Source: Rhodobacter sp. (lineage in GTDB: Bacteria; Pseudomonadota; Alphaproteobacteria; Rhodobacterales; Rhodobacteraceae). Taken from it: a DNA stretch of 64,000 nucleotides. Position numbers and translations under genes: made by a program. Numbering within the stretch: position 1 is the first letter of the stretch; the number at the start of each line of letters is the position of its first letter. The stretch is from positions 62,001 through 126,000 of the forward strand of contig JASJDP010000002.1 in NCBI GenBank assembly GCA_030065095.1, read 5' to 3'. Under the pieces are notes generated by a model. The model did not search any database, had not been told where the DNA came from, and worked only from the letters and a program-made list of their open reading frames with translations. Shown piece by piece: positions 1 to 64,000 of this stretch.

Positions 1-73
1 CTACGAGACGGGGCTCGACCTGGCGGTGCTTGAAAAGGCGGCCGCGATGGCGCGGAGGATGCGGGATGTATGA
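1..73 (+). CDS. Hydroxymethylglutaryl-CoA lyase, C-terminal tail (partial)
   Basis: Only the last 23 codons are present; the frame enters from the left edge and stops at TGA 71-73. The visible tail (YETGLDLAVLEKAAAMARRM) resembles the C-terminal helix of HMG-CoA lyases, which split HMG-CoA into acetyl-CoA and acetoacetate at the end of leucine catabolism. The stop overlaps the next start in an ATGTATGA arrangement, so the two are translationally coupled. The functional call leans mostly on the neighbour, because a 23-residue tail is weak evidence. Confidence 0.5.
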   Translation, partial: YETGLDLAVLEKAAAMARRMRDV

Positions 74-851
74 GACGATTTCGGTCGAGCGCGATCCGCG
101 TGGCGTGGCAACGCTGACGCTGGCCAGGGCGGAAAGGCACAATGCGTTGAATGCGGCGATGATCGGCGAGCTGACCCGCGCGGCGGCCAAGCTGGGCGGC
201 GATCCGGGCGTTCGCGTGGTCGTGCTGACCGGGGCGGGGCGGTCGTTCTGCGCGGGCGGCGATCTGGGCTGGATGAAGGCGCAGATGGCCGCGTCGGGCC
301 CCGACCGGGCGGCGGAGGCCCGGACGCTGGCGGACATGTTGCAGGCGCTGAACGAGATGCCGAAACCGCTGATCGGGCGGGTGCAGGGCCAGGCTTTCGG
401 CGGCGGCGTCGGGCTGGCTTGCGTCTGCGACGTGGCGGTCGGGGTGGAGACGGCGAACTTCGGGCTGACGGAGGTGCGGCTGGGCCTGATCCCGGCGACG
501 ATCGGGCCCTACGTGGTGGCCCGGATGGGCGAGGCCGCCGCGCGGCGGGTGTTCTTTTCGGGCCGGATCTTCGGAGCGGCCGAGGCAGTGGACCTGGGAG
601 TGCTGGCCAAGGCGGTGCCGGCGGCGGATCTGGATGCCGCGGTGGAGGCTGAGGTAGCGCCCTATCTGGCGGCTGCGCCGGGGGCGGTGGCGGCGGGAAA
701 GCGTCTGGTGCGGGCGCTCGGGCCACGGATCGGCGATGCGGTGATCGAGGCGTCGGTGCAGGCCCTGGTAAGGCAGTGGGAGGGGCCGGAGGCGCCGGAA
801 GGCGTGGCGGCGTTTTTCGAGAAACGGAAAGCGAATTGGGTGGCGGAGTAG
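66..851 (+). CDS. liuC: Enoyl-CoA hydratase/isomerase family, probable methylglutaconyl-CoA hydratase
   Basis: A 261-residue crotonase-fold protein. The oxyanion-hole segment is GRSFCAGGDLGWM around residue 60, and the second conserved block GQAFGGGVGLACVCD follows around residue 108. An acidic residue in FGLTEVRLGLIPA sits where crotonases carry a catalytic Glu. ATG 66 is preferred over upstream TTG 30 because it overlaps the preceding stop and starts at the usual MYETI-like N-terminus. Next to an HMG-CoA lyase tail, the likely substrate is 3-methylglutaconyl-CoA in the leucine pathway. A generic enoyl-CoA hydratase cannot be excluded. Confidence 0.8.
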   Translation: MYETISVERDPRGVATLTLARAERHNALNAAMIGELTRAAAKLGGDPGVRVVVLTGAGRSFCAGGDLGWMKAQMAASGPDRAAEARTLADMLQALNEMPKPLIGRVQGQAFGGGVGLACVCDVAVGVETANFGLTEVRLGLIPATIGPYVVARMGEAAARRVFFSGRIFGAAEAVDLGVLAKAVPAADLDAAVEAEVAPYLAAAPGAVAAGKRLVRALGPRIGDAVIEASVQALVRQWEGPEAPEGVAAFFEKRKANWVAE

Positions 852-1333
852 CGGGTGTCCTCCATTTTACGGGGTGCACGGTTAATATTTTGATTTTCCT
901 TGTGATACTGTAAAAAATGGTTGCGGGACCGGGTTGGCGTATGCGGCTCTGCGGTGGCGGCGCGCGGCGTGCCGGTCTGGTGCTGGGAGTGGCGGGTCGG
1001 AACCCGCCCGACGACCGTTGCCGCGGTCGGGTTGGCTGATGAGGGTTGCATCCGGCCCCAGGGCGGGTTCGGGCGCAGCCCGGGCTTTCATCCCGGTGGA
1101 AAGGCTCGCTGGTGTGACCGTTCCTTGGCGGGGTGGGAATCGCGGGCCGGCACGGCAGTTCGCTGCGGTGCCGCAATTGGGGATGGCAATCGGGCTGCGA
1201 GGGTATACAAGGCGGGGAAATCACGCGCGAGCGCGCGGTCAAATCGGGGCGGGTTCGGTTGACCCTCTGCCGGGGCGGGGGTAGCCTCGCGCCAGCCGAT
1301 CGAGAAAGCCGCGCGCCACCAAGGAGCCGAGAC
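852..1333. other. 482-bp intergenic region before nuoA
   Basis: No convincing gene. Several Arg/Pro/Gly-rich open frames run through it on both strands but lack a family signature or ribosome site. The left end is AT-rich (875-920, with a run of A at 912-917) and the rest very GC-rich, with local dyads such as GCGGG-N5-CCCGC near 990. The nuoA promoter candidate lies at the right end. I see no tRNA or known riboswitch fold. Confidence 0.5.
1259..1287 (+). promoter_or_regulatory. Candidate sigma-70-type promoter of the nuo operon
   Basis: TTGACC at 1259-1264 is separated by exactly 17 bases from TAGCCT at 1282-1287. The -35 matches five of six consensus bases and the -10 three of six; weak -10 boxes with strong TTGAC are common in Rhodobacteraceae. 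It would leave a leader of about 40 bases before nuoA. Inferred from spacing only. Confidence 0.45.
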
Positions 1334-2223
<890 letters not shown>

Positions 2224-2244
2224 GGCGCGGGAAGAGAGGCGGGG

Positions 2245-2853
2245 ATGTCGGAAGCGCTGAAGGAACTGGGCGCCCATATCGAGGCGAAACGGCCCGATTG
2301 CGTGGTCTCCTGGGCGGTGGCCCATGGCGAGCTGACGGTCGAGGCGACGGCGAATTCGCTGGCGGGTTTCTGCGACTTCCTGAAGACCGATCCGAGCTGC
2401 CGGTTTTCGACGCTTGTCGATATCACCGCCGTCGACCATCCCGACCGCGAGGCGCGGTTCGATGTGGTCTATCACTTTCTCAGCATGTACCAGAACCACC
2501 GCATCCGGGTGAAGGTGGCGGTGCGCGAAGAGGAGGTCCTGGCCTCGATCACCGACGTCTTCCCGGCGGCGAACTGGTTCGAACGCGAGGTGTTCGACAT
2601 GTTCGGCCTGCTGTTTTCCGGGCACCCCGATCTGCGGCGCATCCTGACCGACTACGGGTTCCGCGGCTATCCGCTGCGCAAGGACTTCCCGACCACCGGC
2701 TATACCGAGGTACGCTATGACGAGGCCGAGAAGCGGGTGGTCTACGAGCCGGTGAAGCTGGTGCAGGAATACCGCCAGTTCGACTTCATGAGCCCCTGGG
2801 AGGGCGCGGAGTACATCCTGCCGGGCGATGAAAAGCAGGAGGCGAAGGGCTGA
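2245..2853 (+). CDS. nuoC: NADH-quinone oxidoreductase subunit C
   Basis: A 202-residue 30-kDa-type subunit of the hydrophilic arm. The family motif around ERE(V)FDMFG is clear ([20 protein letters not shown]), followed by [19 protein letters not shown]. NuoC and NuoD are separate genes here, unlike the fused NuoCD of Escherichia coli. The start follows a GAGAGGCGGGG stretch. The TGA overlaps the ATG of a small downstream frame by one base. Confidence 0.95.
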
Positions 2854-3050
2854 TGTGGTGGTCGGTTCTGGGGGAGCTTGGCGCCTTTCTGGCCGGCCTC
2901 GCCGCGGTTCTCACCGTTGTGCGGCATGAAAAAAAAATCTTCGCTCCGATTTTTCACGTTCGTTTCACACCGCCGCTGACATCGCTTGGATCAATTTTCC
3001 AGTACGATAGGGTGACCAACTGTCGACTGCCAGGCGTCCCGAAGCGGTGA
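2853..3050 (+). CDS. Small membrane peptide or gene remnant between nuoC and the sulfotransferase
   Basis: A 65-codon frame whose ATG overlaps the nuoC stop (TGATG). The first 25 residues ([20 protein letters not shown] then TVVRHE) look like one transmembrane helix. The remainder (after EKKIFAPIFHV) is AT-rich and unlike normal coding sequence here, and contains a nine-base run of A plus a weak hairpin at 2933-2954. It may be a genuine short peptide, or the 5' stub of a gene broken when the sulfotransferase arrived. I do not recognise a family. Confidence 0.35.
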   Translation: MWWSVLGELGAFLAGLAAVLTVVRHEKKIFAPIFHVRFTPPLTSLGSIFQYDRVTNCRLPGVPKR

Positions 3051-3056
3051 TCGCGA

Positions 3057-3941
3057 ATGACGGCTCCCACTCTTCTCTTCTGCATCGGGGCGACGAAGGC
3101 CGGGACGTCGTGGCTGCACCGCTACATCTCGGCCCATCCGCGATGCCATATGCGCGGGATCAAGGAGCTGCACTATTTCGATAGCGTCGAGTTCAACGAC
3201 TACGGCACCTGGATCGCGGATGTGGAGGGGCGGCGCGACAACAACCTTACGCAGCTTCTGACCGAGGAGGATCCGCAGATCCGCCGCGCGAAGACGCGGG
3301 TCGCCGAAGACGCCGAGGCCTGGGCCGGGGTGCTGCGCCAGCACCGGCAGGACGACGCGGCCTATCTGGCCTATCTGCATGGCGGCCTGGGCGATGAATC
3401 CGTTGTCGGCGATTTCACCCCGGCCTACGCGCTGTTGCCGTTGGCGCGGCTGCGCGAGATGGCTGAGCTTCAACCCGAGGTCCGGTTCGTCTATCTCTTG
3501 CGCGATCCGGTCGACCGGGTCTGGTCGCATTGCCGGATGATGGCCAAGCGGCGCGCCAACAAGCCCAGCGAGATCCAGCGCCGGTCGGTCAACATCATGC
3601 GGCGGATTTACAAGGGCAAGGAGCCCGAGATCGTGCGCCGGTCGGACTATATCGGCCCGCTGGAGCGGCTGCGCGAGGCGGTGGCGCCGGAGCAGCTGAA
3701 GGTGGTGTTCTACGAAGACCTCTTCACTGACGCGGCCATCGCCGACATCTGTGCCTTCCTTGGCATCGACCCGGTCCCGGCGGAGTTCGGCCGCCGTGTG
3801 CTGCGCGGGCCCGAGGCGCAGATGGAGCCGGGACAGTTCGAAGAGATGCGCGCCTTTCTCGCGCCGCAATATGACTACGTCGCCGGGGCGTTCGAGCGTA
3901 TCCCCGCGCGATGGACCCTCGATATGGAGGCTGCACAATGA
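3057..3941 (+). CDS. PAPS-dependent sulfotransferase family protein
   Basis: A 294-residue cytosolic sulfotransferase. The 5'-phosphosulfate loop is [10 protein letters not shown] at residues 11-20, and the 3'-phosphate motif [13 protein letters not shown] lies near residues 145-157. Such enzymes move sulfate from PAPS to hydroxyl or amino acceptors on sugars, lipids or small molecules; the acceptor is unknown. It lies between nuoC and nuoD in the nuo direction, and its TGA overlaps the nuoD start by three bases, so it is coupled to complex I translation. No complex I role is known for this family, so it looks like an inserted passenger. Confidence 0.85.
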
Positions 3942-5149
3942 TGGACGGCGGTTTCGAAGACGCCCTGACCGGCGAACAGAAGATCCGGAACTTCAACATC
4001 AATTTCGGACCGCAACACCCGGCGGCGCATGGCGTCCTGCGGTTGGTGCTGGAACTGGACGGCGAGATCGTGGAACGCTGCGACCCGCATATCGGGCTCT
4101 TGCACCGCGGCACCGAAAAGCTGATGGAAAGCCGCACCTATCTGCAGAACCTGCCCTATTTCGACCGGCTGGACTATGTGGCGCCGATGAACCAGGAACA
4201 TGCCTGGTGCCTGGCGATCGAGCGGCTGACGGGTGTCGAGGTGCCGCGCCGCGCCTCGCTGATCCGGGTGCTGTATTCCGAGATCGGGCGCATCCTGAAC
4301 CACCTGCTGAACGTCACCACGCAGGCGATGGACGTGGGCGCGCTGACCCCGCCGCTCTGGGGCTTCGAGGAACGCGAAAAGCTGATGGTGTTCTACGAGC
4401 GCGCCTGCGGCGCGCGGCTGCACGCCGCCTATTTCCGCCCCGGCGGCGTGCATCAGGACCTGCCGCCCGAGCTGATCGACGATGTCGATGCGTGGGCCGA
4501 CGATTTCCCGCGGGTGATCGCGGATCTGGACGGACTGCTGACCGAGAACCGCATCTTCAAGCAGCGCAATGCCGATATCGGCGTGGTGACCGAGCAGGAC
4601 ATTCTCGACTGGGGCTTTTCCGGCGTGATGGTCCGCGGGTCGGGCCTGGCCTGGGACCTGCGGCGGTCGCAGCCCTACGAATGCTATGACGAGTTCGAGT
4701 TCGGCATCCCGGTGGGCAAGAACGGCGACTGCTACGACCGCTATCTTGTGCGGATGCAGGAGATGCGCGAGTCTTTGAAGATCATCAAGCAGGCCTGCGA
4801 GAAACTGCGCGCCGAGCCGGGCGACGTGCTGGCCCGCGGCAAGATCACGCCGCCGAGCCGGGGCGAGATGAAGACCTCGATGGAGGCGCTGATCCATCAT
4901 TTCAAGCTTTACACCGAAGGCTTCCACGTGCCCGCGGGCGAGGTCTATGCCGCCGTCGAGGCGCCGAAGGGCGAGTTCGGGGTCTATCTGGTGGCTGACG
5001 GCACCAACCGGCCCTACCGGGCCAAGCTGCGCGCGCCGGGGTTCCTGCATCTGCAGGCGATGGATTATGTGGCGGGCGGCCACCAGTTGGCCGACGTGGC
5101 CGCGATCATCGGGACGATGGACGTGGTGTTCGGGGAGATCGACCGGTGA
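3938..5149 (+). CDS. nuoD: NADH-quinone oxidoreductase subunit D
   Basis: A 403-residue 49-kDa-type subunit that forms the quinone-binding cavity with NuoB. Hallmarks are [14 protein letters not shown] near residue 24, the HRGTEKL segment and the acidic C-terminal [12 protein letters not shown] 3938 is favoured because GGAGG at 3926-3930 lies seven bases upstream; ATG 3941 directly follows. The first codon overlaps the sulfotransferase stop. Confidence 0.96.
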
Positions 5150-5203
5150 CAGTTTCCGGCCTCACGGAGCCATCTTTGCAGTGATCGCAAGTAAGGACCT
5201 GAC

Positions 5204-5740
5204 GTGATCAACAGCCCGCATTTCTCGAACTACCTGCTGGCCATCGGAACGCTGGTGGCCGCGTTGTTCGTGGCGGTGCAGGCATGGTATGCGCGGACGA
5301 CCTTCGTGCAGTCCTCGGAGACGCGGTTCCTGGAAAAGAAGCTTGAGATCTGTTTCGAGAACTTCGATGCCGCCGCGCAGCTCGACACGGCGCTGAGGTC
5401 GTCGGTCCCGGCGATGATGGATCAGGAGATCTGGCCGCCTCGTGTCGAGATTGCCGATGCCGAACAGCTGGACCGGATCCAGCGGGATGTTGTGCCGAAG
5501 ATCGACTACCTCGAGGCCGGGCTGACCAAGGCCAGCGTGCTGGGGCCGCTTGACAAGTTTCGCGGATACTTGGCACAGCGCGTGCGCGGGCTGTCGAAGG
5601 GGCTGTTGGATCTGACGCCGAACGACCTGGGCGAGGGCAACGCGACCACCGCGGCCGTCCTGGCCGCACTAAGCGAATTCTTGGGCGCGCAGTATCAGGT
5701 GTTCACCGGCTGCCGTCTTCTTGCGGAAGGGAAAGCCTGA
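5204..5740 (+). CDS. Hypothetical membrane-anchored protein in nuo operon (nuoD-nuoE)
   Basis: 178 residues starting at GTG 5204, with AAGGA at 5193-5197. One N-terminal transmembrane helix (about 9-28, [20 protein letters not shown]) is followed by a mostly helical soluble domain rich in charged residues. The layout suggests a membrane-tethered cytoplasmic protein. Its TGA overlaps nuoE ATG by one base (TGATG), so it is coupled to nuoE. I recognise no family. It corresponds in position to the unidentified reading frames reported within Paracoccus and Rhodobacter complex I operons. Confidence 0.7.
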
Positions 5741-6861
5741 TGCTCCGCCGTCTTCACCACGATCAGCCGGAAGGTTTCGCCTTCACGCCCGCCAATCAGG
5801 CCTGGGCCGAGGCGCAGATCAGCAAATATCCCGAAGGCCGGCAGGCCAGCGCGGTGATTCCGCTTTTGTGGCGCGCACAGGAGCAGGAGGGCTGGATCAG
5901 CCGCCCGGCCATCGAACATGTCGCGGATATGCTGGACATGGCCAATATCCGGGTGCTGGAAGTGGCGTCGTTCTACTTCATGTTCCAGCTGCAACCAGTT
6001 GGGTCCGTTGCGCATGTTCAGGTCTGCGGCACGACGTCCTGCATGATCTGCGGCGCCGAGGACCTGATCGCCGTCTGCAAGGACAAGATCGCGGCCAAGC
6101 CGCATCAGCTGTCCGCCGACGGCAAGTTTTCCTGGGAAGAGGTCGAATGCCTGGGCGCCTGCGCCAATGCGCCGATGGTTCAGATCGGCAAGGATTACTA
6201 CGAGGATCTGACGGCCGGGCGGTTCGGCGAGATCCTCGACGAGCTGGCGGCGGGCACGGTGCCGGTCCCGGGGCCGCAGAACGGGCGCTATGCGTCCGAG
6301 CCGCTGGACGGGCTGACCAGCCTGAAGGACTACGAGGAAACCGGGCACACCAAATATAATGCAAGCGTGCAGCTGGCCACCGATCTGGGCGACACGGTCA
6401 AGCGGATCGACGGCACCGAGGTGCCGCTGCTGACCCCGTGGCTTGGCGGGGACGGCCCGGCCGCCGGGGCCGCGCCGAAGGCGGCGCGCGCGGCGAAGGC
6501 GAAGCCGGCGGCCAGCCCAAAGGCGTCTGAGCCGAAGAAGGACGCGCCCAAGGCTGCGGCCGCCCCGGCGGCGGCCGAGGGACCGGGCACCAAACCGGCG
6601 ACGTTGGATGCGCCGCGGGACGGCAAGGCGGACGATCTGAAGATGATCAAGGGGGTCGGGCCGAAACTGGAGAAGCTGCTGAACACACTGGGGTTTTATC
6701 ATTTCGATCAGGTTGCGAGCTGGACGGCGGACGAGCTTGCCTGGGTCGATCAGAACCTCGAGGGTTTCAAGGGACGCGCGAGCCGGGACGCCTGGATCGA
6801 ACAGGCCAAGATCCTGGCGTCTGGACAGGAGACAGAGTTCTCAAAACGCGCTAAATACTAG
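5740..6861 (+). CDS. nuoE: NADH-quinone oxidoreductase subunit E with C-terminal helix-hairpin-helix extension
   Basis: 373 residues, far longer than the roughly 165-240 of typical NuoE. Residues 1-170 form the thioredoxin-like domain with the N1a [2Fe-2S] ligands Cys96, Cys101, Cys137 and Cys141. An Ala/Lys/Pro-rich linker spans about 235-290. The last 75 residues form a helix-hairpin-helix-like domain ([20 protein letters not shown] and following). The same domain is repeated in the next gene, and a related extension is known on ribosomal L21 of Rhodobacteraceae. NuoE sits with NuoF in the NADH-oxidising module. Confidence 0.95.
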
Positions 6862-6901
6862 GAACGCATAACGCATTCCGGAGAACGGGGAGAGAGTTCC
6901 G

Positions 6902-7714
6902 ATGGATAACAAGCAAACTGGCGCCTCCATGGTGATGACGGCGTTGATCGCCGGAGGGATAGGCTTGGTGGCCTTCGTGGCTCTGATGGTGATCGGCGAC
7001 TACAGGTTTGCACCGGCCCTGTTTCTGGGGCTGCTGTTGGCGATCGTGGTCTTCGTGTTCCTCCTGATCGGGTTCCACCGCAAGGCGGACGCCGGGCCGG
7101 GCCAGTCCGGAGGCGCGTCGGCGGGCGGTGGCGGAAGCGCGGCCGCGGCGCAGCAGGGCGCAGGCGTGGCGGCGGCCGGTGGCGACCTTGTCGGCAACGG
7201 GGCGGCGGCGGCTTCTGTGGCTGGTGCAGAGCCCGCTTCGGACGCATCGGCTGGCGACAAAAGCGGAGCCGGTGACGGCGTCATCAAGCCGAGCAAGCCG
7301 CTGGCCGGACAGGACGAACTTGCCGCGAAAAAGGGCGAATGGAAATACGGCGGCGGCGATGCGGCCGCCGGCACCGGGGGTGGCGAGGACTATGACAAGG
7401 ACGGTGTGGTCGAAGGCGCTGACGAGGGCACAAAGCCCGCGACGCTGGAGGGGCCGCGCGGCGGCGGCGCCGACAATCTGAAGGAAATCAAGGGTGTCGG
7501 GCCCAAACTGGAAAAGATGCTGAACGGCATGGGCTTTTACCATTTCGACCAGATCGCGAACTGGACCGCCGACGAGGTGGCCTGGGTCAACGCGAACCTC
7601 GAAGGGTTCAAGGGCCGGGTGAGCCGCGACGACTGGGTCGCGCAGGCCAAGATCCTGGCCACCGGCGGCGAAACGGAGTTTTCCACGCGGGTTGACAAGG
7701 GCGAGGTTTACTAG
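6902..7714 (+). CDS. Two-helix membrane protein with NuoE-type helix-hairpin-helix C-terminus
   Basis: 270 residues. Two adjacent transmembrane helices (about 10-31 and 38-59) are followed by a long Gly/Ala-rich low-complexity linker (about 65-190). The C-terminal domain, about residues 192-270, is strikingly like that of Nuo[21 protein letters not shown], then [19 protein letters not shown]. The domain may tether or recognise a common partner; that is inference. The start has GGAGAG-type purines upstream (6885-6896). It is not a core complex I subunit. Confidence 0.8.
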   Translation: MDNKQTGASMVMTALIAGGIGLVAFVALMVIGDYRFAPALFLGLLLAIVVFVFLLIGFHRKADAGPGQSGGASAGGGGSAAAAQQGAGVAAAGGDLVGNGAAAASVAGAEPASDASAGDKSGAGDGVIKPSKPLAGQDELAAKKGEWKYGGGDAAAGTGGGEDYDKDGVVEGADEGTKPATLEGPRGGGADNLKEIKGVGPKLEKMLNGMGFYHFDQIANWTADEVAWVNANLEGFKGRVSRDDWVAQAKILATGGETEFSTRVDKGEVY

Positions 7715-7723
7715 AAGGCGCAG

Positions 7724-7954
7724 ATGGCAAGACGATCCGATCAGGACCTGGCGCTGGCGCGGCAGGCGAAAACGGTGGCGCTGGTGATCGCCGGCACGAT
7801 GCTGCTTTGGATGGCGGCGCAGTGGATCGGGGGCGAACTGGGGCTGCAGGCGCGGTTCGTCTTTCTTTTCGACCTTGCGGCGCTGGCGGCGTTCGTCTGG
7901 GCCTTTGTGGTCACGTATCAGATCTGGCGCAAGCGCCGGGACAATCAGGGGTAG
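7724..7954 (+). CDS. DUF5337-like small membrane protein
   Basis: 76 residues with two transmembrane helices (about 15-36 and 44-64) between a charged N-terminus (MARRSDQDLALARQAK) and a basic C-terminal tail (RKRRDNQG). It matches my memory of the DUF5337 family, found in Rhodobacteraceae nuo operons and of unknown function. It starts nine bases after the preceding gene and ends three bases before nuoF. A role in complex I assembly is conceivable but not shown. Confidence 0.75.
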   Translation: MARRSDQDLALARQAKTVALVIAGTMLLWMAAQWIGGELGLQARFVFLFDLAALAAFVWAFVVTYQIWRKRRDNQG

Positions 7955-7957
7955 TCA

Positions 7958-9253
7958 ATGCTCAGCGACAGCGATCGCATCTTCACCAACCTCTACGGTA
8001 TGCACGACCGGACGCTGGCGGGCGCAAAGATGCGCGGCCACTGGGACGGCACGGCGGGCATCATAGCAAAGGGCCGCGACTGGATCATCGACACGATGAA
8101 GGCCAGCGGGCTGCGCGGGCGCGGCGGGGCGGGGTTTCCAACGGGGCTCAAGTGGTCGTTCATGCCCAAGGAGTCCGACGGGCGGCCGGCCTATCTGGTG
8201 GTGAATGCCGATGAATCCGAGCCCGGCACCTGCAAGGACCGCGAGATCATGCGCCACGATCCGCATACGCTGATCGAAGGGTGCCTGATCGCCAGTTTCG
8301 CGATGGGTGCGAAGGCCTGCTATATCTACATCCGCGGTGAATATATCCGCGAGCGCGAGGCGCTGCAGGCGGCGATCGACGAGGCTTATGACGCCCGGCT
8401 TCTGGGCCGGAACGCCGCCGGGTCGGGCTGGGATTTCGACCTCTATCTGCACCATGGCGCCGGGGCCTATATCTGCGGCGAAGAGACCGCGCTTCTGGAG
8501 AGCCTCGAGGGCAAGAAGGGCATGCCGCGGATGAAGCCGCCGTTCCCGGCCGGCGCGGGGCTTTATGGGTGCCCGACCACGGTCAACAACGTGGAATCGA
8601 TCGCCGTGGTGCCGACGATCCTGCGGCGCGGGGCGGATTGGTTCGCCTCGTTCGGGCGGCCCAACAACACCGGCACGAAGATCTACGCGGTCTCCGGCCA
8701 CGTGAACAACCCCTGTGTGGTCGAAGACACCATGTCGCTGCCGTTCGAGGACCTGATCGAAAAACATTGCGGCGGCATCCGGGGCGGCTGGGACAACCTC
8801 AAGGCGGTGATCCCGGGCGGCTCGTCGGTTCCCTGTGTGCGCGGCGAGAACATGCGCGATGCGGTGATGGATTTCGACGCGCTGCGCGACAAGGGGTCGT
8901 CCTTGGGTACGGCGGCGGTGATCGTGATGGATCAGTCGACCGACATCATCAAGGCGATCTGGCGGCTGTCGAAATTCTACAAGCACGAAAGCTGCGGCCA
9001 ATGCACGCCCTGCCGCGAGGGCACCGGCTGGATGATGCGGGTGATGGACCGGCTGGTGAAGGGCGAGGCCGAAATCGAGGAAATCGACATGCTGTTCGAC
9101 GTCACCAAGCAGGTCGAGGGGCACACGATCTGTGCCCTGGGCGACGCGGCGGCCTGGCCGATCCAGGGGCTGATCCGGAACTTCCGCGACGAGATCGAGG
9201 ACCGGATCAAGGCGCGGAAGACGGGTCGCGTGACCGCGGTGGCGGCGGAATAG
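7958..9253 (+). CDS. nuoF: NADH-quinone oxidoreductase subunit F
   Basis: 431-residue NADH-oxidising subunit carrying FMN and cluster N3. The glycine-rich nucleotide-binding segment is [16 protein letters not shown] near residue 54, the FMN/NADH region includes [19 protein letters not shown], and the [4Fe-4S] motif is [11 protein letters not shown] near residue 346 with a fourth Cys in HTICALGD. Length is standard. It forms the input end of complex I with NuoE and NuoG. Confidence 0.97.
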
Positions 9254-9256
9254 ACG

Positions 9257-9460
9257 ATGACCGACGATACAGGAAATCTGATCCTGGACCATATGCGCCG
9301 GTTCGATTCTCGATCGGCGCATATGGAAGACGGCATGCGTGACATCAAAGAAGGTGTGACTGGCGTCGGGGAACAGCTTGCCCGCGTCAATCGCAGGCTC
9401 GACAGGCTCGATGCCTGCGTTGAAACGATCGCAAAACGCCTCGATCTGGTGGAGGGTTAG
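9257..9460 (+). CDS. Small coiled-coil protein in nuo operon
   Basis: 67 residues, strongly charged and predicted helical, with a heptad-like pattern through EQLARVNRRLDRLDACVETI. It begins three bases after the nuoF stop and ends five bases before the following lipoprotein gene, so it is almost certainly in the operon. Proteins of this look are often annotated hypothetical in Rhodobacteraceae. No catalytic residues are visible; a small structural or oligomerisation role is the most that can be suggested. Confidence 0.6.
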   Translation: MTDDTGNLILDHMRRFDSRSAHMEDGMRDIKEGVTGVGEQLARVNRRLDRLDACVETIAKRLDLVEG

Positions 9461-9465
9461 GTCAC

Positions 9466-9834
9466 ATGCTGCGTGTCTCGCTTTTGCTGTGTCTGATCGC
9501 CGGCACCGCGGCCTGCGGGCGGTTGGGGCTCGACCGCGTCGGGATCGGCGGCGGTTCGGTCGGTGCGAAACGGAATACGGTCGAGATCGACGGCGCGCGC
9601 TATCGCAGCCGGGTTACCACGGGCGAGGACGGCCGCGACTTCACCATTACCGTGACGCCGGCGGGCAATGTCGGCAATGCGCAGAGCGCCGGCCGCTATC
9701 AGGCGACGGTCTACTGCCTGCGCAACTACGGCGGGTCCGATACCGCCTGGACGGCCGGGCCCGACGTTCCGCCGGAAGAGGCGCGGGTGTCCGACAACAC
9801 GCTGACGCTGGCCGGCCGCTGCATCCAGCGGTGA
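9466..9834 (+). CDS. Putative lipoprotein in nuo operon
   Basis: 122 residues with a signal peptide ending in a lipobox-like LIAGTAAC; Cys17 would be lipidated. The mature part is beta-rich (RYRSRVTTGEDGRDFTITV) with two further cysteines (YCLRNYG and AGRCIQR) that could form a disulfide in the periplasm. I do not recognise a domain. The gene is tightly packed between the coiled-coil peptide and the MAPEG gene. Confidence 0.65.
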   Translation: MLRVSLLLCLIAGTAACGRLGLDRVGIGGGSVGAKRNTVEIDGARYRSRVTTGEDGRDFTITVTPAGNVGNAQSAGRYQATVYCLRNYGGSDTAWTAGPDVPPEEARVSDNTLTLAGRCIQR

Positions 9835-9864
9835 CGCCGGCGGTTCGGGAGAAGGAGATCCGGA

Positions 9865-10281
9865 ATGGAGCAATTCGCAGTCTATGGGCACGCCATCGTC
9901 GCAATGGCGGCAACGGCGGTCTTCGGTCTTTTGGTCAATCCGTTCACAGCCCTTGCAAAGATGAACAAGGGCCAGGTGGCGGGTGCCACGCCGTCTGAGG
10001 ATTATGGGGACAGAACCTATCGCTTCAACCGGGCCTATCTGAACCTGACCGAGATCATGGGGTTCTTCGTCGCTGCGACCCTGGCCGCGATCCTGGCGGG
10101 CGCGGATCCCTCTTGGGTCAACTGGCTGGCTTCGATCTTCTTTGTGGCCCGGATCGCGCATTTCTTCGTGCATTACGCAGGCATCGGGCCGATGAATTTC
10201 GGGCCGCGGACACTCATCTTCGTGGTCGGATGGGCGTGCTGCCTGATCCTGGCGGCGATGGCAATTCTGGCGGTGCTGTGA
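9865..10281 (+). CDS. MAPEG family integral membrane protein
   Basis: 138 residues with four predicted helices. The pattern RFNRAYLNLTEIMGFFVAA matches the MAPEG family (membrane-associated eicosanoid/glutathione metabolism), whose bacterial members are mostly uncharacterised and sometimes have glutathione transferase activity. ATG 9865 follows GAAGGAGA. The stop overlaps the next start by one base (TGATG). Confidence 0.75.
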   Translation: MEQFAVYGHAIVAMAATAVFGLLVNPFTALAKMNKGQVAGATPSEDYGDRTYRFNRAYLNLTEIMGFFVAATLAAILAGADPSWVNWLASIFFVARIAHFFVHYAGIGPMNFGPRTLIFVVGWACCLILAAMAILAVL

Positions 10282-10778
10282 TGCGGCGCGCGGGGTATTA
10301 TCTGGCCGAACTGAACATCGGCCGGCTGCTTGCGCCGACGGACGATCCGCGCGTGGCCGAGTTCATGGGCGCGCTCGACCGGATCAACGGCATGGGCAAG
10401 CGCATGCCGGGCTTCGTCTGGATGATGGAAGGCTCCGGCGAGCCGGGGACCGGCAACACCGAGAACAACATCGGCGACGACCCGCAATTCGTGGCCAACC
10501 TGACGGTCTGGGAAAGCCCCGAAGCGCTGGAAAACTTCGCTTTCCGGACGGTCCACAAACAGTTCTACGACCGCCGCAAGGAATGGTTCGAGGTTCTGGA
10601 GGCTATGCATTTCGTCATGTGGTGGGTGCCCGAGGGACATCGGCCGACGCTGGACGAGGCCCTGCAAAGGCTGGATGACTTGCGTGAAAACGGCGCCAGC
10701 GACGCGGCGTTCGATTGGGACTGGCTGCGCCGGAACGGCGGGCTGGAGGTGCAAAGCTGCGATACAGCGGCGGAATGA
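10281..10778 (+). CDS. DUF3291 domain protein
   Basis: 165 residues resembling DUF3291, a ferredoxin-fold-like family related to antibiotic-biosynthesis monooxygenase domains. Typical features are LAELNIGRLLAPTDDPRVAE at the start, RINGMGKRMPGFVWMM, and VANLTVWESPEALENFAFRT with HKQFYDRRKEWF. The biochemical function is unknown. ATG 10281 overlaps the MAPEG stop and the TGA overlaps the following ATG (ATGA), so this gene links MAPEG and the 2OG oxygenase into one translational unit. Confidence 0.75.
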   Translation: MRRAGYYLAELNIGRLLAPTDDPRVAEFMGALDRINGMGKRMPGFVWMMEGSGEPGTGNTENNIGDDPQFVANLTVWESPEALENFAFRTVHKQFYDRRKEWFEVLEAMHFVMWWVPEGHRPTLDEALQRLDDLRENGASDAAFDWDWLRRNGGLEVQSCDTAAE

Positions 10779-11512
10779 CGATCCCGCCCGCGGCGATCGT
10801 CCGGGCGCGGGCCGATCTGGCGGCCACCGGCGCGGCGGTGTTGCAGGGTTTTGTGCCCAAGCCACAGGCAGCGGGGATGCTGGCCGAAGTCGAGGACCGG
10901 CTCGACAAGGCGTTCTTCAAGGTCAAGACGCATAATGTCTATCTGGTGGCGGATGACCCGGCCTTTGCCGCCGACCACCCCAGAAACCGAAAGGTGACGA
11001 CCTCTTCGGCGACGCTGGCCTATGATCTGGTGCCCGACGGCGCGCTGCGGCGGCTTTACCTGAACGACCGGTTCCGGGCCGGATTGGCCGCCATTCTCGG
11101 GCATGACGCGCTGTATCCCTATGCCGACCCGCTGGCCGGGCTGAATCTGCTGACCTACCCGCCGGGCACGGAAACGGGCTGGCATTTCGACAACGCCAAT
11201 TTCGTGGTCACCCTGATGCTGCGCCCTGCCGACGCGGGCGGCGACTATCACTACATACCCGCCACACGGACCGAGGAGGATCCCGGGTTCGACGCCGTGG
11301 AACGGGCGCTTGACGGCGACGGGTCGGAGATCGTGTCGCTGCACCAAGCCGCCGGAGATCTGGTGATTTTCCAGGGCAGGCACACGCTGCACCGGGTCAC
11401 GCCGGTGAAAGGATTGAAACCACGTGTGATCGCGGTCTGCTCCTATGACCCGAAACCCGGCAAGATCCTGCACAAAGACACGCGAATGACCTTCTACGGG
11501 CGGGCGGCATGA
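10775..11512 (+). CDS. Fe(II)/2-oxoglutarate-dependent oxygenase, ArpA/BesD-like
   Basis: 245 residues. The jelly-roll iron site is recognisable: His137-x-Asp139 in GWHFDNANFVVTLML and the distal His206 in RHTLHRV, with a following Arg (KPRVIAV) suitable for 2-oxoglutarate. HxD rather than HxG argues for hydroxylation and against halogenation, although the fold resembles the ArpA/BesD amino-acid-modifying group. Substrate unknown. A paralogue lies at 28392-29240. It is coupled by ATGA to the DUF3291 gene. Confidence 0.75.
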   Translation: MTIPPAAIVRARADLAATGAAVLQGFVPKPQAAGMLAEVEDRLDKAFFKVKTHNVYLVADDPAFAADHPRNRKVTTSSATLAYDLVPDGALRRLYLNDRFRAGLAAILGHDALYPYADPLAGLNLLTYPPGTETGWHFDNANFVVTLMLRPADAGGDYHYIPATRTEEDPGFDAVERALDGDGSEIVSLHQAAGDLVIFQGRHTLHRVTPVKGLKPRVIAVCSYDPKPGKILHKDTRMTFYGRAA

Positions 11513-11582
11513 GCGGTTGTTATTGGATATCAACGCGCAAGCGGTGCATCTGCGGCGGCAGGACCGATCACAGGAGACCGTT

Positions 11583-11987
11583 ATGATCAAACCGACCGCC
11601 ACCTTGCTTGCGCTTTTTCTTTCTGTCGGAGCCCAAGCCGCCGTGTTGCAGCCGCTGGAGGACAATCCGCGCGTCAGGGGCGAGTTTCTGGCTGCCGCAG
11701 TGGGCGATGAGATCCGCAAGAATTGTCCGACGATTTCGGCCCGGATGTTTCGCGTGCTTCGCAAGGCGAACGAGCTGGAAGACTACGCCCTGTCGCTGGG
11801 CTATTCCCGAGACGACATCAAGGAGATGCGAAAAAGCCCGGCTGCCAAGGCGCGTCTGAAGGCGTTGCGCGACGCCTATTTGGTGCGCAACGGTGTGACG
11901 AAAGGCGACGCGGAAAGCTATTGCCGCCTGGGCTATGAGGAAATCGAGAAAAACAGCCTCACGGGCTGGCTGTTGCGGGCGAATTAG
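11583..11987 (+). CDS. DUF5333-like secreted protein
   Basis: 134 residues with a Sec signal peptide (about 1-19, ending SVGAQAA). The mature helical domain contains two cysteines (RKNCPTISAR and ESYCRLGYEEI) and resembles DUF5333, a family I recall from Rhodobacteraceae nuo clusters. It is likely periplasmic; function unknown. ATG 11583 follows ACAGGAGACCGTT and gives a proper signal peptide; an in-frame TTG at 11517 would not. Confidence 0.7.
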   Translation: MIKPTATLLALFLSVGAQAAVLQPLEDNPRVRGEFLAAAVGDEIRKNCPTISARMFRVLRKANELEDYALSLGYSRDDIKEMRKSPAAKARLKALRDAYLVRNGVTKGDAESYCRLGYEEIEKNSLTGWLLRAN

Positions 11988-12038
11988 GCCAAAACGGACG
12001 CGCGGACCAGCCAGCCGTCTGACAGATGTGGAAGACCC

Positions 12039-14060
12039 ATGACCGAGCTACGCAAAATCATCATCGACGATCACGAGGTCGAGGTCGATCCGGCGATGAC
12101 GCTGATCCAGGCCTGCGAGCAGGCGGGGATCGAAATTCCGCGGTTCTGCTATCACGAACGCCTGTCGATTGCCGGAAACTGCCGGATGTGCCTGGTCGAG
12201 GTCGTGGGTGGCCCGCCGAAGCCCGCGGCATCTTGCGCGATGCAGGTGCGCGATCTGCGCCCCGGCCCGGAAGGCCAGCCGCCGGTGGTCAGGACCAATT
12301 CGCCGATGGTGAAGAAGGCGCGCGAAGGTGTCATGGAATTCCTGCTGATCAACCATCCGCTCGACTGTCCGATTTGCGACCAGGGCGGGGAATGCGACCT
12401 GCAGGATCAGGCGATGGCCTATGGCGTCGATTTCAGCCGCTTCCGCGAGCCGAAGCGGGCGGTGGACGATCTCGACCTGGGGCCGCTCGTTGAAACCCAT
12501 ATGACTCGCTGCATCTCGTGCACCCGCTGTGTCCGGTTCACAACCGAGGTCGCCGGGATCAGCCAGATGGGCCAGACCGGACGCGGCGAGGATGCCGAGA
12601 TCACCGCCTATCTGGGCGAGACGCTGGAGTCGAATTTGCAGGGCAATATCATCGACTTGTGCCCGGTGGGTGCGCTGACGTCGAAGCCCTACGCGTTCAC
12701 CGCGCGGCCGTGGGAGCTGACCAAGACCGAATCCATCGACGTGATGGATGCGTTGGGATCGAACATCCGGGTGGACGCCAAGGGCCGCGAAGTGATGCGG
12801 TTCCTGCCGCGCAACCATGACGGCGTGAACGAAGAATGGATTTCCGACAAGACGCGGTTCGTCTGGGACGGGCTGCGGCGGCAGCGGCTGGACAAACCTT
12901 ACGTGCGCGAGAACGGCAAGCTGCGGCCCGCGTCCTGGGGCGAGGCGCTGGCCAGGGCCGCCGGGGCCCTGAAAGGCGCGACAAAGATCGCCGGCCTGGT
13001 GGGCGATCTGGCGCCGGTGGAAGCGGCCTATGCGCTGAAAGAGACGGTCGAGGGGCAGGGCGGGTCGGTCGAATGCCGCACCGACGGTGCCGGGCTGCCG
13101 GCCGGGAACCGCTTTGGCTATGTCGGCAACGCCACGATCGAGGAAATCGACACGGCCACGCATTTCATGCTGGTCGGCAGCAACCCGCGCGACGAGGCGC
13201 CGGTGCTGAACGCGCGCATCCGAAAGGCCTGGCTGAACGGGGCAAAGATCGGCGTGGTCGGCGCACCCGTCGATCTGACCTATGACTACTATCACTACGG
13301 CTCGGGGCGCGACGGGCTGAAGGCCTGGGACGAGGCGTCGGTCGACGACGTGCTGGACAAGCCGACGATCCTGATCGTCGGGCAGGGCGCATTGATGGGC
13401 GATGACGCGGCCGCCGTGCTGGGCCATGTCCATGCCTTCGCCGAGCGCAGCAACTCGAAGGTGCTGATCCTGCACACGGCAGCGTCCCGCGTGGGCGCGA
13501 TGGATATCGGTGCGGTGACCGAGGGCGGCCTGGACGCGGCGTTGGACGGGGCGGACGTGGTCTATAACCTCGGTTCAGACGAGGTCGAGATCGCCGAGGG
13601 TCCCTTCGTGATCTACCAGGGCAGCCATGGCGACCGCGGTGCGCATCGGGCGGACGTGATCCTGCCGGGCGCCGCCTATACCGAGGAACAGGGGCTGTTC
13701 GTCAACACCGAGGGGCGGCCGCAGCTTGCGCTGCGCGCCGGCTTTCCGCCGGGCGAGGCCAAGGAGAACTGGGCGATCCTGCGGGCGCTGTCGGCAGAGA
13801 TCGGCGCAACGCTGCCCTATGACACGCTGATCCAGCTGCGCAAGAAGATCGTGGCGGACATTCCGGTGATGGCAAAGATCGATCACGTGGCGGAAAACGA
13901 CTGGCAGCCACTGCCCAAGGGCGAACTTGGCGAGGGGGATTTCCGCAATGCGATTTCGGATTTCTACCTGACCAACCCGATCGCGCGCGCCTCTGCCCTG
14001 ATGGCCGAACTCAGCGCCAATGCCCGCGCCCGGGCCGAGACCCGGATCGCGGCGGAGTAG
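12039..14060 (+). CDS. nuoG: NADH-quinone oxidoreductase subunit G
   Basis: 673-residue 75-kDa-type subunit. The N-terminal ferredoxin domain binds N1b ([20 protein letters not shown], then Cys at AASCAM). Next come the His-Cys motif for N5 ([20 protein letters not shown]) and the N4 ligands [10 protein letters not shown] with a later Cys in [10 protein letters not shown]. The remaining 450 residues are the molybdopterin-oxidoreductase-like domain, catalytically silent in complex I. Length is typical for alphaproteobacteria. Confidence 0.97.
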
Positions 14061-14064
14061 GCCC

Positions 14065-14472
14065 ATGCTGCGCCAATTGCCGAAAGCCGTGGCAGCGCTG
14101 GGCGGCGCCGGTCTTGCGGCCTGTGCGCCGTCGGGCCCCGAGCCGGTGGCCCAATCCGAATTCTCGCCCGCCTACAAGGGGATCGAGACGCGATTGCTGG
14201 ACGGCGATCTGGTGAATTTCCTCGTTACGATGGACGGCGCGCGGGGCAACGCGGATGTCGCGGATTATGCCGAATGCGCCGCGGCGCAGTATGCGCTGAT
14301 CCGGGGCTATGGCTTTGCGCGGCATGTGCGCACAAATGTGAGCCAAGAGGGTGGCGTTTGGCGGGGAGATGCGGTTTACACAATCTCACCGGCGCTGCCG
14401 CGCGGGCTGAAGACGATCGACGCCGAGGTGACCGTGTCGAATTGCGCTGAGACAGGCATACCGACGGTATGA
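14065..14472 (+). CDS. Putative lipoprotein in nuo operon (nuoG-nuoH)
   Basis: 135 residues. The signal sequence ends in a lipobox-like GAGLAAC, giving a lipidated Cys20. The mature protein has two cysteines (YAECAAAQ and VSNCAETG) and a predicted alpha/beta fold; no domain is recognised. ATG 14065 starts four bases after nuoG and the gene ends six bases before nuoH, so it belongs to the operon. Confidence 0.7.
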   Translation: MLRQLPKAVAALGGAGLAACAPSGPEPVAQSEFSPAYKGIETRLLDGDLVNFLVTMDGARGNADVADYAECAAAQYALIRGYGFARHVRTNVSQEGGVWRGDAVYTISPALPRGLKTIDAEVTVSNCAETGIPTV

Positions 14473-14478
14473 GGACGC

Positions 14479-15516
14479 ATGGCTGATTTCTTATCCACCA
14501 ATCTGGGGCTGGCCCTGATCATCGCCGCGCAATGCCTGCTGGTGATCGGGTTCGTGATGGTGTCGCTGCTGTTTCTGGTCTACGGCGACCGCAAGATCTG
14601 GGCCGCGGTCCAGATGCGGCGCGGGCCCAACGTGGTGGGCGTTTACGGTCTGTTGCAGACGGTGGCCGACGCGCTGAAATACGTCGTCAAAGAGATCGTG
14701 ATCCCGGCCGGCGCGGACCGCACGGTATTCATGCTGGCGCCGATGATCTCGTTCGTGCTGGCGATGATCGCCTGGGCGGTGATCCCGTTCAACGATCGCT
14801 GGGTCCTGGCCGATATCAATGTCGCGATCCTCTATGTCTTCGCGATTTCGTCGCTCGAAGTCTACGGCGTGATCATGGGCGGATGGGCGTCGAACTCGAA
14901 ATACCCGTTCCTCGGCTCGCTACGGTCGGCGGCGCAGATGATTTCCTACGAAGTCTCGATCGGCTTCATCATCATCGGCGTCATCATCTCGACCGGCAGC
15001 CTGAACTTCGGCGATATCGTGCGGGCGCAGGACGGCGCCTACGGTCTCTTCAGCTGGTATTGGCTGCCGCATCTGCCGATGGTGTTTCTGTTTTTTATCA
15101 GTGCGCTGGCAGAGACCAACCGCCCGCCCTTCGACCTTCCGGAAGCGGAATCGGAATTGGTGGCGGGCTATCAGGTGGAGTATTCCTCGACGCCGTTTCT
15201 GCTGTTCATGGCGGGTGAATACATCGCGATTTTCCTGATGTGCGCGCTCACCACGCTTCTGTTCTTCGGCGGCTGGCTGTCACCGATCCCCGGCCTGCCG
15301 GACGGGGCGCTGTGGATGGTCGGCAAGATGGCGTTCTTCTTCTTCCTCTTCGCCATGGTGAAGGCGATCACTCCGCGCTACCGCTACGACCAGCTGATGC
15401 GGCTGGGCTGGAAGGTGTTCCTGCCGATGTCGCTCGCCTGGGTGGTGATCGTGGCGTTCTTCGCGCAGTTTCAGCTGTTCGGCGGTGCCTATGCCCGCTG
15501 GGCCGTGGGGGGGTGA
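14479..15516 (+). CDS. nuoH: NADH-quinone oxidoreductase subunit H
   Basis: 345-residue membrane subunit of eight or more helices at the junction of the two complex I arms, lining the quinone entry channel. Signatures include [40 protein letters not shown] and [14 protein letters not shown]. Length is typical. A methyltransferase gene follows after four bases. Confidence 0.97.
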
Positions 15517-15520
15517 GCCC

Positions 15521-16285
15521 GTGGGGGTCGATTATGTCCTCTTTGAAAGGCTCGCCGAGCTCTCCACCAGGTGGACGCCAAAGGGCCGCTCGCTTGGCCT
15601 TGGCCGGCACACGTTCAAGATCGAGTCGCAATACGCCAAGCTTTACGAACGCGCACTCGATACCCACGGACTGGCGCGCAAGCGGTTCATCTATTTGCAG
15701 GAAGACGGCTATTACGAAACCCTGATGCGCAAGATGGGGTTCGGCGAAATCGAATCGATGGACTTTTCCGACTACGAGGGCGCGTCGATCCTGCATGACC
15801 TGAACCAGCCGATCCCCGACGAGCTGGAAGGGCAGTTCGCCTTCATCTTCGACGGCGGCACGATCGAGCATGTTTTCAACGTGCCCCAGGCGCTCGAGAA
15901 CGTATTCAGGATGCTCAAGCCGGGCGGGCGGTTCGTGTCCGCAAACGGGATGAACGGCTGGCCGGGGCATGGGATTTACCAGTTCAATCCCGAACTGGTC
16001 TATACGTTCTGGCGGCGCGCCTGCCAGTGCGAGGTGCACAGCTGCCTGGGCATCAAGAAGGCCCCCGCCGGGAGCAAAGAGTTCCGGATGGCGTTTCCGG
16101 ACCCGGCGGAACTGGGCCGCCGCCTGCGGCTGAAGGGCCGGATTCCGGAGGGCCGGTTCTATCTGTACTACGAGGTCGAACGGCTGCCCGGGTCCGAGAT
16201 GGTCCCGCTGGCGCTGCAGAGCGACTACGAAGTGAAATGGGCCGGTCACGAAAATGCCGGCGAGACACGTGTAGAGGGAGCCTGA
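15521..16285 (+). CDS. SAM-dependent methyltransferase-like protein between nuoH and nuoI
   Basis: 254 residues from GTG 15521. The central part has the class I methyltransferase motif IV/V look: FAFIFDGGTIEHVFNVPQAL followed by ENVFRMLKPGGRFV. Motif I (GxGxG) is not obvious, so SAM binding is uncertain. Proteins of this style are often near surface-polysaccharide genes; nothing like that is nearby. Its TGA lies three bases before nuoI. Its presence splits nuoH from nuoI, which normally adjoin. Confidence 0.65.
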   Translation: MGVDYVLFERLAELSTRWTPKGRSLGLGRHTFKIESQYAKLYERALDTHGLARKRFIYLQEDGYYETLMRKMGFGEIESMDFSDYEGASILHDLNQPIPDELEGQFAFIFDGGTIEHVFNVPQALENVFRMLKPGGRFVSANGMNGWPGHGIYQFNPELVYTFWRRACQCEVHSCLGIKKAPAGSKEFRMAFPDPAELGRRLRLKGRIPEGRFYLYYEVERLPGSEMVPLALQSDYEVKWAGHENAGETRVEGA

Positions 16286-16288
16286 CAC

Positions 16289-16783
16289 TTGGGGTCCATC
16301 GATTATACCCGCGCCACCCGGTATTTTCTGCTGGCCGATTTCTTCGCCGGCTTCAAACTGGGGCTGAAATATTTCTTCGCGCCGAAGGCGACGCTGAACT
16401 ATCCGCATGAAAAGGGCCCGCTCAGCCCCCGGTTCCGAGGCGAACACGCGCTGCGCCGCTACCCCAACGGCGAGGAGCGCTGTATCGCGTGCAAGCTGTG
16501 CGAGGCGATCTGCCCGGCCCAGGCCATCACCATCGACGCCGAGCCGCGCGAGGACGGATCGCGCCGCACGACCCGCTACGACATCGACATGACCAAGTGC
16601 ATCTATTGCGGGTTCTGCCAAGAGGCCTGCCCGGTCGATGCCATTGTGGAGGGCCCGAATTTCGAGTTCGCCACCGAGACCCGTGAAGAGCTGTACTACA
16701 ACAAAGAGAAGCTTCTGGAGAACGGCGAGCGCTGGGAGGCCGAGATCGCCCGCAACCTGGAACTGGACGCGCCGTACCGATGA
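16289..16783 (+). CDS. nuoI: NADH-quinone oxidoreductase subunit I
   Basis: 164-residue ferredoxin-like subunit with two [4Fe-4S] motifs, [12 protein letters not shown] and [12 protein letters not shown], holding clusters N6a and N6b that pass electrons to N2. The start is TTG 16289: it gives the typical N-terminus [13 protein letters not shown] and follows GAGGGAG. Such a rare start may limit expression. The stop overlaps the next ATG by four bases. Confidence 0.95.
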
Positions 16784-17187
16784 CTGCCGCTGCGCCGCAT
16801 AACGCGCTGAGCGTCGGGCGGGAGCTTTCGGAGCAGGTCATGCCGGGCCTGGAGGCTGCGCTTGCGAAGAAGTACGACCGGTTTTTGCCTGGCTTTTCCG
16901 AGTGGCAAATCGCCACCGTCTACGGCGGCCCCTACGCGCGAGACGGCGTCAGCGCAAAGACGAGGCAGATCGCGACCGTCGCCGCACTGACCGCCATGGG
17001 AGCGCAGACCGCGCCGCAGCTAAAGATCCACATCAAGGCCGCGCTCGACGCGGGCTGGTCTGCGCGCGAAATCAGCGAGATCATTCTGCAGATGGCACTC
17101 TATGGCGGCTTTCCTGCGGCCATCAACGCGCTGAATGCGGCCATCGAGGTCTTCGAGGCAGAAAATACCGCGGAGGGCGACGCGTGA
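16780..17187 (+). CDS. Carboxymuconolactone decarboxylase-family protein 1
   Basis: 135 residues of the CMD/AhpD-like all-helical fold: [19 protein letters not shown], then [20 protein letters not shown] and [16 protein letters not shown]. The CxxC redox motif of AhpD is absent, so peroxidase activity is unlikely. ATG overlaps the nuoI stop and the TGA overlaps the GTG of the next CMD gene, giving a coupled pair. Function unknown. Confidence 0.8.
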
Positions 17188-17591
17188 CCGACTCCAGAAA
17201 TCCCTTCGAGGACCTGATGAAGATGGGTCAGGACTGGGCCAAGGCGATGGGGCCGATGATGGAGGCGTTCACACCCCAGTCGATCGAGGCGATGTGGCCG
17301 ACCATGCCCAAGGAGGTGATGGAAACTTTCTGGGGCAAGACGCTTAACCCCGAGGGGCTCGACGCCAAGACCAAGCTTCTTCTGACCCTGCAGGGGCTGA
17401 CGATCCTGGGCGCGCAGGCCGAGGCGCAGATCCGGTTGACCGTGCGGCACGCGCGCGAGGCCGGGGCGACGGATCAGGAAATCACCGAAACCATCGCGCT
17501 GGCCGGCATGTTCGGCGGGGTGCCGGCGATGACCAAGGCGATGAACCTTGCCCGCGACGTGATGTCGGGCGGCACGGAGGGAAGCGCATGA
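17184..17591 (+). CDS. Carboxymuconolactone decarboxylase-family protein 2
   Basis: 135 residues from GTG 17184, overlapping the preceding gene by four bases (GTGA). The N-terminal half ([20 protein letters not shown]) is Met-rich and amphipathic; the C-terminal half is the CMD fold with [20 protein letters not shown] and [17 protein letters not shown]. It lacks the CxxC pair. It is a diverged relative of its neighbour. The TGA overlaps nuoJ ATG, so three genes are coupled in series. Confidence 0.75.
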
Positions 17592-18196
17592 CGATAGCCG
17601 ATTTCACGTTCTACGTCTTCGCCATCGTCGTGGTGGCGGCGGGGCTGTTCACCGTGATCAGCCGCAACCCGGTGCATTCGGTGCTGTGGCTGATCCTGGC
17701 GTTCCTCAGTTCGGCGGGGCTGTTCGTTCTGCTTGGGGCGGAATTCGTCGCGATGCTTCTGATCATCGTCTATGTCGGCGCGGTGGCGGTGCTGTTTCTG
17801 TTCGTCGTGATGATGCTGGACGTCGATTTCGCCGAACTGAAGGCGGAGATGGCGAAATACGTGCCGCTGGCGATCCTGATCGGGATCGTGCTGCTGATGC
17901 AGCTGGGCCTGGTCTTCGGCACCTGGGCGTTCTCGGACCAGGCGGAAGGGCTGCGCGCGGCGGTTCCGCCGGAGGACACGCACAACACCGCAGCGCTCGG
18001 CCGGCTGCTTTACGACGACTACATCCTGCTGTTCCAGCTGGCCGGTCTGATCCTGCTGGTCGCGATGATCGGGGCCATCGTGCTGACGCTGCGCCACCGC
18101 ACGGACATCAAGCGGCAGGACATCCTGGCGCAGATCTACCGCGATCCAGCCAAGGCGATGGAAGTGAAGGATATCAAGCCGGGGCAGGGGCTGTAG
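17588..18196 (+). CDS. nuoJ: NADH-quinone oxidoreductase subunit J
   Basis: 202-residue membrane subunit with five helices. Typical are [20 protein letters not shown] and the third-helix region [20 protein letters not shown], which contains the pi-bulge seen in complex I structures. It couples quinone chemistry to the antiporter-like subunits. ATG 17588 overlaps the previous stop. Confidence 0.96.
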
Positions 18197-18252
18197 CCCG
18201 CGGCGGTTGTGAGATGACCGCAAGCATGCGGTGCGAGGGAAAAGGGACCGGA

Positions 18253-18735
18253 ATGGTCGGAGGGACGCAGAACTTGGCTTGGGCCGCACTTTTCGCGGCG
18301 GGCCTTGCGGTGCCCGCCGCGGCGCTTGACCTGACCGACTGCGACCGCACCACGCATATCAGCCATGGCGGCGAGACCGGGCACCGCGATCTCGGCGCGG
18401 CCCGTGTCGCCTTTGCCGAGTGGTGGAGCCAGGAGGGCGTCTATCTCGACCTTGTGGTCGCGGATTGCTCTACCGGCGTTGCGCTGAAGACCCGCACCCG
18501 GGAGGAGCGGATCAGCCCCCGCCCGCCCTTCGACCGCACGGACAAGGCGGTGCGCATCCTGAACGAGCAACTGGCGGTCAGCCCGTCGCTTTTCAGCTTC
18601 GCGCGGCTGGCGGATGCACTGGACGGAACGGGCCGCGATACTGAGATCGCCATGCTTGACGCCGAACCCTGTGCCTGTGCGGCGCTATATCCGGGCCTCA
18701 GCGGCAACCGGACGCCCTATGAGGCGGCAGAATGA
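18253..18735 (+). CDS. Hypothetical periplasmic protein in nuo operon (nuoJ-nuoK)
   Basis: 160 residues. ATG 18253 gives a Sec signal peptide (about 1-24, ending VPAAALD) and is preceded by AAAGGGA; ATG 18214 and 18226 are possible but would bury the signal. The mature part has five cysteines (LTDCDRTTH, VADCSTG, EPCACAALY) and no recognised domain. The TGA overlaps the ATG of the 41-residue peptide that follows. Confidence 0.65.
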   Translation: MVGGTQNLAWAALFAAGLAVPAAALDLTDCDRTTHISHGGETGHRDLGAARVAFAEWWSQEGVYLDLVVADCSTGVALKTRTREERISPRPPFDRTDKAVRILNEQLAVSPSLFSFARLADALDGTGRDTEIAMLDAEPCACAALYPGLSGNRTPYEAAE

Positions 18736-18857
18736 CCGGGATGGGCGCCCTGGGTGCGTTTCTGCCCCTGCTGGGGTTGCTGGCGCTGATCGTGACCGCC
18801 GTCCAGCGGCGGCGGGAAAAGAAGAAGAGATTTGGGGAACGCGATGGTCGGACTTGA
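18732..18857 (+). CDS. 41-residue membrane peptide between nuoJ and nuoK
   Basis: ATG 18732 overlaps the preceding stop (ATGA) and TGA 18855-18857 lies inside the nuoK coding start. The product begins [20 protein letters not shown] and continues [14 protein letters not shown], i.e. one transmembrane helix with a strongly basic cytoplasmic tail, consistent with the positive-inside rule. Overlaps on both sides argue for real translation. It could be a small accessory subunit or assembly peptide; that is inference. Confidence 0.55.
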
Positions 18858-19149
18858 GCATTACCTGGCGGTGGCGGCGGCGCTTTTCGTCATCGGCATC
18901 TTCGGGATCTTCCTGAACCGCAAGAACGTGATCATCCTTCTGATGTCGATCGAACTGATCCTGCTGGCGGTGAACATCAACCTTGTCGCCTTTTCGGCCT
19001 TCCTCGGCGATCTTGTCGGCCAGATCTTCACGCTCTTCGTGCTGACGGTCGCGGCGGCCGAGGCCGCCATCGGGCTGGCGATCCTGGTCTGTTTCTTCCG
19101 CAACCGCGGCACCATCGACGTCGAAGACGTCAATGTGATGAAAGGCTAG
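18844..19149 (+). CDS. nuoK: NADH-quinone oxidoreductase subunit K
   Basis: 101 residues, three helices, with the two conserved buried glutamates in [13 protein letters not shown] and [14 protein letters not shown] that form part of the proton path. ATG 18844 gives [13 protein letters not shown] 18832 would add four residues. It overlaps the upstream small peptide by 14 bases. Confidence 0.96.
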
Positions 19150-19153
19150 CCCC

Positions 19154-21277
19154 GTGGAACCCATCATCCTTTTCGCCCCGCTGATCGGCGCGATCCTGTG
19201 CGGCTTCGGCTGGCGGCTGATCGGCGAGTTCGCCGCGCAATGGGTCGCGACCTTCCTGCTGTTTCTGTCCTGCGTGCTCAGCTGGATCGTGTTCTTCGGC
19301 TTCGACGGCGAAACCCAGCAGATCCAGATTTTGCGGTTCATCGAGTCGGGCAGCCTCAGCACCGACTGGTCCATCCGGCTCGACCGGCTGACGGCGATCA
19401 TGCTGGTGGTGGTGACGACCGTCTCGGCGCTCGTCCACCTCTACAGCTTCGGCTACATGGACCATGACGAGAACTTCCGCGAAGGCGAAAGCTACAAGCC
19501 GCGGTTCTTCGCCTATCTGTCGTTCTTCACCTTCGCGATGCTGATGCTGGTGACGTCGGACAACCTCGTTCAGATGTTTTTCGGCTGGGAAGGCGTCGGC
19601 GTCGCCTCGTATCTGCTGATCGGGTTCTATTTCCGCAAACCCAGTGCGAACGTCGCCGCGATCAAGGCGTTCATCGTCAACCGGGTGGGCGATTTCGGCT
19701 TTGCGCTCGGCATCTTCGCGCTGTTTTTCCTGACCGACTCGATCGATCTCGACATCATCTTCCAGGCCGCGCCGGAACTGGCGCAGACGCAGATCACCTT
19801 CCTCTGGACCGACTGGAACGCGGCGAACCTGGCGGCCTTTCTGCTGTTCATCGGCGCGATGGGCAAATCGGCGCAACTGTTCCTGCACACCTGGCTGCCG
19901 GACGCGATGGAGGGCCCGACGCCGGTGTCCGCCCTGATCCACGCCGCGACGATGGTGACGGCGGGCGTGTTCCTGGTCTGCCGGATGTCACCCTTGATGG
20001 AGTTTGCGCCGGGGGCACAGACCGCCGTGGTCGTCATCGGCGCCACCACGGCGTTCTTTGCCGCCACGGTCGGCCTTGTGCAGAACGACATCAAGCGCGT
20101 CATCGCCTATTCGACCTGCTCGCAGCTGGGGTACATGTTCGTGGCCGCCGGCGTCGGCGTCTATTCGGCGGCGATGTTCCACCTGTTCACCCACGCGTTT
20201 TTCAAGGCGATGCTGTTTCTGGGTGCGGGCTCGGTCATCCACGCGATGCATCATGAACAGGACATGCGCAACTATGGCGGGCTGCGTCACAAGATCCCGC
20301 GGACCTTCTGGGCGATGATGATCGGCACGCTGGCGATCACCGGGGTCGGCATTCCGCTGACCCATATCGGGTTCGCCGGGTTCCTATCGAAGGACGCGAT
20401 CGTCGAAAGCGCCTGGGGTGCCATGTCGGGGCCGGGAACCTACGCTTTCTGGCTCTTGGTCATCGCCGCGGTCTTCACCAGCTTCTATTCCTGGCGGCTG
20501 ATCTTCCTGACCTTCTATGGCGAGCCGCGCGGCGACAGGCATGCGCATGAGCATGCCCATGAAAGCCCGATGACCATGCTGGTACCCCTGGGCGTGCTGG
20601 CGCTGGGGTCGGTCTTTGCCGGCATGATCTGGTTCAACCAGTTCTTCGGCGACCACGACACGGTCAACAAATTCTACGGGGTGCCGTCGCATCACGCGGA
20701 AGAAACCCACGCGCAGCGGGCGTTGCCCGGCGCGGCGTTCGCTGCGAACGAGGATGACGGCCATGGCGAGGCAAAGGCCGACGATCACGGCGAGGGTCAT
20801 GCCGCCGAGGCCGGATGGACCCCGGGCGGCGGCGCGGTCTACACCCATCCCGACAATCATGTGATGGACGAGGCGCATCACGCGCCGAAATGGGTCAAGG
20901 TCGCACCGTTCATCGCGATGCTGATCGGCTTTGGCGTGGCATACCTGTTCTACATCCGCCGCCCCGACCTGCCCGGCAAGCTGGCCGAGAACCAGCGGCC
21001 GCTCTACCTGTTCCTGCTGAACAAGTGGTATTTCGACGAGATCTTTGACGCCGCGTTCGTCCGGCCCGCGAAATGGCTGGGCGGTGCGCTCTGGCGGCGC
21101 GGGGATCTGGGCACCATCGACGGCGGGATCAACGGGCTGGCGATGGGCATCGTGCCGTTCTTCACCCGCCTCGCCGGGCGGGCGCAGTCGGGCTATATCT
21201 TCACCTACGCCTTCGCCATGGTGATCGGCATCGTGATCCTCGTGACGTGGATGACGCTGAGCGGGGGGGCCGAGTGA
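19154..21277 (+). CDS. nuoL: NADH-quinone oxidoreductase subunit L
   Basis: 707-residue distal antiporter-like subunit with the long lateral helix at its C-terminus. Antiporter features include [18 protein letters not shown], the buried [20 protein letters not shown] segment and [19 protein letters not shown] cytoplasm- or periplasm-facing loop around residues 460-560 is unusually rich in His, Asp and Glu ([25 protein letters not shown]). GTG 19154 follows the nuoK stop by four bases with AAAGG upstream. It overlaps nuoM by one base. Confidence 0.96.
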
Positions 21278-22824
21278 TGGAAAACATCCTGTCGATCATC
21301 ACCTTCCTGCCGCTGGTGGCCGCCGGCATTCTGGCGCTGTTTCTGCGCGGCGACGACGCGGCGGCGCAGAAGAACGCCAAATACCTGGCGCTGATCGCCA
21401 CCACCGTCACCTTCGTCATCTCTCTCTTCCTGATCGCCCAGTTCGACCCCAACGACACCGGGTTCCAGTTCGTCGAGGAACGCGACTGGCTGATCGGGCT
21501 GAAATACAAGGTCGGCGTCGACGGCATCTCGATCCTGTTCGTGATGCTGACCACCTTCCTGATGCCGCTGACGATCCTGGCATGCTGGGGCGTGACGCAC
21601 CGGGTGAAGGATTACATGATCGCCTTCCTCGCGCTCGAGACGCTGATGCTGGGCGTCTTCGTGGCGCTCGATCTGGTGCTCTTTTACCTGTTCTTCGAGG
21701 GCGGGCTGATCCCGATGTTCCTGATCATCGGCATCTGGGGCGGCAAGGAGCGCATCTACGCGGCCTTCAAGTTCTTCCTCTACACCTTTCTCGGCTCGGT
21801 CCTGATGCTGGTGGCGATGATCGCGATGTATGTCGATGCCGGTACCACCGATATCCCGTCGCTTCTGACCCATAATTTCGGGTCGGAGACCTTCAGCGTA
21901 CTGGGCATCCAGATCATCGGCGGCATGCAGACGCTCTTGTGGATCGCCTTCTTCGCCAGTTTCGCGGTGAAGATGCCGATGTGGCCGGTGCACACCTGGC
22001 TGCCGGATGCGCACGTGCAGGCGCCCACCGCCGGGTCGGTCGTGCTGGCCGCGATCCTTCTAAAGATGGGCGGCTACGGGTTCCTGCGGTTCAGCCTGCC
22101 GATGTTCCCCATCGCCTCGGACCTGCTGGCGGATTTCGTGCTGTGGATGTCGGCGATCGCCATCGTCTATACCTCGCTGGTGGCGCTGGCGCAGGAGGAC
22201 ATGAAGAAGCTCATCGCCTATTCCTCGGTCGCCCATATGGGCTATGTCACCGCAGGCATCTTCGCGGCGAACCAGCAGGGCATCGACGGTGCGATCTTTC
22301 AGATGCTGAGCCACGGCTTCATCTCGGGCGCGCTGTTCCTCTGCGTCGGTGTGATCTACGACCGGATGCACACCCGGCAGATCGACGCCTACGGGGGGCT
22401 GGTGAACCGGATGCCCGCCTATGCGCTGATCTTCATGCTGTTCACGCTGGCCAATGTGGGCCTGCCGGGCACCTCCGGCTTCGTCGGCGAGTTCCTGACG
22501 CTGATGGGCATCTTCCAGGCCAACACCTGGGTGGCAGCGGTGGCGACCACCGGCGTGATCCTCAGCGCGGCCTACGCATTGTGGCTCTACCGGCGGGTGG
22601 TGATGGGCGACCTGATCAAGGAATCGCTGAAGTCGATCACCGACATGGACCGCCGCGAAAGGGCGATCTTCGCGCCGCTGGTGGTGATGACGATCCTCCT
22701 GGGCGTCTATCCCAGCCTGGTGACCGACATCATCGGCCCCTCGGTCGCCGCCCTGATTTCCGACCACCAGACCGCGCTGGCCGACTGGCCGGGTGCGGCG
22801 ACCCAACTTGCGGAAGGCCACTGA
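21277..22824 (+). CDS. nuoM: NADH-quinone oxidoreductase subunit M
   Basis: 515-residue antiporter-like membrane subunit with about 14 helices. Conserved elements are [20 protein letters not shown], which carries the key helix-5 Glu, and [20 protein letters not shown] with the channel Lys/His. ATG 21277 overlaps the nuoL stop (TGATG); the frame is open further upstream but only as a shadow of nuoL. Confidence 0.96.
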
Positions 22825-22825
22825 G

Positions 22826-24262
22826 ATGAGCGCCGACCTGACCATCCTGCTGCCCGAGATCGTTCTGGCCGTTTATGCCATGGCTGCGCTGCTGTTCGGG
22901 GTCTACACGACCAAGGACAAGACCGCGCCGATGCTGACCTGGGGCACGGCGGGGATCTTTGCCGTGCTGGCGTTCTGGATCGGGTTCAATGGCGAGGGCA
23001 CCAACGCAGCCCTCGGCGGCATGTTCGTCGATGACGGGTTTTCGCGTTTCGCCAAGGTCGTCATCCTGATCTCGGCCGCCGCCGTGCTGGTGATGAGCGA
23101 AAGCTACATGGCCAAGCGCAACCTCTTGCGGTTCGAGTACCCGCTGCTGATCGCGCTGGCGGCGACGGGCATGATGGTGATGGTCTCGGCCGGCGACCTG
23201 ATCGTGCTTTACATGGGGCTCGAGCTGCAGTCCCTGTCGCTATACGTCGTGGCATCGCTGCGCCGCGACAGCGTGAAGTCGACCGAAGCGGGGCTGAAAT
23301 ATTTCGTCCTCGGAGCGCTGTCGTCGGGGCTGTTGCTCTACGGCTGCTCGCTGACCTACGGCTATGCCGGAACCACGATGTTCGAGGGCGTGATCGCGGC
23401 CGCGAATGCCGAGCATATCTCGCTGGGTCTCCTGTTCGGACTGGTATTCATCGTTGCCGGGCTTGCCTTCAAGGTTTCGGCCGCACCGTTTCATATGTGG
23501 ACCCCGGACGTTTACGAAGGCTCGCCCACGCCGGTCACCGCCTTCTTCGCAACCGCGCCCAAGATGGCGGCGATGGGGCTGTTCGCCCGCGTTGTGCACG
23601 ATGCCTTCGGCAATGTCACCGCCGACTGGGGCCAGATCGTCGCCTTCCTGTCCGTTGCCTCGATGTTCCTGGGCGCCGTGGCCGCGATCGGCCAGCGCGA
23701 CATTAAGCGGCTGATGGCCTATTCGTCCATCGCCCATATGGGCTTTGCGCTGATGGGGCTGGCCTCGGGTACCGCCTTCGGCGTGCAGGCGATGCTGGTC
23801 TATATGGCGATCTACGTGACGATGAATGTCGGCACGTTCGCCTTCATCCTGTCGATGGAGCGCGACGGGCAGGTGGTCACCGATATCGGTGCGCTGAACC
23901 TTTACTCCAAGCACGAACCGCTCAAGGCGCTGGCGGTCCTGATCCTGATGTTCTCGCTGGCGGGCGTTCCGCCGCTGGTGGGATTCTTCGGCAAATTCTA
24001 CGTGCTGCAGGCCGCGGTCCAGGCGGATATGGCCTGGCTTGCGGTGGCGGGCGTGATCGCATCGGTCATCGGTGCGTTCTACTACCTGCGCATCGTCTAC
24101 TACATGTATTTCGGCGAAGAGACCGAGGCGCTGGATCCGGCCATGGCGCCGGCGCAGTGGGTGTTTCTGATGGCGTCCGCGGCGATCATGGTATTCGGCG
24201 TGATCAACCTTTTCGGCATCGAGGGCCCGGCGGTGGCGGCGGCGGCAGCCCTTGTCAACTAG
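22826..24262 (+). CDS. nuoN: NADH-quinone oxidoreductase subunit N
   Basis: 478-residue third antiporter-like subunit, completing the 14-gene set. Signatures are [40 protein letters not shown] and [23 protein letters not shown] 22826 follows GGAAGG and starts one base after the nuoM stop region. Paired AT-rich palindromes follow its stop. Confidence 0.96.
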
Positions 24263-24283
24263 GCCGCACGCCGGCGCGGGCGC

Positions 24284-24325
24284 CAAAATTCGTCGAAGAA
24301 TTTTGCCAAGGATTTTCGAAAATCC
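24284..24325 (+). terminator. Two adjacent AT-rich palindromes after nuoN
   Basis: CAAAATTC (24284-24291) pairs with GAATTTTG (24298-24305) across a six-base loop. Immediately after, GGATTTTCGAAAATCC (24310-24325) is a perfect 16-base palindrome. They lie 22 bases past the nuoN stop and 30 bases before birA. There is no T-run, so they may be 3'-end stabilising hairpins or weak attenuators rather than classic terminators. Confidence 0.45.
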
Positions 24326-24355
24326 CTGGTCGCGCCGATGGGCGCCGGTGGTGCA

Positions 24356-25105
24356 ATGAGCTTTTGGCCGGACGGGTATGATCGGATCGTCCTGGACGAG
24401 ACGGACAATACCATGGCCGAAGCCGCCCGCCGTGCGCCGCATCTGGCCGGTCCCACCTGGATCTTCGCACGGCACCAGACGGCAGCCCGCGGGCGGCGCG
24501 GGCGGATATGGGTCAATCCTGCGGGAAATTTTTCCGCCACGCTTGTCCTTCGACCGGCCGAACCGCCGGAAACCGTGGCTTTGCGGTCCTTTGTGGCTGC
24601 ACTTGCCCTTTACGACGCCATTGCGCGCGTGACCGGCCGGCCTGGGCTGTTATCGCTGAAATGGCCCAACGACGTACTGGTGAACGGCGGAAAGGTGGCG
24701 GGCATATTGCTGGAAAGCAGTGGTCAAGGCAGGGTGATCCGGCATCTTGCCATCGGCATTGGCGTCAATCTTGCTCGGGCGCCCGACGCCGGCGCGGTGG
24801 AGCAGGGCGCCACGCCGCCCGTGTCGCTCGCCGAAGAGGCCGGACTTCAGATAGGCCCCGAGGAGTTCCTGGCCGAACTCGCGGCTGCCTATGCCGGCTG
24901 GGAAACCCGGTTCTCCACCTATGGCTTCGCCCCCTTGCGCGAGGCGTGGCTTGACCGGGCCGCAAGGCTGGGTCAGGTCATCACCGCCCGGACCGGCGCC
25001 GAAGAGATCGCCGGTGTCTTCGAGACGGTGGACAAGTCCGGCGCTTTGGTGCTCAACACCGCCAACGGCCGCCGGGCGATCCCGGCGGCGGATGTCTATT
25101 TCTGA
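24356..25105 (+). CDS. birA: Biotin-[acetyl-CoA-carboxylase] ligase
   Basis: 249 residues of the class I type, without the DNA-binding domain. Catalytic motifs are ARGRRGRIWVNPAGNFSATL (biotinyl-AMP loop), SLKWPNDVLVNGGKVAGILL (Lys contact) and IGIGVNL. It activates biotin with ATP and attaches it to the carboxyl carrier protein. ATG 24356 is chosen; ATG 24338 would add six residues. The order nuoN-birA-coaX-rnj is conserved in many alphaproteobacteria. Confidence 0.9.
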   Translation: MSFWPDGYDRIVLDETDNTMAEAARRAPHLAGPTWIFARHQTAARGRRGRIWVNPAGNFSATLVLRPAEPPETVALRSFVAALALYDAIARVTGRPGLLSLKWPNDVLVNGGKVAGILLESSGQGRVIRHLAIGIGVNLARAPDAGAVEQGATPPVSLAEEAGLQIGPEEFLAELAAAYAGWETRFSTYGFAPLREAWLDRAARLGQVITARTGAEEIAGVFETVDKSGALVLNTANGRRAIPAADVYF

Positions 25106-25117
25106 AGGGAGGGCGCG

Positions 25118-25891
25118 TTGCTTCTCTGCATCGACTGCGGCAACACCAACACCGTTTTCGCCGTCTGGGACGGCACCGGTTTCCGCGCCACGTTCCGCAC
25201 CACGACCGAACATCAGCGCACCGCCGATCAGTACTGGGTCTGGTTCAGCCAGTTGATGGAGCATCGCGGTGTGCCCATCGACATTCGGGAGGTCATCATC
25301 TCGTCTACGGTTCCGCGGGTCGTCTTCAACCTGCGGCTGCTCTGCGCCAATTATTTCGAGACGCGGCCATATGTCGTCGGCAAGCCCGACTGCCTGCTGC
25401 CCGTCCACCCGCGCGTCGACGAAGGCACCATCGTCGGCCCCGACCGGCTGGTGAATACCGCCGGTGCCTATGACCGCCATGGCGGCGACATCATCGTCGT
25501 CGATTTCGGCACTGCGACCACGTTCGACGTCGTCGCCCACGATGGTGCCTATGTCGGCGGTGTGATCGCGCCGGGCGTGAACCTGAGCCTCGAAGCGCTG
25601 CACATGGCGGCCGCGGCGCTGCCGCATGTGGACGTGACCAAGCCGCAGAAGGTGATCGGCACCAATACGGTGGCCTGCATGCAATCGGGCGTGTTCTGGG
25701 GCTATGTCGGCCTGGTCCACGAGATCACCAAGCGGATCAAGGGCGAGTGGGACCGCGATATGCGCGTCATCGGCACCGGCGGCCTGGCCCCGTTGTTCGC
25801 CCAGGGCGAGGTGCTATTCGACGGGATCGAGGACGACCTGACGATGCACGGCCTGACCGTGATCCACCGCTACAACAAGGACAACGCGTAA
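25118..25891 (+). CDS. coaX: Type III pantothenate kinase
   Basis: 257 residues. ATP-binding DCGNTNTVFAVWDG lies at the N-terminus, GPDRLVNTAGAYDRHG forms the pantothenate region, and DFGTATTFDVV and GGVIAPGVNLSLEALH are ASKHA-fold motifs. It catalyses the first step of coenzyme A synthesis. TTG 25118 is the only start that keeps the N-terminal phosphate loop; GGGAGGG lies just upstream. Confidence 0.93.
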   Translation: MLLCIDCGNTNTVFAVWDGTGFRATFRTTTEHQRTADQYWVWFSQLMEHRGVPIDIREVIISSTVPRVVFNLRLLCANYFETRPYVVGKPDCLLPVHPRVDEGTIVGPDRLVNTAGAYDRHGGDIIVVDFGTATTFDVVAHDGAYVGGVIAPGVNLSLEALHMAAAALPHVDVTKPQKVIGTNTVACMQSGVFWGYVGLVHEITKRIKGEWDRDMRVIGTGGLAPLFAQGEVLFDGIEDDLTMHGLTVIHRYNKDNA

Positions 25892-25895
25892 CGCC

Positions 25896-27563
25896 ATGAG
25901 CAACGAACGCCTGATCTACCTTCCCCTTGGCGGCGCGGGGGAAGTGGGGATGAACTGTTACGTCTACGGCTACGGGCCGGAAGACGCCGAACGCCTGATC
26001 GTCGTCGATCTGGGCGTGACCTTCCCGGATATGGACGGAACCCCCGGCGTCGACCTGATCCTGCCCGATGTCCAGTGGCTGGCCGAGCGTGCCGAGCGGA
26101 TCGAGGCGATCTTTATCACCCACGCGCACGAGGACCATATCGGCGCCCTGGCGCATCTCTGGCCGCGGCTGAAGGCGCCGGTCTATGCCCGCGCCTTCAC
26201 CGCGCATCTGGGCCGGATGAAGTTGGAGGACGCGGGGCTCGATCCCACGACGGTCAGGACCGTGTCGACCTGGCCCGAAACCGTGACCGCGGGCCCGTTC
26301 ACGGTGGGCTTCGTGCCGATCTCGCATTCGATTCCGGAAAGTGCGGGGCTCTGCATCGATACGCCCCGGGGTCGGGTCGTACACAGCGCGGATTTCAAAC
26401 TCGATGAAACGCCGGTTGTGGGCGAACGCTTCGACCGGGACCTCTGGGCCGGGATCGCCCGGCCCGGCATCCGGGCGCTGGCCTGCGATTCCACCAATGT
26501 CTTCGTCGACCGCCCGGGCCGGTCCGAGGCCTCGCTCGGCGCCGAAATTGAACGCCTGGTCAGTTCCGCCACCGGCATGGTTGCCGCCACCACGTTCGCA
26601 AGCAACATCGCGCGGCTGAAGACGCTGGCCGAGGCCGGGCAGCGCGCAGGGAGGTCGGTGTGCCTGCTGGGCCGGGCGATGCGGCGGATGATCACCGCGG
26701 GCATCGAGACCGGCATCCTGACAGATTTCCCCAAGACCGTCAGCCCGGAGGATGCGCTGGAGATCCCGCGCGCCAATCTGATGCTGCTCAGCTCCGGCAG
26801 CCAGGGCGAACGCCGGGCCGCCACCGCGCAGCTCGCGCGCGGCAAGTATCTCGGGCTGGAGATGAAAGCGGGCGATCTGTTCCTGTTTTCCTCGAAAACC
26901 ATCCCCGGCAACGAAAAGAGCGTGCTGCGGATCATCAACGCCTTCAGTGAAATGGGTGTCGATGTGGTCGATGACGCCAGCGACCGCTACCACGTCTCGG
27001 GGCATGCAAACCGGCCGGACCTGAAAGAGATGCATGGCCTGTTGCGGCCGCAGATGCTGATCCCGATGCATGGCGAACACCGGATGCTGCGGGCCCATGT
27101 GGCGCTGGGTGCCGAGACCGGCATCCCCGGCGTCATCGCGCCCAACGGGGCCGTGGTCGATCTGTCCGGCGATGCGCCGCGGATCGCCGAGTATGTCGAG
27201 GCCGGGCGCAGCTATCTTGACGGCAAGGTTCAGATCGGTGCGCTCGACGGGGTGGTGCGCGACCGGATCCGCATGGCGCTGAACGGCCATGTGATGGCCA
27301 GCGTGATCATCGACGAGGATGGCGAGATGCTGGGCGATCCGTGGTGCGAGATCATGGGGCTGGCCGAAACCGGGCTGTCGAAGGCGCCGCTTGTGGACGT
27401 TCTGGAACACGACCTCGGCCAGGCCCTTGCTCGCGCCGGCGGAAAGACGCTTGCCGACGACGACAAGCTGGTGGACACCGCGAAGCGCGCGGTCCGCAAG
27501 ACCGCAATGGATGAGATCGGAAAGAAGCCCGAGGTGACGGTGGTGATCAGCCGGCTGTCTTAG
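25896..27563 (+). CDS. rnj: Ribonuclease J
   Basis: 555-residue metallo-beta-lactamase/beta-CASP nuclease. The zinc motif HAHEDHIGAL lies near residue 73, HSIPESAG and SADFKLDETP follow, and the beta-CASP part carries SSGSQGERRAA and VSGHANRPDLKEMH. It processes and degrades RNA from 5' ends; alphaproteobacteria often combine it with RNase E. It starts four bases after coaX. Confidence 0.95.
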   Translation: MSNERLIYLPLGGAGEVGMNCYVYGYGPEDAERLIVVDLGVTFPDMDGTPGVDLILPDVQWLAERAERIEAIFITHAHEDHIGALAHLWPRLKAPVYARAFTAHLGRMKLEDAGLDPTTVRTVSTWPETVTAGPFTVGFVPISHSIPESAGLCIDTPRGRVVHSADFKLDETPVVGERFDRDLWAGIARPGIRALACDSTNVFVDRPGRSEASLGAEIERLVSSATGMVAATTFASNIARLKTLAEAGQRAGRSVCLLGRAMRRMITAGIETGILTDFPKTVSPEDALEIPRANLMLLSSGSQGERRAATAQLARGKYLGLEMKAGDLFLFSSKTIPGNEKSVLRIINAFSEMGVDVVDDASDRYHVSGHANRPDLKEMHGLLRPQMLIPMHGEHRMLRAHVALGAETGIPGVIAPNGAVVDLSGDAPRIAEYVEAGRSYLDGKVQIGALDGVVRDRIRMALNGHVMASVIIDEDGEMLGDPWCEIMGLAETGLSKAPLVDVLEHDLGQALARAGGKTLADDDKLVDTAKRAVRKTAMDEIGKKPEVTVVISRLS

Positions 27564-27877
27564 GGTGGGATGCGCATTTGGCTAAGTGGAGGTAATGGCG
27601 TTGAGCGGACTTTGCCACCCAGCCCCTGGCGCGGAATCAAGGGGCGCAGCCCCGCCGCGCCATCGCCGACCCGCCCCGGAGGGGAGGCGATATGCTGCCG
27701 GTGCGTATCGACTTGAGGTCGTTCGGACCTTGCTGGGATAAATCGAGCCGTTCAGAGGTCCGGGTCGCCTCCCCGCGGGTCGGCGATTGCGCGGCCCTTC
27801 AAGAGAAATGCAACGTCCGCTCCAGGCCAAACCTGCATATCACGACTTCGCCTGACACCCGCCACCCGTATCGACTG
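27564..27877. other. 314-bp convergent intergenic region with structured DNA
   Basis: Between rnj and the minus-strand PilZ gene. It holds no convincing gene. GGGGC-GCA-GCCCC forms a small hairpin at 27641-27653, and a long inverted repeat (separate entry) occupies 27662-27787. The rest shows nothing I can assign. Confidence 0.5.
27662..27787. repeat. Long inverted repeat, 23 paired bases, with internal hairpin
   Basis: Arm 1 (27662-27690) reads ATCGCCGACCCGC, a six-base insert CCCGGA, then GGGGAGGCGA. Arm 2 (27765-27787) is the exact reverse complement without the insert. The 74-base interior holds AGGTC-GTTCG-GACCT (27716-27730). It could be a structured RNA, a bidirectional terminator of rnj and the PilZ gene, or a small non-autonomous mobile element. 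Confidence 0.55.
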
Positions 27878-28246
27878 TCACTCCGCGCTGAGACTGCGCT
27901 CCTTGAGAAACGCTTCGACTTTGCCGTGCAAGGCGTCCTCATCCTTGAACTGCGCGCCGATCCGGTTGCCGCGGCGCCAGCGGCATTCGACCTCGGCCAC
28001 GCCGAGACCTTCAATTGCGGCGTGAAACAGCATCCCAGGTTCAATACGTTCCGCCGTGTCCGGCAGCGTCAGCCCGATCCCGCCGTAACCGATATCTACA
28101 AGCTGTGCCGAGAGTCGTGCGCCGCCAAGTTCCAACGGGCAAGGCATCAAAACAGAGGGGCGGTCGGGCCGCCCGGGGGCGCGTGAAGCGCTGCTCCCAC
28201 CGGTCGCCATTGGTTTCGCCTTTCGACTTTGTGCCCGCACCTGCAT
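27878..28246 (-). CDS. PilZ domain protein
   Basis: 122 residues. The pattern RPSVLMPCPLELGG, then AQLVDIGYGGIGLTLP and a terminal GNRIGAQFKDED fits a PilZ fold, which in many bacteria binds cyclic di-GMP. The canonical RxxxR and (D/N)xSxxG motifs are only partly kept: DIGYGG replaces DxSxxG, so c-di-GMP binding is doubtful. ATG at 28246 is used; ATG at 28210 with AAAGGCG upstream is an equally good start (110 residues). Confidence 0.65.
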   Translation of the reverse strand: MQVRAQSRKAKPMATGGSSASRAPGRPDRPSVLMPCPLELGGARLSAQLVDIGYGGIGLTLPDTAERIEPGMLFHAAIEGLGVAEVECRWRRGNRIGAQFKDEDALHGKVEAFLKERSLSAE

Positions 28247-28391
28247 GTCACCCTGCCGTAAATGTCTTAACGAAACGGTACCTGCCGCGGCGCCGAGACC
28301 GGCCAAAACCGCCGCGGCCGATGTCGGAAGCCGACAAGACGCCGGGCCTGCACAGTGCGTGACTTGCCTCAAACCGGCGAAGGAAAGGCCC

Positions 28392-29240
28392 GTGGCACCG
28401 GACGCGCATGACCTGATCGATCTGGAACACACCCCGATCGCGGCCCCCGGCCCCGGGCGCGACGCCGTCCTCGCTCGCGTCAGGGCCGACCTTTCCCGTG
28501 ATGGCTGCGCCGTGATCAAGGGGTTTCTGACGCCGGCTGGCGTCGCCGCCGCCGCCGCCGAGGCGGACGCTGTCGCGGATATGGGGCACCGCAGCTTCAA
28601 CCGCACCAACCCGTACTTTACCGAAGACGACCCGTCGCTGCCCGGGGATCACCCGAAACGCCGGTTCTACGACCGTTCCAACGCCTTTATCCCCGCTGAC
28701 AACTTCGCACCGGATGGCCCGTTGCGCAGGATTTTCGATGCACCCGGCTTCGACGATTTCATCCGCGACTGCCTTGAGGAACCAAGGGACCGATTCTTTC
28801 GGTACGCCGATCCGCTGGCCGATGTGATCGTCAACGTGGCAGAGGACGGTCCGGGGTTTCCCTGGCATTTCGACACCAACACGTTCACCGTCACGTTGGC
28901 GCTGCAGAACGCCGATGAGGGTGGCGCCTTTGAATACGTCCCGGCGATCCGGGAGGGGGACGAAAATTTCGAGGCCGTGAAGGCCGTTCTCGACGGAACC
29001 TCCGCCGATGTGAAGACGCTGCATCTGGAGCCCGGCGATCTGCAGCTTTTCAAGGGCCGCTATTCGCTGCATCGCGTCGCGCCGCTCACAGGCCCGACGC
29101 CGCGCTATGTGGCGATCTTCTCCTACGTGGATCAGCCGGGGATGGTGGGATCACCGGAACGTACGAGGCAGCTATATGGACGGGTTCTGCCGATCCATCT
29201 GGAGCGGGCCGGTATCCGTGGGGACACGCTGATCGACTGA
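28392..29240 (+). CDS. Fe(II)/2-oxoglutarate-dependent oxygenase, ArpA/BesD-like (second copy)
   Basis: 282 residues from GTG 28392, preceded by AAGGAAAGG. Iron ligands are His159-x-Asp161 (PWHFDTNTFTVTLALQ) and His227 (RYSLHRVAP). The N-terminus LIDLEHTPIA and the block GGAFEYVPAIR recall ArpA-type proteins and the BesD amino-acid halogenase group. The Asp in HxD indicates a hydroxylase rather than a halogenase. It is paralogous to the gene at 10775. A free amino acid substrate is plausible but unproven. It stands alone, divergent from the PilZ gene. Confidence 0.75.
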   Translation: MAPDAHDLIDLEHTPIAAPGPGRDAVLARVRADLSRDGCAVIKGFLTPAGVAAAAAEADAVADMGHRSFNRTNPYFTEDDPSLPGDHPKRRFYDRSNAFIPADNFAPDGPLRRIFDAPGFDDFIRDCLEEPRDRFFRYADPLADVIVNVAEDGPGFPWHFDTNTFTVTLALQNADEGGAFEYVPAIREGDENFEAVKAVLDGTSADVKTLHLEPGDLQLFKGRYSLHRVAPLTGPTPRYVAIFSYVDQPGMVGSPERTRQLYGRVLPIHLERAGIRGDTLID

Positions 29241-29486
29241 CCAGCCGTCCCGCCAGCACCATGGCGATGCCGGGAAGGCTTTGGTATGTATCGACAAGGC
29301 CTTGGGCAAAGGGGCGTAACCGCCGGTCGTCCTCTCGGCAACGCGTTGCCCGAAGGCGCGGCATTCTCTGCCGATCTCCAGCATCCGGGCCGGCCGGTCC
29401 CGATACACGGCGACGGGCCGTTCGGAGATGCCGAAATAGCGGAACCACGTGTACAGCACGGCGTTCGACCGAAACGACCGAAGCAA
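29241..29486 (-). pseudogene. Possible frameshifted gene remnant
   Basis: On the minus strand, one frame from about 29486 to 29335 encodes a plausible globular peptide (VLYTWFRYFGISERPVAVYR, then RMLEIGRECRAFGQRVAER). A second frame takes over near 29335 (DDRRLRPFAQGLVDTYQSLP and GIAMVLAGRLVS) at the short repeat GAGAGG. Joined, they look like the end of one protein, but no stop is found before the antisense of the oxygenase gene. I recognise no family. Confidence 0.3.
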
Positions 29487-29529
29487 ATCGCCGCCGGGCC
29501 TTATTGGGGCATCTTTCGTGACGGGCAGG

Positions 29530-30897
29530 TTAGCTGGCGCGGCGCTCTGCGAAACTCATCGCAAGGAAGTTCGGCATGTGATCGCCCATGCCGATGACCG
29601 CATCTTCGCGGCGATCGTCGCGGCGCGGTTCCCGGCCACGGTCCCGGTCCGGCTTTGCGTCGGCAGACCGCCGCCGGCTGCCACGGCTGCGGGCCGGCTT
29701 TTGCGGTTCCTCCGCCGATGGGTGAGGCGCAGTGGCTGGCGCGGCTGCCTTCACCGGATTTTCGGCGCGCGGGATGTCCTTGCCGATCAGCTTTTCGATG
29801 GCATCGAGGTTTTTCTCGTCCGCCGGCGCGCAGATCATCACCGCCTTGCCTTCACGGCCCGCCCGGCCGGTACGGCCGATACGGTGCACGTAATCCTCTG
29901 AATGCGACGGCACATCGTAGTTGAAGACATGGCTGACCGACGGAATGTCCAGCCCGCGCGCGGCCACGTCCGAGGCAACGAGTAGCCGCAGACGGTTCTC
30001 GCGGAAGGCCTCCAGCGTTCGGGTGCGCTGCGACTGGTCGAGGTCGCCATGGATCGCCTCGGCGTTAAAGCCGTGCTTTTTCAAAGACTTTGCGACGATG
30101 TCCACGTCCACCTTGCGGTTGCAGAAGATGATCGCGTTGGTGCAGGCGTCGCCCTCGGCCTCGATCACCGCTCGCAGGACTTCACGCTTTTCCTTTGCCA
30201 GCCGGTCGCGGCGGCTGGCCCGGAACATCACAACGGCCTGTTCGATGGTTTCGGACGCCGTCGCCTGGCGCGCCACCTCGATCCGGGCCGGGTTCGACAG
30301 GAAGGTGTTGGTGATCCGCTCGATCTCGGGCGCCATCGTGGCCGAGAAGAACAGTGTCTGTCGAGTGAAGGGCGTCAGCGAGAAGATGCGCTCGATATCC
30401 GGAATAAAGCCCATGTCGAGCATCCGGTCGGCCTCGTCCACAACCATGATCTGAACGCCGGTCAGCAAAAGCTTGCCGCGTTCGAAATGGTCGAGCAGAC
30501 GGCCGGGTGTCGCGATCAGAACATCGACACCCTTGTCAATCAGAATGTCCTGTTCCTTGAACGAGACCCCGCCGATCAACAGGGCCTTGGTCAGTTTGAC
30601 GTGCTGCGAATAGGTGTCGAAATTTTCGGCCACCTGCGCCGCCAGTTCGCGGGTGGGGCACAGCACCAGCGACCGCGGCATCCGGGCGCGGGCCCGGCCG
30701 CGGGCCAGCATCGTGACCATCGGCAGGACGAAACCGGCGGTCTTGCCGGTGCCGGTCTGGGCGATGCCAAGGACGTCGCGGCCTTCGAGCGCGGGCGGAA
30801 TCGCGCCTTCCTGGATCGGGGTGGGGGTTGTGTAACCTGCGTCAGAGACGGCTCGTAGAACTTTGGGGGCAAGCCCCAAGTCGGAAAATTCGGTCAT
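29530..30897 (-). CDS. DEAD-box RNA helicase, RhlE type
   Basis: 455 residues. All helicase motifs are visible: Q motif TTPTPIQEGAIPPAL, motif I AQTGTGKTAG, Ia PTRELAAQ, II DEAD, III SAT, and VI HRIGRTGRAGREG near residue 335. The C-terminal 80 residues are basic, Arg/Ala/Pro-rich and disordered, typical of RhlE proteins that assist ribosome assembly or RNA decay. ATG 30897 heads the conserved TEFSDLGLAP. Confidence 0.9.
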   Translation of the reverse strand: MTEFSDLGLAPKVLRAVSDAGYTTPTPIQEGAIPPALEGRDVLGIAQTGTGKTAGFVLPMVTMLARGRARARMPRSLVLCPTRELAAQVAENFDTYSQHVKLTKALLIGGVSFKEQDILIDKGVDVLIATPGRLLDHFERGKLLLTGVQIMVVDEADRMLDMGFIPDIERIFSLTPFTRQTLFFSATMAPEIERITNTFLSNPARIEVARQATASETIEQAVVMFRASRRDRLAKEKREVLRAVIEAEGDACTNAIIFCNRKVDVDIVAKSLKKHGFNAEAIHGDLDQSQRTRTLEAFRENRLRLLVASDVAARGLDIPSVSHVFNYDVPSHSEDYVHRIGRTGRAGREGKAVMICAPADEKNLDAIEKLIGKDIPRAENPVKAAAPATAPHPSAEEPQKPARSRGSRRRSADAKPDRDRGREPRRDDRREDAVIGMGDHMPNFLAMSFAERRAS

Positions 30898-31208
30898 ATG
30901 TGCCTTTCGGGTCGGCGGCTATCGTAACGGCCGCATTCCCACGCGGCCCGGCGAACCGTATTGTCCGCCTTTCGTCATGTCGGGTACATAGGGTAAGGCA
31001 TCGGTCCGGTCAAGTTTTCCCCAGGCACGGCTGACGGGCGAGGTTCTTGGGGAAAAGCGTGCAGGCGCCGATCCCCGGGGAAGGACCGGCCGGCGGCGTG
31101 GCGGCGGGCGGGCGCGGTATCCACAGGACGTGGAATCGGCTCAATGACGCCACACTCGCGGCCCAAAGCAGGCGTTTAGTCGCCGGGCCAAACCATGGAG
31201 GCCCAGAC
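30898..31208. promoter_or_regulatory. 311-bp divergent intergenic region with an inverted repeat
   Basis: It separates the helicase (minus) from a small plus-strand gene, so it must hold both promoters. TTTTCCCCA (31015-31023) is mirrored by TGGGGAAAA (31048-31056), a nine-base inverted repeat with 24 bases between. It lies about 120-160 bases upstream of the helicase start and could be an operator or a structured helicase leader. No clear -35/-10 pair was found. Confidence 0.4.
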
Positions 31209-31346
31209 ATGAATCTCACCCCCTACCTGGTCCCGGGAGCTGCCACCATGGCCGTTCTGGCGATCGTCTACCTGATCTTCGTCTTCTGGACGCGCCGCCC
31301 CGGCCGGAAGGACGACCTTGCCGCACGCGACAGCGCCGAGGTCTGA
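31209..31346 (+). CDS. Small single-helix membrane protein
   Basis: 45 residues. ATG 31209 has GGAGG at 31196-31200 eight bases upstream, a good ribosome site. The product has one transmembrane helix (VPGAATMAVLAIVYLIFVFW) followed by a basic stretch RRPGRKDD. Function unknown. A strong hairpin with a T-run follows, supporting a separately transcribed short gene. Confidence 0.6.
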   Translation: MNLTPYLVPGAATMAVLAIVYLIFVFWTRRPGRKDDLAARDSAEV

Positions 31347-31373
31347 GGCAAACTCTTGCGAATGCAGAAGATT

Positions 31374-31413
31374 CGCCTGCTGCCGGAGGGATCCGCGGCA
31401 GGCGTTTTTCTTT
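31374..31413 (+). terminator. Rho-independent terminator after the 45-residue gene
   Basis: CGCCTGCTGC at 31374-31383 pairs with GCGGCAGGCG at 31395-31404 (one G-T wobble) around an 11-base loop and is followed by TTTTTCTTTT. It lies 28 bases after the stop at 31346. This is the clearest classical terminator in the window. Confidence 0.8.
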
Positions 31414-31492
31414 TCGCAGGGTGTCTCGGGAATGGCCCGAGGCTGCAGGACCCGCTAGTCTGCCTGAGGAATCCGTTCAGACAGGCCTTTCC

Positions 31493-32032
31493 ATGCGCCG
31501 ATCCTTCGCAGCCCTGACCGGTCTGGTCCTTGCCGCCGCGTGCAGCCCGCCCGCGCAACCGGTTGCGGGCGCGCTGGTCTCCGAAGGCACCGGCAGCGGG
31601 CCGCCGCAGGTGCTGGTGGCCGCACGTGGCGGGGTGGGACCGGATGGTCTGCCGCTGCCGTTGCCGCCCTGCACGATCACCGGAAGCCCGGTCGAGATCA
31701 CCATAAGCGTCAGCGATCCCGACGGGCTGGCGCTGGTACGCATCGCCCATGGATCGGGCGGCATCATCCAGCCCGGCAGCCTGCGGGTCACCCCGGCGGG
31801 GCAGGACGTCTCGGTGCGCCGCCGCGGTGCGCCGGGCGATGAGCTGGTGGAGCTTGTGTTTGCCGGCCGGCCCGTTCCCCGCACCGGCACAGTTGCCAGC
31901 TTCGCCACTGCCGCACCCCATAGCGGGACCGTGTCCGTCGCCGCGACGGACCGAAAGGGCGCAACCGCCCGTGTGGGCATCTTCCGTCTCGCTCGTCCCG
32001 GGCAACCGGACGGCTGCCAGCCCGCCGGCTGA
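31493..32032 (+). CDS. Putative lipoprotein
   Basis: 179 residues. The signal peptide ends with a lipobox LVLAAAC, giving a lipidated Cys near residue 17. The mature part is beta-rich with a possible Ig-like strand pattern (SPVEITISVSDPDGLALVRI and GTVSVAATDRKGATARVGIF), plus a Cys pair (PPCTITGS and DGCQPAG). No family recognised. It converges with the minus-strand CxxCH protein 47 bases away. Confidence 0.6.
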   Translation: MRRSFAALTGLVLAAACSPPAQPVAGALVSEGTGSGPPQVLVAARGGVGPDGLPLPLPPCTITGSPVEITISVSDPDGLALVRIAHGSGGIIQPGSLRVTPAGQDVSVRRRGAPGDELVELVFAGRPVPRTGTVASFATAAPHSGTVSVAATDRKGATARVGIFRLARPGQPDGCQPAG

Positions 32033-32079
32033 GACCGCATCCTTCGGCGGGCGGGGCGTTGCGCAATCGGAATGCGGGC

Positions 32080-33585
32080 CTATCGCGCGGCTGTGTAGGC
32101 CGACATGCCCTGGAAGATGTGGCTGACGCTGGTGCCGGCATTGTATTCCGGCGGACCGGCCGCGCCGGAAACGCCATGACAGTCGAAGCAGTTCCTGGGG
32201 ATAAAGGAACCCTCAGGGTCCTGCGCGCCGAACTGATGGAAGGTTTCCATCGTTGAATTGGCCAGGTTCAGGCCGCCGCGCTCGACGTCGTAATCCTGAT
32301 AGGTCGGCAGCGTGCCGGTCGTCCAGACGGCGCCCAGCTGATAATAGTTGTCACGGGCATTGGCGTCCCCCGACAAAAGGTCGAGAAGGCTGGCGTTGAG
32401 CGAGACAAGATCGGTGTTGCTGTCGATTTCCGCCTTTGTGATCTTCGAAAGATTGGCCTCGGTCGCCGGCGCGTTGCCCCACGGATTGATCTGCACCGCG
32501 TTTAGCGGCGAAATCGTCTTGCCCTTGACGGCCTCGATGGCGCCGTCCGCGTTCAGTTTGGCATTTTCGACGATCTTCTTCGGCCAGGGCGCGCCGTTTT
32601 CGGCAAAGGTCCAACGGCCCGCGCTGTCATAGGGCCGCGTGACAGTGTCACCGTCCGCATTGGTGTATAGATACGGTCCGATCGGGCCGTTGCCGAGGTG
32701 TTCATAGCTGGTCCACACCAGTTCGGGATGGCCAACGACCGGCCCGGCGATATGCATTCCGACCATGGCGAGCTCGATCATCTGGGTCTTGTCGGCGGGC
32801 CACAGCGTGTCGTTGCCGGGAACGCGCTTGAAGTTGGGCACCATGGCGGTGATCCGGACAAAGTCGTCGGGGTTCGAAACGGTCGAGGCGTCCACCCATG
32901 ACGTCTTGAGCTCCAGCGTGCCGGCCAGGGCCGCGATTTCGGGACGCCTGCCAATGACCCCGGATTCAAGACCTGCGGCGACAACGCCTTCGATCTGCTC
33001 CGGTGTCGTTGGGAACAGGTGGTCCTGGGCATTCACGTCGTCGGTGAAGTTGAAATCCTTCGGTGCCGTCAGCGTGGCCTCGAGAAACGCCACATAGGCG
33101 TCGTTGACATGCATGCCGTAATAGGTCAGCGCCCCGTTCTGGCTCAGCAGCACTCCGCCGCCGCCCGCCTGGCCAGAGCCGCCCCGCGCGTCGGGTTTGA
33201 CAGACCGCAGTGCGAATATGTTGGGCACGTCCGGAACGTTCGGAAACACCTCGACCGTGGCGATCTTTTCGGACCCCGCACCGGTATGGACCACATCGAA
33301 AAAGCCAGGGCTGTCGAAAACATAGGCGCCGTCGGCCGATGAGGTCAGCCATAGGAACATCTGCGCGCCCCATTTGTAAAAGGCGCAGTCGCTGTCGAAC
33401 GGTCCCTGAAAACTGTTTGGCGGGCTGAAAACCGGGTTCGAGGCGTCGCCGCCCGCCCTCCAGCCCCTAAATTCCTGGGCGGTGACAGCGCAGGTCGGCT
33501 TGGCGTCCGCCGGAATGGCATTCTGTGCCAGAACGGGCAGCGAGACGTTGACAAGAAGGGCGGACAGGCAGGCGGTCAAACGCAT
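32080..33585 (-). CDS. Secreted protein with a single C-terminal CxxCH haem-binding motif
   Basis: 501 residues. A Sec signal peptide (about 1-20, ending LPVLAQ) precedes a large soluble domain without a recognised fold. The only CxxCH motif is at the extreme C-terminus, NCFDCHG about 37 residues from the end, preceded by ESFIPR. Haem c attachment there is plausible, with Met residues downstream (QGMSAY) as a possible axial ligand. It may be a periplasmic redox enzyme. ATG 33585 has GGAGA upstream. It follows prfC by about 100 bases on the same strand. Confidence 0.6.
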   Translation of the reverse strand: MRLTACLSALLVNVSLPVLAQNAIPADAKPTCAVTAQEFRGWRAGGDASNPVFSPPNSFQGPFDSDCAFYKWGAQMFLWLTSSADGAYVFDSPGFFDVVHTGAGSEKIATVEVFPNVPDVPNIFALRSVKPDARGGSGQAGGGGVLLSQNGALTYYGMHVNDAYVAFLEATLTAPKDFNFTDDVNAQDHLFPTTPEQIEGVVAAGLESGVIGRRPEIAALAGTLELKTSWVDASTVSNPDDFVRITAMVPNFKRVPGNDTLWPADKTQMIELAMVGMHIAGPVVGHPELVWTSYEHLGNGPIGPYLYTNADGDTVTRPYDSAGRWTFAENGAPWPKKIVENAKLNADGAIEAVKGKTISPLNAVQINPWGNAPATEANLSKITKAEIDSNTDLVSLNASLLDLLSGDANARDNYYQLGAVWTTGTLPTYQDYDVERGGLNLANSTMETFHQFGAQDPEGSFIPRNCFDCHGVSGAAGPPEYNAGTSVSHIFQGMSAYTAAR

Positions 33586-33677
33586 TTGGCAAATCTCCGG
33601 TCTGAAAAGGTGCAAGCAGAAAAGGACGGCACTCAATACGCACCGGCATGCAGCCCATCGCGCACGATTCTGTCAAC

Positions 33678-33692
33678 CCGGGGCCGCCCCGG
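33678..33692 (-). terminator. GC-rich hairpin directly after prfC
   Basis: CCGGGG (33678-33683) pairs with CCCCGG (33687-33692) around a CCG loop, abutting the prfC stop. There is no T-run, so termination is uncertain. TTGACA (33671-33676, minus strand) follows directly and may be the -35 of the CxxCH gene, though a good -10 is not seen. Confidence 0.35.
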
Positions 33693-35300
33693 TCAGACCA
33701 TCATCTCTTTGGTCGCGGTCAATTTCAGCTCCGGATAATCCCGCTCGATCCGGTCGATGTCCCATTGCAGGCGCGTCAGATACACGATGTCGCCGTCATG
33801 GTCGGTCGAGATATGCTGTTTGTTGGCCTGCGCGAACCGCTCGACATCCGCCTTCGGCCCGCTCACCCAGCGTGCGGAGGTGAACTGCGACGGCTCGAAC
33901 CGCACCGGCAGCCCGTATTCCAGCTCGATCCGGCTCGCCAGAACCTCGAACTGCAGCGCGCCGACGACGCCGACGATGAACCCGCTGCCGATCATCGGCT
34001 TGAACACCTTGGCCGCACCCTCTTCGGCGAACTGCATCAGCGCTTTGTCCAGATGCTTGGCCTTCAGCGGGTCCATCGCCCGAACGGTCTGCAGAAGCTC
34101 GGGCGCAAACGACGGAATCCCCGTCACCCGGATCGCCTCGCCCTCGGTCAGCGTGTCGCCGATCCTGAGTTGCCCGTGGTTCGGAATGCCGATGATGTCG
34201 CCGGCCCAGGCCTCTTCGGCCAATTCCCGGTCGCTGGCCAGAAACAGCACCGGATTGCTGATCGCCATCGGTTTCTTCGTGCGCACATGGGTCAGCTTCA
34301 TGCCGCGTTTGAAATGGCCCGAGGCCATGCGGACGAAGGCCACCCGGTCGCGGTGCTTGGGGTCCATGTTCGCCTGCACCTTGAAGACGAAGCCTGCGAC
34401 CTTTTTCTCCTCCGGTCCAACCTGCCGCGGAGACGCCGCCTGCGGCTGCGGCACCGGGCCGAAGGCGCCGATGCCATCCATCAGCTCCCTGACCCCGAAA
34501 GAGTTGATCGCCGAGCCGAACCAGATCGGCGTCAACGACCCGTCGAGGAACTCCTGCACGTCGAAGGGCGGCAACAGCTCGCGCGCCATCTCCAGGTCTT
34601 CCTGCAGCTTCTCCAGCAGATGCGCCGGGACATGGTCGGCCAGTTTCGGATCGTCCAGCCCCTCGATGGCGATCGATTCCGCCACCCGGTTCCGGTCTGC
34701 CCGGTCCATCAGTTCTAGCCGGTCGTTCAGCACGTCGTAGCAGCCGATGAAATCCTGACCCACCCCGATGGGCCACGACGCCGGGGTCACGTGGATCGCC
34801 AGCATCTCCTGGATTTCGTCAATGATCTCAAAGATATCCCGGCTTTCCCGGTCCATCTTGTTGCAGAAGGTCAGGATCGGCAGGTCGCGCATGCGGCAGA
34901 CCTCGAACAGCTTCTGCGTCTGGCTTTCGACCCCCTTCGCCCCGTCGATCACCATGATCGCCGCGTCCACCGCCGTCAGGGTGCGGTAGGTGTCTTCGCT
35001 GAAATCGCTGTGCCCGGGCGTGTCGACCAGGTTGAACCGGTATTTGCCGAAATCGAACGACATGGCCGAGGCGCTGACCGAGATCCCCCGGTCCTTTTCC
35101 ATCTGCATGAAGTCCGACCGCGTCCGCCGCGCCTCGCCCTTGGCGCGCACCTGCCCGGCCATCTGGATCGCTCCGCCGTAGAGCAGGAATTTCTCGGTCA
35201 GCGTCGTCTTCCCCGCATCGGGGTGGGAAATGATCGCAAAGGTCCGCCGCCGCGCGATTTCGGCGGGCAGGTCAGGGGTGTTCGAGGCGCGGTCCAGCAT
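33693..35300 (-). CDS. prfC: Peptide chain release factor 3
   Basis: 535-residue translational GTPase. The G1 motif is SHPDAGKTTL near residue 25, followed by the switch region RTRSDFMQMEKDRGISVSAS, the G3 motif DTPGHSDF and the G4 motif NKMD. It recycles RF1 and RF2 after termination. Length and architecture are standard. ATG 35300 is supported by the family N-terminus (AEIARRRTFAIISHPD). Confidence 0.96.
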   Translation of the reverse strand: MLDRASNTPDLPAEIARRRTFAIISHPDAGKTTLTEKFLLYGGAIQMAGQVRAKGEARRTRSDFMQMEKDRGISVSASAMSFDFGKYRFNLVDTPGHSDFSEDTYRTLTAVDAAIMVIDGAKGVESQTQKLFEVCRMRDLPILTFCNKMDRESRDIFEIIDEIQEMLAIHVTPASWPIGVGQDFIGCYDVLNDRLELMDRADRNRVAESIAIEGLDDPKLADHVPAHLLEKLQEDLEMARELLPPFDVQEFLDGSLTPIWFGSAINSFGVRELMDGIGAFGPVPQPQAASPRQVGPEEKKVAGFVFKVQANMDPKHRDRVAFVRMASGHFKRGMKLTHVRTKKPMAISNPVLFLASDRELAEEAWAGDIIGIPNHGQLRIGDTLTEGEAIRVTGIPSFAPELLQTVRAMDPLKAKHLDKALMQFAEEGAAKVFKPMIGSGFIVGVVGALQFEVLASRIELEYGLPVRFEPSQFTSARWVSGPKADVERFAQANKQHISTDHDGDIVYLTRLQWDIDRIERDYPELKLTATKEMMV

Positions 35301-35330
35301 GGGCGGCGATATAGGGGAAGGGGCTGGGGC

Positions 35331-36743
35331 CTACAATCCCAAGAGCTTCGGCAGGTATTCCAGCCACTCCACCAGCCACCGCAGCTGGTTTGGTAAAAGC
35401 CCGGCAAGGTCCAACAGGATCGCCCCGAGTTGCACATTGAGCGCCGTGGCGATGTTCTTGACCAGTTGCTTGCGTTGTTCGCTGATAACCCCGGATGTCA
35501 GTTCCTGTGCCATCGAAAAGGTCTTATGCGCAATGTTCAACAAGAGGTCCTTCGAGGCCAGATAACTGACCATCGTCGCATCGTCGAGATACTCGCGGAT
35601 GCGTTCGAACAGAGACGGATCGAAATGCTCCGGGTCACTTTCCAACGCCTCTGCGGCATGTTCGAGAATGGCCTCAATGTCTTCCTGGCGCGCCTCGAAC
35701 ACAGGTTCGGTCTCGGCCTCGTCCTTTTTGAATTCGAGCCAGATCGGCAGGTTCGCCGCGATCAGGTTGGCGTGCATCAAGGCCGCCTCCAGATGCCCGA
35801 TCTTTTCCGGTGCGACCTCTTCCAAAACCGGCCTCTCGCGCGAAAACTGGATGCTCAGGGCTTGCGTCCCGGCCCCAAACCTGACCTGATCGAGCTCAGT
35901 GAGACTTGTAGGAAGGCGCAGTAAGAAGCGCTCGACGCCCTTTACCAAGAGCGGGGATTGATTGTCGAGGTTGCCAAAGTTCTTTAAATCTTCGACGGCT
36001 CCATGCAGGTCCTGAAACAATCCGTCGAGTGTCGATTCGTCCAACTCATTTGGCTGGAGTCCAAGCGACAATCCAGTCGCGCCAGCGTCGACCTGATGAC
36101 CGACTGGCGAATTCGGTAGCCCTGGCGCCCCCGTTTGTTCAGCCGGAGCGACCGCCTTCCAAGCGTCTGGGAGGGGTAAGCGACTAGGGAGCTTGGTATC
36201 AGCGTTGCCCAGCATTTGCATATAGTAACGTTTGTCTAAACCCTTTGTCTTTGAAAGGTCGGTTCCACGTACATCTGTATTCTGTAACCGAGAGTATTGA
36301 AGCGAACAATTCTCCATTATTGAATCGCGCAAGTTCGCGTCATCTAATATCGAAGAGAGGATCTCTGATCCAATTAGGATAGTATTTCTTAAATCTGCTC
36401 CAGTAAAATTGACATCATTCAAAGTTGCACCGCTGAGATTTGCTTCAAATAGGTTTGCATTTCGAAGATCCGTCGTTGCCCAAATGAATCTAACGTGCGA
36501 ATTATCTCCTAAATCATCATCCCTTAAAAATTTTGCACCTAAGTCTACTCCGCTCAAATTCGCTCCACTGAGATTCGCACCGCATAATGGTGCCCCATTA
36601 GATTCCCACGAATCTTCGGCGTTGATAAATGCACCAATAATATCAAACCCAGCGAGTTCGGGGCGGAAGTTGTCCCGTTCCCGCCGCGCGTTCCACGCCT
36701 CGACGCCTTCCAGCAGCCAGTCCAGATGTTTCGGGTTGCCCAT
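35331..36743 (-). CDS. Pentapeptide-repeat protein with AT-rich N-terminal half
   Basis: 470 residues. Residues 1-40 (NPKHLDWLLEGVEAWNARRE) resemble the leader found on many pentapeptide-repeat proteins. Residues about 75-180 hold A(D/N)LxX repeats (GANLSGANLSGVDLG, FEANLSGATLNDVNFTGADL) forming a right-handed quadrilateral beta-helix. The C-terminal 280 residues are helical and of no family I know. The repeat-coding DNA (about 36200-36660) is far more AT-rich than its surroundings and than the 3' half, suggesting transfer or a chimeric origin. Confidence 0.75.
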   Translation of the reverse strand: MGNPKHLDWLLEGVEAWNARRERDNFRPELAGFDIIGAFINAEDSWESNGAPLCGANLSGANLSGVDLGAKFLRDDDLGDNSHVRFIWATTDLRNANLFEANLSGATLNDVNFTGADLRNTILIGSEILSSILDDANLRDSIMENCSLQYSRLQNTDVRGTDLSKTKGLDKRYYMQMLGNADTKLPSRLPLPDAWKAVAPAEQTGAPGLPNSPVGHQVDAGATGLSLGLQPNELDESTLDGLFQDLHGAVEDLKNFGNLDNQSPLLVKGVERFLLRLPTSLTELDQVRFGAGTQALSIQFSRERPVLEEVAPEKIGHLEAALMHANLIAANLPIWLEFKKDEAETEPVFEARQEDIEAILEHAAEALESDPEHFDPSLFERIREYLDDATMVSYLASKDLLLNIAHKTFSMAQELTSGVISEQRKQLVKNIATALNVQLGAILLDLAGLLPNQLRWLVEWLEYLPKLLGL

Positions 36744-36840
36744 CACTCGTACCCTTCTACCCCGCGCCACTCTAGGGCGCGGCGGGGCAGGGGTAAACGC
36801 CTGTTAGGAGACCACCATACGGGCTATTAACCAGGGGAAA

Positions 36841-36894
36841 TCCGACGACTCCGGGTCCGATGGAAATCCGACGGAAGTCCGATAAAACTCCGAC
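36841..36894. repeat. Helically phased TCCGAY repeats upstream of the pentapeptide gene
   Basis: TCCGAC/TCCGAT occurs at 36841, 36856, 36867, 36878 and 36889. The last four are spaced exactly 11 bases apart, about one DNA turn, with GGAA between the second and third pairs. The array lies about 100-150 bases upstream of the pentapeptide gene start and just beyond the multicopper oxidase stop. It may be a protein-binding iteron set. Confidence 0.5.
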
Positions 36895-36926
36895 CCCCGG
36901 TCTCCCCGCCATTTCAGCGCGTTAAC

Positions 36927-38330
36927 CTACGATTCGGCGACTCGCACCCAGGTCATCATCCCCGCCGCCTGATGCGCCAGCATGTGGCAGTGGAACATCC
37001 AACTCCCGGGGTTGTCGGCGACGAAGGCGATCTCGACCGTCTGGCCCCGGTCCATCAGGACCGTGTCCCGCGCCGGCCCGGTTCCGGCCTCGCCGACCAC
37101 GTGAAAATGATGCCCGTGCAGATGCATCGCATGCGGCCAGGCGGTGTCGTTGACCAGTTTCACCCGCACCGTCTCGCCCCGCGCCGCCTCGACCAGCGGC
37201 GCCTCGGGCATCCCCGCAACGCCGTTCAGCGCCCAGGCAAAGCCGTTCTCCACCAACTCGCGCATGCCCACGGGTCCGCCCATATGGCCACCATGCCCGC
37301 CGTCGTGCCGCATGCCGATCCGCGCCTCGGCCAGACCGCCCATTGCGCCGCCCTCCATCCGTAGATCGACAGCCCGCGCCCCGGAAAGTTCAAGTGGTTC
37401 CAACCGGTTGGGCGGCAACGCCGCCGGGGCCGGGCGCGCGACGGCCGACGCCGTGCCGGTTACGTTGAACGTCGCCAGGGCATAGCCTCCATCACGCTCT
37501 TCGCTCACCAGATACGCCGGTTCGCCGGCCTCGGCCGTCACATCCAGGATCAGATCCGCCCGCTGCGCCGGTCCCAGCACAAGATCCGCAAACGGCTCCG
37601 GCACCGCCAGGGGCATCCCGTCGAGAGCCACCACATGGCCCGACAGCCCCAGCGCGCTCAGCCGCAGGACCCGCGCCGAGGCCGCATTGATCAACCGCAG
37701 CCGCAACCGTTCGTTCCGGGCCGCATCCCATTGCGGGTCGCCCTCGCCATTCGCCGTCAGGTAATTCCCCAGCCGCCCGGCATGGGACCCGTCCCGCATG
37801 TTGCCGAAGCCGCCCGCGATCTGCGCGTTCTCGTCAAGGCGCCAGTCGTTGATCGTCAGCGCGATGTCGCGGTCCACTTCCGGCGGCTCGGCCTCTTCCA
37901 CGATCAGCGGCGCCGTCAGCCCGCGCGAAAGCTGTTCCAGCGTGTTACTGTGCGGGTGATACCAGTAGGTCCCCGCATCCGGCACCACGAAGTCATAGAG
38001 GAACTCTCCGCCCGGCGGCACCGCGTCTTGCGTCAGACCCGCGACACCGTCCATCGCGTTGTCGATCCGGATGCCGTGCCAGTGGATCGTCGAGGCCTGA
38101 GGCAACCGATTGACGAACCGCCGCCGGATCCGCGTTCCTTGCGCCACCCTGAGGCCGGCGCCCGGCACCGCGCCGTCATAGGCCCAGACCTCGGTCGGCC
38201 CATATTCGGCGGGCACGATCTGCGCCATCGCCGGGGCGGCCGTGACGGTCGTCTCCGACACTGCGGCAAGCGACGGCCTAGCCGCCAGTGCTGCGGCGGT
38301 TCCGGTCAGAAAGGCGCGTCTGGTGGGCAT
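36927..38330 (-). CDS. Multicopper oxidase, Tat-exported, CueO/laccase-like
   Basis: 467 residues. The N-terminus RRAFLTGTAAALAARPSLAA is a twin-arginine signal. Copper-binding motifs are HWHGIRIDN, WYHPHSNTLEQ, HAMHLHGHHFHVV and MFHCHMLAHQAAGMM, giving one type 1 and a trinuclear centre in a three-cupredoxin fold. A Met/His-rich insert (MRHDGGHGGHMGG) resembles the copper-sensing loop of CueO/CopA. Probable role: periplasmic Cu(I) or phenol oxidation and copper tolerance. A tatABC set lies 6 kb away. Confidence 0.9.
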   Translation of the reverse strand: MPTRRAFLTGTAAALAARPSLAAVSETTVTAAPAMAQIVPAEYGPTEVWAYDGAVPGAGLRVAQGTRIRRRFVNRLPQASTIHWHGIRIDNAMDGVAGLTQDAVPPGGEFLYDFVVPDAGTYWYHPHSNTLEQLSRGLTAPLIVEEAEPPEVDRDIALTINDWRLDENAQIAGGFGNMRDGSHAGRLGNYLTANGEGDPQWDAARNERLRLRLINAASARVLRLSALGLSGHVVALDGMPLAVPEPFADLVLGPAQRADLILDVTAEAGEPAYLVSEERDGGYALATFNVTGTASAVARPAPAALPPNRLEPLELSGARAVDLRMEGGAMGGLAEARIGMRHDGGHGGHMGGPVGMRELVENGFAWALNGVAGMPEAPLVEAARGETVRVKLVNDTAWPHAMHLHGHHFHVVGEAGTGPARDTVLMDRGQTVEIAFVADNPGSWMFHCHMLAHQAAGMMTWVRVAES

Positions 38331-38461
38331 TGGCCGGCTCCGTTTGGAAAGGCTTTCGCTGCCACTCTGATCGGACGCTCACGCACTGGCAAGTCCTCGC
38401 ACTTGACGGCCGCCAGGGCTGCATTTTTCGCGGCCTCGGTGCGTCAATGCTTGGCCTGGTC

Positions 38462-39292
38462 TCAGGGCCGGACGATCAGCAAATCACATGGCGGGTTGCG
38501 CATCATGTCGTTGGCGAAGCTGCCCAGCAGGAAGGGCGCCTTGCCGGTGCGCCCATGGGCGCCGAGCGTCAGAACGTCCGGATGCCAGCCGGCGATCAGC
38601 CGGTCCAGCACCTGGTGCAGCGCGCCCTCGGCAACCTCGGTCCTCGCAGCCAAGGTCTCGGTCTGCGCATGCCGCGCCCAATCGGCCAGATCGGCCCGCG
38701 CCGCCCTGAGATAGAACTGCGCATCCCGGCTATGTGCGGCCGCGTGGGTCAGACCCTCGAACGGGATGTGCACGGCATGGAATCCGCGCTGTTCGGCCTG
38801 TGGGAACAGCCGTGCAGCCATTGCGGCTGCGGCTGTCGCACCCGGTGAAAAATCCACGGCACACAGGACCTTGGCAAAGTCGTGGTCGGCCCGGTCGTGG
38901 ACGATCAGCACCGGCCGGTGCGACAGCCGCACCAGCCGCTCGACCGTGGTCTCGCGGATCAGGTCGAGGATCGGCCGGTGCCGGTGCACACCCAGAACGA
39001 GCAGCCCGGCGTCAATCTTTCGTGCCAGATCATGGATGTCGGTCGAGACGTCGCCATGGCCGATATGCAGGGTAAAGCCCGGCCCGTATTCCCCGGACAA
39101 ATGGGTGCAGAACCGGTCGAGCAGGCGGGTCGCCTCGTCCGTCATCCGGGTGGCCAGGCCGTCCGGCAGGCCGTGATCGACGGTATGGGCGACATGTACG
39201 GCCGCGTCATGTTTCGCCGCCAGCCGGAACGCGCGCCGCACGGCACGGTCGGCGCGCGGCGACAGGTCGGTCGCAACCAGTAGCGCATCCAT
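38462..39292 (-). CDS. Tandem universal stress protein (UspA family)
   Basis: 276 residues composed of two Usp domains (about 1-140 and 145-276). The first begins MDALLVATDLSPRADRAVRR; the second holds VLCAVDFSPGATAAAAMAAR and ends with GAHGRTGKAPFLLGSFANDM, the nucleotide-binding GxxG(R)xxxxxxGS pattern. Usually induced by starvation or stress. It precedes the multicopper oxidase on the same strand by 131 bases. Confidence 0.85.
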   Translation of the reverse strand: MDALLVATDLSPRADRAVRRAFRLAAKHDAAVHVAHTVDHGLPDGLATRMTDEATRLLDRFCTHLSGEYGPGFTLHIGHGDVSTDIHDLARKIDAGLLVLGVHRHRPILDLIRETTVERLVRLSHRPVLIVHDRADHDFAKVLCAVDFSPGATAAAAMAARLFPQAEQRGFHAVHIPFEGLTHAAAHSRDAQFYLRAARADLADWARHAQTETLAARTEVAEGALHQVLDRLIAGWHPDVLTLGAHGRTGKAPFLLGSFANDMMRNPPCDLLIVRP

Positions 39293-39368
39293 GACCAGCC
39301 CCTATCGTGTTGAAAAACACCATCCGGTCAGATGGTGTGTTCCATCGCGCCCCGCAAGGGACACGCTG

Positions 39369-40400
39369 TCACAGGGATGAGGCGCGGCGCAGGATGTCGG
39401 CGGCGATAGCGCTGTCGAGCATGCCTTCGCCGATGTCGAACGGGTCGGGGCGGTTGCGCGCCCCGCGCGTCGCGGGCGTTATCCCAAGCTTGTCCTGGAC
39501 CTCGCGCGGCAGCGCCGGGCTGGTACGGGTATCGACCGTCAGGCTTTCGGTGGCGATGCCCTCGGCAAAGATGAACTCGTGGTTGTCGAACAGAATCTGG
39601 TAATAGTCCACGAACCCGCCGTCGCTGCGCGTGACGGTGTCGCCGTTGACCAGCAGTTCTGCCTTGACCACCACTTCCGAGCGGCCCGCGTTCAACCGGT
39701 CTTCACGCTGGTAGATGAACAGCCTCTGGTTGGGGCTGAGGCGCAGCTCGTTGTAATTGTTCATCGCGCCCGGGGCGAGCACAATGGGGGCAAAGGCGCC
39801 GGTGGCCCGCACGGTATGGTGACCGATCCAGCGGACCTCCTGAATGCCGTTGTCGCGCGTCAACACCCGGTCGCCTATGCGCAGATCCTCGATCCGGCGC
39901 TGCTCGCCGCTGGCCATGGCGATATGCGTGCCACGGGTGAACGAGACGCAGGCCAGCCCGGCGAACTTGGCCCGCGGGGCGTCGGTGTCGACGGTGACCA
40001 GGGCATAGTCGGTGCGCGGGCGCAGGTCGGCGAGCGGCAGAAGATAGGTCGCCGCGATCATCTGGGTGCCGGGTTCAAGTTCGATCATCACCAGCGCCTC
40101 GACGATGGCGCCGTCGGGGGCCATGAAGGTCGCGCAGCAATCCAGGTGCACTTCGGCGCCGACCGACCCCAGCTGAGCGCCCTCGGCCACGGTCAGATGC
40201 GACAGCCCGTCGGCGGCCGACACGCTCAGCCGCCAGGACCGGGCGTTGGGGTCGAGCTGGTAGATATCGTCAAGCATCATCTCGGTGGCATCGGCCACCG
40301 GGTCGCCGAGATTGGCGCCATTCGAGACGCGGAAATCGGCAGCGCGAAACACGCGCAAACCTTGCGCGGTCGGCTGGCAGTCAATTCCTTCGATACTCAT
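39369..40400 (-). CDS. Hint-domain (Hedgehog/intein-type) protein
   Basis: 343 residues. An N-terminal region of about 180 residues without a known fold precedes a Hint_2-type domain that begins at a candidate catalytic Cys (LACVSFTRGTHIAM) and continues EDLRIGDRVLTRDNGIQEVR and RLSPNQRLFIY. Such proteins are abundant in Rhodobacteraceae and often accompany secreted or RTX proteins; their splicing or cleavage activity is unproven. ATG 40400 is used; TTG 40409 is an alternative. A second Hint domain lies in the RTX protein at 48041-50560. Confidence 0.8.
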   Translation of the reverse strand: MSIEGIDCQPTAQGLRVFRAADFRVSNGANLGDPVADATEMMLDDIYQLDPNARSWRLSVSAADGLSHLTVAEGAQLGSVGAEVHLDCCATFMAPDGAIVEALVMIELEPGTQMIAATYLLPLADLRPRTDYALVTVDTDAPRAKFAGLACVSFTRGTHIAMASGEQRRIEDLRIGDRVLTRDNGIQEVRWIGHHTVRATGAFAPIVLAPGAMNNYNELRLSPNQRLFIYQREDRLNAGRSEVVVKAELLVNGDTVTRSDGGFVDYYQILFDNHEFIFAEGIATESLTVDTRTSPALPREVQDKLGITPATRGARNRPDPFDIGEGMLDSAIAADILRRASSL

Positions 40401-40719
40401 AATCGGCAACCTGCTCTATGCTCGTGTGGGTCCGGCTGCACGTCGAGCGGTCTACCCCCATAGACCGCTGCCGGCGCACCCCACCGCCATAGACGGAACG
40501 AGTGTAATCAAGGGGTCATATGCGCGTCAACGAGAACCAATAATCGCCGGGATTTTGGATTGTTTTGTTATTGCGATGGCGACATTCTCAAGGCTTTTCC
40601 GGCATTGGTGCCGGTTGGGGAACGGGCGGGGCCGGAGCGGATTTGATTCGAGGCCTTTCTTACATCCGGGTCCGGTGATAGCCCTTGCCCGGTCACGAAT
40701 ATCTGCAGGAGGCGGAGAC
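40401..40719. promoter_or_regulatory. 319-bp divergent intergenic region (Hint protein / SDR)
   Basis: Must hold promoters for both flanking genes; none is clear by eye. AGCGGTCTA (40446-40454) and TAGACCGCT (40461-40469) form a perfect nine-base stem with a CCCCCA loop. A partial repeat, CCATAGACGG, follows at about 40488. The hairpin is about 46 bases upstream of the Hint start, in its likely leader. The AGGAGG of the SDR is at 40707-40712. Confidence 0.45.
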
Positions 40720-41499
40720 ATGGATTTGGGCATCAAGGGCCGGCGCGCACTGGTCTGCGCGTCGTCTAAGGGGCTGGGTTTGGGCTGCGCGCGGGCGCTG
40801 GCGGACGCGGGCGTCGATCTGGTGATGAACGCGCGCGGGGCCGAGGCGCTGGAGGCGTCGGCACAATCCGTGCGCGATGAATTCGGGATCTCGGTCACCC
40901 CTGTTGCCGCCGACATCACGGACGAGGCCGGTCGCGCCGAGGTGCTGAAGGCAGCGGGCCAGATCGACATTCTGGTGACCAATGCAGGCGGGCCGCCGCC
41001 GGGAATGTGGACGGACTGGGGCCGGGAGGATTTCCTTGCCGCGCTCGACGCCAACATGTTGACGCCGATCGCCCTGATGACCGCGCTGGTGCCGGGCATG
41101 ACGGATCGCGGCTGGGGCCGGGTGGTGAATATCACGTCGCAATCGGTGAAAGCGCCGATCGCGATCCTCGGGCTGTCCAATTCCGCACGCGCGGGGCTTA
41201 CGGGCTATGTGGCGGGCATGTCGCGGCAGGTCGCCGGCAAGGGCGTGGCGATCAACAATCTTCTGCCCGGCAGCCACGCCACCGACCGCCGCTTTGCGCT
41301 CGACCGGACGATCGCCGAGCGGCAGGGCATACCGCTCGATGCCGCGACGGCACAGGTGCAGGCCGAGATTCCGGCGGGCCGCTACGGCACGGTCGAGGAA
41401 TTCGGCGCGGCGTGCGCGTTTCTGTGTTCGCAACATGCCGGGTTCATCGTCGGGCAGAACGTGCTGCTGGACGGCGGCAACGTGAACGCCACGATCTGA
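40720..41499 (+). CDS. Short-chain dehydrogenase/reductase, atypical active site
   Basis: 259 residues with a Rossmann fold: cofactor loop ASSKGLGLGCARALADAG, NAGGPPPGMW at the NNAG position, and a C-terminal GQNVLLDGGNVNATI. The catalytic Ser is present (ITSQSVKAP), but where YxxxK is expected the sequence reads LSNSARAGLTG, lacking Tyr and Lys. Related FabG-like SDRs share this substitution, so it may bind but not reduce typical substrates. Strong AGGAGG precedes ATG 40720. Confidence 0.8.
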   Translation: MDLGIKGRRALVCASSKGLGLGCARALADAGVDLVMNARGAEALEASAQSVRDEFGISVTPVAADITDEAGRAEVLKAAGQIDILVTNAGGPPPGMWTDWGREDFLAALDANMLTPIALMTALVPGMTDRGWGRVVNITSQSVKAPIAILGLSNSARAGLTGYVAGMSRQVAGKGVAINNLLPGSHATDRRFALDRTIAERQGIPLDAATAQVQAEIPAGRYGTVEEFGAACAFLCSQHAGFIVGQNVLLDGGNVNATI

Positions 41500-41640
41500 C
41501 CTGCGCTGTGCCACCAGGCGCGCATCGATCCGCCCGGCATGCGCGCTCGGGGCGCCTTGGCGCGGGGTTGCGGGGGCAGGGCGGGGTTGTTATCTGCGCC
41601 AAAGCCCGATGGATTTGATCGGGAATAGGGCGGGCACGGC

Positions 41641-42723
41641 GTGATCGGCACCACAGCACGGCTGAAGATACAGAACATCACCCGGCGCTTTGCCGGCAGG
41701 GCGGTGGTGGACGACATCTCGCTCAAGGTGAGGGCGCGGCAGGTGACCTGTCTGCTTGGCCCCTCGGGGTGCGGCAAGTCCACGACGCTGCGTTGCATCG
41801 CCGGTGTCGACCGTCCGGATCAGGGGCGCATCCTTGTCGATGGTAAGCCGGTTTGCGACGCCTCTGTCAGCGTGCCGCCCGAGGCCCGCTCAATCGGACT
41901 GATGTTCCAGGACTTCGCGCTGTTCCCGCATCTGACGGTGGCCGAGAACGTGGCCTTCGGCTTGTCCGGCAACAGGGCGTCCAAACGTCTGCGGGTCGAG
42001 GAGTTGCTGGAGCGCGTCCATCTCAGCCGATTCGTCGACGACTATCCGCACGAGTTGTCGGGCGGCGAGCAGCAGCGCGTCGCGCTGGCGCGCGCCATCG
42101 CGCCGCGGCCGAAGATCATGCTGATGGACGAACCGTTTTCGGGCCTCGACAACCGGCTGCGCGATGGTATCCGCGACGAGACGCTGGAGATCCTGAAAGA
42201 AGAGGGCTCTGCGGTCCTGCTGGTGACGCACGAACCCGAAGAAGCCATGCGCATGGCCGACGAGATCGCATTGATGCGAGACGGCAAGATCGTCCAGCAG
42301 GGGGCGCCCTACAACGTGTACAACGCGCCGGTGGACAAGGCGGCGGCTGCGTTTTTCAGCGATATCAATGTGATCCGCGGCACGGTGCGGGGCGCGCTGA
42401 CCGATACGCCGTTCGGGCAGTTCCTGGCACCGGGCGTGCCCGACGGGACCGAGGTCGATATCGTGATCCGCCCGCAGCACCTTAAGATCGACTTCGACCG
42501 CGACGGGCGCGGCCCCGACCCGACACCGCAGGACGGTATCGCGGCGCGCGGCGTGGTGCAGCGGGCACGGTTCATGGGATCGGAAAGCCTGGTCGAGTTC
42601 CGCATGGACCACGACCTGTCGATTCTGAAGGCCACGGTGCCATCGGTCTTTCTGCCGAAAATGGGCATGCCGCTGTGGCTGACGATCCGCCGCGACCGGT
42701 GTTTCGTGTTTCCGGCCAGATAG
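41641..42723 (+). CDS. ABC transporter ATPase, FbpC/iron(III)-type, orphan
   Basis: 360 residues. Walker A GPSGCGKST, signature LSGGEQQRVALARAI, Walker B IMLMDEP and switch THEPEEAMRMADE are intact. A C-terminal TOBE-like region (about 245-360) indicates an importer of the FbpC/PotA/UgpC kind. No permease or binding-protein gene is adjacent, so its partners must be encoded elsewhere. GTG 41641 lacks a strong ribosome site. The stop is 13 bases from the convergent avidin gene end. Confidence 0.85.
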   Translation: MIGTTARLKIQNITRRFAGRAVVDDISLKVRARQVTCLLGPSGCGKSTTLRCIAGVDRPDQGRILVDGKPVCDASVSVPPEARSIGLMFQDFALFPHLTVAENVAFGLSGNRASKRLRVEELLERVHLSRFVDDYPHELSGGEQQRVALARAIAPRPKIMLMDEPFSGLDNRLRDGIRDETLEILKEEGSAVLLVTHEPEEAMRMADEIALMRDGKIVQQGAPYNVYNAPVDKAAAAFFSDINVIRGTVRGALTDTPFGQFLAPGVPDGTEVDIVIRPQHLKIDFDRDGRGPDPTPQDGIAARGVVQRARFMGSESLVEFRMDHDLSILKATVPSVFLPKMGMPLWLTIRRDRCFVFPAR

Positions 42724-42736
42724 CCCGCCGGTCCGT

Positions 42737-43231
42737 CTATTCGGAGATCAGGCTGTCCGACATCGCGGTGGTGATCAGCTGAAACGTGTCTTGTCCCTGC
42801 TGGATCTGCCCGCCGCCGCTGTTGATGTAGACGAGATTCCAATCGGTGCGCAGTTCATAACCGGAACCGACGCTTGCAAAATATCCCGTCCATCCCGTGA
42901 TCGACTGGCAATTCGCCGTCGTGTTCGACCAGGCGACCGAAAACGACATCGCGAAGTTGCCAGAGTAATAGTAGCCGCTCAGCGGATAGGGCGTGTTCTG
43001 ACAGCCGGTGCCTGACGCACGATTGATATAGGTGCCCGAGACCAGATAAACGCCCGGCTGGTCCACCGACGGCGTGAAGGAAAACGTGGCGGTGGACCCG
43101 GACTGGTTCTGCCAGCTCGACGTGGACGCGGCCAAGGCCATGCCTGGGTCGCTGGCGTGGCTGTCGGCTGCTGCGGAGTTGGCAAGAACGACCGAAAAAA
43201 GTAGGATCGCGAGGCGGGCGAATATGGGCAT
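42737..43231 (-). CDS. Avidin-family biotin-binding protein, rhizavidin-like
   Basis: 164 residues with a Sec signal peptide (about 1-22, ending SAAA). The mature part aligns by eye with streptavidin and rhizavidin. Counterparts of streptavidin Asn23/Ser27 are Asn42/Ser46 (SWQNQSGST); Tyr43 is Tyr68 (SGTY); Trp79 is Trp101; Ser88/Thr90/Trp92 are Ser110/Thr112/Trp114; Trp108 is Trp131; Asp128 is Asp148 (GQDTF). Streptavidin Trp120 has no match, and Cys77/Cys108 sit where rhizavidin has its disulfide, so a dimer is predicted. GGAG precedes the ATG. Likely secreted or periplasmic. Confidence 0.93.
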   Translation of the reverse strand: MPIFARLAILLFSVVLANSAAADSHASDPGMALAASTSSWQNQSGSTATFSFTPSVDQPGVYLVSGTYINRASGTGCQNTPYPLSGYYYSGNFAMSFSVAWSNTTANCQSITGWTGYFASVGSGYELRTDWNLVYINSGGGQIQQGQDTFQLITTAMSDSLISE

Positions 43232-43363
43232 TGATCTACTCCAGACAAAGGCTCAATAACCTGACGTTAGCACAGCTTTTGCGAGCGTCGGAGCGGAAAT
43301 TCAATCTACCGTAGACCCCCTCCATGAGTTAGGCACACGTTCAAATCCGGGAAACCGCGTCTT
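43232..43363 (-). promoter_or_regulatory. Upstream region of the avidin gene
   Basis: The 132 bases between the WYL regulator stop and the avidin ATG hold the CTGGAGTAG ribosome site (about 43235-43243) and presumably the promoter. No confident -35/-10 pair is seen. The WYL gene is directly upstream on the same strand, so read-through from it is also possible. Confidence 0.35.
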
Positions 43364-44047
43364 TTACATTTTCCCGTCGCGCCGTGTCCGGAAATCCGTC
43401 AGTGTCTTGCCTTGCTCTTCGACGAATAGCGCTGGAAGAACTTCAAGCCTTGAAATACGATCGACTCGTAATACATTGAAATCGTTTGCAAATTCGCACC
43501 AGGCCGTAACTGTCCAGATGCGGCCCCAGTATTCGAGCAGCAACGGGCGGATGGTGCGCCGGGTCTCTTCGCCGTCCAGGGCGCGATACGTGATGTCGAG
43601 CTTCTGTCGGGCGCGGATCGCGGCGCGGATGGACGGCATGTACTGAAACCCGGCAGCCGCATCGGCAAACGGGTATACGGCGAACCCCCATCCGGTGGGC
43701 GGAGCGCTGCGGTCCTCAGGCAGTACGGCGTCGATCTTGGCCGACAGGCTGTGCGCGGCCTGCTTCAGTTCATCGTCAGCGGCCTCGCCGACAACCGCCA
43801 TGCCCAGATGCAGAGCCTCCAACTCGGTCAGGGTCAGGTTCAGCGGGGGCAGGGTGATCGGCGCGGTCATCCTGTATCCGATTCCACGCTCGCCCTCGAC
43901 GGGCACACCGGAGGCGGCAAGCGTGTCCATGTCGCGATAGACGGTGCGCAGCGACACGTCCAGCCGCGCCGCCATGTCGGCGGCACGATGCAGACGTCCG
44001 TCGCGCAGGATCTGGATCAATTCGTACAGGCGATCGGCACGGCGCAT
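43364..44047 (-). CDS. YafY-type transcriptional regulator (HTH + WYL)
   Basis: 227 residues. An N-terminal winged helix (RLYELIQILRDGRLHRAADM, then SLRTVYRDMDTLAASGVPVE) is followed by a WYL-like domain (DITYRALDGEETRRTIRPLL and EYWGRIWTVTAWCE). Such regulators often sense ligands or nucleic acids through the WYL domain. The gene ends 132 bases before the avidin gene on the same strand and diverges from tatA. Targets unknown. Confidence 0.85.
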   Translation of the reverse strand: MRRADRLYELIQILRDGRLHRAADMAARLDVSLRTVYRDMDTLAASGVPVEGERGIGYRMTAPITLPPLNLTLTELEALHLGMAVVGEAADDELKQAAHSLSAKIDAVLPEDRSAPPTGWGFAVYPFADAAAGFQYMPSIRAAIRARQKLDITYRALDGEETRRTIRPLLLEYWGRIWTVTAWCEFANDFNVLRVDRISRLEVLPALFVEEQGKTLTDFRTRRDGKM

Positions 44048-44089
44048 GCGCTGGGTGATTCGGTCGTGATTGCGGTCTGTTCAACCGCA

Positions 44090-44127
44090 CAACTGCCATT
44101 TTCCTTGCAGTTGTCAACTTATTGACA
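44090..44127. promoter_or_regulatory. Overlapping dyads upstream of the WYL regulator
   Basis: CAACTGC (44090-44096) is mirrored by GCAGTTG (44107-44113), and TGTCAA (44112-44117) by TTGACA (44122-44127). The second dyad includes a TTGACA on both strands, which could serve as a -35 for either gene. The position, 43-80 bases upstream of the regulator ATG, suits an autoregulatory operator. Confidence 0.45.
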
Positions 44128-44273
44128 TTTCCAACTTCAAAAACCCGGGAAATCCATGCCCGAATTGCCGCATAAAGGGCTTTTGCCGCTTTCACACTGC
44201 GGGCGGACTCCATAAATACATCCAGTGATCCGCTTCGGGCCGGCCTGTGCGGCCCTGCAAAGGGAGATACCCC

Positions 44274-44489
44274 ATGCTGAACAATATCGGCCTTCCCGGC
44301 CTTCTTCTTATCGCTGTCGTCGTTCTCGTGCTGTTCGGGCGCGGCAAGATCTCGTCGCTGATGGGCGAGGTCGGCAAGGGCATCACCGCCTTCAAGAAGG
44401 GCGTCGATGACGGCAAGAAGGAAATCGAGGACAACGCCGCCGACGTCGCGCGCGACGTGACGCCGGAAGAAGAAAAGGACAAGGCCTGA
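44274..44489 (+). CDS. tatA: Sec-independent protein translocase TatA
   Basis: 71 residues: an N-terminal transmembrane helix ([15 protein letters not shown]), the hinge FGRGKIS, then an amphipathic helix ([17 protein letters not shown]) and an acidic tail. TatA oligomerises to form the translocation pore for folded RR-signal proteins. ATG 44274 follows AAGGGAG. An in-frame upstream start at 44247 would add nine residues not typical for TatA. Confidence 0.95.
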
Positions 44490-44521
44490 GACGCCCGTCC
44501 GCGTCTTGAGCCTGCGCCGGG

Positions 44522-44983
44522 ATGTTTGATATCGGCTGGACCGAACTGCTGCTGATCGGCATTGTCGCGCTGATCGTGGTGGGTCCCAAGGACCTGCCGG
44601 GCATGTTCCGCACGCTTGGCCGGTTCACCGGCAAGATGCGCGGCATGGCGCGGGAATTCTCGCGCGCGATGAACGAGGCGGCGGACGAAGCGGGCGTCAA
44701 GGACGTCACAAGCACGCTGAAATCGGCAACGTCGCCGGGCAAGCTGGGGCTCGATACGCTGAACCAGGCCGCCGACAAGTTCGAGAAATGGCAGCCGGGG
44801 CAGGCGTCGAGGCCGAAGGGACCCGCCACCCAGAAACTGAGCGAAGAACGCGCAGAGGCGGCCAAGAAGATCCACGAGCAGACCGCGAAGAAGGCCGCCG
44901 AAAAGCGCGCTGCCGAGGCGGCCGCCAAGGCCGAGGACGCACTGGCACCCGATCCCAAGCCCGCCGCGGATGACAGCGCATGA
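44522..44983 (+). CDS. tatB: Sec-independent protein translocase TatB
   Basis: 153 residues. [20 protein letters not shown] then [14 protein letters not shown] is diagnostic of TatB; a long amphipathic helix and an Ala/Lys/Glu-rich tail follow. With TatC it forms the signal-peptide receptor. The stop overlaps the tatC ATG by four bases (ATGA). Confidence 0.95.
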
Positions 44984-45870
44984 GCGACACGGACGAAATC
45001 GATGACAGCAGCGCGCCGCTGATCGAGCATCTGGCAGAGTTGCGCACGCGGCTGATCCACTCGGTGATCGCCTTCATCATCGGCATGGTGATCTGTTTCA
45101 CCGTGTGGAACCCGATCTTCAATTTCCTGACCCAGCCGCTGTGCGACGCGCGCGGTGCGATGGGCGACGATTGCGGGCTGATCCTGATCAAGCTGCAGGA
45201 AGGGTTTTTCGTCGCGATCTCGATCTCGCTTCTGGGCGGGCTGGCCCTGTCGTTTCCCTATATCAGCTTCCAGATGTGGCGCTTCGTGGCGCCGGGGCTC
45301 TACCGTTCGGAAAAGAACGCGTTCCTGCCCTTCCTTCTGGCGTCGCCGTTCATGTTCTTCCTTGGTGCGGCGTTTGCCTTCTACATCGTCACGCCGCTGG
45401 CCTTCGATTTTTTCCTGGGCTTCCAGCAAGAGGGAACGCTGGCCGCCGAGGGAGAGATCGACAACACCACCGCCGGCATCGCCTTTCAGGGCTCGGCGCA
45501 GGAATACCTGCGTCTGACGATCAAGTTCATCGTCGCCTTCGGCTTGTGCTTTCAGCTGCCGGTTCTGCTGACGCTGATGGGCAAGGCGGGGCTGGTCAGT
45601 TCGTCCGGCCTGCGCAGCGTGCGGAAATACGCCGTGGTCGGCATCCTTGTGCTGGCCGCGCTGGTGACGCCGCCCGACGTTATCACCCAGGTGATCCTGT
45701 TCATCGTGGTCTACGGGCTTTACGAGGTGTCGATCCAGCTTGTGAAGCGGGTCGAACGGAAACGCGACCAGCAGCTGCGCGAGGAAGGGATCCTGGGCGA
45801 GGACGAAAGCCTCGACGACATGTTCGAGGAATTCGACGACGACGAAGAGGCCGGGGAGACCAAGGCGTGA
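44980..45870 (+). CDS. tatC: Sec-independent protein translocase TatC
   Basis: 296 residues with six transmembrane helices. The N-terminal [15 protein letters not shown] is the RR-signal contact region, and [14 protein letters not shown] is the conserved periplasmic element. The C-terminal tail is unusually acidic ([13 protein letters not shown]). The TGA overlaps the GTG of the DUF815 gene by four bases. Confidence 0.96.
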
Positions 45871-46706
45871 GCAAAAAAAAGCTGCGGCGGATCGCGGAGG
45901 CGCTGGAACGTATCGCCCCCGTGCCCGGGCCCGTACCCGATTTCGCCGCCGCAGACGCCTTTGTCTGGCATGTCGAACCTGACCGTTTGGAACCGGTCGC
46001 AAAGGTCAACCGCGTGGGCCTGCCGCTTTTGATCGGCATCGACCGGGTGCGCGACATCCTTTTGGAGAACACGCTGCAGTTCGCCCGCGGTCTGCCGGCG
46101 AACAACGCGCTTCTCTGGGGCGCGCGCGGGATGGGCAAGTCGAGCCTGGTCAAGGCGGTGCATGCCGAGGCCGTGGCGCAGGGGCACGGGTTGAAGATCG
46201 TCGAGGTCCAGCGCGAGGATCTGCCATCCATCGGCCGCCTGCTGAACCTTCTCCGCGCCGCCTCGGCGCGGTTTTTGCTGTTTTGCGACGATCTCAGCTT
46301 TTCGCATGACGATCAGCACTACAAATCGCTCAAGGCCGTGCTGGACGGCGGCATCGAGGGGCGTCCCGACAACGTCGTCTTCTATGCCACCTCGAACCGC
46401 CGCCACCTGATGCCGCGCGACATGATCGAGAACGAGCGCTCCAGTGCAATCTCGCCCAGCGAGGCGACCGAGGAAAAGGTGTCGCTGTCGGACCGGTTCG
46501 GCCTTTGGCTGGGTTTCCACCCCTGCAGCCAGGACGAGTATCTCGCCATGATCCGCGGCTATTGCGACGCCTACGGGGTTGCCGCCGACGATGCGACGCT
46601 GCGCGCCGAGGCTATCGAATGGCAGGCCACGCGCGGCGCGCGGTCTGGCCGCGTCGCCTGGCAGTACTTTACCGATCTGGCAGGCCGGCGCGGCGTCACG
46701 CTTTAG
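45867..46706 (+). CDS. DUF815 family P-loop ATPase
   Basis: 279 residues from GTG 45867, coupled to tatC. The Walker A is [16 protein letters not shown] near residue 90, and Walker [11 protein letters not shown] follows. The sensor-like block [20 protein letters not shown] is typical of DUF815, an AAA+-like family of unknown function. Association with tatABC suggests a role in export or membrane-protein handling, but this is inference from position only. Confidence 0.85.
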
Positions 46707-46819
46707 CGCCCGAGTTGCCCGACGGCACCAATCGCGCTAGCCTGCGGTTCATAGTCATTCGACCATTCCAGCGCCGCTTGCAGCGTCCGGGCGGCCCAGC
46801 GCATATCGGGAGATTGCCC

Positions 46820-47278
46820 ATGTTGCTAAAAACTGCTTGCAAAGCCGCCGCCATCCTTTTGGCCACAGGTGTCACCACCGGGGCCTGGGCCGACGGCCAC
46901 ACGCGATCCGCCCTCGTCGTGGCAGAAGAGTTCGAGGGCACCGTGATATCTTTCGAAATAAGGGAGGCCCCAAAAGGCCTGCGCAATCTGACCCTGACCG
47001 TATCCGGCCCGAACGAATTCTCCGCCACCTATTTTTCCGACGACGCGGCCCTCAAGATCGACCTGCGCGACTATGGCAGGCCGTTCGACGGCGCTTACCG
47101 TTACGACATAACGGCCGCGACCGGCGCGCGAATCGAGATCAATACGCCCATCGACGAGAACGGACGTGCCGGCACTGCGCGCAACCAGGTGCTGGTTCCG
47201 GTATCGGTCGACGGCAATTTTGTGATCCGCGACGGTGAGATCGTGAGCGTGGACAAAGACGAGAAAGAAGACGGCTAG
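46820..47278 (+). CDS. Periplasmic hypothetical protein, tandem paralogue A
   Basis: 152 residues with a Sec signal peptide (about 1-25, ending GAWADG). The mature beta-rich domain (LRNLTLTVSGPNEFSATYFS, then DYGRPFDGAYRYDITAATG) matches the following gene in order and spacing, so the two are paralogues. It ends with an acidic/basic tail DKDEKEDG. ATG 46820 follows a purine-rich GGGAGA. No family recognised. Confidence 0.7.
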   Translation: MLLKTACKAAAILLATGVTTGAWADGHTRSALVVAEEFEGTVISFEIREAPKGLRNLTLTVSGPNEFSATYFSDDAALKIDLRDYGRPFDGAYRYDITAATGARIEINTPIDENGRAGTARNQVLVPVSVDGNFVIRDGEIVSVDKDEKEDG

Positions 47279-47417
47279 GCCGCCAGCCCCCGGTTGAAGG
47301 TGCGCGGCCCGTTCCGCCATCCCCGCAGCTTTGAGTTGCCCAAATGGCGCTTTCAGCCTAGGGTTTGCCCGGGAAAGATCCGTTCCGTCAAATTGGTTCG
47401 AAACGAAGGAGTTTTTC

Positions 47418-47972
47418 ATGTTCAGAGCTTTTGCGATCGCCTTGGCAGCGCTCGGCGCCAGCGTCGGAGGCGCCCAAGCTATCGAGATCAGCGATGGAGA
47501 TATCGTCGTTAAGCAGCTTTCGTCGGGAACGCGTCTCGGCTTCGAGCCCGTCAAGTTCCCCGATGAGGTGCGCGGCATAACCATTCGGATCGAGGGTCCG
47601 GAGAAATACGAGGCCATGGTCTTTTCCGGAAATCGCCTGCCCGAGGTCGAGTTGACCAAGTTCGGCAAGGTGACCGACGGCGAATATCACTACGAGATCA
47701 CCGGCGGCACCAGCGAAAGAACCTTGCGGAAAGAAAAGCTGAACAACGGCCGGGGAGAGGACGATCCATCGGTCTACCGTTTCGGCAGCTTCGCCTTGGG
47801 CGGCAAGATCTTCGTCAGACGCGGCGGAATCCTCGAATTCGAGCAGATGGTCGAGAAGGGCAGCGAAGAGACGATCCCGGGTAAGGAGGTCGACGACGTC
47901 GACGAAGGTTACGAAGAGCCGAAAGACCCCGGTGGCGAGCCCAAGGAAACCAACGACACGGACAAAGGCTGA
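47418..47972 (+). CDS. Periplasmic hypothetical protein, tandem paralogue B
   Basis: 184 residues with a Sec signal peptide (about 1-20, ending GGAQA). The core (VRGITIRIEGPEKYEAMVFS, then KFGKVTDGEYHYEITGGTSE) is homologous by eye to paralogue A. A strongly acidic tail of about 35 residues (EVDDVDEGYEEPKDPGGEPK) follows. ATG 47418 has AAGGAG nine bases upstream. The acidic tail could bind metal or stay disordered. Confidence 0.7.
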   Translation: MFRAFAIALAALGASVGGAQAIEISDGDIVVKQLSSGTRLGFEPVKFPDEVRGITIRIEGPEKYEAMVFSGNRLPEVELTKFGKVTDGEYHYEITGGTSERTLRKEKLNNGRGEDDPSVYRFGSFALGGKIFVRRGGILEFEQMVEKGSEETIPGKEVDDVDEGYEEPKDPGGEPKETNDTDKG

Positions 47973-48040
47973 GCCGGGACAACACAACCGCCTGCCCGGA
48001 TCGTGTCCGGGGCGGGTGGCCAGGTCGGACCGGGGTCGGG

Positions 48041-50560
48041 TCAGGCGGCACTTGTCGAAGCCGTGTCCACCCGGCGTAGCGACAGCTGTTTAAGCACCTC
48101 GCGTCGCTTCAGATAAGGCCGCGCGGGGGGGCCGTAAGCCTTGGTCAGCGGCTGGTCTCCCAGGCCCGGAACCGCGGCCTTGATTTCCCTCACGATCCGC
48201 TCGGGAAACATCTTCAGGGATTGCGGACCCGGATAGAAACTCTCGGTCGCGGCGCCATTGGCAAAGATCACCTGATGGCGGGCGAACATCAAATGGGTAT
48301 AGGTCACACGCTTCTTGCCCTGTGCAATCCGCACCGGACCCGCGATCTCGGCCAGATGCTTGGCGCGGGCGAGCGCCTCGTCCGCCATGCCGTGCGCGTC
48401 GCCCACCAGCATTGCGTGCTGAGGCGAGACCAGCAGCGACGCATAATTCCCCAGAACTCCCGCGGGGATCAGCACCGGTTTGTGGTCTGGCTGCGCCAGC
48501 AACTCTCGCGGCCCCAACATGCGCCGGCCGATCCACAGGATGTCCTCGGCGGGCCCGTCCAGCGTGGTCACCCGATCCCCGATCTTCAGGGTTTCGACCG
48601 GCACGTCGCCCCCGGGCGTGCGAATCAGCGTCCCGTCGGTAAAACACGGCACCCCTGCATCGTTCAGCGCCTGCGCGCCGGTCACCTCGGCCGGGGCGAC
48701 GCCCTGCAACACGACGCTTTCGCCGTTCGGAAAGGTCAGCAGCGCGTTGCCCGACCCATCGTCGCTGACCACCACATCCCACGCATCGACCGGGTTGCCG
48801 CCCGCGTCGGTTAACCCGCTGACGTCCAGCTGGTCGTTGAACGCGCCGTCGCCGTCGTCGTCGCCGGTGTCGAAATCGGTGATGACGTCGGCGCCCGAGC
48901 CGTCGGCCAGCACGAACACATCGCTGCCGCCGCCGCCGGTCATCGTGTCGTCGCCGGCGCCCCCGTCGATGGTGTCCTGGCCAATGCCCGCGTCGATCAC
49001 ATCTGCGCCGTCGCCGCCCGCAAGGCTGTCGGCATCGCCAGAGCTGGGATCTACGATTGAATCGAAGTAGATATCGCTTAGAAAGATCGCTTGTGTGCCG
49101 TTCAGTCCGTTGGAGTAGATCACCTCGATCGTCGCAACGGGCCCGGCGATCTCGACCAGTACCGAGCCGTTGGCGTCCTGCGGATCGTCAAGCGCCCCAC
49201 CAGCGGTAATTGTATTGCCCGCCACCGTGTCGTCGCCTGCGGGCGTCAGCGTCACAGCGACCGCCTGACCATCCTCGTCATAGGCGTTGACGGTGATGAC
49301 GTCCTGATGGTTCCCCGCGAAGAAATCGACGTCTTGGATTCGGAACGAGACGTTTTCGACCTCGTTCTGCATGCTGCTGCCGGCAGTGGCGGCAAAATCA
49401 ATGGTTGTCGTCGACGTTGCCGCGTCGCCGTCACCGTAGAGCCGCACCATCGAATTTGGATCAAAGCTCTCGCCGCTCGCGACATAGCCGGTATCCGACG
49501 TTTCTATGTTGAAGGTCGGAGTGTTGTTGCCATCGTCGGTGAAGGCGACGGAGACCTCGATATCACCGGTGACCTGCGTAAACCCGGCGGAAACATCTGC
49601 CCCATCGGCACCCTCGGCGCTCCAGTCGAGGAATTCGGTGCCGGCCGTCGGCGGGGTGGCGTCATTGCCTAGGATCGTATCGTTGCCGTCGCCGCCCAGC
49701 ACGGTATCGTTGCCGTCGCCGCCCTGCAGGCTGTCGTTATCCGCGCCGCCCTCGATCGAGTCGTCGCCCGCGCCACCGACGATCGTATCGTTGCCCGCTT
49801 CGCCGTAGATCGTGTCGTTGCCGTCGCCGCCAGAGATCCGGTCGAGCGATCCCGCCCCGGAAAAGTCGCCGTCGTCGCCATAGATCAGGTCGTCGCCGGT
49901 TCCGCCGTCGATGGCGTCGGTGCCGGTGCCGCCGAATACGGTGTCTGCGCCAAGACCGGCAGAGACATTGTCGTTGCCCGCGCCCGCCTCGACCCAGTTG
50001 TTGTTGCCGTCCGCCCCGCCGCCGAACCCGTCGTCGATCTGGTCGTTCTGCGGGTCGCCGGTATAGCTGGCGTTGATGACGTCATTCCCGGCAGTGCCCG
50101 ACACGATGTGATCGGGTGCGTCGTAGTCGGCATAGGTAAAGACGGGATCGCCCGCGCCGTTGTTCGGCGTCGTGTCGAAGGCCAGTGTCTGATAGATCCG
50201 CCCGGCGACAAGCTGCATCTCCGACAGCGTATAGTATCCGGTCAGCGGACCGGCATTGATCCGGAACGTCACGACTTGAAAGACGTCGCCGGTGACCGTG
50301 TCCTGCAGGGTCCAGCTTTCCTCGGCGTAGACCTGCGTACCGCTGCTCGAGGTTCCGTTCAGCTCGACATATGCGGTCGCGGTTTCGCCGCCCGACGCCG
50401 TCTCGTCCAGTGTCAGGCCATCAGAGCCCGCCTCGTTGTCGGTGATCGTCGCCTTGCCGAGCGCGTCGCCCGGTCCGGTCCAGGTCGCCGTGCCGTTGAC
50501 GGTCTGGCTGAGAATGAAATAGGGGTCGGCATTGTAGAAGCGGACGTTGTGATCAGGCAT
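48041..50560 (-). CDS. RTX calcium-binding protein with C-terminal Hint domain
   Basis: 839 residues. Residues about 150-300 and 510-570 hold GGxGxDxUx nonapeptides ([34 protein letters not shown]), which form calcium-loaded beta-rolls. Between them is a beta-rich domain. A Hint_2-type domain occupies about 639-780, beginning at Cys639 ([19 protein letters not shown]) with [13 protein letters not shown] proteins normally leave by type I secretion, but the usual C-terminal secretion signal position is occupied by Hint here. ATG 50560 opens with [17 protein letters not shown]. Confidence 0.85.
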
Positions 50561-51013
50561 TGCGCACCTCGCAGATCAACGCCGTGCGATGGCTGCGCGT
50601 CAGCCAGACGGTCAGCCGGAGCCGCGAAGACGTGCCGCGCTTGCTGACGTTCTGTCTGATCTGCCCTTCCAACATACCCCTGGCCTACGTTCCCGCGGGA
50701 TTGTTCTGGTCGAGGAAACGGTCGGGCAGAGGGAAACAATTGGGTAGTTTTTAGGTAATTGATCCGCAAATTATAGGCGAATTCAGCGCGCTGCCCTGAA
50801 ATTGTCCAAAATACCCGGCTGATCGGAGGGCTATCCCCTGAATGTTTCCGGATCGCAGCCGTCGTCGCCATGAGGTTGCCGCGCCGCTTGGCCGCGAGCG
50901 TTTCCGGTCAAGGATCAATCCGGCGGGAACGGCCCTCCGGCGACCGGCGCGCCGATCTTGGTTGGCCTGATTGCGGATGGTTGCGGGTGCCCTGGTTCAG
51001 ACCGTTGCGGGGA
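50561..51013. promoter_or_regulatory. 453-bp region upstream of the RTX gene
   Basis: No gene is convincing. On the minus strand a perfect TATAAT (50770-50775) lies about 210 bases upstream of the RTX ATG, without a good TTGACA at the expected distance. The stretch 50735-50790 is AT-rich compared with its surroundings, as expected for a promoter. A long structured leader is possible. 50870-51013 is GC-rich and unassigned. Confidence 0.35.
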
Positions 51014-52201
51014 TCAGTTCAGGTATGGCACCGGATCGGCGCTTTCAAAGCCTTCGCGCACCTCGAAATGCAGAAAGCTCGGGCTTGTCTCGCGCACCTC
51101 GGCGATGGTCTGGCCCCGGGTCACGGTCGCACCCTTCTCGAATTTCACGTCGTCGATATTCGCATAGACCGTCAGCAGGTTGCCGGGATGCCGCAGGACC
51201 AGGATCGGCACCTGGTCCGTGTCGCGCGTGATCGCGGCCACGGTCCCGTCCGCTGCCGCCCGCACCGCCGTGCCCGGCGTCGCGGCGATGTCGATGCCGT
51301 CGTTCGTGCCCTTCTCGTAGCCCCGGATGATGCTGCCCGTCACGGGCATCATCAGCCGCGAAATGCCGGACGCCTCGGTCCGGTCCGCGCCCAGGTTCGG
51401 CGAAGGCGGCGCCACGCTGGCCACGGTCACGTCTTCTTCGTCCGGAAGCGGTTTCGACGCGCTCGGCGGCTCCGGTGCCACGCTGCCTTCGCCGGGTTCC
51501 GGCGTCGCCGGCTCGGGCTCGAGGCCGGCTGTGTCCACCGCGTCGGCCGCCACCGGGATCAGCAGGAACTGTCCCTCGCGGACGGTCAGGTCGGGGCCGA
51601 GACCGTTCCAGTCGGCCAGCGATCGCACCGAGACGTTGTAGAGCCGCGAGATCGAATAGGCGGTCTCGCCCCGCTCCACCTTGTGGCGGATCGGTTCGCG
51701 TCCGGTCTGGGCGGGCGGGGTGCGGCTTGCGGTCGGCTGAGGCGTCTCGCGCTCTGCCCGGTCCAGCGCGCTGTCCGCAAGCGACGCGATGTCGATCTCT
51801 TCGGCGGGCCGGATCGGCCCGGTTCCATCCGCCCCCGTCGCCGGTGACGGCTCGCTCACGCGGGCGGGCAGGGCAACCACCTCGCCGCGGCGCAGGGTCG
51901 CCTCCATCGGGATGCCGTTGTAGCGGGCCAGCTCGTCCGCATCGACGCCGACCCTGGCGGCAACATCGGCGATCTTGTCGCCGCGCCGTGCCACCGCAAC
52001 CTGGTAGTTCGGGTACGAGATGATCCCGCGGTCATCGGGGTCGGGGCGTTTCTCGGTGGGCTGACGAACCGCATCGGTGGTGTCGAATCCGCCGCCAATA
52101 TCGCGCAAGTCCAGATCGAAACCATCCGAGCACGCGCTCAGAAGCAGCAGGCCGACGCCCAGCATCAGACCATAGCTCGTCCGTCGGCGGAAATCTGCCA
52201 T
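51014..52201 (-). CDS. nlpD: LysM / degenerate LytM lipoprotein, NlpD-like amidase activator
   Basis: 395 residues. Lipobox LLLLSACSD sets a lipidated Cys. Two LysM-type modules bind peptidoglycan (one near 65-105, the other HKVERGETAYSISRLYNVSV near 185-230). The C-terminal LytM/M23 domain has NDGIDIAATPGTAVRAAADG and FLHFEVREG. The first zinc His of active M23 enzymes is Asn and the HxH is FLH, exactly as in NlpD, so it should activate amidases rather than cut. ATG 52201 gives the lipoprotein signal. Confidence 0.85.
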   Translation of the reverse strand: MADFRRRTSYGLMLGVGLLLLSACSDGFDLDLRDIGGGFDTTDAVRQPTEKRPDPDDRGIISYPNYQVAVARRGDKIADVAARVGVDADELARYNGIPMEATLRRGEVVALPARVSEPSPATGADGTGPIRPAEEIDIASLADSALDRAERETPQPTASRTPPAQTGREPIRHKVERGETAYSISRLYNVSVRSLADWNGLGPDLTVREGQFLLIPVAADAVDTAGLEPEPATPEPGEGSVAPEPPSASKPLPDEEDVTVASVAPPSPNLGADRTEASGISRLMMPVTGSIIRGYEKGTNDGIDIAATPGTAVRAAADGTVAAITRDTDQVPILVLRHPGNLLTVYANIDDVKFEKGATVTRGQTIAEVRETSPSFLHFEVREGFESADPVPYLN

Positions 52202-52244
52202 CGCTCGCCCTCTTCGCCGCCCCTTGTTTGCCGGGGCCTCGGCG

Positions 52245-52886
52245 TCAGTCCTGTCCAAGCCCCTCGACGAGGGGCACAAAACGCACCGGCCGCAACTCTT
52301 CATAGTCAAAGCCATCGGGGGTTTTCACCACCTTTATCAGGCTTTGCACCGCATCCGACTGGCCAACCGGCAAAACCATGATACCGCCATCCCTGAGTTG
52401 CGCCAAGAGCGGACCTGGCGGATCCTCGGCCGCTGCCGTCACGATGATGCGATCAAACGGCGCCTGGTCCGGCAATCCGTGGCTGCCGTCGCCGGTGATC
52501 GCGGTGATGTTGACAAGTCCCAGCCGGTCAAAGACGGCGCGCGCCTCGCGCACCAGCCGCCTGTGGCGATCGACGGTATAGACCCGGCGCGCCAGCTGGC
52601 TGAGGATGGCGGCCTGATACCCCGACCCGGTGCCGACCTCGAGAACCTTGTCGCGCGGCCGGACGTCCAGCGCCTGGGTCATCAACCCCACGACGGCGGG
52701 CTGGCTGATCGTCTGGCCGCAGGCGATGGGCAGCGGCATGTCCTCGTAGGCGCGCGCGGAAAACAGCCCCCGGACGAACTCGCCGCGGTCGATCTTTTCC
52801 ATCGCCTCCAGCACGCGTTTGTCGGTAACCCCCTTCGAGCGCAGCGCGAAGAGAAACTGCATCTTGCCTTCGGCGTCCATGGTCAT
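52245..52886 (-). CDS. pcm: Protein-L-isoaspartate O-methyltransferase
   Basis: 213 residues. Conserved motifs are [17 protein letters not shown] (substrate site) and [19 protein letters not shown] (SAM site). It repairs isomerised Asp/Asn residues in aged proteins. ATG 52886 is used; ATG 52880 follows two codons later. It lies 16 bases downstream of surE, the usual pairing. Confidence 0.93.
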
Positions 52887-52902
52887 CGGCGCGCCTTCGA
52901 AG

Positions 52903-53691
52903 TCATTCCAGCCGGTCGCTCAGGGATTGCAGCACCTCATGCGCGGTGAAATCGGCCCGCATCGGCGTGACAGAGATATGGCCGTCGATATTGGCCCGGG
53001 CGTCAGTGCCCGGAGCGGTTTCGATCTGCTGCGGGCTGCTCGAGATCCACATGAACCGGCGGCGGTTCGGGGCGGTGTAGGGTATGACGGTGTGCGCGCC
53101 GTCCTTGCGGTAACCTTGCGCGGTCACACGCATCCCCAGGACATCGGCGCCGGGAACAGGCGGAAAGTTGACGTTGTAGAACATCCTGTAGCCGTCGCGG
53201 GCATCCCAGATACCCTTGCCGAGCAGAGCCTGGACGATGGCGGTGCCGTGTTGTGCGGCGGCCTCGAACTGGTTCGGCTCGTTGAAGTTCCGCGGGCCGA
53301 GGAATTGCGACAGCGCGATGGCCGGAAAGCCCTGAAGCGCGGCTTCCATCGCGGCGCCCAGAGTCCCCGAATAGGCTGCGTTCTCGGCGGAGTTGTTGCC
53401 GCGATTGACGCCTGACAGAACGAGGTCGGGAGGCGCGTCCTTCAGAATGTCGTGAACCCCCGCCAGGACGCAGTCGGCCGGCGAGCCCTCGGCGGCGAAG
53501 CGCCTCGGCCCGAGCTCGGCAATCATGGTCGGCCGGGCGTGGCTGGTGGCGTGGCTGACGCCGGATTGCTCGAAGGCCGGGGCGACGGTCCAGACCTCGC
53601 CCTCCGGTCCGGCGACCGATTCGGCGATGGTATGCAGGACCTGCAGGCCTTCGGCGTTGATGCCGTCGTCATTGGTGATCAGGATGCGCAT
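52903..53691 (-). CDS. surE: 5'/3'-nucleotidase SurE
   Basis: 262 residues. The N-terminal metal site [16 protein letters not shown] and the block [20 protein letters not shown] with the GTLGAAMEA loop are diagnostic of SurE. It dephosphorylates nucleoside monophosphates and short polyphosphates during stress. ATG 53691 begins directly at the conserved [13 protein letters not shown] 53715 would add eight residues. Confidence 0.95.
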
Positions 53692-53751
53692 GCCCGTGCC
53701 CCGTTTGTTTGCCACTCCTTAGAAGAGCGGCGATTGGGCGGCAAGCGGAGG

Positions 53752-53774
53752 ACGATTTTTCGTCGAAAAATCGT
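53752..53774 (-). terminator. Perfect ACGATTTTTC hairpin after the polyamine operon
   Basis: ACGATTTTTC (53752-53761) and GAAAAATCGT (53765-53774) form a ten-base perfect stem with a GTC loop, five bases beyond the stop of the glutamine-synthetase homologue. A related, one-mismatch copy is at 55953-55975. It probably defines the operon's 3' end. Confidence 0.55.
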
Positions 53775-53779
53775 GCACG

Positions 53780-55114
53780 TCAGAGGCGACCGAGATACAT
53801 GCGGTATTCGACCGGTGTGATCTCGGCGGTAAGCTTGGCGATTTCGTCGTATTTCAGCGTGGCATAGATGTCGCGGAACTTCTGACCCATCAGGTCCGCG
53901 GCAAAGCGCGACGCCGCGTAGCGGTCGACCGCCGCCCGCCAGTCATGCGCAAGCGGCGGAGCAGGGGCGGCGTCGCCGCCGTCGAGCGGCGGGGGTAGGT
54001 CGGGGCGGGTGTCGAGCCCGTGTAGAATGCCGCCCAGGATCGCGGCGACGGCCAGATAGGGGTTCACGTCCGCCCCGCCGATCCGGTGTTCGAGCCGCGC
54101 CGCCGGGCCTTTGGTCTCCGGCAGCCGTACGGCCGCGCCGCGGTGGTCGAGGCCCCAGTCGGGACGGTTCGGAGAAAAGCTGCCGGGACCGAAACGGCGG
54201 AAGGAATTCAGATGCGGCGCAAAGAGCGCGTGCGCCTCGGCCATTGTGTCGAGCAGACCGGCGACGGCATGACGCAGCGGGCCCGCGACGCCGTCATCGG
54301 CCGAAAAGATGTTGCCGTCTTCCCCGTTGACGCTGACATGGACATGCATGCCGTTGCCCGGGTGATCCGCATAGGGTTTCGCCATGAATGTCGCCGACAG
54401 GGCGTGGTTCCGGGCAACGCCGCGCACCAGGCGGCGAAAGATCAGGGCGGTGTCGGCGGCGGCCACCACGTCATCGGTGTGGTGGAAATTGATCTCGTAC
54501 TGGCCGGGCCCGTATTCGGCGATCAGCGAGTCGGTCGGCAGACCCTGAATATCGCAGGCGTCGCGAATGTCGCGCAACAGCGCCTCGCTGCGGTCGAGCA
54601 CGTTCAGCTCGTAGTTTTGCGCCTCGGGGGCGAATTCCGGCGGTTGCGGCGGCTCGTCTGGATTGGCGCGTGGCTGAACGATGTAGAATTCCAGCTCTGT
54701 CGCCGTGACCGGTGTCAGGCCCCGGGATTTGTAGCGGCCGGCGATCCGGGACAGGACGCCACGGGTCGACAGACCATCGAAACGCGGGTCTTGCGCCTGC
54801 ATCTCGACCTGTACCTGAGCAACGCGGCCGGGCATCCATGGCACGGGTTTCAGCGTACCCGGAACCGGCGTGATCACCCCGTCGGGGTCGCCCGCGACGA
54901 TGCCCAGGCCGGTTTCGGGCAATTCCTCGCCGATGATGTTCGGCGCATAGGTCGAAATCGGCAGCCGGACCTGGCCCCGGGTCAGCTTTTCCGCGTCGGT
55001 CCCCGGCAGCCACTTGCCGCGCAGAATCGCGTTGACGTCGCACAAGAGCAGTTCGATGCGGTCGGGTTCGCCATGTTCGGTCGTGTAGGCGGCAAATTCG
55101 TCGCGGAAACTCAT
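53780..55114 (-). CDS. Glutamine-synthetase family, probable gamma-glutamylpolyamine synthetase
   Basis: 444 residues of the GS catalytic fold. Visible elements are VTATELEFYIVQP (metal Glu), YGPGQYEINFHHTDDV, HVHVSVNGEDGNIFSADDG (His of the n2 site) and RRFGPGSFSPNRPDWGLDHR (ATP/Arg). It lies at the end of potFGHI, so the substrate is most likely putrescine or another imported polyamine, as for PuuA. ATG 55114 overlaps the permease stop (ATGA). A plain assimilatory GS is unlikely given length and context. Confidence 0.8.
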   Translation of the reverse strand: MSFRDEFAAYTTEHGEPDRIELLLCDVNAILRGKWLPGTDAEKLTRGQVRLPISTYAPNIIGEELPETGLGIVAGDPDGVITPVPGTLKPVPWMPGRVAQVQVEMQAQDPRFDGLSTRGVLSRIAGRYKSRGLTPVTATELEFYIVQPRANPDEPPQPPEFAPEAQNYELNVLDRSEALLRDIRDACDIQGLPTDSLIAEYGPGQYEINFHHTDDVVAAADTALIFRRLVRGVARNHALSATFMAKPYADHPGNGMHVHVSVNGEDGNIFSADDGVAGPLRHAVAGLLDTMAEAHALFAPHLNSFRRFGPGSFSPNRPDWGLDHRGAAVRLPETKGPAARLEHRIGGADVNPYLAVAAILGGILHGLDTRPDLPPPLDGGDAAPAPPLAHDWRAAVDRYAASRFAADLMGQKFRDIYATLKYDEIAKLTAEITPVEYRMYLGRL

Positions 55115-55932
55115 GCCACCGCCTTGATCGCGGCCTGCTCGTCGCGCTGGCGCCGGATGATGGCGCGTTTCGATACCAGCGAGGCGGTGATCACACCGAC
55201 CGCGACGATGGCGATCAGAAGCGTCGAAAGCGCGTTGATCTCGGGGCTGACGCCAAGGCGGACGGCCGAGAAGATCTTGATCGGCAGCGTCGTGGCCGAC
55301 GGGCCGGAGGTGAAGGATGCGATAACCAGGTCGTCGAGCGACAGCGTGAAGGCCAGAAGCCAGCCGGAGATGACGGCGGGCGCGATGATCGGCAGTGTCA
55401 CCAGGCGGAAGGCGTCGAAGGGCGTGCAGCCGAGGTCGAGCGCAGCCTCTTCCAAGCTGCGGTCGAAGGTGACGAGGCGGGACGAGACGACGACCGAGAC
55501 ATAGCACATCGAGAATGTGGTATGGGCCAGCACGATAGTCAGGATCCCGCGATCGAGGCCGATGCCGATGAAGAGAAGCAAAAGCGAGAGCCCGGTGATG
55601 ACCTCCGGCATGACGAGCGGCGCATAGATCATGCCCGAAAACAGCGTGCGTCCCAGAAACCGCCCGCCGCGGATCAGCACATAGGCGGCCATCGTGCCCA
55701 GTACTGTCGCGATGGTCGACGAGAACACGGCCACCTTGAGCGTGACCCAGGCGGCATCGAGAAAGGCCTCGTTGCGAAAAAGCTCGCCATACCATTTGGT
55801 CGAGAATCCCGACCAGACGGTGACGAGGCGGCCGCCGTTGAAGCTGTAGATGATCAGGATGAGCATCGGCAGATAGAGAAAGGCGAAGCCGAGCGTCAGC
55901 GCGGTGGCGTTGAACCAGGAAAAACGTCTCAT
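55111..55932 (-). CDS. potI: Polyamine ABC transporter permease, PotI/PotC type
   Basis: 273 residues with six predicted helices. The EAA loop is SLEEAALDLGCTPFDAFRLV, with TLPIIAPAVISGW after it. It pairs with the PotH-like permease to form the channel. Its TGA overlaps the synthetase ATG, coupling import with glutamylation. ATG 55932 begins MRRFSWFNATALTLGF. Confidence 0.9.
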   Translation of the reverse strand: MRRFSWFNATALTLGFAFLYLPMLILIIYSFNGGRLVTVWSGFSTKWYGELFRNEAFLDAAWVTLKVAVFSSTIATVLGTMAAYVLIRGGRFLGRTLFSGMIYAPLVMPEVITGLSLLLLFIGIGLDRGILTIVLAHTTFSMCYVSVVVSSRLVTFDRSLEEAALDLGCTPFDAFRLVTLPIIAPAVISGWLLAFTLSLDDLVIASFTSGPSATTLPIKIFSAVRLGVSPEINALSTLLIAIVAVGVITASLVSKRAIIRRQRDEQAAIKAVA

Positions 55933-55952
55933 CGCCGACCCCGTCCGTGGCC

Positions 55953-55975
55953 ACGAAGTTTCGCCGAAAATTCGT
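55953..55975 (-). repeat. ACGAA-type hairpin between potH and potI
   Basis: ACGAAGTTTC (55953-55962) pairs with GAAAATTCGT (55966-55975) around GCC with one mismatch, ten bases after the potH stop. It is clearly related to the 53752-53774 hairpin, so these may be copies of one dispersed intergenic element. Confidence 0.45.
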
Positions 55976-55984
55976 TGCGTGCCG

Positions 55985-56878
55985 TCATTTGCCCTCGGCC
56001 TCGCGCTGCCGTTGCTCGTTGCGCTGGAACAGGATGATCGGGATCACCAGGATCAGAAGCAGGATCACGGCGACGGCCGAGGCGACGGGCCAGTCGCGGT
56101 TCGAAAAGAACTCTTCCCACAGCACCTTGCCGATCATCAGGGTTTGCGAGCCGCCGAGAAGCGAGGGGATGACAAATTCGCCGATGGTGGGAATGAAGAC
56201 CAGGAAACAGCCCGCGATGATGCCGGATTTCGACAGCGGCACGGTGACCAGCCAGAAGGCCGAGAGGCGCGAGCAGCCGAGGTCCTCGGCGGCTTCGAGC
56301 AGGGACGCGTCCATCCGTTCCAGCGTGGCATAGATCGGCAGGATCATGAACGGCAGGTAGGTGTAGACGATGCCGATATAGACGGCCGTGTTGGTGTTGA
56401 GGATCGTCAGCGGCTCCGAGATCACGCCGAGGCCGACAAGAAGCTGGTTGAGGTAACCTTCCTGGCTGAGGATCCCCATCCAGGAATAGACGCGGATCAG
56501 AAAGCTGGTCCAGAACGGCAGGATTACGAGCATCAGGAGCGTCGGGCGCCACGCCTCGTCGGCGCGGGCCATGCCGTAGGCGATGGGGTAGCCCACAAGT
56601 AAGGTGAGAAACGTCGAGACGACGGCGATCTGCAGGCTGGAGAGATAGGCCTTCCAATAAAGATCGTCGGTGGTCAGGAAGGTGAAGTTTTCCAGATCGA
56701 GCGCGGCCAGAAAGGCGCGGAAACCGGCCCAGCCCTCGGAGAGGTCGAGGGTCGGGGTATAGGGCGGGATCGCCAACTCGGTGTCGGAAAGCGAGATCTT
56801 CAGGACGATCAGAAACGGGACCAGAAAGAGCGCGAGCAGCCAGAAATAGGGAACCGCAATGACCAGGGCGCGGCGCAT
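55985..56878 (-). CDS. potH: Polyamine ABC transporter permease, PotH/PotB type
   Basis: 297 residues with six helices. The EAA loop LLEAAEDLGCSRLSAFWLVT with VPLSKSGIIAGCF is intact. ATG 56878 (MRRALVIAVPYFWLLALF) begins with the first helix; the frame is open upstream into a GC-rich leader that is unlikely to be coding. It lies between the ATPase gene and potI in one minus-strand operon. Confidence 0.9.
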   Translation of the reverse strand: MRRALVIAVPYFWLLALFLVPFLIVLKISLSDTELAIPPYTPTLDLSEGWAGFRAFLAALDLENFTFLTTDDLYWKAYLSSLQIAVVSTFLTLLVGYPIAYGMARADEAWRPTLLMLVILPFWTSFLIRVYSWMGILSQEGYLNQLLVGLGVISEPLTILNTNTAVYIGIVYTYLPFMILPIYATLERMDASLLEAAEDLGCSRLSAFWLVTVPLSKSGIIAGCFLVFIPTIGEFVIPSLLGGSQTLMIGKVLWEEFFSNRDWPVASAVAVILLLILVIPIILFQRNEQRQREAEGK

Positions 56879-57023
56879 CAGGCGGTCCGTCCCGGGCACG
56901 TGTCCCCATCGAGACGCATATCCACGTAGTCGGAATGGAACGCGATTGCGTTTGCAGTTTGCGCCGATACGGTGCGGTTTTGCGCCGGCGGGCAAGCAAT
57001 ATGTACGGCGGCGCCCGGCATCC

Positions 57024-58151
57024 CTATCGCTCCAGCACCACGCCGGCGGTGGCCGACCAGCTGAGCCATACCGCGTCTTCCCAGGTGAAATCGCGCCGGG
57101 CGATACGGTCGGTATTGGCCGTCTGCGCCTTGATCACCTGCCCGCCCGGCAGCTCCACGTGATAGGTCGAGATGTTGCCGAGATAGGCGATATCCAGCAC
57201 CTTGCCCGCCACGGCGTTCGCGGCGCCCTCGGGCTTCTCGGCGCTGATCCGCACCTTTTCCGGCCGGATCGCCATGAAAACCGTGGCACCGCTGGCCAGC
57301 GTCAGGTCGCTCGCGCCGGTCAAATTCGGCTGGCCCTCGGCCCAGGCGATGCCCATGATGCCGTCGCCGGGTTCGGCCTTGCCCTCGATAATGTTCACGT
57401 CACCTATGAAGTCCGCCACGTAAGTCGAGTTGGGAGTTTCATAAATCGCCGCCGGGGTCGCGACCTGGACCAGGCGCCCGTGGTCCATCACCGCCACGCG
57501 GCTTGCAACCGTCATCGCCTCTTCCTGGTCGTGGGTCACGATGACGAAGGTGGTGCCGGTCTTTTCCTGGATGTCCATCAGTTCGAACTGCGTCTCTTCG
57601 CGCAGTTTGCGGTCGAGCGCGCCAAGCGGTTCGTCCAGCAGCAGCAGCTTCGGCGCCTTGGCCAGACAGCGGGCCAGTGCCACGCGCTGGCGCTGGCCGC
57701 CCGAGATCTGGTGCGGCTTGCGGCTGGCGAAGGGCTCGAGCTGCACCAGTTTCAGCATTTCGTCCACGCGGGCCGCGATCCGGTCCTTCGGCATCTTCTC
57801 GCGGTGCAGGCCGAAGGCGATGTTGTCGCGCAAGGAAAGATGCGGGAAAAGCGCGTAGGACTGGAACATCATGTTGGTCGCGCGCTTGTTGGGCGGCACG
57901 GGCGCGATGTCCTGACCGTCAAGCTCGATCAGGCCCTCGGTCGGCATCTCGAACCCCGCGAGCATCCGCATCAGTGTGGTCTTCCCGCATCCCGAGGGTC
58001 CGAGGAGGGCGAAGAACTCCTTTTCGAAGATATCCAGATCGACATTGTCGATGGCGGTGAAATCGCCGAACCGCTTGGTCACGCCGGTAAAGCGGATCAG
58101 CGGTTTCGCGGACGGGTCGGTCCAGGGGGAGAACTCGGCGGGGGCGGTCAT
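57024..58151 (-). CDS. potG: Polyamine ABC transporter ATPase
   Basis: 375 residues. Walker A GPSGCGKTT, signature ISGGQRQRVALARCL, Walker B LLLLDEP and the H-loop VTHDQEEAMTVA are present, with a C-terminal TOBE region (about 285-365). It powers the PotHI channel. A 145-base gap, GC- and AT-mixed without a clear gene, separates it from potH. Confidence 0.92.
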   Translation of the reverse strand: MTAPAEFSPWTDPSAKPLIRFTGVTKRFGDFTAIDNVDLDIFEKEFFALLGPSGCGKTTLMRMLAGFEMPTEGLIELDGQDIAPVPPNKRATNMMFQSYALFPHLSLRDNIAFGLHREKMPKDRIAARVDEMLKLVQLEPFASRKPHQISGGQRQRVALARCLAKAPKLLLLDEPLGALDRKLREETQFELMDIQEKTGTTFVIVTHDQEEAMTVASRVAVMDHGRLVQVATPAAIYETPNSTYVADFIGDVNIIEGKAEPGDGIMGIAWAEGQPNLTGASDLTLASGATVFMAIRPEKVRISAEKPEGAANAVAGKVLDIAYLGNISTYHVELPGGQVIKAQTANTDRIARRDFTWEDAVWLSWSATAGVVLER

Positions 58152-58201
58152 GTTGCCCGGCTCTTCTTTTTCTTGCCAGAAATATCCCTGGGGAGCGCGA
58201 G

Positions 58202-58281
58202 GTCGTCATCGAGTCGCGCCATCGGTCCGAGAGACCGATGACGACATCCCCGCGCGCCGGTCGGATCGCGCAAGCGATCCG
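58202..58281 (-). repeat. Hairpins between potF and potG
   Basis: ATCGGTC (58221-58227) pairs with GACCGAT (58233-58239), while GTCGTCATCG (58202-58211) can instead pair with CGATGACGAC (58236-58245), giving mutually exclusive folds. CGGATCGC (58262-58269) and GCGATCCG (58274-58281) form a perfect eight-base stem with a GCAA tetraloop. Such structures may protect potF mRNA and lower downstream expression. Confidence 0.5.
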
Positions 58282-58299
58282 AAACCAGGGTGGCTATGG

Positions 58300-59382
58300 T
58301 CAAGTTCCCGACTTGATCCGGGTCCACATCCGGGTCACCACCCGCTGCACCTTCGACGGGTAGGGCGTTGTGGTGTAAAGGTTTTCCAGCGTCGCCTCGT
58401 CGGGGTAGATCGCTGGGTCGCCGATGACGTCCTCTTCCAGAAGCGGTTGCGAGGCGAGGTTGCCGTTGGCGAAATAGACGTAGTTCGACGCATCCGCCAT
58501 GTTCTGCGCGTCCATGATGAAGTTGAGGAAGGTATGCGCCCCCTCCGGGTTCGGCGCGTCGGCCGGGATCGCCATCTGGTCGAACCACATCAGCGCGCCC
58601 TCGACCGGCGCGTTATAGACGATCTCGACGCCGTTGTCGGCCTCGATTGCCCGGTCGCGCGCCTGCAAAACGTCGCCCGACCAGCCGATGGCCACGCAGA
58701 TATCGCCGTTGGCCAGGGCGTTGATGTATTCCGAGCTGTGGAATTTCAGCACATAGGGCCGCACCGCCGCCAAGAGCGGTTCCGCCTTGGCGATGACGTC
58801 GGGATCGTGGCTGTCGGGGTCCTCGCCGAGATATTTCAGGGCCGCCGGGATCAGTTCTGCCGGGGCGTCGAGGAAATGCACGCCGCAGCTTTGCAGCTTT
58901 TCCATGTTTTCCGGTTCGAAGACCAGCGCGAGCGAGTTCAGCGGGCCTTCCTCGCCCAGGGCCTCGGCGACTTTGGCGACATTGGCGGCGATGCCGGTGG
59001 TGCCCCACATGTAGTTGATCGAATGCGCGTTGCCGGGGTCGTATTGCTCGGTCCGGTCCTTGATCACGTCCCACAGGTTCGCGGAATTCGGCAGCTTGTC
59101 GAAATCCAGCGGCTGGAAGGCGCCGGCGGCGATCTGGCGCTGCAGGAAGGTGCCCGACGGCACGACGACGTCATAGCCCGAGCCGCCGGCCAGCATCTTG
59201 GTTTCCAGCACCTCGTTCGAGTCGAAGACGTCGTAGATCAGCTCGAGCCCGGTTTCGGTCTCGAACTTCTCCAGCAAGGCCTCGTCGATATAGTCCGACC
59301 AGTTGTAGACGCGGACCTCGTCGGCGCCCGCGGCGGTGGCGACCACGGCCAGGGCGGCCAGCGGTGCGAGTGTCGATTTCAT
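58300..59382 (-). CDS. potF: Polyamine-binding periplasmic protein
   Basis: 360 residues with a Sec signal peptide (about 1-20). The mature N-terminus EVRVYNWSDYIDEALLEKFE and the block GYDVVVPSGTFLQRQIAAGA are typical of PotD/PotF, and Trp/Asp residues in this fold contact the polyamine. ATG 59382 follows GGGGAGC. It is first in the potFGHI operon and is usually the most abundant product. Confidence 0.92.
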   Translation of the reverse strand: MKSTLAPLAALAVVATAAGADEVRVYNWSDYIDEALLEKFETETGLELIYDVFDSNEVLETKMLAGGSGYDVVVPSGTFLQRQIAAGAFQPLDFDKLPNSANLWDVIKDRTEQYDPGNAHSINYMWGTTGIAANVAKVAEALGEEGPLNSLALVFEPENMEKLQSCGVHFLDAPAELIPAALKYLGEDPDSHDPDVIAKAEPLLAAVRPYVLKFHSSEYINALANGDICVAIGWSGDVLQARDRAIEADNGVEIVYNAPVEGALMWFDQMAIPADAPNPEGAHTFLNFIMDAQNMADASNYVYFANGNLASQPLLEEDVIGDPAIYPDEATLENLYTTTPYPSKVQRVVTRMWTRIKSGT

Positions 59383-59688
59383 GATTTTGCTCCCCATATA
59401 CCCGGCGAGAGTCGCCGTTTGTCTTGCCCGGTATTTGAGCGAATCTTTCGAAGGCGCGCAATAGGCAGCGCATCCGGCCATGTCCGGGCCGTCCGGGCCG
59501 CTCCGAGCGGTGTTTGCGCAACCGTTTGTGCCTGTAAGGCACTGATTTCAAGGATTTTCCGGCCCAGCTTCAAAGGTGGGGCTGCGCCCATGGCCCGGGT
59601 TGCATCCGGTTTCGTCAGGTCAAGACAGCCATTGCCTTTGCCCTTTTGATGGGCAACGTGGGGTGCGAATGATCAAGCTGGGCTGCCC
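59383..59688. promoter_or_regulatory. 306-bp divergent region potF / membrane protein
   Basis: Must contain the potF promoter. GTGCCT-GTA-AGGCAC (59528-59542) is a compact palindrome that could be an operator. Two tandem TCCGGGCCG copies lie at 59483-59500. No convincing promoter hexamers are seen and no gene is evident. Confidence 0.4.
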
Positions 59689-60672
59689 ATGCAGATGTCA
59701 AAACCGGTCGGACCGCGCGTTCTTTGGTTTGCGCTGACATTTCTGGTCACGGCCGGCATGTTCCGGGTTTTCTACGAGTATCACCAGAACTGGCAGGGGA
59801 TTGCCGACCTGACATTCGGAATTCTCGAGGGGCGGCCGCATTGGCGGGCGTTCCAGAACCGGTTGCTGGGGTCCTATCTGGCGCTCGGGCTGCATGAATT
59901 GGGGTTGACGCGGCGCGACGCGGTGATTGCGCTGACGGCGATCCTGCTTTTGATCCATGCCGTCGCGTTCCACGCGCTGCTGCGGCGGGCCGGTCAGGGC
60001 CCGCGGGAGGCGTTCGTCTGGGTTCTGGTCTTCGCCTTTCTGTTCCTGGTGTTTCAGGATCACCGCTGGTTTCTGCCGTGGGATGCCGCCGAGATGGTGA
60101 TCGTGACGCTGGCGGCCTATGTGCTGTTCTTCAACCTGTCCGCCTTTTATCTCTATCCGCTTTTTCTCGTTGCCTTGCTGAACCGCGAAAGCGCCCTGTT
60201 TCTCGCGGTGATGATTGCCGTCTGCGGGATCAGCCTGAGCGACCTTGGACGCCTGCGCCTGAGAGTCCGCGACGCCCGCCACGTGATCTGGGGACTGGTG
60301 TTTCTGGTGGGCGGGGCGATCGGCATCAAGATGGTTCGGGACAGCGCGTTCATCGAAAGCCCTATCGCCGGACAGGATGCGGCGAACGCCGTGTTCGGAA
60401 ATCACTTCCGGCTCTGGGACAACCTGCGCGAGGTATTCGGGACGAATCTGTGGGACCGCAACGCGCTCTTTACCGCGGCGCTGGTTCTGTTCGTGGCGGT
60501 GCTGGTCCGCGGCTTGCCGACCGCGCCCGAGCCGAAGCTGCGCGGAACGGTCTTTGCAGGGCTGTTTCTGGCTGGCGTGCTGATGTTCGGGATCTTCAAC
60601 GAAACCCGCATGATCATTCCGCTGATTACCGTGTTCATCTTCTATTGCATCAGCGAGCCGAAACTCGTCTGA
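59689..60672 (+). CDS. Polytopic membrane protein, unknown function
   Basis: 327 residues with about eight to nine predicted helices. An N-terminal loop contains NWQGIADLTFGILEGRPHWR and FQNRLLGSYLALGLHE; the last helix ends FIFYCISEPKLV. The pattern of helices with a first periplasmic loop rich in aromatic and Arg residues recalls polytopic glycosyltransferase- or EpsG-like proteins, but no diagnostic motif is seen. It is divergent from potF and about 100 bases upstream of the aminotransferase. Confidence 0.65.
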   Translation: MQMSKPVGPRVLWFALTFLVTAGMFRVFYEYHQNWQGIADLTFGILEGRPHWRAFQNRLLGSYLALGLHELGLTRRDAVIALTAILLLIHAVAFHALLRRAGQGPREAFVWVLVFAFLFLVFQDHRWFLPWDAAEMVIVTLAAYVLFFNLSAFYLYPLFLVALLNRESALFLAVMIAVCGISLSDLGRLRLRVRDARHVIWGLVFLVGGAIGIKMVRDSAFIESPIAGQDAANAVFGNHFRLWDNLREVFGTNLWDRNALFTAALVLFVAVLVRGLPTAPEPKLRGTVFAGLFLAGVLMFGIFNETRMIIPLITVFIFYCISEPKLV

Positions 60673-60697
60673 CGGCCCGGCGCCCGGCCGGCGGATG

Positions 60698-60725
60698 TTG
60701 ACCGCGCCGCGCAAGCGCATACTCT
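60698..60725 (+). promoter_or_regulatory. Candidate promoter of the aminotransferase gene
   Basis: TTGACC (60698-60703) and TACTCT (60720-60725) are separated by 16 bases. The start codon lies 45 bases downstream. The -35 is strong and the -10 weak. Confidence 0.4.
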
Positions 60726-60769
60726 GCGCGGACGGGCACGGGGCCCGGAACGATGGGTAAAGACGAACC

Positions 60770-62188
60770 ATGACTGTGATCGCCAACCACCTGCCGACCG
60801 AAGAGCTGCAGCGGCTCGACGCGGCGCATCATCTGCATCCCTTCACCGCCGGCGCGGAACTCAAGGCCAAGGGCGCGCGCGTAATTACCCGCGCCGAGGG
60901 CGTGTTCCTGACCGACAGCGACGGCAACCGGATGCTGGACGCGATGGCGGGGCTCTGGTGCGTGAACATCGGCTATGGACGCAAGGAACTGGCCGAGGCG
61001 GCCTACGCCCAGATGCTGCAACTGCCCTATTACAACACCTTCTTCCAGACGACGCATGTGCCGGCGATCGCGCTGGCGAAACGGTTGGCGGATCTGGCGC
61101 CCGGTGATCTGAACCATGTCTTCTTTGCCGGGTCCGGGTCCGAGGCGAACGACACCAACATCCGGCTGGTGCGGCATTACTGGGCCGCGATGGGCAAGCC
61201 CGGCAAGCGCGTGATCATCAGCCGGAAGAACGCCTATCACGGCTCGACCATGGGCGGCGCGTCGCTGGGGGGCATGGAGCCGATGCATGAGCAGGGCGGG
61301 CTGCCGCTGCCGGATATCGTGCATATCGGGCAGCCGCACTGGTATGTCGAGGGTGGGGATATGAGCCCCGAGGCGTTCGGTCTGATGCGGGCGCGCGAAC
61401 TGGAGGAGGCGATCGGGCGGCTGGGCGAGGATCGCGTCGCGGCGTTCATCGCCGAGCCGATACAAGGCGCCGGCGGCGTGATCATACCCCCTGACTCCTA
61501 CTGGCCCGAGATACAGCGGATCTGCGACGCGCACGATATCCTGCTGATCGCCGACGAGGTGATCACCGGGTTCGGGCGGACGGGCGCATGGTTCGGATCC
61601 CAGGCCCTGGGCATCCGGCCCGATATCATGACCATCGCCAAGGGCGTGACCAGCGGCTACCAGCCGCTTGGCGGGTCGATCGTGGCGGACGGCGTGGCCG
61701 AGGTCGTGAACGAAGCCGGCGATTTCAACCACGGCTACACCTATTCGGGGCACCCGGTCGCGGCGGCCGTGGCGCTGGAGAACCTGCGCATCCTGGAAGA
61801 AGAGCACGTGCTTGCCCATGTCCGCGACGTCGCCGGGCCGTATCTGGCGGAAGAATGGGCGGGTCTGGCAGAGCATCCGATGGTGGGCGAGGCCAAGAGC
61901 TTTGGCATGCTGGGCGGGCTGCAGCTGACGCCGGACAAGCGCACGCGCGCCGCGTTCGACGCCCCCGCCGGCACCGTCGGGCTGCGATGTCGCGAGATTT
62001 GTTTCCGCAACGGGCTGGTGATGCGTCACGTGGGCGACCGGATGATCATCTCTCCGCCGCTGGTCATCACGGCCGCCGAGATCGACCTTCTGGTCGAACG
62101 CGCCTGGGCGTCGATCGACGAGGCCTGCGACCAGATAAAGGCGGATGGGCTGTTTGCGGCCGGCCCCGGCGTTTCGGAAAACGCGTGA
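60770..62188 (+). CDS. spuC: Class III PLP aminotransferase, SpuC-like (putrescine/omega-amino)
   Basis: 472 residues. The PLP-Lys is in [15 protein letters not shown], the Asp motif is [15 protein letters not shown], and [18 protein letters not shown] binds the phosphate. N-terminal [12 protein letters not shown] and length are typical of putrescine-pyruvate transaminases and beta-alanine or taurine pyruvate transaminases. Near potFGHI, putrescine is the most likely amine donor. Substrate specificity within this family cannot be read from motifs alone. Confidence 0.8.
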
Positions 62189-62270
62189 GCCGCCCTTCAC
62201 GGTCTTTCGGTTTCGGCCCGGCCGCAAACGGCACCGCCATGTGCGTCAACCACGGCCCGGAACGCCCTGG

Positions 62271-62726
62271 TCAGCGGGTGGCGGTCAATTCGTTCAGCAG
62301 ATCCAGCAGCGTCTCGATCCGCTCTGTCCCGAATTTCGCCTCGAGCTCGACGAAGATGCGGTTGGTTTCTTCAAGGTTGTCGGCGATGAGCCTGTGTCCC
62401 GCGGCAGTGATTTCGATGAGCGTCTTGCGGCGGTCGTCGGGGTGATTGCCGCGGATGGTCAGTCCCTTTCGTTCCATCACCTGCAGCATCCGCGTAAGGC
62501 TGGGCATCAGCAAGCAGGCCTGTCTGCCGATCTCCGTGACATCGGACGGGCCGGATTCATCCAGCACGCGAAGCACGCGCCATTGCTGTTCCGTCACCCC
62601 GGCCTGGTTCAGCATAGGCCGGATCGGCCCCATGACACGTTCGCGCGCCCTGAGCAGTGCGATCGGAAGCGATCGAGAGGTGGCGCGCGGCGCACCCTGC
62701 TCTTTCTGTCCGGAAAAACCGTTCAC
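62271..62726 (-). CDS. hpaR: MarR-family regulator, HpaR type
   Basis: 151 residues with a winged helix. SLPIALLRARERVMGPIRPM, then GVTEQQWRVLRVLDESG and CLLMPSLTRMLQVMERKGL closely resemble HpaR, which represses homoprotocatechuate degradation until the aromatic inducer is present. It faces hpaF across a 115-base intergenic region, the classic repressor/operon layout. Confidence 0.85.
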   Translation of the reverse strand: MNGFSGQKEQGAPRATSRSLPIALLRARERVMGPIRPMLNQAGVTEQQWRVLRVLDESGPSDVTEIGRQACLLMPSLTRMLQVMERKGLTIRGNHPDDRRKTLIEITAAGHRLIADNLEETNRIFVELEAKFGTERIETLLDLLNELTATR

Positions 62727-62841
62727 ATCAACTACGCCCGGTACTGGTCCCCGGGGACAGCTTGTCTGAAACGAAGCGAAAAAGCTAGATTAACCCTGTG
62801 AGAGAATTTAGCTCGAATTTTAACTTAATAGGAGAGGCCCT
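62727..62841. promoter_or_regulatory. hpaR-hpaF control region
   Basis: GTCCCCGGGGAC (62747-62758) is a perfect 12-base palindrome just upstream of hpaR. Towards hpaF the DNA becomes AT-rich (about 62780-62828), with GAATTTAGCTC followed by GAATTTTAACT. AGGAG (62830-62834) is the hpaF ribosome site. HpaR probably binds in this span. Confidence 0.5.
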
Positions 62842-63243
62842 GTGCCGCATGTGAGCATCGAGTATTCGCCGAACCTCGAAGACGCGGCGGGCATTCAGGG
62901 CCTGTGCGAGGCCTTGCGGCATACGGCGGCCGGGCTGGATATCTTTCAGATGACCGGTATCCGCGTGCGGGCCACGCGCGTCGATCACTATGCGATTGCG
63001 GATGGCGATCCAGAGAACGGGTTCATCGACATCTCGGTGCGGTTGCGCGGCGGCCGGCCACTTGCGGTACGGCGGGCGGCTGCGGCGGCGCTGTTCGACG
63101 CGGCAGAGACGCATCTGGCGGATCTGCTGGCGGCGCGGCCTGTCATGCTGAGCCTCGAGATGCGCGACATCGACCCCGAATTGAGCCCCAAGCGCAATAC
63201 CGTGCGCGACCATATCGCAAGAAAGAAGGTGCGGGATGAGTGA
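62842..63243 (+). CDS. hpaF: 5-carboxymethyl-2-hydroxymuconate delta-isomerase
   Basis: 133 residues from GTG 62842, directly giving MPHVSIEYSPNLEDAAGIQG; Pro after the start is the family's catalytic N-terminal residue. Conserved DPENGFIDISVRLRGG and SLEMRDIDPELSPKRNT match CHMI enzymes of the homoprotocatechuate pathway. AGGAG precedes it. The TGA overlaps the hpaE coding start. Confidence 0.9.
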   Translation: MPHVSIEYSPNLEDAAGIQGLCEALRHTAAGLDIFQMTGIRVRATRVDHYAIADGDPENGFIDISVRLRGGRPLAVRRAAAAALFDAAETHLADLLAARPVMLSLEMRDIDPELSPKRNTVRDHIARKKVRDE

Positions 63244-64000
63244 GCTGCAGTCCAATCTGGCAAAGCTCGAGGGCTATCTGGCGCGGTTCCGCGAGGCTGG
63301 CGTGCAGAACCTGATCGGCGGCGCGGCCGTGGCCGCCCGGACCGGTGCGGTATTCCGGTCGGTGTCGCCGGTGGACGACAGCGTGGTCTGCGAGGTGGCG
63401 AAAGGCGGGCCTGCGGATATCGACGCGGCGGCGGCGGCGGCGAAGGACGCGTTTCCCGCGTGGCGGGACCTGCCCGGGGCAGAGCGCAAGGCGATCCTGC
63501 ACCGTATCGCGGACGGAATCGTGGCGCGTGCCGAGGAAATCGCGCTCTGCGAATGCTGGGACACGGGCCAGGCCATCCGGTTCATGTCGAAGGCGGCGCT
63601 GCGCGGGGCCGAGAATTTCCGGTTCTTCGCGGACCGGGCGCCGGCCGCGCGGGACGGCCAGACCCTGCCGTCGCCGACGCTGATGAACCTGACCACCCGC
63701 GTGCCGATCGGCCCGGTCGGGGTGATCACGCCCTGGAACACGCCGTTCATGCTGTCCACGTGGAAAATCGCCCCGGCATTGGCGGCGGGTTGCACGGTGG
63801 TGCACAAACCGGCCGAGTTTTCGCCCGTCACCGCGCAGATCCTCTGCGAGATCGCCCACGAAGCAGGCCTGCCGCCGGGTGTATGGAACCTGGTGAACGG
63901 GTTTGGCGAGGACGCAGGCCGCGCGCTGACCGAACATCCAGATATCCGGGCGATCGCCTTCGTGGGTGAGTCAAAAACTGGCTCGATGATCATGCGGCAG
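63236..64000 (+). CDS. hpaE: 5-carboxymethyl-2-hydroxymuconate semialdehyde dehydrogenase (partial, 5' end)
   Basis: 255 codons are visible before the right edge. The ALDH fold shows NLIGGAAVAARTGAVFRSVS at the start, then GPVGVITPWNTPFMLSTWKI and APALAAGCTVVHKPAEFSPV, the NAD site with the conserved Asn and Lys. The catalytic Glu and Cys lie beyond the edge. ATG 63236 overlaps the hpaF stop by eight bases. The pathway oxidises the ring-cleavage product from homoprotocatechuate. Confidence 0.9.
   Translation, partial: MSELQSNLAKLEGYLARFREAGVQNLIGGAAVAARTGAVFRSVSPVDDSVVCEVAKGGPADIDAAAAAAKDAFPAWRDLPGAERKAILHRIADGIVARAEEIALCECWDTGQAIRFMSKAALRGAENFRFFADRAPAARDGQTLPSPTLMNLTTRVPIGPVGVITPWNTPFMLSTWKIAPALAAGCTVVHKPAEFSPVTAQILCEIAHEAGLPPGVWNLVNGFGEDAGRALTEHPDIRAIAFVGESKTGSMIMRQ

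Follow-up and report, generated by a model that had tools for sequence, protein, structure and literature searches.

A hoefavidin-type avidin gene in a predicted biotin auxotroph of the Rhodobacteraceae

We report an avidin gene in a 64,000-nt stretch of Rhodobacter sp. DNA (hereafter the window). Judged by its sequence matches, the encoded protein is a hoefavidin-type avidin, real at the family level and of a kind that is already known. On balance we favour the reading that this dimeric-type avidin is secreted (periplasmic or extracellular), where it captures and conserves scarce biotin for an auxotrophic host. The case offers a favourable natural setting for weighing two hypotheses on what bacterial avidins are for, storage and competitor starvation: it combines what looks like a single clean insertion with an apparent biotin auxotroph, a sister species that has no avidin, and an uptake operon of a known kind. 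For protein engineering it adds one more avidin of the dimeric type, whose tail is probably self-binding.

The gene is a minus-strand open reading frame running from an ATG to a stop codon, and its 164-residue product begins MPIFARLAILLFSVVLANSAAADSHA (see Table 1 for all features of the locus). An earlier note on this DNA had placed a 164-residue avidin at exactly these coordinates (with the strand left unstated) and had proposed a search against the Pfam avidin family. This search gave a significant match to PF01382 (37.9 bits where 24 are required, E 2.6e-9), with the contact residues aligned. Among all PDB sequences the best match is hoefavidin (4z6j, E 6.7e-50), followed by rhizavidin (3ew1, E 5.1e-34) and then by afifavidin, agroavidin, wilavidin and shwanavidin; streptavidin is found far lower (about 1e-4 to 1e-6). 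Given the E-values of the PF01382 and PDB matches, a chance match to the avidin family is excluded. The NCBIfam streptavidin model NF047623, which carries an equivalog cut-off, was not passed (34.4 of 300 bits). Identity amounts to about 59-60% with hoefavidin and about 50% with rhizavidin. In an 11-row tree hoefavidin is nearest by path, though on an unsupported branch, and overall support is too poor to show a donor. The description as rhizavidin-like in the earlier note thus stands as far as the dimeric type of bacterial avidin is concerned, but the closest known protein is hoefavidin, whose C-terminal tail it shares.

Table 1. Features of the avidin locus (positions in the window; strand as + or -).
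Feature	Position	Strand	Evidence or remark
ABC transporter ATPase (TOBE_2 domain), conserved flanking gene in convergent orientation	41641..42723	+	Ends 13 bp from the avidin stop
684-bp segment absent from the sister species	42716..43399	.	Junction sequences and gene order; contains the avidin gene plus the final codons of its two neighbours
Avidin gene, hoefavidin/rhizavidin type, 164 aa	42737..43231	-	Matches to PF01382 and hoefavidin (E-values in the text); eight-stranded model
C-terminal tail SDSLISE, codons 158-164, like hoefavidin SESLLTE	42740..42760	-	Alignments
Putative Sec-type signal peptide MPIFARLAILLFSVVLANSAAA, codons 1-22	43166..43231	-	Read by eye; the crystallised hoefavidin chain starts at matching residues
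GGAG, likely avidin ribosome-binding site	43239..43242	-	Sequence
WYL-domain HTH regulator, conserved flank	43364..44047	-	86% identical in the sister species; orthologues beside tatABC in avidin-free relatives

An AlphaFold2 model, built on an alignment of six sequences and of modest confidence (mean pLDDT 63.7, with low-confidence regions at residues 1-33 and 96-106), contains exactly eight strands, all of them within residues 36-154. With this model Foldseek placed hoefavidin on top (4z6j, E 6.2e-13), followed by afifavidin and rhizavidin (3ew2, E 5e-11). VIA-align yielded Z-scores of 15.4 for the hoefavidin-biotin complex, 15.2 for the rhizavidin-biotin complex and about 12 for streptavidin. 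The structure prediction suggested beforehand thus results in an eight-stranded model that matches the biotin complexes of hoefavidin and rhizavidin, and neither of the contrary outcomes named at the time (no significant family match, or a fold other than an eight-stranded barrel) was observed.

Alignment with streptavidin, hoefavidin, rhizavidin and others shows that N42, S46, Y68, W101, S110, T112, W114, W131 and D148 are invariant, corresponding in this order to N23, S27, Y43, W79, S88, T90, W92, W108 and D128 of streptavidin. The earlier reading that nine biotin contacts are kept by position is borne out for all nine, and from the family and these residues the protein is predicted to bind biotin. 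No tryptophan is present in the stretch around streptavidin Trp120 (the L7,8 region), which agrees with the claim that an equivalent is missing. In rhizavidin, hoefavidin and afifavidin both cysteines occupy the alignment positions of Cys77 and Cys108, and the pair is invariant in the dimeric set, confirming the proposed match to the loop cysteine pair of rhizavidin (the Cys77-Cys108 bond itself being a prediction). In rhizavidin, shwanavidin and hoefavidin a disulfide between L3,4 and L5,6 has been tied to the closed loop of dimeric avidins (PMC5398887). At the N-terminus, the signal peptide would be cleaved after AAA. The C-terminal tail, whose likeness to hoefavidin had escaped mention before, keeps four of its seven residues identical and the other three conservative. 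In hoefavidin the tail acts as an intrinsic self-ligand in the biotin pocket (PMC5398887), and both dimers and octamers were observed for a hoefavidin variant (PMC5931992). By analogy, the tail found here is a probable intrinsic ligand of the apo pocket.

Comparison with the known avidins shows where the protein fits. Hoefavidin of Hoeflea phototrophica (4z6j, 4z28, 6rtq) is alike across the mature chain (N-terminal lead and C-terminal tail included), in the cysteine pair, the contacts and the lack of a Trp lid, and it gives the best fold match; it differs in host family and in the three tail changes. Rhizavidin (Rhizobium etli p42d; 3ew1, 3ew2) has the pocket and the loop cysteines in common and is likewise encoded by a stand-alone gene in a biotin-auxotroph host, but it lacks the longer strand 2-3 segment (about residues 52-63 of the window avidin) and ends in NKSLLKD. 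Moreover, its gene is located on a conjugative plasmid, whereas the window avidin lies beside a tatABC block on a 161-kb contig. Afifavidin (Afifella; 6hdv) is again of the dimeric type, with about 46% identity, the cysteine pair and a host without bioB above the cut-off, but it has the tail KETPKM and a shorter strand 2-3 region. Tetrameric streptavidin shares the contacts only by position; in contrast to it, the window avidin has no Trp120 equivalent, carries the loop cysteine pair and falls below the NF047623 cut-off.

Of 395 genomes sampled from the family, three have PF01382: the window genome, G327 with a short avidin of a different type, and G322 with one of an extended type. In the order (391 genomes), a profile of the dimeric type picked up the window genome and, besides it, only a single avidin that was weak and different; a sample of the class added four others, of which G614 is of the same type. 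These rarity figures are valid for the sampled genomes. Using narrow search patterns, 15 avidin loci were found in a collection of named genomes, nearly all of them rhizobial. The 'extended' avidin of G322 (L003:1036-2052, minus strand, 338 aa) occurs in a host with bioB and resembles the Extended clade of PMC8033661. The avidin of G614 (L032:1369-1836, plus strand) is hoefavidin-like and has the same longer strand 2-3 region, without the tail; in that genome bioB and bioD are not above the cut-off and BioY is present.

Beyond the WYL regulator follow tatA, tatB and tatC and then a gene for a DUF815 ATPase. The earlier note had spoken of an accessory stretch below a WYL regulator; this holds for the avidin gene alone, as the flanks (WYL, ABC ATPase, tatABC and DUF815 ATPase) are conserved in relatives. 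At the same junction in the sister species (G001), 52 unrelated bp replace the 684-bp segment, and the two flanking genes end in different codons. The gap between the ABC and WYL genes without avidin measures about 30 bp in this species and about 36 bp in another genus of the family (G011), and in three further genomes (G004, G006 and G003) the WYL gene adjoins tatABC with no avidin nearby. Since the sister species and the other genus have the same gene order without avidin, the parsimonious reading is a gain in the window lineage by single-gene insertion. The G+C content is 59.6% for the avidin frame and 51% for the gap upstream of it, against 63-65% for the flanks and 64% for the window. Because orthologues of the WYL gene lie beside tatABC in avidin-free relatives, its position provides no evidence of avidin regulation.

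As to the source of the gene, a phage origin was rejected (no match in viral contigs or phages), and so was a plasmid origin, the plasmid matches coming from rhizobia and relatives and all remaining under 60% identity. The 64,000 nt contain no tRNA genes, and no convincing direct repeats border the insertion. A conserved avidin operon was discarded as well: the window locus has nothing evident in common with the avidin neighbourhoods of R. etli p42d, Afifella and G614. A 15-base inverted repeat (93% complementary) connects 42867-42881 in the avidin gene with 43277-43291 in the upstream gap and may be due to chance.

The window genome (99.57% complete) has no bioA, bioB or bioD above the family cut-off. 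BioY is found at 128.7 bits; the gene run to which it belongs also encodes an ATPase of the ECF type and a T component of the CbiQ family and corresponds to bioMNY. This run lies about 72 kb from the avidin gene, on the same contig of 161 kb. Given the absence of bioA, bioB and bioD and the presence of bioMNY, the host, a marine-type bacterium, is predicted to be auxotrophic for biotin and to import it. BioE was considered as an alternative biotin route and set aside, as it substitutes for pimelate synthesis and not for BioB (PMC12915131). Roseobacter strains without bioFADB are known, and dissolved biotin in seawater ranges from below 1.2 to 700 pM (PMC9561691). Of the 21 family genomes tested (the window genome counted in) 18 have no bioB above the cut-off; with auxotrophy as the family background, it gives by itself no link to avidin. 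Among six tested hosts of this avidin type, too few and too related for a statistical claim, bioB is below the cut-off in five (the window genome, G614, Afifella, Mesorhizobium Z1-4 and Rhizobium CCGE510), the exception being R129_A. No biotin genes adjoin avidin at the locus and no BioR-type box was seen upstream of either the avidin gene or bioM. A BirA-like role of the WYL protein was dismissed, its weak BirA matches reflecting the HTH part only.

The preference for biotin conservation follows from the auxotrophy of the host together with a result obtained in R. etli CFN42, itself an auxotroph: a mutant in ravA (rhizavidin) showed faster decay in biotin-free subculture, which was reversed when either the gene or biotin was supplied (PMC8914248). 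This is the sole genetic test of this avidin clade found in our literature search. The storage role is suggested by analogy with this one study, whose protein shares about 50% identity with the window avidin. With no bioA, bioB or bioD, a secreted biotin trap would be harmful to the auxotroph unless the biotin is recovered.

For biotin conservation the following course may be envisaged. A biotin auxotroph would have gained the dimeric-type avidin as a lone gene, and the protein would be exported to the periplasm or the outside (as the signal peptide, judged by eye, suggests), there to bind scarce environmental biotin, presumably very tightly. Each barrel would take one biotin, with the pocket residues all from its own subunit, and the Cys77-Cys108 disulfide would keep the L3,4 loop closed and stand in for the Trp lid of tetrameric avidins. 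In the apo state the C-terminal tail would probably fill the pockets and link dimers until displaced by biotin. Bound biotin might be released by protein turnover (which is a guess) and the conserved biotin would enter the cell through BioMNY. The release step is hard to explain because of the very low off-rate of avidin and biotin; the storage role, the dimer and the tail binding are all points that we infer. More speculatively, dimeric-type avidins might constitute a module for biotin conservation in alphaproteobacteria, passed on as single genes to BioMNY auxotrophs, the tail competing for the pocket to load and unload picomolar biotin, with the window as a recent acquisition by a Roseobacter-type auxotroph; we consider this generalization doubtful.

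The earlier note had left the choice between sequestering biotin and defence against competitors. Conservation is now favoured (PMC8914248), whereas defence is weakened, as a genome without bioA, bioB and bioD would starve itself. In the latter case released avidin would strip biotin from other microbes or grazers, and the producer would cope by efficient BioMNY uptake or internal stores. The signal peptide is compatible with such a role, streptavidins C1 and C2 inhibit fungi in a manner reversed by biotin (PMC7924230), and defence terms are enriched in the avidin neighbourhoods surveyed in PMC8033661. Nonetheless, the producer would itself have to contend with the trap, the genes beside avidin are ordinary conserved ones with no toxin, export or immunity gene among them, and the rhizavidin mutant result speaks for conservation (PMC8914248), which makes starvation of competitors rather unlikely.

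It might also be argued that the intact gene is a passenger, recently acquired by horizontal transfer, with little or no present role and so far retained. This would suit its absence from the sister species, the few family genomes with PF01382, the G+C content below that of the flanks (and lower still in the upstream gap) and the lack of conserved neighbours across avidin loci. We regard it as quite improbable, however, since the gene and its product, with about 60% identity to hoefavidin, retain all contacts, both cysteines, signal peptide, GGAG and tail; this argues for long selection on the carrying lineage. Finally, the main cellular ligand could be desthiobiotin, biocytin, biotinylated peptides or the tail of another protein, with biotin binding being incidental. 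Hoefavidin and bradavidin indeed take peptide ligands in the same pocket (PMC5398887) and desthiobiotin is present in seawater (PMC9561691); yet every biotin contact is conserved and a cell without bioB is unable to use desthiobiotin, so that we give this reading very little credit.

Some other features of the window deserve mention. Two adjacent small proteins with signal-like N-termini (46820-47278 and 47415-47972, both on the plus strand) have no Pfam or NCBIfam match; both match one gene of the sister species (61% and 32%) and, placed after the DUF815 gene, seem to be a pair of paralogues. The tat/WYL block has on one side a protein of 839 aa with RTX repeats and a Hint_2 domain at its C-terminus (48041-50560, minus strand) and on the other a second Hint_2 protein of 346 aa (39369-40409, minus strand); both are matched in the same region of the sister species. 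G+C falls markedly at one place only in the window (52.5% at 36001-37000), where a pentapeptide-repeat protein is encoded (35331-36770, minus strand).
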